DNA from: an uncultured Desulfosporosinus sp.
Lineage (GTDB): Bacteria > Bacillota > Desulfitobacteriia > Desulfitobacteriales > Desulfitobacteriaceae
Reading direction: 5' to 3'
Assembly (NCBI GenBank): GCA_927405585.1
Contig: CAKMJS010000116.1
Location: forward strand, 1-49,922
DNA: 49,922 nucleotides
The notes beneath the pieces are model-generated. The model was not told the origin of the DNA. It made no database searches and saw only the letters and a list, made by a program, of their open reading frames with translations. Within the stretch, counting starts at the first letter, position 1. Each line of letters opens with the position of its first letter. The position numbers were made by a program, and so were the translations under genes. Positions 1 to 49,922 of the stretch are shown here, piece by piece.

Positions 1-162
1 TACAACACCAGTTGCCCACTCAACGTCTGCAGGATCTGGGGAGTACATGCGATTGGAAGGGTCAATTTGTCCTGGGTGTATGATCATACGACCTTAAAAA
101 CCCATTTGACGTCCTTCAGCAACGTTCTTCTCAAAGGCTTCAATATTTTTAAAGTCAACGAA
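1..162 (-). pseudogene. Remnant of a CitE/HpcH-type aldolase/lyase, antisense to the malic enzyme leader
   Basis: Read on the minus strand in the frame whose last codon is 3-1, this stretch gives FVDFKNIEAF, EGRQMGF, then TAA at 96-94, then GRMIIHPGQI and a tail ending EWATGVV. The order VDF...GR.MGF.G...IHPGQI...A..VV is the C-terminal signature of the CitE/HpcH-HpaI CoA-ester lyase family. The TAA sits inside the conserved GF-x-G segment. The similarity stops where the malic enzyme coding sequence begins, so the N-terminal part of the lyase is missing. I infer a decayed, truncated gene whose 3' end runs off the window. Recognition is by motif only. Confidence 0.5.
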
Positions 163-174
163 AGGAAGATGCAT

Positions 175-1431
175 ATGAGCCGTATTAAGAATCTTCGCGA
201 AGAAGCACTGGCATTTCATGCAGTGAAACCTGGCAAACTAGAAGTTAGAGTGACCTGTCCGGCGCAAGATAGAGATGATCTTACTCTTGCTTATTCGCCT
301 GGAGTTGCTGAACCAGTTCTAGAGATTGCCAAAGACCTTGCAAATCTTGATATTTACACAAACCATGCCAATTTTGTTAGTATTGTTAGCGATGGGTCAG
401 CTATTCTTGGACTTGGAAATCTTGGAGCTGCCGCTTCTATGCCTGTTATGGAAGGCAAAGCCCTTCTCTTTAAAGCCTTCGGAGATGTCGACGCTTTCCC
501 GCTTTGTGTAAATACTAATGATGTCGATAAAATTGTGGAAATTGTTGAATTAACAGCCCCTACTTTCGGTGGCGTTAATTTGGAAGACATTAAAGCCCCT
601 CAATGCTTCCAAATTGAGGAAAAACTCAAAGCTCGTGGGATCTTCAAAGGACCGATTTTTCATGATGATCAGCATGGAACTGCCGTAGTAACCTTAGCTG
701 GACTTTATAACGCCTTGAAAGTCGTCGGCAAAAATATTGAAGAGGTTAAAGTTGTCGCTAACGGTGCTGGCGCAGCTGGAATTGCAATCATTAAACTTCT
801 AATGAGTTGTGGACTTATAAACGTTATTATGTGTGATACCAAAGGCGCTATTTATGAAGGTCGGACAGAAGGTATGAATCCTTGGAAAGATCAAATCGCG
901 GCAGCAACGAACCCTGAAAAATACAGTGGTGATCTTGCTGGAGCGCTCGTAGGTGCTGACGTATTCATTGGGGTATCAGCGGCAAACACTCTCAACGAAG
1001 ATATGATTAAGTCAATGGCTAAAGATCCCATTTGCTTCTGTCAGGCTAACCCAATCCCTGAAATCTGGCCTATCGAAAGAGCGATTGAAGCCGGAGCAGC
1101 AATCATTTCTACCGGTCGTTCCGACGTGCAAAATCAAGTTAACAATGTTTTAGCTTTCCCAGGAATGTTCCGGGGTGCAATTGACGTTAGAGCAACTGAC
1201 ATTAATGATGCTATGAAAATTGCAGCAGCAAAAGCAATTGCCGCTTGTGTCTCCGACGAGGAACTCAATGCGAATTTCATTATGCCTTTTACCTTAAACC
1301 CCGAAGTCGCTCCTGCTGTCGCAGCCGCTACAGCAAAAGCTGCTATTGAAAGTGGAATTGCCAGAAATCCTATTGATCCTGCTTGGATCGCTGAAAATCT
1401 TAAGAAGAGATTGGCAAATCAATACAAATAA
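175..1431 (+). CDS. NAD(P)-dependent malic enzyme (oxaloacetate-decarboxylating)
   Basis: Predicted cytosolic enzyme converting malate to pyruvate and CO2 with reduction of NAD(P). The protein has 418 residues from ATG 175, close to the size of the short bacterial malic enzymes. Visible are the N-terminal malic domain with AYSPGVAEPV, the catalytic-lysine segment GKALLFKAFGDVDAFPL, the metal-binding DIKAPQCFQIEE and FHDDQHGTAVV, and a Rossmann loop NGAGAAGIAI. An open frame extends back to TTG 67, but AGGA at 163-166 is correctly spaced only for ATG 175, and upstream codons are antisense to a lyase remnant. A terminator follows, so it is probably monocistronic. Malic and malolactic enzymes are related; the dehydrogenase form is the likelier one. 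Confidence 0.93.
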   Translation: MSRIKNLREEALAFHAVKPGKLEVRVTCPAQDRDDLTLAYSPGVAEPVLEIAKDLANLDIYTNHANFVSIVSDGSAILGLGNLGAAASMPVMEGKALLFKAFGDVDAFPLCVNTNDVDKIVEIVELTAPTFGGVNLEDIKAPQCFQIEEKLKARGIFKGPIFHDDQHGTAVVTLAGLYNALKVVGKNIEEVKVVANGAGAAGIAIIKLLMSCGLINVIMCDTKGAIYEGRTEGMNPWKDQIAAATNPEKYSGDLAGALVGADVFIGVSAANTLNEDMIKSMAKDPICFCQANPIPEIWPIERAIEAGAAIISTGRSDVQNQVNNVLAFPGMFRGAIDVRATDINDAMKIAAAKAIAACVSDEELNANFIMPFTLNPEVAPAVAAATAKAAIESGIARNPIDPAWIAENLKKRLANQYK

Positions 1432-1446
1432 CTGATGAGTATCCTA

Positions 1447-1478
1447 AAAAAGCAGCCTTGGACAGGCTGCTTTTTCTA
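1447..1478 (+). terminator. Rho-independent terminator of the malic enzyme gene
   Basis: AAAAAGCAGCC at 1447-1457 pairs with GGCTGCTTTTT at 1465-1475 around a 7-nt loop, giving a GC-rich stem with a T tract. Confidence 0.88.
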
Positions 1479-1531
1479 TTGACGTAGTTTTTAATACAGT
1501 CGATCGAGCTAGGAGCGGGAGAGTAGTTAAC

Positions 1532-1560
1532 TTGACCTGAATCAGAGTAACTGGTAATAT
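1532..1560 (+). promoter_or_regulatory. Candidate sigma-A promoter for the DinB-fold gene
   Basis: TTGACC (1532-1537) and TAATAT (1555-1560) are separated by 17 nt and lie just upstream of the gene starting at 1593. Confidence 0.5.
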
Positions 1561-1592
1561 TGGGATAAATTTATGTATTTAGGGGGATAAGT

Positions 1593-2096
1593 ATGTTTAT
1601 TTCTGTATCTACCTTTCTAAAGGTCTGGGAGAAGGAAGCACAAGCAACGATGCAAATTCTTGATGCGCTGACGGATGATTCCCTTAAGCAATCGGTGTCT
1701 AACCAGGATCGCACCATAGGGAGAATCGCTTGGCACCTCGTGACAACGATTCCCGAAATGATGGGTAGAACGGGATTGATTTTAGAGAGTATCGATGAAG
1801 CTGCTCCACTTCCGAACACTGCAGCAGAGATAGTACATAATTATCGTGAAGTTAGCAATTCATTAGTAACAGCTATAAACAACCAGTGGAATGATCAGAC
1901 TCTTTTAGAAAAAAGGGATATGTATGGAGAAACATGGGCAATCGGCTCTACTTTAAGTGCCTTAATCGATCATCAAATCCATCATCGAGGGCAAATGACA
2001 GTACTGATGAGACAGGCCGGTCTCAAGGTGCCTGGAATTTACGGTCCTGCTAGGGAAGATTGGAGTCATATGGGAATGGAGCCACCTCAAGTATAA
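1593..2096 (+). CDS. DinB-family (YfiT/DUF664-like) four-helix protein
   Basis: The 167-residue protein fits the DinB/YfiT superfamily of metal-binding four-helix bundles. The expected three-histidine pattern is visible: a His in IAWHLV near residue 49 and the pair in LIDHQIHHRGQMTVLMRQAG, followed by the typical closing motif GLKVPGIYGP. Members include bacillithiol and mycothiol transferases as well as many of unknown substrate, so no substrate can be named. AGGGGGAT precedes ATG 1593 at good spacing. The gene appears monocistronic, between the malic enzyme terminator and a REP element. Confidence 0.82.
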   Translation: MFISVSTFLKVWEKEAQATMQILDALTDDSLKQSVSNQDRTIGRIAWHLVTTIPEMMGRTGLILESIDEAAPLPNTAAEIVHNYREVSNSLVTAINNQWNDQTLLEKRDMYGETWAIGSTLSALIDHQIHHRGQMTVLMRQAGLKVPGIYGPAREDWSHMGMEPPQV

Positions 2097-2118
2097 GTCA
2101 TTCCAAATAGAACCAGTG

Positions 2119-2146
2119 GTAGGGGCAATTCATGAATTGCCCTTAC
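2119..2146. repeat. REP-like palindrome, copy 1
   Basis: 28-nt imperfect palindrome opening GTAGGGGCAATTCA and closing TGAATTGCCCTTAC, with one G-T pair at position 4 of the stem. It lies between the DinB-fold gene and the pseudouridine synthase gene. Confidence 0.9.
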
Positions 2147-2188
2147 AGATAGTAATACACACAACAAGTATAAGAGGCGGTATATCGA

Positions 2189-3100
2189 ATGCATACACCT
2201 AGCAATAAATTGAGAGTCACAACCGGGAAGGATAGAAAAACTCAGCTTGAGGTAACAGAGCCTGCCGAGTTAATGAAGTTCTTGAGCGGTGCACTACCCC
2301 AAAAAAGTCGAAGTGATATCAAGTCCCTTCTTGCTCATCATCAAATTTCTGTAGGTAATGAAGTAATTACGCAATACAATCATCCACTGGTGATCGGTCA
2401 ACAGGTTATCGTCAATTGGGCTAAAGTATTGATAGAAAAGCAACCTGAAGGTCTTAATATCGTATTTGAAGACTTACATATCATAATTATTGAAAAACAG
2501 GCTGGGTTGCTCTCAATTGCTACTGCCACAGAAAAGGAGCAAACAGCGTATAGTATTCTGAGCGAGCATGTGAAAAAACGAGACCCAAAGAACAAGATCT
2601 TTGTATTGCATCGTCTTGATAGAGAAACGTCAGGAGTCATGATGTTTGCAAAAAGCGAGAAAGTTCAGCAATTGTTACAAAATGCTTGGAAGGACGTTGT
2701 TTTAGAGCGAAGTTATGTAGCGGTTGTAGAAGGGGCCGTGACCCAAGAGCAAGGAACGATCACCTCCTGGCTGACGGAAAGTAAAGCCTTTATTATGTAT
2801 TCCAGTCGCACTCCTAATGACGGTCAAAAAGCGGTGACTCACTACCGCGTTCTTCAGAAGAACAAACACTACTCCCTGTTGGAAATTAACCTTGAAACAG
2901 GGCGAAAGAACCAAATCCGTGTCCATATGAAAGATATTGGGCACAGTGTAATTGGAGATAAAAAATATGGAGCAACTAAGCATCCTATAGGTCGTTTAGG
3001 GCTTCATGCACGGGTACTTGCTTTTAAGCATCCGATCACGGGTGAAGATGTACGGTATGAGACGGATATTCCAAAGGAGTTTTTAAATTTGTTCAAATAA
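2189..3100 (+). CDS. RluA-family pseudouridine synthase with S4 domain
   Basis: Predicted RNA modification enzyme isomerising uridine to pseudouridine in rRNA or tRNA. The N-terminal part (about residues 12-85) looks like an S4 RNA-binding domain (KSRSDIKSLLAHHQISVGNEV). The catalytic domain follows, with HRLDRETSGVMMFAKS around the catalytic Asp, and RKNQIRVHMKDIGHSVIGDKKYG typical of RluA/RluD. The length of 303 residues is normal for the family. The site specificity (RluB, RluD or another type) cannot be decided from sequence. The start ATG 2189 has AGAGGCGG about nine bases upstream, and a strong terminator follows the stop codon. Confidence 0.92.
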   Translation: MHTPSNKLRVTTGKDRKTQLEVTEPAELMKFLSGALPQKSRSDIKSLLAHHQISVGNEVITQYNHPLVIGQQVIVNWAKVLIEKQPEGLNIVFEDLHIIIIEKQAGLLSIATATEKEQTAYSILSEHVKKRDPKNKIFVLHRLDRETSGVMMFAKSEKVQQLLQNAWKDVVLERSYVAVVEGAVTQEQGTITSWLTESKAFIMYSSRTPNDGQKAVTHYRVLQKNKHYSLLEINLETGRKNQIRVHMKDIGHSVIGDKKYGATKHPIGRLGLHARVLAFKHPITGEDVRYETDIPKEFLNLFK

Positions 3101-3132
3101 TTGTAATAGCAACACTAGTTTTGAAAAGAAAA

Positions 3133-3155
3133 ACCGGGTTTATACCCGGTCTTTT
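3133..3155. terminator. Terminator shared by two convergent genes
   Basis: ACCGGGT (3133-3139) pairs with ACCCGGT (3144-3150). T-rich sequence follows on the plus strand (CTTTT) and A-rich sequence precedes, so it can stop transcripts from both the pseudouridine synthase gene and the small minus-strand gene. Confidence 0.8.
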
Positions 3156-3262
3156 CCTACGTCTTTCCCTATTTTATCAGCGTCAAAGGGGAAGGGAATT
3201 TTCTCTGTGTTATCCGGCTTGCGTGATTTGTTGTTCGTATTCTTTGTTTTTTTAGAGACCAT
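3140..3262 (-). CDS. Small basic protein of 40 residues, unknown function
   Basis: This short frame runs from ATG 3262 to TAA at 3142-3140. It is preceded by an excellent Shine-Dalgarno site, AGGAGGT complementing 3271-3277, exactly eight bases from the start, and it ends inside a bidirectional terminator hairpin. The product begins MVSKKTKNTNNKSRKPDN and ends KIGKDVGKDRV. It is rich in Lys, Asn and Asp and has no membrane segment or cysteine. The strong ribosome site and terminator are what support it; I recognise no family. Its size and polarity recall small spore or cytosolic proteins, but that is only an impression. Confidence 0.6.
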   Translation of the reverse strand: MVSKKTKNTNNKSRKPDNTEKIPFPFDADKIGKDVGKDRV

Positions 3263-3434
3263 AGAATTTTACCTCCTCTATAGTGTTGCTGATAGGATAC
3301 CCTATTTTCATAATTAGCATGTATCTGAGTAAACCCTAAGGATTATGCGGGACAACTTTTTGTTGATAAGTGTTTTGACGTTCTGTAGGTATGCGTAACA
3401 AGAGATAAGGGACTGGGGCTAGGGATGGAGTTGA

Positions 3435-3749
3435 GTGGAAATACCAAATAGGATAGAGCGAGAAAAATCGACTTTACAAATAATGCTCAGGATATATTGT
3501 AATGATCATCACCAGCCGTCAGATGGATTGTGTCCAGAGTGCCAAGAATTATCTGAGTATGCCATAAATCGACTAACCCATTGCAAATTTGGAGAGTGCA
3601 AACCAACCTGCGGCAAATGTACAGTTCATTGTTATAAGCCCGACATGCGTCAACGAATTCAAGAGATTATGCGATATGTTGGTCCTAAGATGGTTTTTGC
3701 TCATCCGTTCATAGGGTTAAGGCATTTATTGGACGGATTAAGGAACTAG
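3435..3749 (+). CDS. YgbA-type nitrous oxide-stimulated promoter family protein
   Basis: The 104-residue product matches the YgbA_NO family pattern. It has YCNDHH near the N-terminus, LCPECQEL, YAINRL, then CKFGECKPTCGKCTVHCYKPDMRQRIQEIMRYVGPKM with many conserved cysteines, and a closing FAHPFIGLRHLLDGL. In enterobacteria ygbA lies in the NsrR regulon and responds to nitric oxide; a role in nitrosative stress here is inferred from the family only. The cysteine pattern suggests metal or cluster binding. GTG 3435 has GGAG five bases upstream; ATG 3483 is a less likely later start because it would remove N-terminal residues of the family alignment. Confidence 0.82.
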   Translation: MEIPNRIEREKSTLQIMLRIYCNDHHQPSDGLCPECQELSEYAINRLTHCKFGECKPTCGKCTVHCYKPDMRQRIQEIMRYVGPKMVFAHPFIGLRHLLDGLRN

Positions 3750-3809
3750 TACTCAGATGAAGGAAAATGGGCTCCCAGACTGTAAATCGTAGAATTGTGA
3801 GGCGAGATA

Positions 3810-4073
3810 ATGACAATTAAAGAGCATTCCCTAGAAATGAGAGGAATGCCCCGCAGAGACTTAGAAGAGTATTTTCTCGCAATTGGGGGAAGGCAGGTTA
3901 AGCGGGGGAATTATAAGGGTCCAAATTGGGAAGTGCTGCTGAGTGAGGAATGGACCTGTATTTTAGGTTCACTACAAATCCCTGCAACTCAAGTCACATT
4001 TTGGATTAAGGAAGAGGACTGGCCGGAAATGCTGAAGGCTTTTCGCTTGCGCTTTCTTTCGGCTGGAGGATAA
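3810..4073 (+). CDS. Hypothetical 87-residue protein, possibly related to the MoaD-associated C-terminal domain
   Basis: The protein begins MTIKEHSLEMRGMPRRDLEEYF and ends RLRFLSAGG. The layout, with a short helix containing RRDLEEYFLAIGG, alternating beta-like stretches and a C-terminal FRLRFLSAGG, resembles the small DUF1952 domain found attached to MoaD-like proteins. That match is from memory and is weak. No catalytic residues can be identified. ATG 3810 is preceded by GAGGCGAGATA. It follows the YgbA-type gene by 60 nt in the same direction and may be cotranscribed with it. The next gene is convergent. Confidence 0.6.
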   Translation: MTIKEHSLEMRGMPRRDLEEYFLAIGGRQVKRGNYKGPNWEVLLSEEWTCILGSLQIPATQVTFWIKEEDWPEMLKAFRLRFLSAGG

Positions 4074-4094
4074 TAGGGTTGTAACTTCAGTTTT

Positions 4095-5312
4095 TTAAGC
4101 GAGCTCCGATGGTTCGGTTTGTTGATCTAAATAAAAGCGTTGAACAACTCGACCGTAGATAAAGAACATTACCATTGATGCTCCCATAAAAGTTATTGCT
4201 AAGAGCCATACACTTGAGCCTCCACCATAATCATACATCATGCCACCTAGTAAGGGGCCAATCATACGGCCTCCGGATGTAAAACCTCCGATAATTCCCT
4301 GATAAGCCCCAGTTTTTCCCGGTGGGGCGAGCTGAGCAGCCGCTGCGGGGACTGCAGGCATAATAAGCATTTCACCGAGGGTTAGAATAAGCATGGCCAC
4401 AATATAGGATACATACGGTAGCTTGAACAGGAAAATAACATAGCCGATGGTTAAGAAAAGCGAGGCGAGGTAAAACTGTCGTTTGAAGGATTGTGCCCAA
4501 GCTTTAATTACCCAATTGATAAGCGGTTGTAAGGTGACGATAAAGACGCCGTTCAGCGTCCAAAGCACGCTATATGCGAACAGAGAAAAACCAAGTTGAT
4601 TCATGACCACGGGCAAAATCGTTACAAGCTGAATATAAGCACCCCAAGCAAAAAATAGACCGCCTCCTAAGGCTAAAAGTACCTTGAATCTGCTGTCTTT
4701 TGTCAGCTTTTCTGTTAGTTGCTTCGGTGGAATTAAATGAACGGGTGCCTTTCGATTGGAAACTCCGATCAACACTAAAAGCAAATAGATGAAGAAAGCT
4801 ACAGCATTGAGAGAGAAGATGAGACTGAAAGAGACTTGAGCGATCATTCCTCCGATGGCAGTGCCGATGGCGACTCCGGCGTTACTGGCGACATAAAGGA
4901 GATTAAATCCTCGCCGCCCACCTTCCGGCCAAACGGCATGAATCAGTGCATTGAGTGGAACGAAGATAAAAGCTTGGGCTAACCCAAACAGGATAAACCC
5001 AGGGACATAGACCCGCCATTCTGGAAAGATTCCGATCGTACCAACGGACAGAATCGCTCCAATTAGGCCAATAATCATGACTCGCTTTGGACCAAAACGA
5101 TCGGCCAAAAAACCACTCAGAAATTGCCCAAGAAGAGATACTGTAGACTGAAGGGCAAGAAGGGTACCGGCCTCTGTTAGAGTACGACCCAGAACATTAT
5201 GCATGAAGAGGCTATTCAAAGGCCACATTAATGAGTTCCCGGTCGACTGGATAAAACCTCCAATGATTAAGACGAGGACTGGACGCGGAATATCTAAACG
5301 TTTTAATTTCAA
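4095..5312 (-). CDS. Major facilitator superfamily transporter (multidrug-type)
   Basis: Integral membrane protein of about 405 residues with some twelve hydrophobic segments. The MFS loop 2-3 signature is visible as GFLADRFGPKRVMIIGL, and the central half-repeat boundary falls after SNRKAPVHLIPPKQL. It resembles Bacillus-type MDR exporters; the substrate is unknown. The frame opens at ATG 5342, but the best ribosome site AAAGGTGG fits TTG 5312, which gives MKLKRLDIPRPVL; I chose that start. The gene is convergent with the gene ending at 4073 and divergent from rubrerythrin. Confidence 0.87.
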   Translation of the reverse strand: MKLKRLDIPRPVLVLIIGGFIQSTGNSLMWPLNSLFMHNVLGRTLTEAGTLLALQSTVSLLGQFLSGFLADRFGPKRVMIIGLIGAILSVGTIGIFPEWRVYVPGFILFGLAQAFIFVPLNALIHAVWPEGGRRGFNLLYVASNAGVAIGTAIGGMIAQVSFSLIFSLNAVAFFIYLLLVLIGVSNRKAPVHLIPPKQLTEKLTKDSRFKVLLALGGGLFFAWGAYIQLVTILPVVMNQLGFSLFAYSVLWTLNGVFIVTLQPLINWVIKAWAQSFKRQFYLASLFLTIGYVIFLFKLPYVSYIVAMLILTLGEMLIMPAVPAAAAQLAPPGKTGAYQGIIGGFTSGGRMIGPLLGGMMYDYGGGSSVWLLAITFMGASMVMFFIYGRVVQRFYLDQQTEPSELA

Positions 5313-5514
5313 GTTGAGAAACCACCTTTTGGAGTAGTGCATACATTACTTCGACATCCGTATGAAATAACCTTCATTTGGGGGTTTGGACAAGGAAACT
5401 TAACTTAACTTATTTATCTATCTATGTACTCAATAAGCAGGATTATTAAGAATCCTCGCGAAAGCATAAATAGATAAACGAAAAGAAAAGCTATAATAAA
5501 GGAGAGTGAGCCAC

Positions 5515-6102
5515 ATGTTATTCCATGAAACAGTAACCTTTAAGAACCTTGCGAATGCCTTTGCCGGGGAATCTCAAGCACGCAATCGGTATTCTTTTTT
5601 TGCTGGGGTTGCCAAGAAAGAAGGGTATCAACATATTCAAGCTGTATTTGAGGAAACAGCTGCTAACGAACGAGAACATGCTCAAGTTTTTTACAAACTA
5701 TTGATAGCACACACAGAGGGAAAAACTGAGGTCATGCATGTCGATGCAGACTATCCGTTGGTTTATAAAGACACTCTGTCTAATCTTAGAGCCGCTGCGG
5801 CCGGAGAAAAAGAAGAGTGGTCTGTACTTTATTCACAATTCGGCGAGATTGCCGAAAAAGAAGGCTTCCCCGACATTGCCAAGATTTTTATCACAATTGC
5901 GGACGTCGAAAAGCACCATATGAACCGTTTTGAACAATTTGCTAATGCAATTGAAGATGGCACACTTTTCAAGAAAGACGCACCAACCACCTGGAAATGC
6001 ACTAACTGTGGCTACATCCATGAAGGTTCAGAAGCGCCCGACAGCTGCCCTGCTTGCGCACATTCACAGGGTTATTTCGAAGAACTGCCCGAGAAATATT
6101 AA
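5515..6102 (+). CDS. rbr: Rubrerythrin
   Basis: Cytosolic diiron peroxidase that protects anaerobes by reducing hydrogen peroxide. The ferritin-like domain shows the diiron ligands in AFAGESQARNRY, ETAANEREHA, the second-half Glu of the Y(S)QFGEIAEKEG segment and DVEKHHMNRF. The C-terminal rubredoxin-like domain supplies two Cys pairs, CTNCGY and CPACAH. The length of 195 residues is normal. GTG 5506 lies one base from GGAG at 5501-5504 and cannot be used; ATG 5515 is well spaced. A hairpin terminator closes a single-gene unit. Control by PerR is common for this family, but I could not make out a convincing PerR box. Confidence 0.95.
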   Translation: MLFHETVTFKNLANAFAGESQARNRYSFFAGVAKKEGYQHIQAVFEETAANEREHAQVFYKLLIAHTEGKTEVMHVDADYPLVYKDTLSNLRAAAAGEKEEWSVLYSQFGEIAEKEGFPDIAKIFITIADVEKHHMNRFEQFANAIEDGTLFKKDAPTTWKCTNCGYIHEGSEAPDSCPACAHSQGYFEELPEKY

Positions 6103-6111
6103 GCCTAAATA

Positions 6112-6142
6112 ACGAGTAGGATCGATCCTACTCGTCTAATTT
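6112..6142 (+). terminator. Terminator after rubrerythrin
   Basis: The 24-nt perfect palindrome at 6112-6135 (arms ACGAGTAGGATC) is followed by CTAATTTT. Confidence 0.82.
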
Positions 6143-6169
6143 TCACTATATAAATTAGGGGGAGAACTC

Positions 6170-7375
6170 ATGAAAATACCTATGAAAGAACTGCAGGAAC
6201 GAGTTTCATATTTTCAAAATGTTTTACAGAAAAGTGGAATTGATGGGGCGTTGTTGGTCCAGCGGGCGGATATCCTGTATTATTCAGGAACGGCACAGAA
6301 TGTTCATATCTATATTCCAAAGGACGGAAGCCCCATAGTCATGGCCTATCGGGATTTTCTCAGAGCTCAACGAGAAAGTTCCTGGGAGGTTATTCCGTTG
6401 CAAGGTATGTCTAAGATCCCGAATTATATACAGGAAGCGGGGCTGCCCTCACCAAAAACGCTGGGTTTGGAACTGGATGTTCTTCCGGTTAATCAATTTG
6501 AGCGATATCGTAAACTATTTCCGGACGTTAAGATGGTGGATGTTTCCACGGAGGTCCGCTTGCAACGTGCAGTAAAGTCTGAGTGGGAATTAACACGTCT
6601 CGAAGAGAGCGCACAAATCCATCCTAAGATTCTGGAGTATGCTAAGGAAGTTCTACATCCAGGGATGACTGAGGTTGAGTTTGAAGGATTATTAGCCGGT
6701 AAGGCACGGGCGTTGGGGCACGGTGGCTATGTTAGGATGCGAGGGTTTAACTCAGAATTTCATGTCGGCGCAATCACTTCAGGGGATCGGTCAGCAGTTA
6801 CTAGCAGTTTTGATGGGCCTGTCACTGGACAAGGTATCTCCATTGCTCACCCGAATGGCGCAACAATGGCACGGATTAAATCCGGTGAACCGATCGTAGT
6901 AGATATGGTAACCGTTGTACACGGCTATCAGATTGATCAAACTCGAATCTTGTCAATTGGACCTCTATCAGATGAGCTGAAAAGGGCTTATGAGGTAGCT
7001 AGACAGGTCGAAGAGAACATTCGTCGTGCTTTGATTCCAGGGAAAGTGGCAGGAGAGGTCTACGAGGAAATTTTAACCTGGGTTCGGGAGAATACCCCCT
7101 ATGAAGAAAATTTTATGGGGTATGGGACTAGCCGGGTTCGTTTTGTGGGACATGGGGTTGGCCTTGAACTGGATGAGCTTCCGACTATAAGCAAGGGTTC
7201 GAAGGAAGTCCTTAAATCGGGAATGGTGGTAGCGATTGAACCAAAATTTGTTTTCCCAGGGGTTGGGGTTGTCGGGATCGAAGATACAGTTGTCGTCGTA
7301 GACGAAGCGGGCGCAAGGTACATATCTGTGAGCCCACGGGAATTGACAGTTCTACACATTGAGAATATCGTTTGA
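6170..7375 (+). CDS. M24-family metallopeptidase, Xaa-Pro dipeptidase-like
   Basis: Predicted cytosolic dimetal peptidase that cleaves Xaa-Pro bonds. A creatinase-like N-terminal domain spans roughly residues 10-140. The pita-bread catalytic domain contains the five metal ligands: Asp in VVDMVTV and Asp in QIDQTR, His in GHGVGLELDELP, Glu in AIEPKFVFPG and Glu in VGIEDTVVV. The length of 401 residues is typical of PepQ/YpdF-like proteins. AGGGGGAG precedes ATG 6170. True Xaa-Pro specificity is likely but not certain, because some M24 proteins act on other substrates. Confidence 0.9.
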   Translation: MKIPMKELQERVSYFQNVLQKSGIDGALLVQRADILYYSGTAQNVHIYIPKDGSPIVMAYRDFLRAQRESSWEVIPLQGMSKIPNYIQEAGLPSPKTLGLELDVLPVNQFERYRKLFPDVKMVDVSTEVRLQRAVKSEWELTRLEESAQIHPKILEYAKEVLHPGMTEVEFEGLLAGKARALGHGGYVRMRGFNSEFHVGAITSGDRSAVTSSFDGPVTGQGISIAHPNGATMARIKSGEPIVVDMVTVVHGYQIDQTRILSIGPLSDELKRAYEVARQVEENIRRALIPGKVAGEVYEEILTWVRENTPYEENFMGYGTSRVRFVGHGVGLELDELPTISKGSKEVLKSGMVVAIEPKFVFPGVGVVGIEDTVVVVDEAGARYISVSPRELTVLHIENIV

Positions 7376-7443
7376 ATAAGATAAAATAAAGAAAATTAGG
7401 TCTGGTGTTAGCCACTGGATGAACGTAAAAGGAGTGATCTAGT

Positions 7444-7872
7444 TTGTTTAAAAAGATACTCGTTCCTACAGACGCCTCAGAATACTCGCGTCGCGCCTTA
7501 AAGATGGCCTTAGAACTTGCCCAATCTGTTCATGCCGAAGTAGTACTTCTCCATGTTAGTTATACACCACAGGCATATTGGGGGTATACGATCTCTTATG
7601 GCATCACTGTAACGCAAGAGCAACTGGACCAAAATGGAGAACTAGCTTTAGAAGCAACGATGTCAGGAATTGATAACGAGCAGGTAGTTATCAACAAAAG
7701 GGTGGAATCTGGACATCCGGTGACCATAATTTTACAACAAATCAAGCAAGAAAATATTGATTTAGTCATCATGGGAAGCCATGGTTATGGAGCAATTGCA
7801 GGTTCTGTTCTTGGAAGTGTTAGTCAAAGAGTTTTGCAGCGAGCAAGTTGCCCAGTACTTATCATAAAGTAG
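7444..7872 (+). CDS. Universal stress protein (UspA family)
   Basis: Single-domain cytosolic USP of 142 residues. It begins FKKILVPTDASEYSRRAL and carries the ATP-binding pattern G-x2-G-x9-G-S as GSHGYGAIAGSVLGS, ending CPVLIIK. It therefore belongs to the nucleotide-binding class. Its precise stress role cannot be told from sequence. Translation starts at TTG 7444 with AAGGAGTG upstream. A clear terminator downstream makes it a probable single-gene unit. Confidence 0.93.
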   Translation: MFKKILVPTDASEYSRRALKMALELAQSVHAEVVLLHVSYTPQAYWGYTISYGITVTQEQLDQNGELALEATMSGIDNEQVVINKRVESGHPVTIILQQIKQENIDLVIMGSHGYGAIAGSVLGSVSQRVLQRASCPVLIIK

Positions 7873-7989
7873 GATGCAGTTTTAATTATGTTGAAAGTTT
7901 TCGAAAAAAAGTCGTGATAACATATTCATATTTACTGAGAGAGATTTAGAGCACCTATAGGCGAATTTTGGAGACATTCAGGACTAAGG

Positions 7990-8017
7990 TCCCTGCCCAA
8001 GTGGCAGGGATTTTTTT
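7990..8017 (+). terminator. Terminator after the universal stress protein gene
   Basis: TCCCTGCC (7990-7997) pairs with GGCAGGGA (8003-8010), followed by seven T. Confidence 0.9.
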
Positions 8018-8073
8018 CGCGGGTAGCGAATCAATAGGAGAATTGGTTAAGCATTAAAATGTGGAGGCACACC

Positions 8074-8376
8074 GTGAAAGAAACTAATGTCTGGCTAAGT
8101 CCTGAAGAACTTCAACATATGCTTCGAGGGTCATTGCAATGGAACGATGTGGAATCTCGAGGATCTAAATATAAAGCCGCGATGCGAAAGTTGGGTGAAT
8201 CTAACTTTGAAAAACAGCCGGCTCCCATGCAAGCCGAGCAACCAGCGTATCATCCGCCAAGAGAGAATGCAAAACCTTCTTTTAAGCTAGAAGGACAACC
8301 CGTTATCTGGTTATTAGGAAGTGTTGGTCTTTTGACGTTGTCTACTTGGTTTTATTACGTCTTACTTGCAAAATAG
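8074..8376 (+). CDS. Hypothetical membrane-anchored protein
   Basis: The 100-residue protein has a soluble, charged N-terminal part beginning with VKETNVWLSPEELQHM, a proline-rich linker and one C-terminal hydrophobic segment (VIWLLGSVGLLTLSTWFYYVLL) ending in AK. It is probably tail-anchored with the N-terminus in the cytosol. I recognise no family. An ATG lies at 8059, but GGAGG at 8063-8067 fits GTG 8074 at a six-base distance. A terminator follows, so it forms a small single-gene unit upstream of the ctsR operon. Confidence 0.65.
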   Translation: MKETNVWLSPEELQHMLRGSLQWNDVESRGSKYKAAMRKLGESNFEKQPAPMQAEQPAYHPPRENAKPSFKLEGQPVIWLLGSVGLLTLSTWFYYVLLAK

Positions 8377-8433
8377 TTAAATCAATTGTTGGTTAGGTGA
8401 GGTTATATGCTCTTTTTTGAGGATAATTGCTTA

Positions 8434-8460
8434 GGGGCGAGTCTTAGACTTGCCCCTTTT
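8434..8460 (+). terminator. Terminator upstream of the ctsR operon
   Basis: GGGGCGAGT (8434-8442) pairs with ACTTGCCCC (8448-8456), one G-T pair, followed by TTTT. It insulates the heat-shock operon from the preceding gene. Confidence 0.85.
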
Positions 8461-8484
8461 GCGTAAATATTTTTCAGAAAATCT

Positions 8485-8513
8485 TTGCAAAATGACCCTA
8501 AAGTGAGTATGAT
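8485..8513 (+). promoter_or_regulatory. Sigma-A promoter of the ctsR-mcsA-mcsB-clpC operon
   Basis: TTGCAA (8485-8490) and TATGAT (8508-8513) with a 17-nt spacer. The CtsR box begins 11 nt past the -10 element, where bound repressor would block initiation. Confidence 0.78.
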
Positions 8514-8523
8514 ATAGTTAGAA

Positions 8524-8540
8524 GGTCAGGAAAGGTCAAA
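8524..8540 (+). promoter_or_regulatory. CtsR operator (heptad direct repeat)
   Basis: GGTCAGG, three bases AAA, then GGTCAAA. This matches the CtsR consensus of two direct GGTCAAA heptads spaced by 3 nt, with two mismatches in the first. Its position over the start region implies autoregulation of the operon. Confidence 0.85.
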
Positions 8541-8582
8541 GTTAAGACTTGGAACATTTTTTGAGTAAGGAGTACATCAACA

Positions 8583-9053
8583 ATGGGAAACCTTGCGGAT
8601 CGTATTGAAGAATACTTAAAACAAATCTTAGAAAAAACCTCAGAAGGATATATTATATTGCAACGAAGTGAGCTGGCAGGTGAGTTCTCCTGCGTCCCAT
8701 CTCAGATTAACTATGTCCTAGATACTCGTTTTACAGTCGAACGCGGTTACTTAGTTGAGAGTCGTCGGGGAGGCGGAGGGTATCTGCGAATAATCCGTTT
8801 AGGGCTTGGTCTCGAAGGGCAATATCAACAGGTTATGCGGCAATTAATAGGTGAGCAGCTTTCCCGTGAGCGTTCAAATGGACTAGTGGATCGCTTAGTA
8901 GAGGAAGAATTGGTGACGATAAGGGAAGCCGCCATGATAAAATGTGTGCTTTCTGGAAATGATTTAGGGGGAGAATTTAGAGATTGGGACGTACTACGAG
9001 CCCGTCTGATGAAGACCATTTTGACGACACTTAGTCGAGATGATTTATTATAA
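8583..9053 (+). CDS. ctsR: CtsR, class III heat-shock repressor
   Basis: Dimeric winged-helix repressor of clp genes. The DNA-binding domain includes LQRSELAGEFSCVPSQINYVL, and the glycine-rich wing reads SRRGGGGYLRI, the thermosensing element characterised in Bacillus-type CtsR. The C-terminal dimerisation half follows, giving 156 residues in all. It is the first gene of ctsR-mcsA-mcsB-clpC, with its own operator at 8524-8540. In this system heat and McsB relieve repression. Confidence 0.96.
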   Translation: MGNLADRIEEYLKQILEKTSEGYIILQRSELAGEFSCVPSQINYVLDTRFTVERGYLVESRRGGGGYLRIIRLGLGLEGQYQQVMRQLIGEQLSRERSNGLVDRLVEEELVTIREAAMIKCVLSGNDLGGEFRDWDVLRARLMKTILTTLSRDDLL

Positions 9054-9066
9054 AGGGGGAGTTAAG

Positions 9067-9582
9067 ATGCTTTGTCAACACTGTCAACAGCAGGAGGCAA
9101 TTGTGCATTTATCCATAACTGAAAACGAGAAAAAACGGGAGGTTTATCTTTGTGAACCTTGCGCTAAAAAAAATCAGGAAATTGGTTTTGTGTTTCACCC
9201 CGCGATTGTGCCGGAGTTTCTAAAAGCATTATTTGGGTTTAATCCAGCTCTGCTAAAACAGCCTTCTGAGATGACTTGTCCTAAATGTGGAATTAGCTTT
9301 TCTAAGATAACCGAAGTCGGCAAGCTGGGCTGTAGTGCGTGCTACGAAACCTTTGAAACGCAGCTTGAACCGTTATTGCGCCGTGTTCATGGTGGAGGAC
9401 AGAATGTGGGAAAGGTTCCCGCAAGACGCGGAATTGCCATCAAGAGTCGCATGGAGTTACGGAAATTAAAGGAGAAACTTCAACATTTGATTCAGCAAGA
9501 AGCGTTTGAAGAAGCTGCCGTGGTCAGAGATATGATTCGCCAACTTGAGCAGTCGAAGGGAGAGGAAAACCATGACTCATAA
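9067..9582 (+). CDS. mcsA: McsA, zinc-binding activator of the McsB arginine kinase
   Basis: The 171-residue adaptor carries four Cys pairs: CQHC, CEPC, CPKC and CSAC, expected to bind two zincs. A C-terminal UVR motif with EEAAVVRDMIRQLEQ resembles the one in ClpC. An open frame reaches back to 9040 inside ctsR, but AAAGGGGGAG is spaced for ATG 9067. The gene overlaps mcsB by 11 nt, indicating translational coupling. McsA activates McsB and helps deliver substrates to ClpCP. Confidence 0.94.
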   Translation: MLCQHCQQQEAIVHLSITENEKKREVYLCEPCAKKNQEIGFVFHPAIVPEFLKALFGFNPALLKQPSEMTCPKCGISFSKITEVGKLGCSACYETFETQLEPLLRRVHGGGQNVGKVPARRGIAIKSRMELRKLKEKLQHLIQQEAFEEAAVVRDMIRQLEQSKGEENHDS

Positions 9583-10618
9583 GGAACTCCTCTTACAGCG
9601 TAGCGCCTGGATGGCGGAAACAGATTCTCCAGTCGTTATCAGTAGTCGAGTGCGATTAGCCCGCAACCTTGAGGATTTCCCCTTTCCCCATGTGCTGGGA
9701 CCAGAAGGTGCGGGTCAGGTTGAACATCTAGTTTCCCAAGTTCTAACGGATATTGAGGGGAATATTGGGCGATTGCGCTATATGTCTTTAACAGAGTTAA
9801 ATAGCATTGAGCGTCAAGTGCTCATTGAAAAGCACTTGATTAGTCCTAGTTTAGGCGGGTCAATCGGAGCACGTGGTGTGGCGTTGGCCACTGATCACCG
9901 CTTCGCTGTAATGGTTAATGAAGAAGATCATGTTAGGATTCAAGTGCTTTTGCCCGGGAATCAACTGTTGGAGACTCACCGTTTGGCAATGGAGTTAGAC
10001 GATGCCTTAGAAGCAAAGCTTGATTTTGCCTACCGTGAAAGCCAAGGATATCTCACGGCATGCCCTACAAATGTGGGTACAGGGCTCAGAGCTTCAGTTA
10101 TGGTGCATTTACCGGGTTTGTCGATCATGAAGCAGGCGCAACAAGTACTTGGAGCTCTGACGCGTTTGGGTTTAGCCGTCAGGGGGCTATATGGTGAGGG
10201 CTCACAAGCCTTCGGACACATGTTTCAAGTCTCCAATCAGATTACGCTTGGCAAAAGTGAAGAGGATATATTAACCCATCTGGATGCGGTAACTGGCCAA
10301 ATTGTAGAGCATGAACTTCAGGCTCGTAAACTCCTCCAAGACCAAATGCCGATGCTTCTAGAAGACAAGGTTTGGCGAGCTAGAGGAACGCTGCAAAATG
10401 CCCGACTTCTCTCTTCGGAAGATGCCATGCATTTGCTATCTCATGATCGATTAGGATCAGATTTAGGATTATTATCCAAGATTAAAGATAGCTTCACTTC
10501 GTTAATTGTTGATACCCGTCCGGGATGTTTGCAAAACATCCTTGATCGGGAACTTGACCCTAGTCAGCGGGATGAGGAACGAGCCAGATTGATTCGAGGC
10601 GCGATGCGCGAGGCGTGA
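9572..10618 (+). CDS. mcsB: McsB, protein arginine kinase
   Basis: Phosphorylates arginines on damaged proteins to mark them for ClpCP. The phosphagen-kinase-like fold shows SSRVRLARN, the NEEDHVRIQ segment and CPTNVGTGLR. Near the C-terminus RDEERA matches the phosphoarginine-binding allosteric motif RDxxRA. The protein has 348 residues. ATG 9572 follows AGAGGAAAAC and overlaps the end of mcsA. The last codons (RGAMREA) and the stop lie inside a heptamer repeat array, so the native C-terminus may have been altered by the repeat. Confidence 0.95.
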   Translation: MTHKELLLQRSAWMAETDSPVVISSRVRLARNLEDFPFPHVLGPEGAGQVEHLVSQVLTDIEGNIGRLRYMSLTELNSIERQVLIEKHLISPSLGGSIGARGVALATDHRFAVMVNEEDHVRIQVLLPGNQLLETHRLAMELDDALEAKLDFAYRESQGYLTACPTNVGTGLRASVMVHLPGLSIMKQAQQVLGALTRLGLAVRGLYGEGSQAFGHMFQVSNQITLGKSEEDILTHLDAVTGQIVEHELQARKLLQDQMPMLLEDKVWRARGTLQNARLLSSEDAMHLLSHDRLGSDLGLLSKIKDSFTSLIVDTRPGCLQNILDRELDPSQRDEERARLIRGAMREA

Positions 10619-10741
10619 GGCGCGAAGCACGAAGCACGAAGCACGAAGCACGATATACGAAACACGATATACGAAGTAAGGTACGGGCTTGCATGTATGA
10701 AAGCGTTGCTTTCATACTAATTCGAACCTCGCGCCTCGAAC
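10594..10741. repeat. Heptamer array with inverted arm, at the mcsB 3' end
   Basis: From about 10594 to 10680 the sequence is a run of degenerate 7-nt units such as CGAGGCG, CGAAGCA, CGATATA and CGAAACA. A hairpin follows at 10695-10717 (arms GTATGAAAGC, loop GTT). At 10721-10741 TTCGAACCTCGCGCCTCGAA presents the same units in reverse complement. The array covers the mcsB stop codon and fills the gap before clpC. Related arrays are at 19184 and 41555. Confidence 0.85.
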
Positions 10742-10775
10742 TTTATAGCATCGATTAAAGGAAGGATGAGTAGTC

Positions 10776-13226
10776 ATGAAGGGACGATATACAGAGCGGG
10801 CAGAGAAAGTTTTAAATATAGCCCATAATGAAGCTAAACGGCTTGGACATCAAGTAGTGGGGACTGAACACATCTTGCTTGGCTTAATTCAAGAGGGCGA
10901 GGGTATAGCTGCTCAGGCCTTAATTGGGATGGGTTTAGATCATGAAAAGATTCGTAGTCAAGTTGAACAAATTGCCGGGGTGGGTCAACCCTTTAACGGA
11001 GAAGTGGGGCTTACCCCGCGAGTTAAAAGAGTATTAGAGCTGGCGAATGAAGAGACACACCGTCAAGATGTTAACTATATTGGAACTGAACATTTGCTTT
11101 TAGGGTTAATCATGGAAGGCGAAGGGATTGCCGCCAGAATTTTAGCGAATCTCAACGTGAGTCCTGAAAAAGTATGGAAACAAGTAGTTAAACTCTTAGG
11201 CGGGGAATTAGATGAGTCTGCGATACCGGCACCTAATTCGATTCCATCATCTAAAAACTCAGGACCTGCGAATACGCCAGCCCTCAATGAGTTTGGGCGT
11301 GACCTAACTCTGCAAGCTCGGGAAGGCCGCCTTGATCCGGTAATCGGACGGGAAAAAGAAATTGATCGAGTCATTCAGGTCTTAAGCCGACGTACCAAGA
11401 ATAACCCGGCACTTATAGGGGAACCGGGTGTTGGTAAAACAGCCATAGCAGAAGGGTTAGCACAAGGGATTGTCAGTAATAAGGTGCCGGAAATTTTGCT
11501 GAACAAACGAGTTATTACGTTAGACCTCTCAGCCATGGTTGCTGGTAGTAAATATCGAGGCGAATTTGAAGAGCGTTTAAAGAAGGTAATGGAAGAGATT
11601 CGGGTAGATGGCAATGTCATCCTCTTTATTGATGAGCTGCATACTTTGATTGGTGCAGGAGCCGCAGAGGGGGCCATTGATGCTGCGAACATTTTAAAAC
11701 CAGCTTTGGCCAGAGGTGAACTGCAATGCATTGGGGCTACGACCTTAGATGAGTACCGAAAATACATCGAGAAGGATCCAGCCTTAGAGCGCCGTTTCCA
11801 GCCCATCAAGATTGGTGAGCCAACGGTAGAGGAAGCAATTTTGATACTTCGGGGTTTACGGGATCGTTACGAGGCCCATCACCGAGTGAAGATTTCAGAT
11901 GAGGCAATTGAGGCTGCTGCTCGACTGTCTGATCGGTATATTGCAGACCGATTCTTACCAGATAAAGCGATTGATTTGATGGATGAAGCGGGTTCGCGAG
12001 TTCGTCTCGCCAGTTTTACTGCACCGCCAGATTTAAAATCACTCGAAGAAGAAACGGAACGCTTAAAAAAAGAAAAAGAAGCTGCGGTTTCTAGCCAGGA
12101 GTTTGAGAAAGCTGCCCTTATACGCGATCAGGAACAGAAACTCCGGGTTGAACTCGCTGGACAACGAGAGGCATGGCAGAATAAGCGTTACAAAGAAAAT
12201 GCTATGGTTACACCGGACGATATAGCTCAGATTGTAGCTAGTTGGACGGGAATACCTGTTAAGAAACTAGCTCAGGAAGAAAGTGAACGCCTTCTGCATC
12301 TAGAGGAGCTTTTGCATCAAAGGCTTATAGGTCAGGAGGATGCAGTGACGGCTGTTGCCAAGGCAGTTCGCCGTGCTAGAGCAGGCTTAAAGGATCCCAA
12401 ACGTCCGATTGGTTCGTTCATCTTTCTGGGACCCACTGGGGTAGGGAAAACAGAGCTTGGTCGCGCATTGGCAGAGGCCATGTTCGGGGACGAAAAGGCT
12501 CTAATTCGCATTGATATGTCAGAGTATATGGAGAAACACGCGGTTTCTCGGCTTGTAGGAGCACCTCCAGGTTATATTGGGCATGATGAGGGAGGTCAAC
12601 TAACTGAAGCGGTAAGGCGTAAACCCTATAGTGTGGTGCTATTGGATGAAATCGAAAAGGCGCACCCTGAAGTGTTTAATATTTTACTCCAAGTGCTTGA
12701 GGACGGACGGCTAACGGACACCAAAGGAAGGACCGTTGATTTTAGAAATACGGTCATCATTATGACGTCGAATGTGGGATCTTCCTTCCTCAGGAAGGAA
12801 GCGATGGGGTTCGCAGCAAAAAAAGATGAGAAAATGGATTACAAGAATATGCGTGGACATGTCATGGAAGAGCTAAAACGCACCTTTCGCCCAGAATTTT
12901 TAAATCGTATCGACGAACTTGTCGTCTTCCATACCCTCCAAGAGGAACATTTGGAGAAAATCACAGAAATATTGATGAGTCAGGTAAACCGTCGATTGCT
13001 GGAGCATGGCTTGGAACTTCAGGTTGAGAAGAGTGCGATCGAATTAATTGCAAAAGAAGGAAATGATCCTATTTTTGGTGCACGTCCACTTCGGCGAGCA
13101 ATTCAACGCTTAATTGAAGATGCTCTATCTGAGAAAATACTAGAAGGCGAATTTAAAGCAGGAGATCAGATCAGTGTACAAGCTGAAGACGGCAAAATGA
13201 AGTTCACTCGCAGGGGCAATTCGTAA
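10776..13226 (+). CDS. clpC: ClpC, AAA+ unfoldase of the ClpCP protease
   Basis: Hexameric ATPase that unfolds arginine-phosphorylated or adaptor-bound proteins into ClpP. Two N-terminal repeats ([17 protein letters not shown] and [14 protein letters not shown]) form the N domain. The first AAA domain has GEPGVGKT, a UVR-bearing middle domain follows ([16 protein letters not shown]), and the second AAA domain has GPTGVGKT and [20 protein letters not shown] fits the ClpP-contacting loop. At 816 residues the length is normal. The last residues RRGNS and the stop TAA are encoded by a REP element, so the C-terminal tip is repeat-derived. Confidence 0.97.
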
Positions 13227-13237
13227 ATTGCCCCTGC
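13210..13237. repeat. REP-like palindrome, copy 2, containing the clpC stop codon
   Basis: 28-nt palindrome with arms GCAGGGGCAATT and AATTGCCCCTGC. The centre reads CGTA, and the clpC stop TAA (13224-13226) lies in it. The outer GTA/TAC pair is replaced by GCA/TGC on both sides, a compensated change that keeps the stem paired. Confidence 0.88.
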
Positions 13238-13253
13238 GGAAAACGAATACGTT

Positions 13254-13281
13254 GTAGGGGCAATTCATGAATTGCCCCCCC
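13254..13281. repeat. REP-like palindrome, copy 3
   Basis: Opens GTAGGGGCAATTCATGAATT and ends in a run of C that has lost the final TAC. It lies 16 nt after copy 2, in the same orientation, just upstream of the RAYT gene. Confidence 0.85.
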
Positions 13282-13319
13282 CATGGGTATTACAGGAGAA
13301 TAAGATGTTGAGGTGAATT

Positions 13320-13850
13320 ATGGGAGACCGTAAATCAATACGACTGAAAGATTATGATTATTCTCTGCCAGGTTTTTATTTTGTGACAATATGTACACAT
13401 AAACACAAAGCCCTTTTTGGTACCATCATAAGCGGCGATTCTATTTTAAATGAACGTGGTTTGATAGCGCAAAAACATATAACACTAATACCATCGCAAT
13501 TTGAAAACGTAAGCATTGATTGCGTTGTAGTTATGCCAAACCACGTTCATTTTATTATGCAAATTACGTGCGAAACCATAGGGGCAATTCATGAATTGCC
13601 CCTACAATCAATTAATACATTACCGGTACAAACAGATCCGATTGAACGCAGGAGAATGTTATTGCCGAAGATTATAGGATTTTATAAAATGAATGTTTCA
13701 AAACAAATACGGTTACAGATCCCTGCCAGTGTAATATGGCAACGTAATTATTACGAACATGTTATACGAAATCAAGAAGAACTGCATGGAATGCGAGAGT
13801 ATATTCAAAATAATCCACTGCAATGGGCTGAGGATCAATATTACTCGTAG
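13320..13850 (+). CDS. REP-associated tyrosine transposase (RAYT, Y1/IS200-like)
   Basis: Single-domain HUH nuclease of 176 residues. The N-terminal part RKSIRLKDYDYSLPGFYFVTICT is typical of RAYTs, the HUH motif is MPNHVHFIM, and the C-terminal helix WQRNYYEHVIRNQEEL carries the candidate nucleophilic Tyr, followed by YIQNNPLQW. REP palindromes starting with GTAG flank it on both sides, as expected for its substrate. A further copy lies in frame inside the gene (13578-13605), adding IGAIHELPLQ near residues 87-96. There are no terminal repeats of an IS. It interrupts the usual clpC-radA neighbourhood. GAGGTG precedes ATG 13320. Confidence 0.93.
   Translation: MGDRKSIRLKDYDYSLPGFYFVTICTHKHKALFGTIISGDSILNERGLIAQKHITLIPSQFENVSIDCVVVMPNHVHFIMQITCETIGAIHELPLQSINTLPVQTDPIERRRMLLPKIIGFYKMNVSKQIRLQIPASVIWQRNYYEHVIRNQEELHGMREYIQNNPLQWAEDQYYS
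13578..13605. repeat. REP-like palindrome, copy 4, inside the RAYT coding sequence
   Basis: A 28-nt copy starting ATAGGGGCAATTCA and closing TGAATTGCCCCTAC. It is read through in frame as IGAIHELPLQ, leaving the transposase frame open. Confidence 0.9.
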
Positions 13851-13867
13851 GTAGATCGTAGTAGATC

Positions 13868-13884
13868 GTAGGGGCAATTCAAGC
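13868..13884. repeat. REP half-copy
   Basis: Left half only: GTAGGGGCAATTCA followed by unrelated AGC. It directly precedes full copy 5 and follows two short tandem GTAGATC units. Confidence 0.7.
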
Positions 13885-13894
13885 ATTATAGCTC

Positions 13895-13922
13895 GTAGGG
13901 GCAATTCATGAATTGCCCCTAC
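13895..13922. repeat. REP-like palindrome, copy 5
   Basis: Perfect 28-nt palindrome with half-sites GTAGGGGCAATTCA and its complement. It lies between RAYT and radA and is the best match to the family consensus. Confidence 0.92.
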
Positions 13923-13954
13923 ACGTACGCGGGAACGGGATAAGGGGGTGTGAA

Positions 13955-15370
13955 ATGAAAATTAAGGTAATTTATCGGTGTTCTAATTGCGGCTCAGAAA
14001 GTCCCAAATGGCTGGGAAAGTGTCAAAGTTGTGAGGAATGGAACACCTTTGAAGAATCAGAGAGTCAACCAAAAACAACGTTTTCAGCGAGTAAGAGAAA
14101 GACTTCAGCAAAGAGATTATCTGAAGTATTAGTCGGCAATAGCGATAGAATTGTGACGAGCATCAGTGAATTTAACAGAGTTCTGGGCGGAGGAATTGTA
14201 AAGGATTCCATTATTATCTTAACGGCAAGGCCGGGTGCGGGAAAATCAACCTTGCTTTTACAAGTGGCCGATGATGTCGCTAATAAGGGCTTCAAGGTTT
14301 TATATGCTTCAGCTGAAGAGAGCGATAGTCAAATCAAAAGCCGATCAGATCGAATTCTTAAGGGTAGTAACAGTAATATCTGGGTTTATTCTGATACAAG
14401 TATGAACCATGTTCTAGACTCAATTGATGAGCTTGACCCAGATTTGATTATTATCGACAGTATCCAGACCTTCACACTCGAAGAACATAACTCCCGACCG
14501 GGTTCACCCATCCAAACCATGGAGTGTGCCAACGAACTCTTAAAAATTGCAAAAAATAATAACCGCCCCAGAGCAGTGATCATGGTGGGGCAAATGACGA
14601 AAGACGATGAAATCGCGGGACTTCGCGCATTAGAGCATCTGGTCGACGCCGTATTAATTCTCAATGGTGAAAACGGGGAAGAATTGAGAGGGGCTTGGTG
14701 TTCGAAGAACCGGTTTGGGAGTACAGGTGAAATCGGTTTTTTCTCCATGACTGAACAAGGGATGCTATCGATTGATAACCCGTCTGAATTCTTCATGACC
14801 CAAAGGGGAGAAGGGCAGAAGGTTTCAGGAAGCGCTTTAACGGTGATCAAAGAGGGGACACGCCCCATTATTGTGGAAATTGAAAGTCTTGTTTCCAAGT
14901 CCTTTACGCCTTATCCCTCTAGAATTGCGGAGTGCTTGAGAAGAGATCAATTAAACACCCTGATTTCCATACTTGAACAACGAGGAAAAATTAACCTCTA
15001 CGATAAAAATGTCGTGATTAAGACGACAGGTGGGCTTCAACTTAAAGAGCAATCCGTAAGCTTAGCTATTATCATGTGTATTGTTTCATCAGTCAGAGAC
15101 AAAGCGATTCCCAATGATACCGTGTTTGTAGCAGATGTCGGACTTACTGGAGAACTTAAGAAAGTTCCTGCTATTGAAGCTCGAATTAAGGAAATCGACA
15201 GAATGGGATTTAAACGGGTCTACATTGCAAAAGATGCCCTAAGGGATGCTTCGAAATATAAAAATCTCGAAATCATTGAACTTAACACCCTGTACGACGT
15301 TCTTCTGGATTTGAAAATGAAGGGTGCTGGAAAGACTGAAACTGAATTTCCAATCAAGGACGATATCTAA
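13955..15370 (+). CDS. radA: RadA/Sms DNA repair ATPase, divergent form
   Basis: Branch-migration ATPase acting in recombination. The order of domains is canonical: a C4 zinc finger (CSNCGSESPKWLGKCQSCEEW), a RecA-like ATPase with Walker A RPGAGKST and Walker B LIIIDSIQ, the RadA signature KNRFG, and a Lon-like C-terminal domain (FVADVGLTGELKKVPAIEARI). Details are divergent: Walker A is usually GDPGIGKS, and the block VGQMTKDDEIAGLRALEHLVD differs from the common VGHVTKEG form. ATG 13955 follows AAGGGGGTG; upstream codons come from a REP. The length of 471 residues is normal. disA, its common partner, is absent downstream. Confidence 0.9.
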   Translation: MKIKVIYRCSNCGSESPKWLGKCQSCEEWNTFEESESQPKTTFSASKRKTSAKRLSEVLVGNSDRIVTSISEFNRVLGGGIVKDSIIILTARPGAGKSTLLLQVADDVANKGFKVLYASAEESDSQIKSRSDRILKGSNSNIWVYSDTSMNHVLDSIDELDPDLIIIDSIQTFTLEEHNSRPGSPIQTMECANELLKIAKNNNRPRAVIMVGQMTKDDEIAGLRALEHLVDAVLILNGENGEELRGAWCSKNRFGSTGEIGFFSMTEQGMLSIDNPSEFFMTQRGEGQKVSGSALTVIKEGTRPIIVEIESLVSKSFTPYPSRIAECLRRDQLNTLISILEQRGKINLYDKNVVIKTTGGLQLKEQSVSLAIIMCIVSSVRDKAIPNDTVFVADVGLTGELKKVPAIEARIKEIDRMGFKRVYIAKDALRDASKYKNLEIIELNTLYDVLLDLKMKGAGKTETEFPIKDDI

Positions 15371-15460
15371 GTAAACTCGTTCAACTAAAGTTGAACATCG
15401 AGAATATGATGAATTGATGGCTCTAAGACTCCCGCTTTATGTAAGTGGGAGTTCATTTTT
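15371..15460. repeat. Two-hairpin repeat at the radA stop codon
   Basis: The element starts GTAAACTCGTTCAAC directly after the stop codon. Hairpin 1 pairs GTTCAAC (15379-15385) with GTTGAAC (15390-15396). Hairpin 2 pairs ACTCCCGCTT (15428-15437) with AAGTGGGAGT (15443-15452) and is followed by a T-rich tail that could terminate transcription. Related copies are at 30242 and 37979. The remaining 15461-15631 contains TTGACA at 15505 and 15516 but no convincing promoter. Confidence 0.8.
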
Positions 15461-15631
15461 TATACGTCGGTTGGAGAGATCGCCGTCGCTAATAAAGTTA
15501 ATAAATTGACAAATGCTTTGACAAATGGAATAAAGAGAGAAGAATTAATGTCTAAGTTACCCCTTCTTTACATATGAATTTAGTGATAATATAGGATAAT
15601 TAAAATATTATGAATGGAAGGAAGAATCCTA

Positions 15632-15970
15632 ATGTCCTTTACCTACTTTATCAGCTCAGATACCATTGGCCATCAAGACCCTGAATTAGGCAAACGCCTG
15701 ATGCACAGTTTCTTTATCAAGCTATTATTGGCAGATAAGAAACCGTCTCATATTCTTTTTCTTGAAAAAGGAGTGAGGCTCTTATTACCTGAATTTACCG
15801 CTGTCGATGCCCTGAAAATCTTATCAGAGGAGTCGGGTGTGACGCTATTGGCTTGTGTGACCTGTCTAGATTATTACGGTATCAAGGATAAGATCGAGGT
15901 TGGAGAGGTTTCTACCATGCTTGAGATTATTGAAATTATGCATGAAAGTGACAAAGTGATACATATCTAG
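15632..15970 (+). CDS. YedF-like DsrE/F-fold protein (C-terminal domain only)
   Basis: The 112-residue protein resembles the C-terminal half of the YedF proteins linked to selenium metabolism: FISSDTIGHQDPELGKRLMHSFF, ILFLEKGVRLL, LLACVTCLDYYGIKDKIEVGEVSTM and DKVIHI. The CVTC motif supplies a candidate sulfur or selenium carrier cysteine. The N-terminal TusA-like domain of full YedF is absent. GGAAGG is spaced for ATG 15632; the ATG at 15614 lies within that ribosome site. It sits alone between two terminator-like structures. The exact role is unknown. Confidence 0.78.
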   Translation: MSFTYFISSDTIGHQDPELGKRLMHSFFIKLLLADKKPSHILFLEKGVRLLLPEFTAVDALKILSEESGVTLLACVTCLDYYGIKDKIEVGEVSTMLEIIEIMHESDKVIHI

Positions 15971-15983
15971 GAAGAGCTTGAGT

Positions 15984-16020
15984 AAAGAAGCACTTGTTTA
16001 CAAAGTACAAGTGCTTCTTT
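15984..16020 (+). terminator. Terminator after the YedF-like gene
   Basis: AAAGAAGCACTTG (15984-15996) pairs with CAAGTGCTTCTTT (16008-16020), the arm itself ending in T residues. Confidence 0.85.
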
Positions 16021-16029
16021 GCGTGAAGG

Positions 16030-16061
16030 TAAATATAAAAGCTCCTGCAAAAGCAGGAGCT
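16030..16061 (-). terminator. Terminator of the minus-strand gene ending at 16078
   Basis: AGCTCCTGC and GCAGGAGCT (16040-16048 and 16053-16061) form a nine-pair stem. Read on the minus strand it is followed by TTTTATATTT. Confidence 0.87.
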
Positions 16062-16077
16062 GAATAGTCTTAAAGCC

Positions 16078-16470
16078 TTACGTCAAATTGAAAATGGTTA
16101 GAGTCTGAAGCTTTTTGTGTTCTTGGAAAAGGACATCGGTCAGTGAGATGTCCAATGCATTGGACAGAGCAGCTATATAAAAAAGTTGCTTCCCTAATTC
16201 GGCTTCGATAATATCTCGGCAGTTATCGCAAATAAATCCTTCTAGTTGGCTGTTCAAGAGTTCCTTTAAATCGGCGAGGCTGGCATCCGGCGGCACTGGT
16301 TTCTTATTCGCATTAACTGCATGGCACCCGCAACTTGTCACCGATTTAACGACGGCACGGTTAACACGCGCAGACGTTTCTTGCCCCTTGGACAAGATAT
16401 CCAAAATACTTTGATGACGGATTAATAGTGACTTTACAGTGCTTTGGAATTGGTCAGTGAGTTGTTCCAT
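16078..16470 (-). CDS. Conserved clostridial protein of unknown function with MazG-like C-terminus
   Basis: The 130-residue protein begins MEQLTDQFQSTVKSLL. It has a cysteine-containing centre (VTSCGCHAVNA, CDNCRD) and ends GKQLFYIAALSNALDISLTDVLFQEHKKL, a pattern recalling the C-terminal helix pair of MazG-type nucleotide pyrophosphohydrolases, although the usual ExxE metal motif is not obvious. I recall similar proteins next to carD in Peptococcaceae, but I can give no function. The frame opens at GTG 16485, which overlaps the ribosome site AAAGGAG; ATG 16470 is the better start. It is transcribed divergently from carD. Confidence 0.72.
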   Translation of the reverse strand: MEQLTDQFQSTVKSLLIRHQSILDILSKGQETSARVNRAVVKSVTSCGCHAVNANKKPVPPDASLADLKELLNSQLEGFICDNCRDIIEAELGKQLFYIAALSNALDISLTDVLFQEHKKLQTLTIFNLT

Positions 16471-16564
16471 GTGTGCTATCCTCACTCCTTTCTGCCTTCT
16501 CTATTATACCGAGACGTCTATGCTGTTGTCAATTTTCGCTGACATTTAGGCATAAAAAGGGAAA

Positions 16565-16594
16565 TTGACAGTTCGAAGACTTGTATGATATAAT
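16565..16594 (+). promoter_or_regulatory. Upstream carD promoter (P1)
   Basis: TTGACA (16565-16570) and TATAAT (16589-16594) with an 18-nt spacer. Confidence 0.7.
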
Positions 16595-16603
16595 TTTAAA
16601 ATT

Positions 16604-16632
16604 TTGACCCGGGCTTTGTTACTTGCTATAAT
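16604..16632 (+). promoter_or_regulatory. Downstream carD promoter (P2)
   Basis: TTGACC (16604-16609) and TATAAT (16627-16632) with a 17-nt spacer, 22 nt before the carD start codon. With P1 it forms a tandem pair. Confidence 0.75.
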
Positions 16633-16654
16633 GAGATAATAAGGGGGTGGCCGA

Positions 16655-17137
16655 ATGTTTAAGGTTGGTGACAAAGTTGTTTATCCGATGCATGGTGCCG
16701 GTATTATTGAGTCGATTGAAGAACGTGAAGTTCTAGGGGAAAAACGCCAATACTATGTCATGCATTTACCAGTAGGGAATATGAAATTATTTATTCCCTT
16801 AAATAACGTGGAGAACCTGGGTTTACGACAAGTAATTTCACCTACAATGGTAAAAGATGTGTTAGAAGTCCTAAGAACTAAAGACACGGCAGCAACCTTA
16901 GCCTGGAATAGGCGATATCGTGCAAATTTGGAAAAAATTAAAAGTGGAAATATTTTTGAAGTTGCCAATGTAGTACGAAGTCTTGCTCAAAGAGATAATG
17001 AAAAAGGCCTTTCTACAGGTGAAAAAAAGATGTATGAGAACGCCTGTCAAATCTTGATTAGTGAACTTGTTTTGACTGAAGGATCAGAAGAGGCAGATGT
17101 TAGACAATGGCTTGTAAAGGCTTTAGTTTTGGTTTAG
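16655..17137 (+). CDS. carD: CarD/CdnL-family transcription regulator
   Basis: RNA polymerase-binding factor that stabilises open complexes. The N-terminal Tudor-like RNAP interaction domain reads FKVGDKVVYPMHGAGIIESIEER and YYVMHLPVGNMKLFIPL. The C-terminal helical DNA-binding domain contains WNRRYRANLEKIKSGN and LSTGEKKMYENA. The length of 160 residues is normal. GGGGGTGGCCGA precedes ATG 16655. Two consensus promoters lie upstream. In Clostridia carD commonly starts the yacL-ispD-ispF block, as here. Confidence 0.93.
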   Translation: MFKVGDKVVYPMHGAGIIESIEEREVLGEKRQYYVMHLPVGNMKLFIPLNNVENLGLRQVISPTMVKDVLEVLRTKDTAATLAWNRRYRANLEKIKSGNIFEVANVVRSLAQRDNEKGLSTGEKKMYENACQILISELVLTEGSEEADVRQWLVKALVLV

Positions 17138-17179
17138 ATCGAGTTTTCTACTCATGTGCAGTAATTAGATGTTGACCCA

Positions 17180-17194
17180 TTAGTTGCACTTATG
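17180..17194 (+). repeat. 15-nt sequence shared with the rplK-rplA gap
   Basis: TTAGTTGCACTTATG occurs here and at 28640-28654; in both places ATACTTTC follows within about 35 nt. It may be the conserved core of another intergenic repeat whose flanks have decayed. Confidence 0.45.
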
Positions 17195-17279
17195 GACAAG
17201 AAGACATATACTTTCCTTTATGTAAACAAAAGAAGACTAAGACTACTAAGAAGGAGAAAAATACTAAAATTACCTTTCC

Positions 17280-17309
17280 TTGAAATTTAATACTAATATA
17301 AAGTATAAT
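17280..17309 (+). promoter_or_regulatory. Candidate promoter of yacL
   Basis: TTGAAA (17280-17285) and TATAAT (17304-17309) with an 18-nt spacer, about 40 nt before the start codon. Confidence 0.6.
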
Positions 17310-17349
17310 TGGTAAGAATTTAAGTCACAATAGTTATAAAGGAGGTGAA

Positions 17350-18516
17350 ATGATGATTCGCAACTTAATACGCGGGATCATCACTCTGTTAGTGGGGGCG
17401 TTGGGATTTTATCTTAGTTATTCATTTTTACGCCTCAATCTTTTAACATCCTTGGGATGGAATTTTTCTCCTGTCTGGACATACTCGGCTACGGTTATTG
17501 TATTTGCTATTATTGGATTTTTAGTTGCTCCGGTTAGTATTCGCTCTTTTCTTGCGTTAATGCGTTGGATGGATTCACGATTGACTGGGGTTCCAACACA
17601 TGATTTGATGAGTGGAGCCGTTGGGGGGATTATCGGACTTATTATTTCAAGTTTATTCAGTAATTCATTTCGAAACATTAATTTCTTTGGACCACTTTTA
17701 GCGGTGGTACTAAGCGTTTTCTTGGGTTATCTGGGTTTGACTATTGGAATGAAGCGGAAAGAGGATGTCTTGGGCTTCCTTAGTTTCCTTCCCAAATTTC
17801 GTGGAGATAAGACCGACAAAGCAGACAAACATAAGGAAAGTAAAGCGGACCCAGCTTTAGAGCGTGTTAATTTTAAAATTCTTGATACCAGTGTAATTAT
17901 TGACGGGCGTATTGCAGACATTGTCAAAACTGGATTTGTTGAAGGAGTATTACTCATCCCAAGTTTCATCCTTGAGGAACTTCGACATATTGCAGATTCT
18001 TCAGACTTGCTTAAACGAAATCGTGGCCGTAGAGGACTTGATATTCTCAATCAGATTTCTAAGGAAACGGCGATCAAAGTTCATATTCATGAGCAGGACT
18101 TTGATGATATCAATGAAGTTGACAGCAAACTAGTACGTTTAGGGCAAGTTTTAGGGTCGCCATTATTAACGAATGACTATAATCTCAACAAAGTAGCTGA
18201 ACTACAAGGGGTTAAGGTTTTAAACATCAATGAATTGGCCAATGCCCTTAAACCTATTGTTTTACCCGGTGAAGAGATGTTAGTTCAAGTGATGAAAGAG
18301 GGAAAAGAACCTGGCCAGGGCGTAGCCTATCTTGATGATGGAACAATGATTGTTGTCGATACAGGACGACGCTTTATGGGACAAAATGTCACCGTATTGG
18401 TAACGAGTGTTTTGCAAACGGCAGCTGGTCGTATGATATTCGCCAAGCCAAAAAGTACCCTTGAAAAAAAGCCGATGAGCCTACGTACTGTTGATGAGGT
18501 GGATGCCATTGGCTGA
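17350..18516 (+). CDS. YacL-type membrane PIN-TRAM protein
   Basis: Four N-terminal hydrophobic segments (about residues 1-130) anchor a cytosolic PIN nuclease-like domain. The acidic residues are visible in LDTSVIIDGRIAD, PSFILEELRH, NEVDSKLVRL and LTNDYNL. A C-terminal TRAM domain follows (PGEEMLVQVMKEGKEPGQGVAYLDDGT broken here only for length: key residues G, Y, D). The 388-residue size fits Bacillus YacL. Its nuclease target is not known. AAAGGAGGTG precedes tandem ATGs at 17350 and 17353. The stop overlaps the ispD start region, so the two are coupled. Confidence 0.9.
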   Translation: MMIRNLIRGIITLLVGALGFYLSYSFLRLNLLTSLGWNFSPVWTYSATVIVFAIIGFLVAPVSIRSFLALMRWMDSRLTGVPTHDLMSGAVGGIIGLIISSLFSNSFRNINFFGPLLAVVLSVFLGYLGLTIGMKRKEDVLGFLSFLPKFRGDKTDKADKHKESKADPALERVNFKILDTSVIIDGRIADIVKTGFVEGVLLIPSFILEELRHIADSSDLLKRNRGRRGLDILNQISKETAIKVHIHEQDFDDINEVDSKLVRLGQVLGSPLLTNDYNLNKVAELQGVKVLNINELANALKPIVLPGEEMLVQVMKEGKEPGQGVAYLDDGTMIVVDTGRRFMGQNVTVLVTSVLQTAAGRMIFAKPKSTLEKKPMSLRTVDEVDAIG

Positions 18517-19222
18517 GATAGGGATCGTTATTCCTGCAGCAGGTCAAGGCAAACGGATGGGAGCTGGATATAACAAGCAGTTTCTAACCTTGATGGGAGA
18601 ACCCATCTTAGTCCATACGGTTAGACTCTTTGAAAAATCCAGCTATGTTTCTGAAATTGTTATTGTAGGGGCGGAGAGCGATCTCCTTGTCATTAAAGAA
18701 TTAGTTTATAACCATAAGTTTGATAAGGTCGTGGCAATAAGTCAAGGTGGAGCGCAACGCCAAGATTCCGTTCGCTCAGGGGTACAAGCTCTCAGTCCCG
18801 CTATCCAACGGGTAGTGGTTCATGATGGGGCGAGGCCCCTTTTGACATTGCAACAATTTCATCAATTTTTAAGCGAGACCGAAGATTTCCCAGCTGCAAT
18901 TATGGGTATCGCAGTCAAGGATACCGTCAAGCGGGTTGACAGCTTGGGTAAAGTGCTCGAAACCCCTCCGCGTGAATGGTTGCGGGCTGTTCAAACACCT
19001 CAAATTTTCGACCGAGAGTTATTGGAGGAAGCACATCACCAGGCAGAATCTATGGGGTACTATGGCACGGATGACGCCGCTTTGATAGAATGGATGGGTT
19101 ATTCTGTACAGTTGGTTGAAGGTTCACAGGAAAATATTAAGGTGACCACGCCCGAAGATCTGTGGTTAGCTGAACGGATAATCGCGATGCGCGAGGCGCG
19201 AGGCGCGAAGCACGAAGTGTAA
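18509..19222 (+). CDS. ispD: 2-C-methyl-D-erythritol 4-phosphate cytidylyltransferase
   Basis: Third enzyme of the MEP isoprenoid pathway, joining MEP and CTP. The nucleotide-binding loop reads [11 protein letters not shown], with [21 protein letters not shown] and KDTVKRV further on. TTG 18509 is chosen because GAGGTGG is about seven bases upstream; it overlaps yacL by 8 nt. An earlier ATG at 18494 has no ribosome site. The C-terminal codons after AERIIA ([11 protein letters not shown]) are encoded by a heptamer repeat array, an acquired tail. ispF follows, as in many Firmicutes. Confidence 0.93.
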
Positions 19223-19319
19223 TGCGCGAAGTACGAAGTACGAAGCACGAGGCAAGAGGCAAGAGGCAAGAGGCAAGATGTGCGTTATGCGATTCGGCTC
19301 TCGAGCTTCGCGCCTCGCG
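19184..19319. repeat. Heptamer array with inverted arm, at the ispD 3' end
   Basis: Units such as CGAGGCG, CGAAGCA, CGAAGTA and GAGGCAA run from 19184 to about 19278. TCGAGCTTCGCGCCTCGCG at 19301-19319 is an inverted arm. The first 34 nt differ from the start of the mcsB array at a single position. The array encodes the last eleven IspD residues and reaches to within 10 nt of the ispF start. Confidence 0.86.
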
Positions 19320-19328
19320 AAAGGGGTG

Positions 19329-19814
19329 TTGATTATTAAAGTTGGAATTGGTTATGACGTACACGCCTTGGTTGAAGGGAGACCTCTGATTCTTGGAGGG
19401 ATGGAAATTCCTTATGATCGGGGTTTGCTTGGACACTCGGATGCGGATGTTCTAATTCATGCGATCATGGATGCTCTTTTAGGAGCCCTAGCTTTAGGCG
19501 ATATCGGGGCTCATTTTCCGGATCATGATCCTCGATACCGAGGAATTTCGAGTCTTGCTTTATTGGAGCAGGTCATGAAACTTATCCAAGCACAAGGATA
19601 TCGAATCGGAAATATGGATAGTATCATTGTGGCAGAGCGACCTAAGCTTGCCCCTTTTATCCCGCAGATGCGGATTAACCTTGCGCGTGTTATGAATTGT
19701 GATGAAATGTGTGTGTCTGTGAAAGCGACAACAACTGAACGATTGGGGTTTGCTGGCCGAGAAGAAGGAATCGCTGCCCAGGCGATCGTTAGTTTAGAAA
19801 GATTTGGAGGATGA
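19329..19814 (+). CDS. ispF: 2-C-methyl-D-erythritol 2,4-cyclodiphosphate synthase
   Basis: MEP pathway enzyme forming the cyclodiphosphate with loss of CMP. Zinc ligands are visible in GYDVHAL and [13 protein letters not shown], and the substrate segment in [12 protein letters not shown]. The length of 161 residues fits the family. The start is unclear. An open frame reaches ATG 19278, but those codons belong to the heptamer repeat. AAGGGG at 19321-19326 leaves GTG 19326 and TTG 19329 close by, and even ATT 19335 is possible, since homologues begin near I/M-K/R-x-G. I chose TTG 19329. Confidence 0.9.
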
Positions 19815-19818
19815 CTCG

Positions 19819-21288
19819 ATGGAAATTCGCGTTCGATTTGCACCTAGCCCAACAGGCCCTCTTCACATTGGGGGAGCAAGATCCGCTTTGTTTAATTATC
19901 TATGGGCTCGCAAGAATAAGGGAACCTTTATTGTCCGGAGTGAGGACACTGATTTAGAGCGCTCGAGCCGAGAATCAGAACATAATATCCTTGAAGCACT
20001 TCGTTGGCTAAATATCCAATGGGATGAAGGGATCGAGGTAGGCGGAGAGAATGGCCCTTACCGTCAAACGGATCGCTTAGCGCTCTACAAGGAATATACT
20101 GTGAAGCTTTTAAGTAGTGGGCACGCTTACTACTGTTACTGTTCAGAAGAGGAGATAGAACAAGAGCGGCAGGACTTAATCGCCAAAGGGGATACACCGC
20201 GGTATTTAGGTAAGTGTCGTCACTTGACGACTGAGCAAAGGGCAGCGCTAGCAGCTGAAGGCCGCAAGCCTGTTGTTCGCTTCCGTGTGCCAGATGCACA
20301 AGCAATTCACATTGACGATCAAGTACGCGGAGATGTTGTTTTTGATAGCGACGGAATTGGAGATTATGTTCTCGTTAAGTCGGACGGGATTCCCACGTAT
20401 AATTTCGCAGTTGTTGTTGATGACGTGACCATGAATATCACGCATGTTATTCGTGGAGAAGAACATCTGTCCAATACACCGCGCCAAGTTCTCATCTATC
20501 AAGCACTGGGGTTGCCAGTCCCTAAATTTGCTCATGTCTCACTTATCCTAAATACCGAAGGTGGGAAGATGAGTAAAAGGGACGGAGATACAGCGGTCCT
20601 AGATTATCAGAAAAAAGGGTATCTCCCGGAAGCGATCGTTAATTTTATTGCTATGCTGGGTTGGGCACCGTCCGGAGAGGAAGAGTTTTACACTCTTGAG
20701 GAATTATCAGACGTTTTTTCATTGGATCGAGTCTCAAAAAGTCCAGCTGTTTTTGATTTACAAAAATTGAATTATATCAACGCCCATTACATAAAAGCAG
20801 CAAACCCTGAACGTTTGGCTGAACTCGCGTTACCTTATGTGGGGGAAATGGGTATTCTTCCACAAGGAGAACGGTCCGATATACAGCAGCAATGGTTCAT
20901 CGGTTTTATAGTAGCCATTTCTGAGAAAATATCCTATATGGCAGAAGTTAAGGATTTTGTTCATTATTTTCATGGCTCAGTGCCATTGGAAGCCGAAGGG
21001 GAAGCTTTGGAAGTTTTAAGAGGGGAACAGGTGCCTGGTGTTCTGAGACTCTTTGGGGAAAAAGTGCGTGCAGTAGAACTGCTTTCAGGAGAGGCGGTTA
21101 AAGTCCTCTTAAAACAAATGACAAAAGAGTTAAAACTAGGAGGCAAATTCGTATACATGCCCATAAGGGTGGCGTTGACTGGACAGATGCATGGACCAGA
21201 ACTTTATGATGTTATTCCTTTATTGGGGCAAGAGAAAGTCTTAAAGAGGCTCGAGGTAACAGAAAAGCGTTATTTGGGCGTTATTTAG
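19819..21288 (+). CDS. gltX: Glutamyl-tRNA synthetase
   Basis: Class I aminoacyl-tRNA synthetase of 489 residues. The HIGH-type motif is APSPTGPLHIGGAR, the KMSKS motif is GKMSKRDGD, and LDYQKKGYLPEAIVNF lies between catalytic and stem-contact domains. In Firmicutes with GatCAB this enzyme usually also charges tRNA-Gln with Glu; that is inferred. GGAGG is spaced for ATG 19819, and the in-frame TTG 19804 overlaps that site. It is separated from ispF by 4 nt, so it is probably cotranscribed with it. Confidence 0.95.
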   Translation: MEIRVRFAPSPTGPLHIGGARSALFNYLWARKNKGTFIVRSEDTDLERSSRESEHNILEALRWLNIQWDEGIEVGGENGPYRQTDRLALYKEYTVKLLSSGHAYYCYCSEEEIEQERQDLIAKGDTPRYLGKCRHLTTEQRAALAAEGRKPVVRFRVPDAQAIHIDDQVRGDVVFDSDGIGDYVLVKSDGIPTYNFAVVVDDVTMNITHVIRGEEHLSNTPRQVLIYQALGLPVPKFAHVSLILNTEGGKMSKRDGDTAVLDYQKKGYLPEAIVNFIAMLGWAPSGEEEFYTLEELSDVFSLDRVSKSPAVFDLQKLNYINAHYIKAANPERLAELALPYVGEMGILPQGERSDIQQQWFIGFIVAISEKISYMAEVKDFVHYFHGSVPLEAEGEALEVLRGEQVPGVLRLFGEKVRAVELLSGEAVKVLLKQMTKELKLGGKFVYMPIRVALTGQMHGPELYDVIPLLGQEKVLKRLEVTEKRYLGVI

Positions 21289-21314
21289 GGTACCCCCAAG
21301 TCAAGGACGACGGA

Positions 21315-21343
21315 TTGACAGAGAATGGATATTGCCCTATAAT
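21315..21343 (+). promoter_or_regulatory. Consensus sigma-A promoter of the cysE-cysS T-box unit
   Basis: TTGACA (21315-21320) and TATAAT (21338-21343), a perfect match to consensus with a 17-nt spacer. The transcript leader of nearly 400 nt carries the T-box. Confidence 0.85.
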
Positions 21344-21390
21344 AGATACATTATTAAGGTGTATCTTGGTTTTACAATTAAATTCAGTTA

Positions 21391-21414
21391 GTGAACTCGT
21401 TCAGCAAAGTTGAA
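21391..21414. repeat. Partial copy of the two-hairpin repeat
   Basis: GTGAACTCGTTCAGC followed by AAAGTTGAA reproduces the first hairpin of the repeats at 15371, 30242 and 37979. The second hairpin is not recognisable. It lies in the transcribed leader between promoter and T-box. Confidence 0.55.
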
Positions 21415-21465
21415 GAAGGAGTCTCACATGGTATAAATGATTTGTAGATCAAACTTAATAATGTT

Positions 21466-21697
21466 TATGCGATGACGAGAAAGAGTACAAAAAGGAATTG
21501 CACAAGCGAAGATGGGGTAGTGGAAGCCATTTGCAAGGAATTTTTAGAAGTGCGTCTCTGAGCCGATTGGAAGAAATCGATTAAGTATTCTGATCCGTTT
21601 TGACTGCGTTAAAGTTTTAAGTTGGAACGACTTGTTCGTTCAAACAGAGTGGAACCGCGGAATCTTTCGTCTCTGGACGAAGGGTTCTGCTTTTTGT
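21466..21697 (+). ncRNA. T-box leader, probably cysteine-specific
   Basis: The T-box core AGAGTGGAACCGCGG (21646-21660) is unmistakable. It is followed by a terminator with AATCTTTCGTC (21661-21671) paired to GACGAAGGGTT (21676-21686) and a T tract at 21691-21695. Upstream, Stem I probably starts near GATGACGAGAAAGAGTAC, and a TGC at 21551-21553 lies where a specifier would sit, consistent with the downstream cysE and cysS genes. Uncharged tRNA-Cys would favour antitermination. The specifier assignment is by eye, without folding. Confidence 0.88.
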
Positions 21698-21740
21698 ATT
21701 TACTTATAGAATAATTGGATAATCCTAGGAGAGGAATTGG

Positions 21741-22502
21741 GTGGGTTTTATGATTTTCGGACAAATAAGGCGCGATATTCGAGTTATTTTTGAACGAGAT
21801 CCTGCAGCAAAAAGTATTTGGGAGGTCATATTTTGCTATCCAGGGTTTCATGCTGTGCTTTTTCATCGAGTAGCACATTGGTTGTATCTGCGTAAAATGG
21901 TGCTCATCCCGCGTATGATCTCCCAGTTCTCTCGATTCTTGACAGGGATTGAAATCCATCCGGGTGCTAAGATTGGGCAAGGTTTTTTTATTGACCATGG
22001 TACGGGTGTAGTCATTGGTGAAACTACAGAAGTGGGAGATAATGTTACCATCTATCAGGGTGCCACCCTAGGTGGTACAGGGAAGGAAAAAGGTAAGCGT
22101 CATCCAACTATTGGCAATAACGTTGTGATTGGAGCGGGTGCAAAGATTTTAGGCTCCTTCAAAGTTGGGGACAATGTAAAAATAGGCGCTGGGTCTGTGG
22201 TCATTAATAAACCAGTCCCAAGTGACACCACTGTGGTTGGGATTCCAGGAAGAATTGTATTACACCATGGGGTTCCGATTAAAGATCCTGACTTTAGTCA
22301 TGATGAACTTCCTGATCCGGTCAATGAGATGTTAAAATGCTTAATGCATCGAGTGGAATATTTAGAACAACGCTTAAATGAAGAGGAGAGTCGATACAAT
22401 GTCTTTGAAATTATTCAATACAATGACCCGACAAAAGGAGCAGTTCCAGTCCCGGGAGAGCGGGAAGGTCGCGATGTACGTTTGCGGTCCGACGACTTAT
22501 AA
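21741..22502 (+). CDS. cysE: Serine O-acetyltransferase
   Basis: First step of cysteine synthesis, acetylating serine with acetyl-CoA. The helical N-terminal part ([38 protein letters not shown]) leads into left-handed hexapeptide repeats ([23 protein letters not shown] broken for length: catalytic DHGTG) and [23 protein letters not shown] fits GTG 21741 better than ATG 21750. The 253-residue protein runs on past the usual end, its last 104 nt overlapping cysS in another frame. T-box control from 21466 links it to tRNA-Cys charging. Confidence 0.94.
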
Positions 22503-23832
22503 CTTTATCCATGTTGGAAATGCGCGGATGTTTGTCGTATTTGACATGATTAGGCGCTATTTCATGTATAAAGGATATGATGTGCATTACGTACAGAATT
22601 TTACGGATGTGGATGACAAAATAATTAATCGGGGAAAAGAAGAAGGGATGGAGCCGTTGGCTTTAGGCCAAAAATACATCGAGGAATATTTCAAAGACGC
22701 CAAAGCACTGAACATCCTTCCGGCGACCGTACATCCCAAGGCGACAGAACATATTCCTGAAATGATTGAGATTATTCAGGGGCTTATAAGCTCAGAGTTG
22801 GCGTACGAAGTGGATGGGGATGTTTATTTTGCGGTCGATCATTTCCCCAACTATGGGAAGCTATCGGGCAGAACGTTGGAAGATATGAAGGCTGGGGCAA
22901 GGGTCGAGGTGGACGAACGCAAACATCATCCGATGGACTTTGCCCTATGGAAAAACGCCAAGCCAGGGGAACCAGCCTGGGAAAGCCCGTGGGGCAAAGG
23001 GCGTCCAGGTTGGCACATTGAGTGTACGGCCATGTCCTTAAAATATCTGGGCGCAGGCTTTGATATCCATGGCGGGGGTGGTGACCTTGTTTTTCCCCAT
23101 CATGAAAATGAGATTGCCCAAACGGAAGGATACTTAAAAGGAGAGACCTTCGCCCATTATTGGATGCACAACGCATTTCTGACCATCAACCAAGAAAAAA
23201 TGTCCAAATCTCTAGGCAATTTCTTCACAACTCGTGAGTTACTTGAGAAATCTTCGGGAGAAGTCATCCGCTTTTACTTACTGGGAACGCACTATCGCAG
23301 CCCCTTGGATTTTGATGACCAGAACTTGGTCATGGCCCAAAAAGGGTTAGAACGGTTACAAACCAGTATCCGTTTAGCTCAACAAGCTTTGGAGCGCGAG
23401 GGGTCTTCTAAAAATGAACGAGTTGGGGCAGAGTTGTTGAAGGCAGCCACTGAAGCCCGCGAAGCATTTGGCAAGGCTATGGATGATGATTTCAATTCAG
23501 CCTTGGCTTATGCAGCACTCTTTGAATTAGCCAAAATAATGAATGGGTATGTCCAGGAAAATCCTGTCCCTTCAAAAGGATTGGAAGAAGCCCAAAAGAC
23601 CCTCATAGAACTTGGAGAAGTGCTCGGCTTTGACCTCCTTCATCCGGAGGTTCCTCGTATCGAAAATGATGAGATGCTCAACCAAGTGATGGAGGTAGTT
23701 TTGCGGATCCGTTCACGATCACGTCAGAAAAAAGATTGGGAAATGGCAGATTTTATTCGCGATGCTCTAAAAGATCAAGGCGTTATCATTGAAGATACTC
23801 CGCAAGGTGCTAGGTGGCATATTAAGAAGTAA
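22399..23832 (+). CDS. cysS: Cysteinyl-tRNA synthetase
   Basis: Class I synthetase of 477 residues. The N-terminal [15 protein letters not shown] contains the first zinc Cys and the HIGH-type motif. WHIECTAMS and [10 protein letters not shown] supply more zinc ligands, and EKMSKSLGN is the KMSKS loop. An earlier in-frame ATG at 22378 lies in cysE; GAGGAGAG is spaced for ATG 22399. The start lies 104 nt inside cysE, an unusually long overlap, so translation is coupled. Placing cysE and cysS under one T-box coordinates cysteine supply with its use. Confidence 0.95.
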
Positions 23833-23847
23833 TTGAAAGGGGACTGT

Positions 23848-24267
23848 ATGCGAAATTGGCAGGAAATGAATGCCTTAACACTCGCTTATTTGGGAGATGC
23901 GGTCTATGAACTTTGGGCTAGAACACATATGTTGGAGTTGGGACATGAAAAGGTTAAGGAACTCCACAAACAAGCAGTAAGCTATGTTCGTGCAAGTACC
24001 CAAGCCCAAGTTTTACATGCCCTAATACCCGAACTTAACGAGATTGAACAGCAGGTAGTGATGCGTGGACGTAATGCCAAGGGAGGGCATCCTAAGAACG
24101 TCGATGTAGTTACCTATCGTCACGCGACGGCCTTTGAAAGCTTAGTGGGCTATTGGCATCTAAATCAACAAAATGATCGCATGCTTTGGGCGTTCAATCA
24201 AGTTGACGCCATACTTCAGGAGGAGTCAGTACCCGAAGTGGATGCTTCCTTGAATACCCACTCCTAG
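23848..24267 (+). CDS. mrnC: Mini-ribonuclease III (23S rRNA maturation)
   Basis: Dimeric double-strand RNase lacking a dsRNA-binding domain, known from Bacillus to trim 23S rRNA ends. The RNase III signature is LAYLGDAVYELWAR, the second half contains MRGRNAKGGHPKN and YRHATAFESLVGYWHL, where the catalytic acidic residues lie. The length of 139 residues is typical. ATG 23848 follows AAAGGGGA; the frame opens at TTG 23833 directly at the cysS stop, without a ribosome site. It lies downstream of cysS as in Bacillus. Confidence 0.93.
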   Translation: MRNWQEMNALTLAYLGDAVYELWARTHMLELGHEKVKELHKQAVSYVRASTQAQVLHALIPELNEIEQQVVMRGRNAKGGHPKNVDVVTYRHATAFESLVGYWHLNQQNDRMLWAFNQVDAILQEESVPEVDASLNTHS

Positions 24268-24321
24268 AAATGAGTGTCTCGAAGGCGGATTAAGAGATAG
24301 AAGGGAGAGACAAATAAACCT

Positions 24322-24987
24322 ATGCGAGTGGAACTAATTCAGCATACCCCTGATCCTGAAAAAGTAGTTGCTGCCGCTGCCCGCTTATGCTACTCTTCGG
24401 ATCCTGTCCCTGATTTATTGGTACGATTAGATGGTGAGCTGGTGGCCAGCTTTGTTCGCAAACTAAGAGAGATGGGTCACCTTTCTCCTTTTGAGCATGT
24501 AAGTTTTCAGTTTTCGATAGATGGTGTCTCAAGGGCCCTATCTCACCAGCTCGTTCGGCACCGGATCGCGAGTTATTCTCAGCGTTCCCAACGTTATGTC
24601 GAAGAAAAAGGGTTTGAGTTTGTCATTCCACCGAGCGTCAAGCGGAGCCCTGAAGCCTTAGAACGCTTTGAGACGGTAATGGCCCGCCTGCAGGAAGACT
24701 ATCAGGAGCTCTTGAGTAGTGTGCCTGCAGAGGATGCCCGTTATGTCTTACCGAATGCTTGTACTACTTCCTTGCTGGCGACGTTCAATGCTAGATCCTT
24801 GCTTAATTTCTTTGAGCATCGTACATGTATAAGAGCACAATGGGAGATTCGATCTTTAGCGGAAAAGATGTTAGAATTGGTTCGGGTTGTCGCTCCCAAT
24901 CTTTTTAGCGAAGCTGGTCCGACCTGCCTAACTCAGGGAATCTGTCGACAAGGTAAGTATAGTTGCGGAAGATTTAAAGGCATATGA
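24322..24987 (+). CDS. thyX: Flavin-dependent thymidylate synthase
   Basis: FAD enzyme making dTMP from dUMP with methylene-tetrahydrofolate. The ThyX motif RHRxxSxxxxSQR appears as RHRIASYSQRSQRY. LSPFEHVSFQF, PNACTTSLLATFNARSLLNF and RTCIRAQWEIR contribute to the flavin and dUMP sites. The length of 221 residues is normal. AGAAGGGAGAG lies about 15 nt upstream of ATG 24322. In this locus thyX often lies between mrnC and rlmB in Clostridia. A ThyA-type gene is not seen in the window. Confidence 0.95.
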   Translation: MRVELIQHTPDPEKVVAAAARLCYSSDPVPDLLVRLDGELVASFVRKLREMGHLSPFEHVSFQFSIDGVSRALSHQLVRHRIASYSQRSQRYVEEKGFEFVIPPSVKRSPEALERFETVMARLQEDYQELLSSVPAEDARYVLPNACTTSLLATFNARSLLNFFEHRTCIRAQWEIRSLAEKMLELVRVVAPNLFSEAGPTCLTQGICRQGKYSCGRFKGI

Positions 24988-25037
24988 AAGAAAATAACAA
25001 GTCAAAGATACAATGGATATTTTATGTCAGACAAGGA

Positions 25038-25078
25038 GGCATGTTCACCTCATAGCGGGGCTATTAGGTGAACATGCC
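25038..25078. promoter_or_regulatory. Perfect 13-bp inverted repeat between thyX and rlmB
   Basis: GGCATGTTCACCT (25038-25050) and AGGTGAACATGCC (25066-25078) are exact complements. The 15-nt spacer contains a nested ATAG/CTAT pairing around GGGG. No T tract follows, so it is not a standard terminator. It could be an operator or a stable RNA hairpin; its function is unknown. Confidence 0.6.
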
Positions 25079-25157
25079 GACACAGTATGGCGCAAAATAG
25101 ACTTGTATACTGACTGGTTATTTTATGGAATGTGCCTACAACCCTAGATGGAAAGAA

Positions 25158-25922
25158 GTGAACGACTTGAACGATGAAATGGTTTACGGCAAGAATCCTG
25201 TCTTAGAACTTTTAAAAAGCGGAAAACCCGTAAACAAAGTGCTCTTTGTGTCGGAAGGGCCCAGCGGACGGAATCAAGAAATCATTTCGTTATTGCATGA
25301 ACGGGGCATACCTTATCAATTCGTGGACAGTCAGACCCTTGACCGTTTAACGAACCGAGAGCGCCACCAAGGAATGCTTGCATATGTTGCGGCGCGGGAG
25401 TATGCTAGCATAGAGGATATTCTTACTTTAGCCGAAGAGAGGCAAGAAGCCCCCTTTATTTTGATGTTGGATGAAATCGAAGATCCTCATAATCTGGGAG
25501 CATTGCTGCGAACAGTGGACGCTGTCGGAGCTCATGGGGTCATTATTCCGAAACGGCGAAGTGTTACCTTGACAGGAACTGTAGCCAAAACCTCTGCTGG
25601 GGCAGTTGAGTATGTGCTCGTAGCGCGAGTGAGCAATCTTGTCCAAACTTTACAGGATCTGAAGAAGAAGGGATGTTGGGTGTCTGGGGCTGAGGCAGGA
25701 GGAAAAGACGCTTTTAAAGCAGACCTCACCGGTTCGAGAGTTATAGTCATTGGTAGCGAAGGAAAAGGCATAAGCCGCTTACTTCGGGAAAATTGTGATG
25801 AACTTGTCAGTCTACCGATGAAGGGTAATGTCAGTTCGCTAAACGCTAGTGTTGCAGGGTCTGTCATGCTTTATGAAGTTCTCCGGCAAAGAACCGACAC
25901 AACAACCAAAACTTCGCCTTGA
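25158..25922 (+). CDS. rlmB: 23S rRNA (guanosine-2251-2'-O)-methyltransferase, TrmH family
   Basis: SPOUT methyltransferase using SAM, 254 residues from the chosen start. An N-terminal L30e-like domain (VYGKNPVLELLKSG, QEIISLLHERGIPYQFVD) precedes the knotted domain with EDPHNLGALLRTVDAVGAHGVIIP, VIGSEGKGISRLLRENCDELVSLP and SSLNASVAGSVMLYEVLRQ. The start is uncertain: candidates are ATG 25125, GTG 25158, TTG 25167 and ATG 25179. GTG 25158 has the only purine-rich site (GGAAAGAAG) close by, and homologues start near VYGKN. yacP, often next, is absent, and sigH follows. Confidence 0.9.
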   Translation: MNDLNDEMVYGKNPVLELLKSGKPVNKVLFVSEGPSGRNQEIISLLHERGIPYQFVDSQTLDRLTNRERHQGMLAYVAAREYASIEDILTLAEERQEAPFILMLDEIEDPHNLGALLRTVDAVGAHGVIIPKRRSVTLTGTVAKTSAGAVEYVLVARVSNLVQTLQDLKKKGCWVSGAEAGGKDAFKADLTGSRVIVIGSEGKGISRLLRENCDELVSLPMKGNVSSLNASVAGSVMLYEVLRQRTDTTTKTSP

Positions 25923-26019
25923 CGCTTTTCTTTAGGGTCGAGTATAATAAGAATGTTCTCGTGGACAAGGGCGAGCGAGATTTGCGTCTTATTCATGACG
26001 ACATTAGGGGGGATCAACT

Positions 26020-26670
26020 TTGACTCTTCAAGCCCAACCAGAACTACTGGAGTGCGAAAGCATCGATGTGATAGTGGATGAACAAGTGGTTGAGCTTGCC
26101 AAGGAAGGCGACACTACAGCCCTCGAGTACCTTATTAACAAATATAAGAATTTCGTCAGGGCCAAGGCACGTTCATATTTTCTGATTGGAGCAGATCGTG
26201 AAGATATTATCCAAGAGGGTATGATCGGACTTTATAAGGCAATTCGGGATTTTCGTGGTGACAAACTTTCTTCCTTTCGAGCGTTTGCCGAATTATGCAT
26301 TACTCGCCAGATTATCACGGCGATTAAGACGGCGACTCGGCAGAAACACATTCCACTTAACTCCTATGTTTCCTTAAATAAGCCTATCTACGACGAAGAT
26401 TCTGATCGGACTCTACTTGATGTCATCTCGGGAACCCGAATCACAGACCCTGAAGAGCTAATAATCAGTCGGGAAGAATTCGACGACATCGAGGAAAAAA
26501 TGGGTGAAATCCTTAGCTCTCTGGAATGGAAAGTACTGATGTCTTACCTAGAAGGGAAATCCTACCAAGAAATTGCTGTTGATTTGAGGAGACATGTAAA
26601 ATCGATTGATAACGCGTTGCAGAGGGTTAAACGAAAGCTTGAACGCTATTTAGAGCGTCGTGATGGATAA
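26020..26670 (+). CDS. sigH: RNA polymerase sigma-H (sporulation and stationary phase)
   Basis: Sigma-70 family factor of 216 residues that drives early sporulation genes in Firmicutes. Region 2 is clear: ALEYLINKYKNFVRAKA, DREDIIQEGMIGLYKAIRDF and ITRQIITAIKTATRQKH. Region 4 follows with LEGKSYQEIAVDLRRHVKSIDNALQRVKRKL. TTG 26020 has AGGGGGGAT at ideal spacing; no ATG lies nearby in frame. The location between rlmB and rpmG/secE matches the Bacillus order, which supports sigH over other sigma factors. Confidence 0.95.
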   Translation: MTLQAQPELLECESIDVIVDEQVVELAKEGDTTALEYLINKYKNFVRAKARSYFLIGADREDIIQEGMIGLYKAIRDFRGDKLSSFRAFAELCITRQIITAIKTATRQKHIPLNSYVSLNKPIYDEDSDRTLLDVISGTRITDPEELIISREEFDDIEEKMGEILSSLEWKVLMSYLEGKSYQEIAVDLRRHVKSIDNALQRVKRKLERYLERRDG

Positions 26671-26701
26671 CTTTACATATGTCCTCACAGAATTAAAATG
26701 C

Positions 26702-26730
26702 TTGCATTAGGCAGATAGAAGTGGTAAACT
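26702..26730 (+). promoter_or_regulatory. Candidate promoter of the tRNA pair
   Basis: TTGCAT (26702-26707) and TAAACT (26725-26730) with a 17-nt spacer, about 45 nt before tRNA-Thr. Confidence 0.55.
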
Positions 26731-26775
26731 ACGTAAGTGTCTTACGTTAATAGACGATTAAGGCGCGGATTAAAT

Positions 26776-26851
26776 GCCGACGTAGCTCAATTGGTAGAGC
26801 AACTGATTTGTAATCAGTAGGTTGCGGGTTCGAGTCCCATCGTTGGCTCCA
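26776..26851 (+). tRNA. tRNA-Thr (anticodon TGT)
   Basis: The acceptor arm GCCGACG pairs with CGTTGGC with one G-T pair. The D arm is GCTC...GAGC, the anticodon stem ACTGA/TCAGT carries the loop TTTGTAA with anticodon TGT, and the T arm contains GGTTCGAGTCC. The CCA end is encoded (26849-26851). Confidence 0.97.
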
Positions 26852-26883
26852 TTAAATCTTCTTGAAGTGAATTATTCTAACAT

Positions 26884-26958
<75 letters not shown>

Positions 26959-26967
26959 AGCGTGATC

Positions 26968-26989
26968 AGACAGCAGAGCTGTCTTTTTT
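26968..26989 (+). terminator. Terminator after the tRNA pair
   Basis: AGACAGC (26968-26974), loop AGA, GCTGTCT (26978-26984), then a T run. Confidence 0.88.
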
Positions 26990-27013
26990 ATACTTTAGCA
27001 TAGGACGTTTTTC

Positions 27014-27042
27014 TTGACACAGAAATTAACTTATGATAAAGT
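27014..27042 (+). promoter_or_regulatory. Candidate promoter of rpmG-secE-nusG
   Basis: TTGACA (27014-27019) and TAAAGT (27037-27042) with a 17-nt spacer. Confidence 0.62.
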
Positions 27043-27099
27043 ATTTTGAGTAATGGATTAAAATACAGCGTCCTACCGTTGTCCGGGAGGTGTTCGTGA

Positions 27100-27249
27100 A
27101 TGCGTGTTGGCATTATATTGGCGTGTACGGATTGCAAGCACCGTAACTACGCTACTATCAAAAATAAGAAAAATAACCCTGATCGCTTGGAGTCTCAAAA
27201 GTTTTGCAAATTTTGCAAAAGCCATACTCTCCATAAAGAAACAAAGTAA
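27100..27249 (+). CDS. rpmG: 50S ribosomal protein L33 (zinc type)
   Basis: Short gene of 49 residues from ATG 27100 to TAA 27249, with GGGAGGTG upstream. The product begins [22 protein letters not shown] and ends [10 protein letters not shown]. Two Cys pairs, CTDC and CKFC, make it the zinc-binding paralogue type. It lies before secE and nusG as in other Firmicutes. Confidence 0.96.
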
Positions 27250-27338
27250 TTTTTTTTTTGCTATGGTTTAGGCAATACGCCAGGAGGCGTTGTCACAGTG
27301 TCAATGACATTTTGATTGTCATGTAAGGATGTGAAGTG

Positions 27339-27560
27339 ATGGGCACGTTAAAGAAGCCGGTCGAAACTCAGAAACAGACAGAAAAGGCGGCGGAGTATTT
27401 CGGCGGGGTTTTGAGCGAGTTAAAGAAAGTTCATTGGCCAAGCCGTAAACAATTGGTCACCTATACAGGCGTTGTATTTTTTGCGGTGACGATTGTATCC
27501 ATTATGATGTGGATTGTGGATAGTGGTTTAAGTGTGGCCTTGACCAAGCTACTGCCCTAA
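27339..27560 (+). CDS. secE: Preprotein translocase subunit SecE
   Basis: Essential membrane subunit of SecYEG, here the short single-span form of 73 residues. An amphipathic segment with YFGGVLSELKKVHWPSRKQL precedes one membrane helix (VVFFAVTIVSIMMWIVDSGL). The frame opens at GTG 27336; ATG 27339 next to it fits AAGGA at 27325-27329. nusG follows after about 40 nt. Confidence 0.96.
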   Translation: MGTLKKPVETQKQTEKAAEYFGGVLSELKKVHWPSRKQLVTYTGVVFFAVTIVSIMMWIVDSGLSVALTKLLP

Positions 27561-27602
27561 CCTATGAGATTCTAAGGCAGTGTCTGAGGAGGTCCCAGAG
27601 AA

Positions 27603-28130
27603 ATGGCAAAAGACTGGTATGTTATTCATACTTATTCCGGCTATGAGAACAAAGTAAAGATGAATCTCGAAAAACGAGTCGAGTCCATGAACATGGAAGA
27701 AAAGATCTTTCGCGTACTTGTTCCCATGGAAGACGAGATCGAGTTCAAAAATGGGAAACAGAAAGTCACTAAACGCAAGGTCTATCCAGGCTATGTTCTC
27801 GTTGAAATGGAAATGACAGACGATTCATGGTATGTTGTGCGTAATACGCCGGGTGTAACTGGGTTCGTCGGCTCAGGAACGAAGCCGATCCCGTTATTGG
27901 ACAAAGAGGTTTTCAAGATTCTCCAGCAAATGGGTATGGATGAGGTTCACACTCGAATTGATTTTGAGATCAATCAGAGTGTCCAAGTCATTGCAGGTCC
28001 GTTTAAGGACTTTATTGGAGTGGTTCGCGAAATTCTTGCAGACAAAGGCAAGTTGCGTGTCGAAGTGTCTATGTTTGGCAGGGAGACTCCTGTTGAATTG
28101 GAGTTTACCCAGGTTCAAAGACTCGACTAA
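27603..28130 (+). CDS. nusG: Transcription elongation/antitermination factor NusG
   Basis: Binds RNA polymerase near the clamp and modulates pausing and termination. The NGN domain reads WYVIHTYSGYENKVKMNLEKR and RKVYPGYVLVEMEM. The KOW domain follows with QVIAGPFKDFIGVVREI. The length of 175 residues is typical. It is preceded by GAGGTCCCAGAGA. It leads directly into rplK, the common order. Confidence 0.96.
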   Translation: MAKDWYVIHTYSGYENKVKMNLEKRVESMNMEEKIFRVLVPMEDEIEFKNGKQKVTKRKVYPGYVLVEMEMTDDSWYVVRNTPGVTGFVGSGTKPIPLLDKEVFKILQQMGMDEVHTRIDFEINQSVQVIAGPFKDFIGVVREILADKGKLRVEVSMFGRETPVELEFTQVQRLD

Positions 28131-28166
28131 GGGTAGAGGTTATCCTAATAAGGAGGTGTAATGATA

Positions 28167-28595
28167 ATGGCGAAAAAAGTTATTGGATTGGTTAAATTAG
28201 CGATTAATGCAGGAAAGGCCACACCGGCACCTCCCGTAGGTCCAGCTTTAGGTCAGCATGGTGTTAACATTATGGCCTTCTGCAAAGAATACAATGAGCG
28301 CACCAAGGATCAAGTGGGACTTATCATCCCTGTTGAAATTACCGTGTACGAAGATCGCTCGTTTACCTTTATTACCAAAACTCCACCGGCGGCTATATTG
28401 CTGAAAAAAGCAGCTAATATCAAATCAGGTTCTTCCGAGCCAAATCGTAAAAAGGTTGCGTCTGTCCCGAAATCTAAAGTTCGCGAAATTGCGGATATTA
28501 AGATGAAGGATTTGAATGCTGCAAGTATCGAAGCGGCAATGCGCATGGTTGAAGGTACTGCGCGGAGTATGGGAATCGATATCGTTGAAGGATAA
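28167..28595 (+). CDS. rplK: 50S ribosomal protein L11
   Basis: GTPase-centre protein binding 23S helices 43-44 and thiostrepton-type antibiotics. Key segments are [20 protein letters not shown] in the N-terminal domain and AADIK-type sequence near [20 protein letters not shown]. The length is 142 residues. AAGGAGGTG lies only 2 nt from ATG 28161 but 8 nt from ATG 28167, which gives the usual MAKKVIG start. Confidence 0.97.
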
Positions 28596-28639
28596 AGAAA
28601 ACTTGGCTAGCGCCAAGCCTTCAGGCGCAGGCGGTCGCC

Positions 28640-28690
28640 TTAGTTGCACTTATGCTCCAGAAAGTATATAACCGTCAGTTATACTTTCTG
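28640..28690. repeat. Intergenic hairpin element between rplK and rplA
   Basis: The gap holds the 15-mer TTAGTTGCACTTATG (shared with 17180), then an 11-bp stem CAGAAAGTATA (28658-28668) paired with TATACTTTCTG (28680-28690). Further small hairpins precede it (CTTGG/CCAAG near 28605). No T tract follows. It looks like an inserted or decayed repeat upstream of the L1 operator. Confidence 0.5.
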
Positions 28691-28708
28691 ACATAGTATA
28701 AAGAAAAT

Positions 28709-28738
28709 TGTGGGAGGGCAAAAGCCCGCATTACCACA
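28709..28738 (+). promoter_or_regulatory. Putative L1-binding operator in the mRNA
   Basis: TGTGG (28709-28713) pairs with CCACA (28734-28738) and GGGC (28716-28719) with GCCC (28724-28727), leaving an asymmetric internal loop (GA against GCATTA). The structure lies immediately before the rplA ribosome site and resembles the L1 site used for feedback control in rplK-rplA operons. Confidence 0.55.
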
Positions 28739-28752
28739 TGGAGGTTAAAAGA

Positions 28753-29445
28753 ATGGCAAAAGTAAGTAAAAAGTATCAAGAGGCTGTAAAGTCGTTTGAT
28801 CGTATTGCTCTCTACGAACCACTAGAAGCACTAGCAATCGTTAAAACAAACTCCACAGCAAAGTTCGATGAAACAGTGGAAGTTGCTTTCAAACTGGGCA
28901 TTGACACCCGTCATGCAGATCAACAAATTCGTGGCGCAATAGTGCTCCCGAATGGTACAGGGAAAACCCGATCCGTGTTAGTATTTGCTAAAGGGGAGAA
29001 GGCTAAGGAAGCAGAATTAGCTGGTGCAGACTTTGTTGGCGCTGAAGACATGATTGCTAAGATCGAGCAAGGCTGGTTTGGTTTTGAAGTAGTTGTTGCA
29101 ACACCTGATATGATGGGTATGGTTGGTAAACTAGGTCGTGTTCTCGGACCTAAAGGTCTTATGCCTAACCCGAAAACAGGGACGGTTACTCTTGACGTAA
29201 CTCGTGCGATCAAAGAGATCAAAGCTGGTAAGATAGAATATCGTGCGGAAAAAGCGGGTATTATTCACGCTCCAATCGGTAAAGCCTCATTCACAGCTGA
29301 AGCATTGCTTGAAAACTATCGTGTGTTAGCAGAGACGTTGGTAAAAGCTAAGCCTGCTGCTGCTAAGGGCCAATACATGCGTAGTGTTACAGTGTCCTCG
29401 ACAATGGGACCTGGCGTACGTATTAATCCTGCAAAAGCTCTCTAA
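28753..29445 (+). CDS. rplA: 50S ribosomal protein L1
   Basis: L1-stalk protein and, in many bacteria, translational repressor of its own operon. The 230-residue product has [45 protein letters not shown] and [20 protein letters not shown] is spaced for ATG 28753; the open frame upstream to 28708 runs through the operator and is not translated. REP elements follow immediately. Confidence 0.97.
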
Positions 29446-29448
29446 CAC

Positions 29449-29476
29449 GTAGGGGCAATTCATGAATTGCCCGTAC
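29449..29476. repeat. REP-like palindrome, copy 6
   Basis: GTAGGGGCAATTCA and TGAATTGCCCGTAC, with a G-G mismatch at stem position 4. It lies 4 nt after rplA. Confidence 0.9.
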
Positions 29477-29514
29477 TTCTTGACAATGGTCAGTAGAGGA
29501 GATACACTAGCTCG

Positions 29515-29539
29515 GACGGGCAATTCATCAAATTAATAC
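29515..29539. repeat. Degenerate REP fragment
   Basis: GACGGGCAATTCATCAAATTAATAC keeps the left half-site and loses the right. Directly adjoins the next full copy. (Key residues: CGGGCAATTCAT, then AAATT.). Confidence 0.6.
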
Positions 29540-29567
29540 GTACGGGCAATTCATGAATTGCCCATAC
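29540..29567. repeat. REP-like palindrome, copy 7
   Basis: GTACGGGCAATTCA and TGAATTGCCCATAC, position 4 being C against A. It lies just upstream of the L10 leader RNA. Confidence 0.9.
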
Positions 29568-29569
29568 TA

Positions 29570-29685
29570 TAAGTCCGCTGTAGAAAGCAGGTGCCGTTAG
29601 GCTTAATGTCCTGCCGAGGTTGGAAGATGCGCCGATAGATATTTATTTGGCATTCTTAACCTCTGCAAACGCGGAGGTTTTTTGC
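29570..29685 (+). ncRNA. L10 leader RNA with attenuator
   Basis: The segment from AAGTCCGCTGTAGAAAGCAGG through GCCGTTAGGC, GTCCTGCCGAGG and GGAAGATGCG is the known L10(L12)4 binding leader of Firmicutes rplJL operons. It ends in a terminator, AACCTCTGC (29658-29666) paired with GCGGAGGTT (29671-29679) and a T run. Excess L10-L12 complex would promote termination. Confidence 0.85.
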
Positions 29686-29717
29686 TAAGTTTATCTGAAG
29701 GAAGGAGGTACACATAA

Positions 29718-30245
29718 ATGCCTAATATTGAAGAAAAAAGTCTAGTCGTCTCGGATATCAAGGAAAAGTTTCAAAATGCCTCTGGGATTGTCTTAGCTGA
29801 CTATCGTGGTTTGACTGTCGCTCAAGTAACGCAATTACGTTCTCAGCTACGTCTTGCAGGCGTGGAGTACAAGGTCATGAAAAACACGCTTGTACGTCGA
29901 GCTGCCGCTGAACTCGGAGTAGAAGGCCTAGATTCCTATCTTAAAGGACCAACAGCACTTGCCTTTTGCGCAGACCCTGTTGCTCCAGCCAAAGTTTTGA
30001 TGGAGTTTGTCAAAGTTCATAAGCTCAAAAAATTTCAAATCAAAGCTGGGGTTCTTGACGGAAAAGTAATTGGACCAGAGGGCGTCAAAGCTCTTGCTGA
30101 TCTGCCTTCCCGTGAAGTGTTACTGGCTATGGTTCTGCGTGGTATGCAGGCACCTCTTACAGGTATGGCCAACGTTCTCCAAGGACCGATTCGCAAAATG
30201 GGCTATGCTTTGGAAGAAGTGCGTAAACTTAAAGCTGCTCAGTGA
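29718..30245 (+). CDS. rplJ: 50S ribosomal protein L10
   Basis: Anchors L7/L12 dimers at the stalk base. The N-terminal RNA-binding part includes LADYRGLTVAQVTQLR and YKVMKNTLVRRAAAELG; the C-terminal helix that binds L12 includes MVLRGMQAPLTGMANVLQGP. The length of 175 residues is normal. GGAAGGAGGT precedes ATG 29718. The stop TGA is the first part of a two-hairpin repeat inserted between rplJ and rplL. Confidence 0.97.
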   Translation: MPNIEEKSLVVSDIKEKFQNASGIVLADYRGLTVAQVTQLRSQLRLAGVEYKVMKNTLVRRAAAELGVEGLDSYLKGPTALAFCADPVAPAKVLMEFVKVHKLKKFQIKAGVLDGKVIGPEGVKALADLPSREVLLAMVLRGMQAPLTGMANVLQGPIRKMGYALEEVRKLKAAQ

Positions 30246-30305
30246 ACTCTTTCAGCTAAAGCTGAACAGCGAACAGGGAATACCGCTTTATAAGTGGGTA
30301 GCGTA
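30242..30305. repeat. Two-hairpin repeat at the rplJ stop codon
   Basis: Starts GTGAACTC, whose TGA is the rplJ stop. Hairpin 1 pairs TTCAGC (30251-30256) with GCTGAA (30261-30266). Hairpin 2 pairs TACCGCTT (30281-30288) with AAGTGGGTA with one bulged base. It is shorter than the copies at 15371 and 37979. Confidence 0.72.
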
Positions 30306-30322
30306 TGGTGTAATTCTAACAT

Positions 30323-30350
30323 GTACGGGCAATTCATGAATTGTCCCTAC
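30323..30350. repeat. REP-like palindrome, copy 8
   Basis: GTACGGGCAATTCA and TGAATTGTCCCTAC. It lies between rplJ and rplL, after the two-hairpin repeat. Confidence 0.88.
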
Positions 30351-30396
30351 GAGCAACGTCTTAATTACTACTAATATTTTAAGGGGGAAATTAATA

Positions 30397-30774
30397 ATGT
30401 CTAAAGTAAATGAAATTCTCGAACTCGTCAAAGGTTTAACCGTCCTTGAGCTATCTGAACTCGTGAAGGCTTTTGAAGTAGAATTCGGTGTAAGTGCAGC
30501 TGCTCCTGTAGCAGTTGCCGGTGGTGGAGCAGCTGCAGCTGTTGTTGAAGAAGTAGAAGAAAAAACTGAGTTTGATGTAATGCTCATGAATTGTGGCGCA
30601 TCCAAAATCAGTGTTATCAAAGTTGTCCGTGAAGCAACCGGCTTAGGCTTGAAAGAAGCTAAAGATCTTGTTGACAACGCACCAAAAGCAGTAAAAGAGA
30701 AAATCTCCAAAGACGAAGCAGAAGCTTTGAGAGCAAAATTAACTGAAGCCGGTGCAACCGTCGAAGTGAAATAA
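30397..30774 (+). CDS. rplL: 50S ribosomal protein L7/L12
   Basis: Stalk protein recruiting translational GTPases, 125 residues. The N-terminal dimerisation part is [20 protein letters not shown], the flexible hinge is rich in Ala, Val and Gly ([13 protein letters not shown]), and the C-terminal domain has [28 protein letters not shown] precedes ATG 30397. About 150 nt of repeats separate it from rplJ, but promoter-like sites are not evident, so it probably remains cotranscribed. Confidence 0.97.
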
Positions 30775-30788
30775 GCTTTAGAGATCCA

Positions 30789-30825
30789 AGAAGGTACTCT
30801 CTTGAGGGGGGTACCTTCTTTCTTG
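30789..30825 (+). terminator. Terminator/attenuator after rplL
   Basis: AGAAGGTAC (30789-30797) pairs with GTACCTTCT (30811-30819), followed by TTCTT. It partly insulates rpoBC from the ribosomal genes. Confidence 0.8.
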
Positions 30826-30833
30826 TACTAGTA

Positions 30834-30861
30834 GTAAGGGCAATTCATGAATTGCCCTTAC
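30834..30861. repeat. REP-like palindrome, copy 9
   Basis: GTAAGGGCAATTCA and TGAATTGCCCTTAC. Relative to the consensus, position 4 is A with a matching T on the other arm, a compensated pair. Confidence 0.9.
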
Positions 30862-30877
30862 AATTGTGAAAAGTTAC

Positions 30878-30906
30878 TTGACAGCGATCTTTGATTTTGT
30901 TATACT
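30878..30906 (+). promoter_or_regulatory. Promoter of rpoB-rpoC
   Basis: TTGACA (30878-30883) and TATACT (30901-30906) with a 17-nt spacer. Confidence 0.75.
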
Positions 30907-31136
30907 TTATAAATGTTACTATGCATATATTTGGAATTATTACTTAATCTGTCCATGCTATGGTAATTAGTTCAAAGCATAGGGATATTAAGGAGATATT
31001 AGCTTGATTTTGACGAAATGATGGCGGAATACCATAAACAGTGAAGCGAGGTTCTATTAAAAGGCCTTGCTTTTGCCTGTGTATGTCAATATATTTAACC
31101 TCGATGAGAGGAAACCGCACTGAGGGGTGAAACGTT
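30907..31136 (+). other. rpoB leader, no recognised element
   Basis: About 225 nt of presumptive 5' untranslated RNA. CCATGCTATGG near 30953 and GCATAG-type inverted words suggest local hairpins, and CGAGGTT/AACCTCG occur at 31047 and 31097, which could pair over a distance. I recognise no riboswitch or gene in it. Confidence 0.4.
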
Positions 31137-34100
31137 ATGTTCTATCCTGTTAAGGTTGGGACACGGGAACGCTGGAGTTATTCCAGAATCCGAGAAGTCC
31201 TAGACATGCCAAATCTGATTGAAATTCAGCAGAACTCCTATCGTTGGTTTCTCGATGAAGGGTTGCGCGATATGTTTCGCGATATCTCCCCTATTCAAGA
31301 TTTCACCGGCAATCTGGTCTTGGAATTTATTGATTATAGCTTAGGAGAGGCTAAATATCAGGTGGAGGAGTGTAAAGAACGCGATGTCACGTTTGCTGCG
31401 CCTCTGCGCGTAAAGGTACGCCTGATAAATAAGGAAACAGGGGAAGTCAAAGAGCAGGAAGTCTTTATGGGGGATTTCCCGTTGATGACTGACAAAGGTA
31501 CGTTTATTATTAACGGAGCCGAACGTGTCATCGTCAGCCAACTTGTCCGCTCGCCAGGAGTCTATTACGCAGAACAGATCGATGCCAGTGGTAAGAAGCT
31601 TTATGGAGCGACGGTTATTCCAAACCGCGGAGCTTGGTTAGAATTTGAGACAGATATTAACGATAATATTTTTGTAAGGGTTGACCGAACCCGAAAATTA
31701 CCGGGCACTGTTTTGATTCGTGCTTTGGGCTATGCAAGCAACGGCCAGATTTTAGAGCTGTTTAACGATAATGAGTATATCCGGGCTACCTTGGAAAGAG
31801 ACAACTCAGAGTCAACCGAAGAAGCTTTGGTTGAAATTTATAAACGTTTAAGACCGGGTGAACCGCCAACCGTTGACAGTGCACGATCTTTGCTTGAAGC
31901 ACTGTTCTTTGATGCCAAACGCTATGACCTGGCTAAGGTCGGTCGGTATAAACTGAATAAGAAATTATTGGATTTTCAAGCTCCTGACGACGTACCTCCC
32001 ATGGATATTCGGCATTTGACCCGTGGAGATATCGTGGCTTGCGTTAAACGGATGCTGGCCTTGATGGACGGGCAGGGACATAAAGATGACATTGACCATT
32101 TAGGGAATCGTCGTTTGCGTTCTGTCGGAGAACTTCTTCAAAATCAATTCCGCATTGGTTTATCGCGAATGGAACGAGTGGTTCGCGAACGGATGACCAT
32201 TCAAGATGTTGAAGTGATTACCCCACAAGTGCTCATTAATATTCGACCTGTTGTCGCTGCCATCAAAGAGTTTTTTGGTAGCAGCCAGTTATCTCAATTT
32301 ATGGATCAAACCAATCCATTGGCTGAGTTAACCCATAAGCGGCGTTTGAGTGCTTTAGGACCCGGTGGATTGAGCAGAGAGCGTGCAGGCTTTGAGGTCC
32401 GTGACGTTCACTTTTCCCACTATGGAAGAATGTGTCCAGTAGAGACTCCAGAAGGCCCTAATATTGGTTTGATCGGCTCTTTAGCGACGTTTGGACGGAT
32501 TAATCCCTATGGCTTTATTGAAGCTCCTTACCGCATGGCGGATAAAGAAAATGGTAGAGTTACGGATGAAATTCATTACTTAACTGCAGACGAAGAGGAA
32601 CAATATGTCGTAGCACAGGCCAATGCTCCGCTAGATAAAGACATGAATTTCGTTGGAGAAAAAATTGACGGTCGTCATGGTGCGGACTTTGTTCATGTAT
32701 CGCCAAACCACGTCGACTATATGGATGTCTCACCAAAACAAATGGTGTCCATCGCTACAGCGCTTATCCCATTCCTTGAGCATGATGATGCTAACAGAGC
32801 CTTGATGGGCTCAAACATGCAACGGCAAGCAGTACCTCTCTTGCGTACTGATTCGCCTTACGTCGGGACCGGAATGGAATACAAGACAGCCAAGGACTCC
32901 GGAGTTTGTGCGATAACCAAACAAGCTGGAGTTGTGGAACGGTCAACCGCAGACCAAATTATTATCACCCACGATGATGGAACAACCGAGAAACACAAGT
33001 TGCTCAAATACTCACGCTCTAACCAAGGTACGTGCATTAACCAACGCCCCATTGTTAGAAAAGGGGAGATTGTTGAAGCAGGCCAGATTATTGCGGATGG
33101 ACCGTCGACGGATCATGGAGAACTCGCTTTAGGTCACAATGTGTTAGTGGCCTTCATGACCTGGGAAGGGTATAACTATGAGGATGCAATTCTGATCAGC
33201 GAAAAGCTTGTTCGGGAGGATTACTATACTTCCATTCATATTGAAGAGTATGAATCAGATGCTCGTGATACGAAGCTTGGTCCAGAAGAAATTACTCGTG
33301 ATATCCCGAACGTCGGAGAAGATGTATTGAAGGATCTTGATGAACGAGGAATTATTCGCATTGGAGCAGAAGTTAGGCCTGGGGATATCTTGGTCGGGAA
33401 AGTGACCCCTAAGGGGGAAACTGAACTCACGGCAGAAGAACGCTTGCTGCGGGCAATCTTTGGAGAAAAGGCGCGTGAAGTGCGTGATACCTCTCTACGA
33501 GTACCTCACGGAGAAGCCGGGAAAATTGTTGATGTAAAGGTCTTTACTCGTGAAAACGGAGATGAATTATCTCCCGGCGTTAATCAACTCGTTCGAGTTT
33601 ATATTGCTCAAAAACGGAAAATTTCTGTAGGGGACAAAGTAGCGGGTCGTCACGGTAACAAAGGGGTTATTTCCCGCATTATGCGTCAAGAAGACATGCC
33701 CTTTATGCCGGATGGTACACCCATTGAAATTGTTCTTAATCCACTCGGTGTTCCTTCTCGAATGAATATCGGTCAAGTTCTGGAAACTCACTTAGGCTGG
33801 GCCGCGAAGGCACTTGGGATTCGAATTGCAACGCCAGTCTTCGATGGTGCAACGGAGGACGATATTTTTGAGACCTTGCAGAAGGCAGGACTACCGCCAG
33901 ATGGAAAGACCCTGTTATATGACGGCCGGACAGGAGATCCGTTTGACAGCAAGATCACCGTTGGATATATGTATGTGCTTAAGCTTCACCATTTAGTTGA
34001 CGATAAGATCCATGCCCGTTCAACGGGTCCATACTCCCTTGTGACCCAGCAGCCGTTGGGTGGTAAAGCACAGTTCGGTGGCCAACGCTTTGGGGAAATG

Positions 34101-34523
34101 GAAGTTTGGGCCTTAGAAGCCTATGGAGCAGCGTATACTTTACAAGAAATCTTAACCGTTAAATCCGATGATGTCGTCGGACGTGTCAAGACCTATGAAG
34201 CGATTGTCAAAGGAGAGAATATCCCTGAACCGGGCATTCCGGAATCCTTTAAGGTTTTGATCAAGGAAATGCAGAGTTTAGGACTTGATGTTAGAGTCTT
34301 AGCAGCAGATGATCGAGAAATTGAGATCCATGACACCGATGAAGATATTACAGAAACCGCCAAGGAACTCGGCATTGATCTACATGAGGAACTTCTACCC
34401 CCAGCGACGCGAATTGTTGCCCTTGAGGATGAAGAGGAACTTGTAGACGAGGAGGATCCGCTCGATGAATTAAATGCGGAAGTCCTTGAGGAAGAAGATA
34501 TGGAGCTCGGCGATCTCAAATAG
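31137..34523 (+). CDS. rpoB: RNA polymerase subunit beta
   Basis: The 1128-residue subunit begins [20 protein letters not shown]. The rifampicin region reads [21 protein letters not shown] with [22 protein letters not shown], all wild-type positions, so the sequence predicts rifampicin sensitivity. [13 protein letters not shown] and [23 protein letters not shown] are the conserved catalytic-centre and C-terminal segments. The C-terminus is an acidic tail ([20 protein letters not shown]). GAGGGGTGAAACGTT precedes ATG 31137. rpoC follows after 27 nt. Confidence 0.98.
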
Positions 34524-34550
34524 TCCCCCGGACGAAAGGAGCGATAAGGA

Positions 34551-37500
34551 TTGCTAGACGTCAATAACTTCGACCGCATGCGAATCGGTTTAGCTTCTCC
34601 AGATATGATTCGTGAATGGTCATTTGGAGAAGTAAAGAAGCCAGAAACCATCAACTATCGGACCTTAAAACCGGAACGTGAAGGTTTATTTTGCGAGAAG
34701 ATTTTTGGTCCGACTCGGGACTGGGAATGCCACTGCGGGAAATATAAACGTGTTCGCTATAAAGGAATCGTATGTGACCGTTGTGGAGTTGAAGTGACCC
34801 GTTCTAAAGTTCGTCGTGAACGGATGGGGCACATTGTACTCGCTGCTCCAGTATCCCATATTTGGTATTTCAAAGGGATCCCGAGCCGCATGGGCTTACT
34901 TTTAGACATGTCCCCTCGTGCTTTGGAAAAAGTCCTCTATTTTGTCTCCTATATTGTGACTGATTCCGGAGACACATCGTTGATGAAGAAACAACTCCTG
35001 ACAGAAACGGAATATAGAGAATATCGGGATAAATACGGAGATCGTTTTAAAGCCAGCATGGGCGCAGAAGCCGTTAAACAATTGCTCGGTGAAATGAATT
35101 TAGACAAGCTTAACGATGAACTCCGAGTAGAATTAAAAGAAGTATCAGGACAGCGTAAAATTCGGGCGATTCGTCGTCTCGAAGTGGTCGAAGCTTTCAA
35201 AACGTCTGGGAACAGGCCGGAATGGATGATCATGGATGTCGTTCCAGTTATTCCGCCAGAATTGCGTCCCATGGTTCAATTGGATGGCGGCCGGTTTGCT
35301 ACGTCGGATCTTAATGATCTCTATCGCCGAGTCATTAATCGGAATAACCGTTTAAAGCGTCTGTTAGATCTTGGTGCACCGGACATCATTGTGCGCAATG
35401 AAAAAAGGATGCTCCAAGAAGCAGTGGATGCCTTGATTGATAATGGTCGTCGCGGACGTCCAGTAACAGGTCCGGGTAACCGACCTCTGAAATCTCTAAG
35501 CGATATGCTCAAGGGAAAACAAGGGCGGTTCAGGCAAAACCTGTTGGGAAAACGCGTAGATTATTCGGGACGCTCCGTTATTGTGGTTGGGCCAAACCTG
35601 AAACTTCATCAGTGTGGTCTTCCTAAAGAAATGGCCTTAGAACTATTTAAACCGTTTGTGATGAAGAAACTAGTTAATGAGGGCCATGCCCATAATATTA
35701 AGAGTGCCAAACGTATGGTTGAGAGAGTACGGCCAGAAGTGTGGGATGTCCTTGAAGAAGTAATCTCAGATCACCCCGTTTTGCTCAACCGGGCTCCAAC
35801 TCTTCACCGATTGGGAATTCAGGCCTTTGAACCGATCCTAGTAGAGGGCCGCGCTTTACAGATCCACCCCTTAGTTTGTACAGCGTATAACGCGGACTTT
35901 GACGGAGACCAAATGGCAGTGCACGTTCCCTTGTCAGCAGAAGCTCAGTCTGAAGCGAGATTGCTGATGTTAGCGTCACACAATATATTGAACCCTAAAG
36001 ACGGTCGGCCAGTGCAAACACCGACTCAGGATATGGTTTTGGGATCTTACTACTTAACCATGGAGCGTCCCGGTGCTTTTGGTGAAGGAAAGATATTTAA
36101 AGACTATAACGAAGCTGTCCTAGCGTATGATTCTAAGGCAGTTCACTTACAAGCCAGTATTAAAGTTCGTCGGAATGGTGTACTTTTGGAGACGACCGTG
36201 GGTCGCTTAATTTTCAATTCCGTCATTCCTCCCGAAATCGGATATTTCAATGAAGTGATTGGCAAGAAAGGTCTCGCCGACATCGTGGCCAAAACCTATC
36301 GTCGGTGTGGTTATGAAGCGACAGCCTCCTTATTAGACGGGCTGAAGAATCAAGGGTTTAAGTTTTCAACTCGGGCGGGAATGACCGTCGGCTTGACGGA
36401 CATCACGGTTCCTCAGGAAAAAGCGGAGATCCTCGCCAAAGCAGACGCAGCGGTTGCCAAAACAGAGCAACAATATCGCCGCGGTTTGATTACAGATGAA
36501 GAGCGTTATAACCTAGTTATCGATACTTGGGCGAAGGCCACAAAAACAGTGACCCAGGCATTAATGGATACACTTGATGTGTTTAATCCGGTGTACATGA
36601 TGGCAACATCTGGAGCCCGGGGTAATATCCAACAGTTAAGACAACTTGCAGGAATGCGGGGACTCATGGCTGATCCGTCGGGACGAACCATTGAGTTGCC
36701 GATTAAGGCAAACTTCCGCGAAGGTCTAACTGTTTTAGAGTACTTCATCTCCTCGCACGGTGCACGGAAAGGTCTGGCAGATACTGCCCTGCGTACAGCA
36801 GATTCAGGATATCTCACTCGTCGATTAGTGGACGTATCTCAAGATGTGATTGTGCGTGAAGAAGACTGCGGTACCTTAGTAGGCATCATGGTCGAAGATA
36901 TCAAAGACGGCCCTGAAATTATTGAACCTCTAATCGATCGACTGGTTGGACGCTTTGTCTTAGAAGACGTACTTCATCCGGAGACTGGAGAAGTACTTGC
37001 CTCACCTGAGTTTGAGATCACAGAGGAACAAGCGGAGGACATGGTTAAAGCCTTTGAATCCGCCATTATCCGCTCGGTGCTCACCTGTAAATCACGTTAT
37101 GGTGTCTGCAAGAAGTGCTACGGTCGCAATCTGGCAACCGGACGTCCGGTGGAAATGGGCGAGGCGGTTGGAATTATTGCAGCCCAATCCATTGGAGAAC
37201 CTGGAACTCAGCTGACAATGCGGACGTTCCATACCGGTGGAGTTGCGGGGGACGATATTACTCAAGGTCTACCACGGGTAGAAGAGCTGTTTGAAGCACG
37301 TAAACCAAAAGGGCAAGCGATCATCTCGGAAGCAGTCGGTAAGGTATCCATTAGTGAAGTGAAAGGGCGACGAGAAGTCGACCTCCTCACGGAAACTGAG
37401 GAACATTTAATCTACACCATCCCCTATGGATCAAGACTCTGTGTTAAAGAGGGTCAAATGGTCGAAGCAGGTGATGAGTTGACAGAAGGAAGCATTAACC

Positions 37501-37979
37501 CCCATGATATGCTAAAAGTCAAAGGACAACGCGGGGTTCAAGTCTATCTATTAGGTGAGGTTCAACGCGTCTATCGGCTTCAAGGGGTCGATATTAATGA
37601 CAAGCACATCGAAGTCATGGTTCGGCAGATGTTACGTAAGGTTAAAATTGATGATGCCGGAGATACAAGTCTGCTCCCTGGTGGTTTAATTGATATCTTT
37701 GACTTTCAGGACGAGAATACGAAAACGATTGCAGGCGGTGGAGAACCTGCAGTTGCTCACCCAGTCTTATTAGGGATTACAAAGGCCTCCCTCGCGACGG
37801 ATTCCTTCCTCTCTGCTGCTTCTTTCCAAGAAACAACTCGAGTTCTCACGGAAGCAGCTATCAAAGGAAAAGTTGATCCCTTACTCGGCTTAAAAGAGAA
37901 TGTGATCATCGGAAAACTAATTCCAGCTGGAACGGGCATGTCAAGGTATCGAACGATAAAAACTTTAGAAGTAAAATAG
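34551..37979 (+). CDS. rpoC: RNA polymerase subunit beta'
   Basis: The 1142-residue catalytic subunit starts at TTG 34551 after AAAGGAGCGATAAGGA. The N-terminal zinc ribbon is [20 protein letters not shown], the active-site Mg motif is [12 protein letters not shown], and the second zinc site is [13 protein letters not shown]. The trigger loop region contains [16 protein letters not shown]. No large lineage insertions are evident. The stop codon TAG abuts a two-hairpin repeat. Confidence 0.98.
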
Positions 37980-38066
37980 TGAACTCGTTCAACTAAAGCT
38001 GTACATTGAGTTACCCGAAGTAGACTCTTAGATATAACTCCCACTTGCTGAAGTGGGAGTCTCATG
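37979..38066. repeat. Two-hairpin repeat at the rpoC stop codon
   Basis: GTGAACTCGTTCAACTAAAG matches the start of the radA copy at 18 of 20 positions or better. Hairpin 2 is near 38037-38061, ACTCCCCACTT with AAGTGGGAGT and one bulged C. The middle shares GACTCTTA-like sequence with GCTCTAAGACT of the radA copy. Confidence 0.8.
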
Positions 38067-38081
38067 ATTGGATAAAATTAT

Positions 38082-38109
38082 TGACATGCAAGATCTCTAA
38101 TGCTAAAAT
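38082..38109 (+). promoter_or_regulatory. Candidate promoter of the L7Ae-type gene and str operon
   Basis: TTGACA (38082-38087) and TAAAAT (38104-38109) with a 16-nt spacer. Confidence 0.65.
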
Positions 38110-38141
38110 ACTATAGTGTGATTAAGGGGGAAAGCATTTTG

Positions 38142-38393
38142 ATGCTTGATGAAACCTTCAAAAACGCCAAACATAAAACAGTTGGCTTAAAACAAACCCA
38201 ACGTGCCCTGGAAAAAGGACTCGTCAGACGGTTGTTTACAGCGAACGATGCTGAACCACATGTTCTCCGTTCGATTATAGAATGGTGCTCAAACCATAAT
38301 GTAGAGCGAATTGAGGTTCCAACTATGAAGGAACTCGGGAAAGCATGCGGGATCGAAGTAGGCACAGCGGCCGCTGCCATTTTAGTAGACTAG
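38142..38393 (+). CDS. rplGB: Ribosomal L7Ae/L30e-like protein (YbxF type)
   Basis: Small kink-turn RNA-binding protein of 83 residues. Visible are KTVGLKQTQRALEKGLVRRLFTAND (key residues VGLKQTQRA and ALEKG), VPTMKELGKACGIEVGTAAAAIL. In Bacillus, YbxF lies between rpoC and rpsL and binds kink-turn RNAs, and the same location supports the call. ATG 38142 and TTG 38139 are adjacent; AAGGGGG at 38124-38130 could serve either. The open frame back to 38100 overlaps the promoter and is unlikely. Confidence 0.9.
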   Translation: MLDETFKNAKHKTVGLKQTQRALEKGLVRRLFTANDAEPHVLRSIIEWCSNHNVERIEVPTMKELGKACGIEVGTAAAAILVD

Positions 38394-38429
38394 TGACGAG
38401 CAAGGCGTAAGTATCGTAGTGTAGGGTTT

Positions 38430-38464
38430 GGAATTGCTTGCTAAATGCTGTTGCAAGCAATTCC
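38430..38464 (+). promoter_or_regulatory. 12-bp hairpin in the rpsL leader
   Basis: GGAATTGCTTGC (38430-38441) and GCAAGCAATTCC (38453-38464) are exact complements around an 11-nt loop, with only TTG after it. It may protect the 5' end, attenuate transcription or bind a ribosomal protein such as S7; the sequence does not decide. Confidence 0.5.
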
Positions 38465-38499
38465 TTGTATACTGATCTGATCAGAAAGGAGGTAGAGAC

Positions 38500-38919
38500 A
38501 TGCCGACAATTAATCAACTTATCCGTAATGGACGTGCCTCAATCGCGCAAAAATCAACAGCTCCAGCTTTACAGTGGGGCTATAACTCTCTTAAGCGAAA
38601 GCAATATCCATCAGGAGGGTCTCCTCAAAAACGTGGAGTTTGTATCAGAGTTTATACGACAACTCCTAAAAAACCTAACTCAGCACTTCGAAAAGTTGCT
38701 CGTGTTCGTTTAACTAATGGATTTGAGGTAACCACTTACATCCCAGGCGTTGGACATAACTTACAAGAACACTCCGTGGTGCTCATTCGTGGTGGTCGTG
38801 TTAAGGACATCCCGGGCGTACGTTATCACGTAATTCGTGGCGCATTAGACACAACTGCTGTTCAAAAACGCGCGCAAGGTCGCTCAAAATACGGAGCAAA
38901 ACGTCCGAAAAAAGCTTAA
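38500..38919 (+). CDS. rpsL: 30S ribosomal protein S12
   Basis: Decoding-centre protein of 139 residues with the Firmicutes-type N-terminal insertion ([14 protein letters not shown]). The segment [21 protein letters not shown] carries the wild-type Lys of the streptomycin site, and [26 protein letters not shown] is the C-terminal motif. AAAGGAGGT precedes ATG 38500. First gene of the str cluster. Confidence 0.98.
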
Positions 38920-38965
38920 TCTACGCTAAATACGTTTAAAATTACGTTACAAAGGAGGTAAACTA

Positions 38966-39436
38966 ATGCCACGTAAAGGATATATCGGAAAACGCGATGT
39001 ACTGCCTGATCCGATTTATAAGAATCAAACTCTAACTAAGTTTATTAACCAAATTATGTTAGATGGTAAAAAGGGAACGGCAGAGGCTATTTGCTATAGT
39101 GCCTTTAATATGATTCAGGAAAAGTCTGGTAAAGACCCAATCGAAGTCTTTGGTACCGCGTTGAAAAACGTGATGCCGGTATTGGAAGTAAAGGCTCGCC
39201 GTGTCGGCGGAGCGAATTATCAAGTGCCTATCGAAGTGCGTGCAGATCGACGTACTACACTCGGACTGCGTTGGTTGGTCACGATGGCGCGCAAGCGCGG
39301 CGAAAAAACCATGCAGGAAAAGATTGCTGGAGAGTTACTCGATGCATCGAATAATACAGGCGGTTCTGTCAAGAAAAAAGAGGATATGCATAAAATGGCA
39401 GAGGCTAATAAGGCTTTTGCGCATTACAAATGGTAG
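38966..39436 (+). CDS. rpsG: 30S ribosomal protein S7
   Basis: Primary 16S-binding protein that nucleates the small-subunit head. The product begins [18 protein letters not shown] and has 156 residues, with [30 protein letters not shown] and [13 protein letters not shown]. In str operons S7 is a translational repressor. AAAGGAGGT lies seven bases before ATG 38966. Confidence 0.98.
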
Positions 39437-39475
39437 TTTGATGCATACTGATTTTGACAGAAAGGGGGAATCACA

Positions 39476-41554
39476 GTGGCAAGAGCATTTTCACTAGACA
39501 ATACTCGCAATATCGGAATTATGGCGCACATTGATGCGGGAAAAACAACGGTAACTGAACGAATTCTTTTCTACACAGGCCGAGTGCATAAAATTGGTGA
39601 AGTACATGATGGCGCTGCAACCATGGACTGGATGATCCAGGAGCAAGAACGCGGCATCACTATTACTTCTGCGGCTACGACTTGTGAATGGAGAAATAAT
39701 CGTGTTAACATTATTGACACACCAGGGCACGTGGACTTCACCGTAGAAGTCGAACGATCTCTACGTGTGCTTGACGGCGCAGTCGCTGTGTTTTGTTCAG
39801 TTGGTGGGGTAGAACCTCAATCCGAAACCGTTTGGCGACAAGCGGATAAATACAAAGTCCCTCGGATTGCGTATATTAACAAAATGGACCGCTTAGGAGC
39901 CGATTTTTTCCGTGGTGTGTCGATGATCAAAGAACGATTGGGAGCAAATCCTGTTCCTATTCAGTTGCCAATCGGGAGTGAAGATCAATTCAAAGGGATC
40001 GTGGATTTGGTGTCCATGACATCAACCATCTATACGGATGACTTAGGCACGACCGAAACTCACGATGCGATCACAGAAGACTTAGTCGAATTAGCCAATG
40101 AGTATCATGATAAACTGGTTGAAGCAGTCGCTGAGACGAGTGAAGAACTCATGATGAAGTATCTCGAAGGGGTAGAAATTACAGAGCAAGAAATTCGTGA
40201 CGGCATACGCCGTGGCGTTATCGGGAACAAGTTCATCCCGGTTCTGTGTGGATCTGCTTTCAAGAATAAAGGAGTGCAACCACTCCTTGATGCCGTTGTC
40301 GATTACATGCCTTCGCCACTCGATGTACCACCTATCATGGGTGTACATCCTGAAACTGGGGCAGAAGATCATAGAACAGCTTCGGACAGCGAACCCTTCG
40401 CCGCCTTGGCTTTCAAGATTATGTCTGACCCATTCGTGGGTAAATTGGCATTTTTCAGGACGTATTCTGGTGTGTTGAGTTCAGGCTCTTATGTTTACAA
40501 CTCAACTAAAGGCAAGAGAGAACGTATTGGACGTATTCTTCAAATGCATGCTAATCACCGTGAAGATATTTCTGAGGTGCGTTCTGGAGATATTGCAGCC
40601 GCAATTGGTCTGAAAGACACTACAACGGGTGACACTCTCTGCGATGAGAAGACACCGATTATCCTCGAGAAAATGGTGTTCCCTGAGCCTGTCATCTCAG
40701 TAGCGATTGAGCCTAAGACGAAAGTCGACCAGGAAAAAATGGGTGGTGCACTCTCTCGTCTGGCGGAAGAAGATCCGACCTTTAGAATGCATACCGATAC
40801 AGAAACTGGACAGACGATTATCGAAGGAATGGGCGAGCTTCATCTTGAGATCATTGTTGACCGCTTACAGCGCGAATTCAAAGTTCAATGTGATGTAGGA
40901 CGTCCGCAAGTTGCGTACAAGGAAACCATTCGCAAGACTGTCAAATCCGAGGGGAAATTCGTTCGTCAGTCTGGTGGTCGTGGACAATACGGGCACTGCT
41001 GGATTGAACTTATGCCACTCGAACCAGGAAGCGGTTTTGAGTTCGTCAACAAAGTGGTTGGGGGAGTTATTCCTAGAGAATATATTAACCCAATCGGTGC
41101 AGGTATCCAAGAAGCCTTACAAAATGGTATCTTGGCCGGATATCCTGTTCTCGACTTGCGTGCTACCGTCTACGACGGTTCTTACCACGACGTCGACTCT
41201 TCGGAGATGGCCTTTAAAATTGCTGGATCAATGGCCTTTAAAGCGGGTGCACTCAAAGCAGATCCTGCGATCATTGAGCCTGTCTTTAAAGTTGAAGTGA
41301 CTGTTCCTGAGGCTTACATGGGAGACGTGATTGGAGATTTAAGTTCACGTCGAGGACGGATTGAAGGAATGGAAGCACGTGGAAATGCACAAATCGTTCG
41401 AGGATTTGTACCTCTTTCCGAAATGTTCGGCTATTCAACAGATCTACGTTCCGCCACACAAGGACGAGGGACCTATGTGATGCAGTTCGACCACTACGAA
41501 GAAGTGCCTAAAGGCATTGCCGAAGGCATCATCGCCAAACGCCAAGGCGCCTAA
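39476..41554 (+). CDS. fusA: Elongation factor G
   Basis: Translocase GTPase of 692 residues starting at GTG 39476 after AAAGGGGGAA. GTPase motifs are AHIDAGKTT, switch I region [19 protein letters not shown] and NKMDRLGA. Domain IV includes [12 protein letters not shown], and domain V ends with [18 protein letters not shown]. Domains and length are canonical. A short heptamer repeat begins at its stop codon. Confidence 0.98.
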
Positions 41555-41588
41555 GCGAGGTTCGAGGTTCGACAAGCGAAGTTCGATA
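41555..41588. repeat. Short heptamer array between fusA and tuf
   Basis: GCGAGGTTCGAGGTTCGACAAGCGAAGTTCGATA-type sequence, best read as CGAGGTT, CGAGGTT, CGACAAG, CGAAGTT, starting directly after the fusA stop. It is the shortest member of the family seen at 10594 and 19184. Only individual 7-nt units are claimed. Confidence 0.65.
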
Positions 41589-41634
41589 CCTTGCTGAATT
41601 ATAGAGATATTATTATTTTAAGGGAGTGATAAAA

Positions 41635-42837
41635 ATGGGAAAAGCTAAATTTGAACGTACTAAACCACATGTTAACGTTGGAACCATTGGTCACGTCGAT
41701 CATGGTAAAACCACCACAACAGCGGCAATCACCGTTTGTCTCTCTAAAACCGGTGGCGCAGTAGCCACGGCCTTTGATCAAATTGACAAAGCTCCAGAAG
41801 AGCGCGAGCGTGGAATCACGATCTCCACTGCCCACGTTGAGTATGAAACTTCAGCGCGTCACTATGCACACGTGGACTGCCCAGGCCACGCGGACTATGT
41901 TAAAAACATGATCACTGGTGCAGCTCAAATGGACGGAGCAATCCTCTGCGTGTCTGCTGCTGACGGTCCAATGCCACAAACTCGCGAACACATCCTCTTG
42001 GCTCGCCAAGTAGGTGTTCCGACGATTGTTGTTTGGCTGAACAAACGAGACATGGTAGACGATGAGGAACTCATTGAACTCGTCGAAATGGAAATTCGTG
42101 AACTTCTCACAATGTACGAGTTTGATGGCGACAATACCCCCATCATTCCTGGTTCAGGCCTCAAAGCACTGCAATGCGGTTGCGGGACACGCGAATGTGA
42201 ATGGTGTGGAGATATTTGGAAACTGATGGATGCTGTCGATTCCTTCATTCCAACTCCTGAGCGCGACACAGACAAACCTTTCTTGATGCCTATTGAGGAT
42301 GTCTTCACGATTACTGGTCGAGGCACCGTGGCGACAGGTCGTGTTGATCGCGGAAGGGTTAAAGTCGGAGACGAAGTTGAAATTGTTGGTTTGACAGATA
42401 CATCTCGCAAGACCATTGTCACCGGAGTAGAAATGTTCCGTAAACTTCTTGACTCGGCACAAGCAGGCGATAACATCGGTGCGCTTCTCCGTGGCGTTGA
42501 GCGTAAAGACATCGAGCGTGGACAAGTTTTGGCTAAGTTCGGTTCCATTAAACCTCATACAAAGTTTTCGGGTGAGGTTTATATCTTGAATAAAGAAGAG
42601 GGCGGACGACATACTCCATTTTTCCACAACTATCGTCCCCAATTCTACTTCCGTACTACGGACGTTACAGGGGTTATCACGCTTCCAGAGGGTACTGAAA
42701 TGGTTATGCCGGGAGACCGCGTGACGATTGATGTTGAACTTATCACCCCAATCGCTATGGAAGAAGGACTGCGTTTTGCTATCCGCGAGGGTGGCCGCAC
42801 CGTTGGTTCAGGTATTGTTGCTAAAATCAATACCTAA
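41635..42837 (+). CDS. tuf: Elongation factor Tu with a four-cysteine insertion
   Basis: Delivers aminoacyl-tRNA to the ribosome; 400 residues from ATG 41635 (AAGGGAGTG upstream). GTPase motifs are [17 protein letters not shown] and [10 protein letters not shown]. Where many EF-Tu proteins read SALKALEGD, this one reads [20 protein letters not shown], giving Cys 181, 183, 188 and 191 in the pattern C-x-C-x4-C-x2-C, a plausible zinc knuckle at the end of the G domain. I recall similar insertions in related Clostridia. Domains 2 and 3 are normal. Confidence 0.97.
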
Positions 42838-42855
42838 TCAGAACTTGAAGATCAA

Positions 42856-42887
42856 AGTAGAGAGGCAGAGAATTCTTCCTCTCTACT
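42856..42887 (+). terminator. Hairpin after tuf, weak terminator or attenuator
   Basis: AGTAGAGAGG (42856-42865) pairs with CCTCTCTACT (42878-42887). Only A and mixed bases follow, so readthrough into rpsJ is likely. The rest of the gap to 43069 contains small hairpins (CAGCTAAAGCTG near 42897, TTGAGTATAGTACTCAA near 42919, CCCGTGAGACGGG near 43029) and no gene. Confidence 0.5.
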
Positions 42888-43069
42888 ATCACGAGTCAGC
42901 TAAAGCTGCGCTGGACCATTGAGTATAGTACTCAACCGGCCTCTAGGCTCTGACTTATGATTTCTATCAATGGCGTAGAAGGTTGCTGAGCAGGTGACTC
43001 CGCTTGTAGCAGGGAATTTTTACGCTCGAACCCGTGAGACGGGAAATATGAGGAGGTAGGTATTAACTT

Positions 43070-43375
43070 ATGAGTCAAAAAATTAGGATTCGCCTGAAAG
43101 CCTTTGACCACAAAACTCTTGACCAATCCGCTGAACGAATCGTAGAAACTGCTAAGCGGACCGGAGCACAGGTCAGTGGACCAATTCCCCTACCGACAGA
43201 GAAAAGCATCTATACTATTTTACGCTCTCCACATGTCAATAAGGATTCTCGTGAGCAGTTTGAGATGCGAACTCATAAACGTCTGATTGATATTTTAGAG
43301 CCTACACCCAAAACCGTGGATGCTCTAATGCGTTTAGATTTACCAGCTGGTGTGGACATCGAAATCAAGCTATAA
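43070..43375 (+). CDS. rpsJ: 30S ribosomal protein S10 (NusE)
   Basis: Small-subunit head protein and NusB partner in antitermination; 101 residues. Features are [56 protein letters not shown] (core PIPLPTE and [13 protein letters not shown]) and [22 protein letters not shown] precedes ATG 43070. It opens the S10 cluster but is separated from rplC by a REP and a promoter-like site. Confidence 0.98.
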
Positions 43376-43376
43376 T

Positions 43377-43404
43377 GTAGGGGCAATTCATGAATTGCCC
43401 GTAC
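43377..43404. repeat. REP-like palindrome, copy 10
   Basis: GTAGGGGCAATTCA and TGAATTGCCCGTAC with a G-G mismatch at position 4, as in copy 6. It begins 2 nt after the rpsJ stop. Confidence 0.9.
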
Positions 43405-43417
43405 ACTAATTAATGGT

Positions 43418-43431
43418 AGAATTGCCCGTAC
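43418..43431. repeat. REP right half-copy
   Basis: AGAATTGCCCGTAC matches the right arm of copy 10; the left arm is missing. Confidence 0.65.
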
Positions 43432-43440
43432 AGTTTTTCT

Positions 43441-43469
43441 TTGATTTTTAAGTAGCCAATCATTATATA
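43441..43469 (+). promoter_or_regulatory. Candidate promoter of rplC and downstream genes
   Basis: TTGATT (43441-43446) and TATATA (43464-43469) with a 17-nt spacer; a second TATACT at 43476 is also possible. It would restore transcription below the REP insertion. Confidence 0.5.
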
Positions 43470-43616
43470 CTGTGATATACTGTCGTTATGTTTGCTGCGA
43501 GAAACACCCGGCAGCGTGGAGTAGTTGCCGAGTGAATTGCGACAAAATAAATAAAACGACGCTCTCGTGCTCCGGAATGATCTGGCGCACTTCAAAGCGT
43601 TTAGGAGGTGGCATTC

Positions 43617-44246
43617 GTGTCAAAAGGAATTTTAGGTAAAAAAATCGGTATGACCCAGATTTTCACAGCGGAAGGTAAGGTAGTTCCGGTCACAGTGGTC
43701 GAAGCGGGTCCTTGCCCAGTGGTCCAGAAGAAAACTGTAGCGACCGATGGCTACAACGCAATTCAGCTTGGATTCTCAGTTCTTCGCGAAAGCTTAAGCA
43801 ATAAGCCGCGCAAAGGACACTTCCAAAAGGCTTCACTGAAGCCAATGAGGTATGTTCGAGAGTTTAAGGTGAGTGATGTTGAGAGTTATGAAATCGGCCA
43901 AGAAGTCAAAGTGGATTTATTCACGGTGGGTGACAAAATTGATGTTGTCGGCAAGTCGAAGGGAAAAGGATTCGCAGGAATGATTAAGCGTCATAATGCT
44001 AGTCGTGGACCAATGGCTCATGGGTCGAAATATCATCGTCGTACAGGTTCCCTTGGCGCGAAGGGCCCGGCTCGAGTATTTAAAGGTCGTGAGCTACCCG
44101 GACGTATGGGTGGCGAACGTGTTACAATACAAAACCTGGAAGTCGTGCGAGTGGATACTGAGAAAAACCTGATCTTAATCAGGGGATGTGTCCCCGGCGC
44201 GAATAAATCGTTGCTCATTCTGAAGCCTTCTGTCAAGGCGAAGTAA
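43617..44246 (+). CDS. rplC: 50S ribosomal protein L3
   Basis: Early assembly protein near the peptidyl transferase centre; 209 residues. It has [43 protein letters not shown], and [12 protein letters not shown] with [19 protein letters not shown]. The open frame starts at GTG 43608, which is part of the site AGGAGGTG; GTG 43617 is 8 nt from AGGAGG and gives the normal N-terminus. Confidence 0.97.
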
Positions 44247-44269
44247 CACTGAGAAAGGAGGAATAAGCA

Positions 44270-44893
44270 ATGCCGAAAGTTCAAGTATTAGATATGCAAG
44301 GTGCAGCTGTCGGTGAGATCGAACTCAGCGAAAGCGTGTTTGGAATTACCCCGAATATCCATGTACTTCACTCAGCAGTAGTGTCACAACTCGCTGGAGC
44401 AAGGCGAGGCACTCAATCTGCCTTGTTACGCGGAGAAGTACGCGGAGGTGGGCGCAAACCATGGCGTCAAAAAGGAACAGGACGTGCGCGTTCTGGTAGC
44501 ACACGCTCCCCATTGTGGAGAGGCGGTGGCGTTGTCTTCGCACCCAAACCACGCAAGTACGGTTTCAAATTACCTAAAAAAGTTCGCCGATTGGCTTTGC
44601 ACTCGGCACTTTCTTCGAAGGTTATGGAGCAACAGTTGATTGTCTTGGATGTACTGAGCATGGGTGAAGCAAAAACCCGTGAATTCGTGAAAGTACTCAA
44701 AGCGCTTCATATAGACAAGAAGGCCATGATTGTGATGGATGATGTGGATGAGGCGGTACAACGGTGCGCTCGAAATATCGAGGGTGTTAAAACAACGGAT
44801 GTTGCGGGAATGAATGTTGTTGATCTACTCAACTATGATGTTCTGGTCATGACCAAAGCAGCAGTAACTAAGACAGAGGAGGTGTTAGCGTAA
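44270..44893 (+). CDS. rplD: 50S ribosomal protein L4
   Basis: Lines the exit tunnel with an extended loop; 207 residues. The loop reads [34 protein letters not shown], of which [17 protein letters not shown] is the diagnostic core, followed by [25 protein letters not shown] precedes ATG 44270. Its stop shares one base with the rplW start (TAATG), a coupled junction. Confidence 0.97.
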
Positions 44894-45180
44894 TGCGCGA
44901 TGCACGTGATGTCCTCAAAAGTCCGGTCATCTCAGAGAAGTCTGTAGGGCTAGTCGAGGAGAATAAATACTCCTTCTGGGTCAATCCTGCAGCCAATAAA
45001 ATCGAAATCAAAGCAGCGGTAGAAAAGATGTTTAAAGTCTCGGTTGTCGAACTCCATACCATGAGTGTCAAAGGCAAAGAGAAGCGGGTTGGCAAGTATG
45101 TTGGAAAAACATCGAACCGCAAAAAAGCGATTGCTACGCTTAAAGCTGGAGATAAGATTGAAAACTTCGCGGGCCTGTAA
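44893..45180 (+). CDS. rplW: 50S ribosomal protein L23
   Basis: Tunnel-exit protein that docks trigger factor and SRP; 95 residues. Features are DVLKSPVISEKSVGLVEENKY (core SPVISEKS), YSFWVNPAANKIEIKAAVEKMF and RKKAIATLKAGDKI. ATG 44893 overlaps the rplD stop by one base, with GAGGTG upstream inside rplD. Confidence 0.97.
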   Translation: MRDARDVLKSPVISEKSVGLVEENKYSFWVNPAANKIEIKAAVEKMFKVSVVELHTMSVKGKEKRVGKYVGKTSNRKKAIATLKAGDKIENFAGL

Positions 45181-45213
45181 GCAGCTTGAAGCAAAGGAGG
45201 ATAATGAAAACCG

Positions 45214-46041
45214 ATGGCATTAAAAACGTATAAACCCACCTCGCCAAGTCGACGTAATATGACGTCGTCAACTTACGAAGAAATCACTCGAACAGAACCT
45301 GAACGTTCTTTGCTCAAGCCTTTGACTAAAAAGGCTGGTCGCAATAATGATGGACGTTTAAGCGTACGCCACAAAGGCGGCGGACATAAACGGATGTTTC
45401 GTGTTATTGATTTCAAGCGGAATAAGGATGGCATCCCAGCTCGTGTAGCGAGCATTGAATATGATCCAAACCGCTCCGCCAATATCGCGTTGTTGTTCTA
45501 TCAGGATGGACTTAAAACTTATATCTTAGCGCCTAATGGGTTGCAAGTTGATCAAATGATTGTTTCGGGACCAGATGCAGACATTAAGGTCGGCAACTGC
45601 TTACCTATTCAGAATATCCCAGTCGGTACTCTGCTACACAGTATTGAGATGAAACCCGGTAAAGGGGCTCAGATGGTACGCTCGGCTGGTGGCTCTGCGC
45701 AACTCATGGCCAAAGAAGGATCTTATGCAACCTTAAGACTTCCGTCGGGCGAAATGCGCATGATTCGTATTGAGTGTCGTGCAACGATTGGTCAAGTCGG
45801 AAATCTTGACCATGAGAACATTAATGTTGGTAAAGCTGGAAGGTCTCGCTGGATGGGCATCAGACCTACAGTTCGTGGTTCGGTCATGAATCCTTGTGAT
45901 CACCCACATGGTGGAGGAGAAGGCCGTAACTCGATTGGACGTAACCCTTGCACCCCTTGGGGGAAACCAGCTCTGGGAGCAAAAACTCGTAAGAAAAAGA
46001 ATGCGTCGAATCGCTTTATTGTGAAACGGCGGACTAAGTAG
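45214..46041 (+). CDS. rplB: 50S ribosomal protein L2
   Basis: Essential for peptidyl transferase assembly; 275 residues. Features are [32 protein letters not shown], the [21 protein letters not shown] segment, and the conserved [11 protein letters not shown] containing the catalytic-centre His. It ends [20 protein letters not shown] precedes ATG 45214. Confidence 0.98.
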
Positions 46042-46059
46042 TCGAAAGGAGGCCCATAA

Positions 46060-46341
46060 ATGAGCAGATCTCTAAAAAAAGGACCTTTCGCCGAACCTCG
46101 TTTGCTCGAGCGCGTCGAAGCGATGAACAAATCAGGTGAGAAACGCGTTATCAAGACGTGGTCCAGACGCTCAACAATATTCCCGATAATGGTCGGACTC
46201 ACCATTGCGGTTCACGATGGTCGGAAACATGTTCCTATTTATGTTACAGAAGATATGGTTGGGCATAAACTCGGAGAGTTTTCGCCTACTCGCACCTATA
46301 AGGGCCATGCTGGAAGCGAAAAATCCAGTGGCTTACGTTAA
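46060..46341 (+). CDS. rpsS: 30S ribosomal protein S19
   Basis: Head protein contacting S13; 93 residues. It begins [19 protein letters not shown] and has [25 protein letters not shown] (core TWSRRSTI) and [26 protein letters not shown] precedes ATG 46060. Confidence 0.98.
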
Positions 46342-46362
46342 TTCGAGAGGAGGTAAAGGCAC

Positions 46363-46704
46363 ATGCAAGCAAAAGCAGTGGCAAAATATGTACGTATCTC
46401 TCCTCGTAAGGTGCGCCAGGTTGTCAATTTGATCCGGGGCAAAAAGATTAGTGATGCGTTCGCAATTCTTCAGTTTACAGCTAACGGTTCCACTGATGAT
46501 GTGACCAAAGTTCTGAAGTCTGCAGTCGCAAATGCAGGACACAACTATGACATGAATGTTGATGATCTGTATGTTACTGAAATTTGTGTGGATCAAGGAC
46601 CAACTTTAAAACGCATCAAGCCTCGAGCTATGGGACGTGCAGACCAGATCCGGAAACGGACTAGTCACATTACTGTAGTTGTGGGCGAGAAGAAGGAGGG
46701 CTAA
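46363..46704 (+). CDS. rplV: 50S ribosomal protein L22
   Basis: Tunnel constriction protein, 113 residues. It has [40 protein letters not shown] and [21 protein letters not shown]. In this last segment the beta-hairpin linked to macrolide resistance looks normal. GAGAGGAGGTAAAGGCAC precedes ATG 46363. Confidence 0.98.
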
Positions 46705-46707
46705 ACT

Positions 46708-47370
46708 GTGGGTCAAAAGGTTAATCCCAAAGGCCTCCGCATCGGAATTATCCGGGACTGGGAAAGCCGGTGGTATGCAGGCAGAAATTACATGGAACTT
46801 CTTCATGAAGATCTGAAGATCCGAGCATTTGTTAAAAACAAACTCAAGCAAGCTGGATGCCCAAAAGTTGAGATAGAACGAGCAGCCAGTCGCGTTAAAG
46901 TGTCAGTTCATGCAGCCAAACCCGGTATTGTTATCGGTCGAGGCGGTATCGAAGTCGAAAACTTGCGCAAGCAACTGGAAGCTATCACTGGCAAACAAGT
47001 GGCAGTCAATATTGTTGAAATTAAGAAACCCGAAATGGATGCCACACTGGTAGCAGAAAATATCGCACTACAACTCGAAAAACGTGTCTCCTTCCGCCGG
47101 GCCATGAAACAAACCGTTGGCCGAACCATGCGGACAGGAGCGCAAGGAATCAAAATTCAATGCAGCGGTCGTCTTGCTGGAGCCGAAATTGCCCGAACCG
47201 AATGGTATCATGAAGGAAAAGTACCCCTTCACACATTACGTGCTGATATTGACTACGGTTTTGCTGAAGCCAATACCACGTATGGCAAAATCGGTATTAA
47301 GGTTTGGATTTATAAAGGTGAGGTTCTTCCCGCCAAGAAGGTCGTCGCTCAGGTGGAAGGAGGAAACTAA
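46708..47370 (+). CDS. rpsC: 30S ribosomal protein S3
   Basis: mRNA entry-site protein, 220 residues, starting at GTG 46708 only 3 nt after rplV, with GAAGGAGGG upstream. The N-terminal KH domain includes [21 protein letters not shown] with the GxxG loop IGRGG. The C-terminal domain contains [27 protein letters not shown] (core [10 protein letters not shown]) and [20 protein letters not shown]. Confidence 0.98.
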
Positions 47371-47808
47371 ATGTTAGTCCCATCCAGAGTGAAACATCGA
47401 AAACAACATCGTGGTCGAATGCATGGTAAGGCAACACGCGGTAACACCATTACCTTTGGTGAATATGGTCTTATGGCGATGGAATGCGGCTGGGTTACGA
47501 ACCGTCAAATTGAGGCTGCTCGTATCGCGATGACGCGCTTTATCAAGCGTGGAGGACAAGTTTGGATTAAGATATTCCCGGATAAGCCTGTTACGGCTAA
47601 ACCGGCAGAAACCCGTATGGGTAGTGGTAAAGGTTCACCAGAATATTGGGTTGCTGTTGTAAAACCAGGTCGTGTGATGTTTGAATTGAACGGCGTAACG
47701 GAAGAGCAAGCACGTGAGGCTCTGCGTCTAGCAATGCATAAACTCCCGATCAAGTGCAAGTTCGTTACCCGTGCAGATCAAGAAGGAGGTGACGCAAATG
47801 AAAACTAA
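47371..47808 (+). CDS. rplP: 50S ribosomal protein L16
   Basis: Binds near the A-site tRNA elbow; 145 residues. It begins [22 protein letters not shown] and has [45 protein letters not shown] (core RMGSGKG) and [19 protein letters not shown] 47371 directly follows the rpsC stop, with GGAAGGAGG upstream. It overlaps rpmC by 11 nt. Confidence 0.98.
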
Positions 47809-48001
47809 TGATTTCCGTGATATGACCACTGAAGAAGTTCTCAAGGAAATCGACGGGTTCAAAACAGAACTGTTTAATTTGCGTTTCCAATTGGCAACGG
47901 GACAACTCGATAACCCGATGCGAATTCGGGAAGTCCGCAAAGGAATCGCTCGTGGCAAAACGATTCTTCGTGAGCGCGAGTTAAAGATTGAACGTGCCTA
48001 A
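47798..48001 (+). CDS. rpmC: 50S ribosomal protein L29
   Basis: Short helical protein at the tunnel exit, 67 residues: [46 protein letters not shown] (core [13 protein letters not shown]). AGAAGGAGGTGAC sets ATG 47798, inside the end of rplP; the earlier in-frame start at 47771 is within rplP coding sequence without a ribosome site. Confidence 0.97.
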
Positions 48002-48024
48002 GTTGAGAAAGGAGGCTTTTTAGA

Positions 48025-48285
48025 TTGGAAAGAGCCCAGCGCAAGGTCCGAATTGGTAAGGTAGTGAGCGACAAAATGGATAAAACTGTCGTGGTAGCTG
48101 TTAATATTACTCAGCGTCATCCAATATACAAAAAAACAATCACCCGCACCAAAAAGTTTAAGGCTCATGACGAGAACAATGAGGCTCATGTCGGAGACAC
48201 TGTCTCAATCATGGAAACTCGCCTCTTGAGCAAAGATAAATGTTGGCGCGTGGTTGAGATAACCGAGAAAGCGATTGCTCTTTAA
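48025..48285 (+). CDS. rpsQ: 30S ribosomal protein S17
   Basis: Primary 16S-binding protein with an OB fold, 86 residues, starting at TTG 48025 after AAAGGAGGC. It has [40 protein letters not shown] and [23 protein letters not shown] (core [10 protein letters not shown]). Confidence 0.97.
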
Positions 48286-48322
48286 TACTTTTTATATTTA
48301 GTTCGGAAGGGGGTCAATGGGA

Positions 48323-48688
48323 ATGATCCAGGTACAAACCAGGGTTAGGGTTGGAGACAACTCAGGCGCTAAAGAGCTAATGTGTATTCGTGTACTGGGC
48401 GGTTCAATGCGCCGGTACGCATCGATTGGCGATATAATTGTAGCTTCTGTTAAGCAAGCAACGCCAGGGGGCGTTGTTAAAAAAGGGGAAGTTGTTAAGG
48501 CCGTTATTGTGCGGACAAGAAAAGAAATTCGACGTCCGGACGGTTCTTATATTCGGTTTAGCGAAAACGCGGCTGTACTCATTAAAGATGACAAAAGCCC
48601 TCGAGGCACCCGTATCTTCGGACCGGTTGCTCGTGAGTTGCGTGATAATTATATGAAAATTATTTCCCTGGCACCGGAAGTTATCTAA
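48323..48688 (+). CDS. rplN: 50S ribosomal protein L14
   Basis: Subunit-interface protein at bridge B8, 121 residues. It begins [24 protein letters not shown] and has [26 protein letters not shown] and [25 protein letters not shown] is 3 nt from ATG 48317 but 9 nt from ATG 48323, the normal start. Confidence 0.97.
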
Positions 48689-48716
48689 GACCCCATGATA
48701 GATGGAGGTGAAGAAA

Positions 48717-49070
48717 GTGGCTGCTACAAAGCATAAGGTACAAACTGAAAAGATACACGTTAAAAAAGGCGACTTCGTCATGGTAATCAGCGGTAAAGAT
48801 GCTGGCAAAAAAGGCAAAATTATCGATGTGATTCTCAAGAAAGGTCGCGTGGTAGTAGAGAAGGCCAACCTCATAAAGCGTCATACGAAACCTTCTCAAA
48901 GCATGCCTCAAGGTGGCATTGTTTCCAAAGAAGCTCCGATGGCCAGCTCGAACGTCATGTTATATTGCCAAGAGTGTAATTCCGTGACACGTGCAAGTGT
49001 CAAGGTAACGGAAAGCGGAAAAGTACGCGTCTGCAAAAAGTGCGACGTGAATTTACCGGATAAACACTAA
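48717..49070 (+). CDS. rplX: 50S ribosomal protein L24 with C-terminal zinc-ribbon
   Basis: Assembly-initiating 23S-binding protein, 117 residues. The KOW motif is [23 protein letters not shown]. The C-terminal part has two Cys pairs (CQEC and CKKC) that Bacillus L24 lacks, probably binding zinc. GGAGGTGA fits GTG 48717; the ATG at 48702 is part of that site's upstream region. An N-terminal extension of about 12 residues precedes the KOW domain. Confidence 0.95.
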
Positions 49071-49090
49071 TCGCGAAAGGAGGGACCATA

Positions 49091-49630
49091 GTGGCTCGTC
49101 TGAAGGATAGATACCAAAACGAAATCGCTCCTGCTTTACAGCAGAAGTTTGCTTATACGAATGTCATGCAAATACCCAAAATTGATAAGATTGTTATCAA
49201 TATGGGTGTTGGCGAAGCGGTTCAAAACTCTAAAGCAATTGATTCCGCTGTCGCAGACTTAATGAAGCTCTCAGGACAAAAACCAGTGGTCACGAAGGCT
49301 AAGAAATCCATTGCAGCATTCAAACTTCGTGAAGGGATGCCCATCGGTTGCAAAGTCACCCTGCGCGGCCAGCGGATGTATGAATTTATGGATCGCCTTT
49401 TAAATGTGGCTTTACCACGTGTTCGTGACTTCCGCGGTGTTTCAGCGAAGGCGTTTGATGGACGCGGTAATTACACATTAGGAATCAAGGAGCAACTGAT
49501 CTTTCCCGAAATGGAGTACGACAAGATCGACAAACTTCGTGGGATGGATGTAGTCTTCGTAACAACGGCAAAAACGGATGAAGAGGCGCGCGAATTACTT
49601 CGTGGCTTTGGAATGCCGTACCGTGATTAG
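49091..49630 (+). CDS. rplE: 50S ribosomal protein L5
   Basis: 5S rRNA-binding protein, 179 residues, starting at GTG 49091 after AAAGGAGGG. It has [43 protein letters not shown] and [24 protein letters not shown], ending [12 protein letters not shown]. Bases 49519-49617 near its 3' end recur as an exact reverse complement at the window end. Confidence 0.97.
49519..49617. repeat. Left arm of a 99-bp perfect inverted duplication (within rplE)
   Basis: Position i here corresponds to 99441 minus i in the right arm. All 99 bases match. This is the native copy, since it lies in an intact rplE frame. Confidence 0.95.
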
Positions 49631-49650
49631 AGAAAAGGAGGTTCAAGAAC

Positions 49651-49827
49651 GTGGCTAAGACATCTATGGTTGTCAAACAAAATCGTGGACAAAAGTTCGC
49701 AGTGCGTTCGCATAACCGTTGCAAGCTTTGTGGACGTCCCCATGCTTACATGCGGAAATTTGGGATTTGCCGGATTTGCTTCCGGGAGTTGGCTCACAAA
49801 GGGGAACTTCCTGGAATCACGAAGGCA
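49651..49827 (+). CDS. rpsZ: 30S ribosomal protein S14, zinc type, truncated at the window end
   Basis: From GTG 49651 (GAAAAGGAGGTTC upstream) the frame encodes 59 residues, MAKTSM to GELPGITKA. The Cys pattern CKLCGRPH and CRICFREL is that of the short zinc-binding S14, which normally has 61 residues ending near KKASW. The next bases do not give that end; from 49824 on the sequence is the reverse complement of rplE. So only the last two codons and stop are missing. The frame stays open to 49922, but those codons are antisense rplE and should be ignored. Confidence 0.93.
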
Positions 49828-49922
49828 TTCCAAAGCCACGAAGTAATTCGCGCGCCTCTTCATCCGTTTTTGCCGTTGTTACGAAGACTACATCCATCCC
49901 ACGAAGTTTGTCGATCTTGTCG
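49824..49922. repeat. Right arm of the 99-bp inverted duplication, probable chimeric contig end
   Basis: Exact reverse complement of 49519-49617. The junction has a short overlap: GGCA completes the expected Lys-Ala codons of rpsZ and also starts the inverted arm. In an intact operon rpsZ should end here and rpsH should follow. A fold-back amplification or assembly artefact is the simplest explanation. Confidence 0.95.

Follow-up and report, generated by a model that had tools for sequence, protein, structure and literature searches.

The window analysed here, a stretch of 49,922 nucleotides, makes up contig C116 in a draft genome of 4.48 Mb whose nearest named relatives, judged by ispD, belong to Desulfosporosinus. 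It carries ispD (positions 18509 to 19222, plus strand; TTG start deduced from the reading frame; Pfam IspD, E = 2.6e-70), followed by ispF, which together with its GGGG ribosome site occupies positions 19323 to 19814 of the same strand (probable TTG start at about 19329; Pfam YgbB, E = 7.2e-70). A repetitive element at 19185 to 19319, in which an in-phase run of heptamers is followed by a middle part and then by a reverse-complement arm, covers the final codons of ispD, its stop codon and most of the gap up to ispF. The left arm (19185 to 19244, plus strand) is made of heptamers of the CGADGYD kind and crosses the ispD stop codon, with one interruption near it; the last codons of ispD read ATGCGC, GAGGCGC, GAGGCGC, GAAGCAC and GAAGTGTAA. 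The arm continues (19245 to 19278, plus strand) with four successive copies of a derived unit, GGCAAGA in phase, in which the C of position 1 is replaced by A (at 19251, 19258, 19265 and 19272); Tandem Repeats Finder gave a period of 7 and 4.9 copies for this part. After the middle (19279 to 19299, plus strand), delimited from the sequence, the right arm (19300 to 19319, minus strand) consists of reverse-complement heptamers that pair with the left arm, and it ends just 5′ of the ribosome site of ispF. The element is palindromic, with a predicted fold of -65.9 kcal/mol for 19170 to 19335 (z = -3.4), and the region from 19100 to 19400 gave no match to Rfam 15 covariance models at E values up to 1. 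Elsewhere, the window contains a T-box leader (RF00230, 21463 to 21677) upstream of the cysE-cysS region, a ribosomal protein L10 leader (RF00557, 29560 to 29692) and two tRNAs (26776 to 26848 and 26884 to 26955).

A second element (10595 to 10741, plus strand) has its left arm in the 3′ end of mcsB and its right arm at about 10722 to 10741, before clpC, and a third, short array (41556 to 41583, plus strand) begins 1 nt past a stop codon. A first-pass annotation of this DNA had stated that the ispD and mcsB arrays run into coding 3′ ends, which we confirmed for both genes (stop codons at 19220 to 19222 and 10616 to 10618, respectively), and that the two match in 33 of 34 bases, which is the score of the best ungapped 34-nt match (19183 against 10600). 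With up to three mismatches allowed, a 21-nt array stretch matched the window six times, always within these two arrays, and had no match in 100 shuffles. When arms only were scored, 3 of 136 sampled arm pairs (17 arms) reached 32 of 34, the ispD-mcsB pair being one of them, and a single pair out of 20,000 random five-unit arm pairs, drawn from the unit pool and compared in one register, reached 33. Since 32 of 34 is attained by three real pairs, the ispD-mcsB match is the best within a group of related ones and not unique.

The arrays are numerous outside the window. A four-unit pattern had 91 matches genome-wide, against 1 for the reversed control. Across the order, 44 of 73 genomes contained it, against three for that control. 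Within a sample of 389,260 bases, made up of the window plus 20 stretches picked for their arrays, we counted 89 chains of at least two strict units, compared with 7 in the reversed sequence. Chains paired within 150 nt were convergent in 38 cases, on the same strand in 15, and in the opposite order in none. The ispD array is thus probably one copy of a dispersed, noncoding palindromic repeat family of Desulfosporosinus and its relatives. Merging chains of at least three units gave 40 elements, which, with genes called by a heuristic caller, lay between co-directional genes in 38 cases, in convergent or divergent gaps in none, and elsewhere in two; this bias is significant by base pairs (p = 3e-4) but not by number of gaps (p = 0.07).

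The placement of the elements relative to the neighboring genes bears on the proposal of the first-pass annotation that a mobile element aims at gene ends and delivers the C-terminal residues encoded by the AMREA stretch. In its favor, half of the elements (19 of 38) begin 0 to 7 nt past a stop codon, and GAM.EA tails of McsB are seen with heptamers. Distances from the element end to the next start codon were at most 24 nt in 17 of 38 cases and long in the others. Targeting of gene ends would look the same as tolerance of insertions between the stop codon and the ribosome site. Overlap with a stop codon is seen in just 4 of the 38, those at ispD and mcsB included; entry into coding sequence is therefore exceptional and not the rule. 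Because AMREA or AMRE is also native in array-free IspD tails, as described below, we consider it very improbable that the element was directed to gene ends with such a cargo.

IspD tails were compared over 29 genomes of the genus, in which 27 loci were readable (L049 and L053 were left out). In Desulfosporosinus fructosivorans 63.6F (G003, locus L032), IspD ends in AMREA directly before the stop codon, and its ispD-ispF gap has no unit chain. Other tails devoid of coding-end heptamers end in AMRES, AMREK, AMREV, AMRE or TMRET, and in three species only 24 nt separate the ispD stop codon from the first conserved codons of ispF. By these comparisons, AMREA is native to IspD and was not brought by the array, and ATGCGCGA of ispD is a native look-alike of the heptamer unit. 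The annotation had named array-free relatives with the same C-terminal residues as the observation that would speak against delivery, and D. fructosivorans is such a relative. Its remark that both arrays begin in AMREA codons is true for ispD and mcsB, but apparently for differing reasons. We also noticed by eye that another repeat, resembling GACAGGAGAACCGTCCCCTTGTCT, lies within the ispD-ispF gap of some relatives (L032, L035, L040 and L051), beside the heptamer arms or replacing them.

The end of ispD reads ATGCGC and GAAGTGTGA in genome G027, versus ATGCGC, 21 nt and GAAGTGTAA in the window. This difference amounts to three units and seven codons, and it leaves the frame and the final residue unchanged. 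Which of the two states is older we can only infer, but the array has probably altered the IspD tail by about seven residues, that is, by three units, and the claim that it adds C-terminal residues is thereby borne out for this protein. The McsB tail was readable in 8 of the 20 stretches from relatives: GAM followed by unit-coded residues was found in G026, G027, G017 and G005, a SAM variant in G021 and NAM with one unit in G023; the tails of G011 and G019 were of other kinds. The GAM.EA sequence was seen only alongside heptamers (own genome, G026 and G017), the tail of G023 being similar with one unit. These tails show how variable C termini can arise in core proteins, IspD and McsB among them.

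We defined the grammar of the repeat on 69 units that were themselves unconstrained, with two strict units on each side: 31 units in the own sample and 38 at other loci, mostly of relatives. Position 1 was C in 64 of 69 units, position 2 was G in 65, position 3 was A in 66 and position 5 was G in 66; position 4 was never C, position 6 was C or T in all 69, and position 7 was C in two. The consensus is CGADGYD, with C1, G2, A3 and G5 fixed, a pyrimidine at position 6 and free positions 4 and 7. At positions 4, 6 and 7, neighboring units in an arm agreed with a frequency of 0.57, against 0.42 after shuffling (sd 0.022), and an excess was also present at lag 2. In contrast, the two arms of one element agreed at 0.536, against 0.524 for shuffled or between-element pairs (p = 0.35; 25 rows, including two pairs of rows that share a right arm). 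The likeness of neighbors, together with the lack of it between the arms of one element, argues that arms lengthen by duplication of nearby units and that neither arm is a copy of the other. A snap-back origin, in which one arm would have been duplicated from its partner, was ruled out, as own arms did no better than shuffled ones at these positions; the hairpin is therefore not a maintained snap-back copy.

These comparisons also bear on the possibility that the elements are selected intercistronic RNA hairpins that tune the stability or translation of operon mRNAs. Their location between a stop and the next start codon agrees with it, as does the folding of 18 of 18 chosen elements, each more stable than its 60 dinucleotide shuffles by over 2 sd (median z = -4.9), and the same gaps are filled in several species with differing units. 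However, the variable positions of the arms do not covary, several relatives have no element, and the content of the arrays changes fast. We regard selection for the hairpin as possible but less likely than not; a hairpin function may reside in the fixed core pairs alone.

The unit dialect at position 7 differs between lineages. In the own sample, C took up at least half of the position-7 sites in 1 of 67 arrays. Such arrays numbered 1 of 26 in Desulfosporosinus nitroreducens 59.4F (G009) and 0 of 5 in G014, as opposed to 2 of 6 in G039, of another genus in the same family, and 4 of 4 and 5 of 8 in G046 and G047, of another family of the order; the loci behind this comparison are few. One tentative reading of the grammar, with its fixed core and free positions, its pairs of arms that do not mirror each other's variable positions, its occurrence at unrelated loci and its shifts between lineages, is that CGADGYD arrays are iterated candidate binding sites of a single trans-acting factor. 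Such a factor, either a transposase or a protein that binds mRNA, would coevolve with the arrays, and the repeat would be a bacterial element of the foldback type, its inverted ends being arrays of candidate sites. In one close species pair, 45 differences in 336 unit columns (with the row for the ispD stretch badly aligned) followed no clear pattern, and no sparing of the core positions was evident.

We sought 19 elements of the own genome in G003, G014, G002 and G011, from which 40 of 51 matches were retrieved. The orthologous gap was measurable for 17 elements, with extrapolated starts of the downstream genes, and for nine of them at least one relative had a gap of 46 nt or less. Element 16 is the clearest case: the own gap measures 233 nt, whereas those of three relatives, which have a similar spacer, measure 34, 36 and 41 nt, arguing by parsimony for a gain in the own lineage. 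Elements 8 and 18 were filled in each relative measured, with other units there. Where an element was present, the spacer found in relatives was partly lost. We saw no target-site duplication by eye at the orthologous gaps, where the relatives are too distant, and found neither a clean joint nor near-identical young copies. Speaking against free mobility, among the gaps of up to 2.5 kb scored over the mcsB-cysE region, chains of at least two units were confined to two, mcsB-clpC and ispD-ispF, and several species had them in each. Because elements recur in this way, some of the differences in presence may stem from loss. In a tree of PIN, IspD and IspF, the members of two sister pairs, G015/G024 and G021/G028, do not share the same ispD-ispF gap state.

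A subfamily with a common core provides further evidence of dispersal. A 90-nt core flanked on both sides by a heptamer arm, used as the query, had matches in at least 21 of 29 genomes, some to arms only, and core-spanning matches in at least 14. Identity in the aligned copies was 0.87 for the core (25 copies), 0.84 for one arm (21) and 0.82 for the other (25). Many copies of the core are at orthologous places, and the own genome has at least seven on six contigs among the matches listed. At one site common to seven species, the left arm comprises 1, 3, 3, 4, 4, 4 and 8 units. The differences in presence, the dispersed core and the lineage-specific unit preferences support copying, and not only local slippage. 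Thus, with elements present in one species and missing from the orthologous gap of another, and core-plus-arms copies dispersed, the mobile or copied element of the first-pass annotation survives in some form. Core-bearing elements are crowded within roughly 10 kb in several species (L158, G000:C170; L165, G009:C44; L184, G006:C6), and a murG-like gene was seen by eye in that region of the own genome.

The expansion by slippage that had also been proposed was upheld by the likeness of neighboring units, by the spread of the derived unit over four successive units at ispD, and by the range of 1 to 8 units in the left arm. The former two observations are also what one would expect of pure simple-sequence repeats that arose in place from a chance heptamer-like seed, such as GATGCGCGA of ispD, and grew by slippage with no mobility. 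The native unit look-alike in relatives that lack coding-end heptamers fits such an origin as well, and so do pure runs, for example (CGAAGCA)n, that are present in G009 and absent from its two close relatives. This explanation nevertheless leaves unaccounted for the convergent pairing (38 to 0), the grammar shared by unrelated loci, the lineage dialects and the dispersed core family, which makes origin in place alone rather unlikely. The place of one heptamer element of the own genome is taken in D. fructosivorans by a long, pure series of a different heptamer, about AAGTAAG, with some 16 units (L228, G003:C5:5000-6300).

Array content turns over rapidly between close species. At several orthologous gaps, G009 has units of the CGAGGTT type, versus the CGTGGTT type in Desulfosporosinus lacus (G006) and strain SRJS8 (G012). 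Differing unit columns numbered 144 of 454 between G009 and G006, 139 of 465 between G009 and G012 and 36 of 319 between G006 and G012, against 395 of 9568 overall in the flanks; at the chosen loci of this trio, arrays therefore differ by about 30% and flanks by 4%. G009 and G012 show no difference at L166 and L169, and a type B pattern search found both unit types in many species of the genus. We rejected the idea that close species had switched unit type wholesale: the 11 loci had been picked for perfect G009 units, so the data show fast turnover with an ascertainment effect and not a concerted switch.

The account that we favor, and regard as likely, is that of a palindromic repeat copied to operon junctions and then reshaped by slippage. 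Elements or their ends would be copied to new junctions at a low rate by a putative trans-acting activity, and would be tolerated there because they disturb neither a coding sequence nor a ribosome site. After arrival, replication slippage of whole units would lengthen, shorten and diversify the arms. At ispD, the array would have merged with the native look-alike GATGCGCGA, and a probable gain of three units (21 nt) would have given seven C-terminal residues. If transcribed, an element would form an intercistronic hairpin, and hence an effect on the mRNA like that of REP sequences would be plausible.

Cyanobacterial STRR heptanucleotide repeats are dispersed tandem arrays of heptamers, as are the repeats described here, and are built from another unit; convergent arms at operon junctions are not known for STRR. 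Dispersed heptamer repeats have been noted in distant bacteria with no account of their origin or upkeep. In the present genus, genomes of 29 species show the same gaps in filled, rebuilt or apparently empty form, which makes slippage in place, transposition and a selected hairpin testable. Among the literature matches listed, whose coverage is incomplete, no paper dealt with these repeats in Desulfosporosinus.

The closest precedent is in Xanthomonas and Nostoc, whose repeats GGGANTN and GGGGA(C/T)T, according to the available part of the report, have 7-nt units with fixed and free positions; most are intergenic and have aligned genes on either side, and many overlap a stop codon or lie no more than 50 bp from one (PMC4692102). 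In Xanthomonas they form convergent pairs (70 and 75 cases in two genomes), and 90% lie between the same genes in sister species; that part assigns them no function, and it mentions heptamer repeats for Calothrix (PMC4692102). The Desulfosporosinus repeats similarly have a 7-nt period with fixed and free positions (positions 1, 2, 3 and 5 at 93 to 96%), convergent pairs (38 to 0) and the same gaps occupied across species (mcsB-clpC and ispD-ispF). Unlike those units, CGADGYD has no G tract of three or more, and thus forms no G-quadruplex. The host is a Firmicute, and our repeats further differ from what that part describes in that they vary in presence from species to species, include a dispersed core family and show lineage dialects. 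As the anatomy is nearly the same with another unit, the Desulfosporosinus repeats appear, on the text available, to be a variant of an already known kind.

The TAACTGA direct repeats of marine Beggiatoaceae are likewise heptamers that lie between genes, also within operons, some over stop codons (PMC4679880). As far as the accessible sections of that article go, they differ in being mostly just upstream of start codons, in having one unit, with related heptamers rarely repeated, and in showing one inverted case only. The BrickBuilt MITE of Porphyromonas gingivalis is intergenic and has a 23-nt unit between a leader and a tail, with small inverted ends (PMC4596501). From the portion consulted, it shares with our elements a tandem repeat in an intergenic inverted-repeat element, but here the inverted ends are themselves the arrays. 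With respect to MITEs in general, the convergent arms are terminal inverted repeats, though they are arrays and not mutual copies, and there are dispersed related copies with filled and empty sites.

REP/BIME palindromes have units of 20 to 40 bp tagged GTAG or CGTC, of which, in the section at hand, the GTAG ones are tied to RAYTs (PMC3733652). Like them, the elements are palindromic, downstream of genes, arranged in opposed units and plausibly transcribed, features that would agree with REP elements moved by a RAYT/Y1 transposase. Y1 and array counts over the 29 genomes correlate weakly (Spearman coefficients of 0.34 for type A, p = 0.07, and of 0.44 when both types are counted, p = 0.017; uncorrected for kinship). 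By eye, however, the Desulfosporosinus arms are heptamer runs, unlike the 20- to 40-bp REP. Furthermore, Desulfosporosinus acididurans M1 (G001) has five Y1 matches and no arrays, G025 (79% complete) has five array matches and no Y1 match, and G015 has 73 array matches with two Y1 matches, which makes mobilization by such an enzyme improbable. An identical 26-mer, CGAGGTTCGAAGTTCGAAGTTCGAGG, is present at L147:2438-2486 and, among the matches listed, in G007, G009, G012, G013 and G015.
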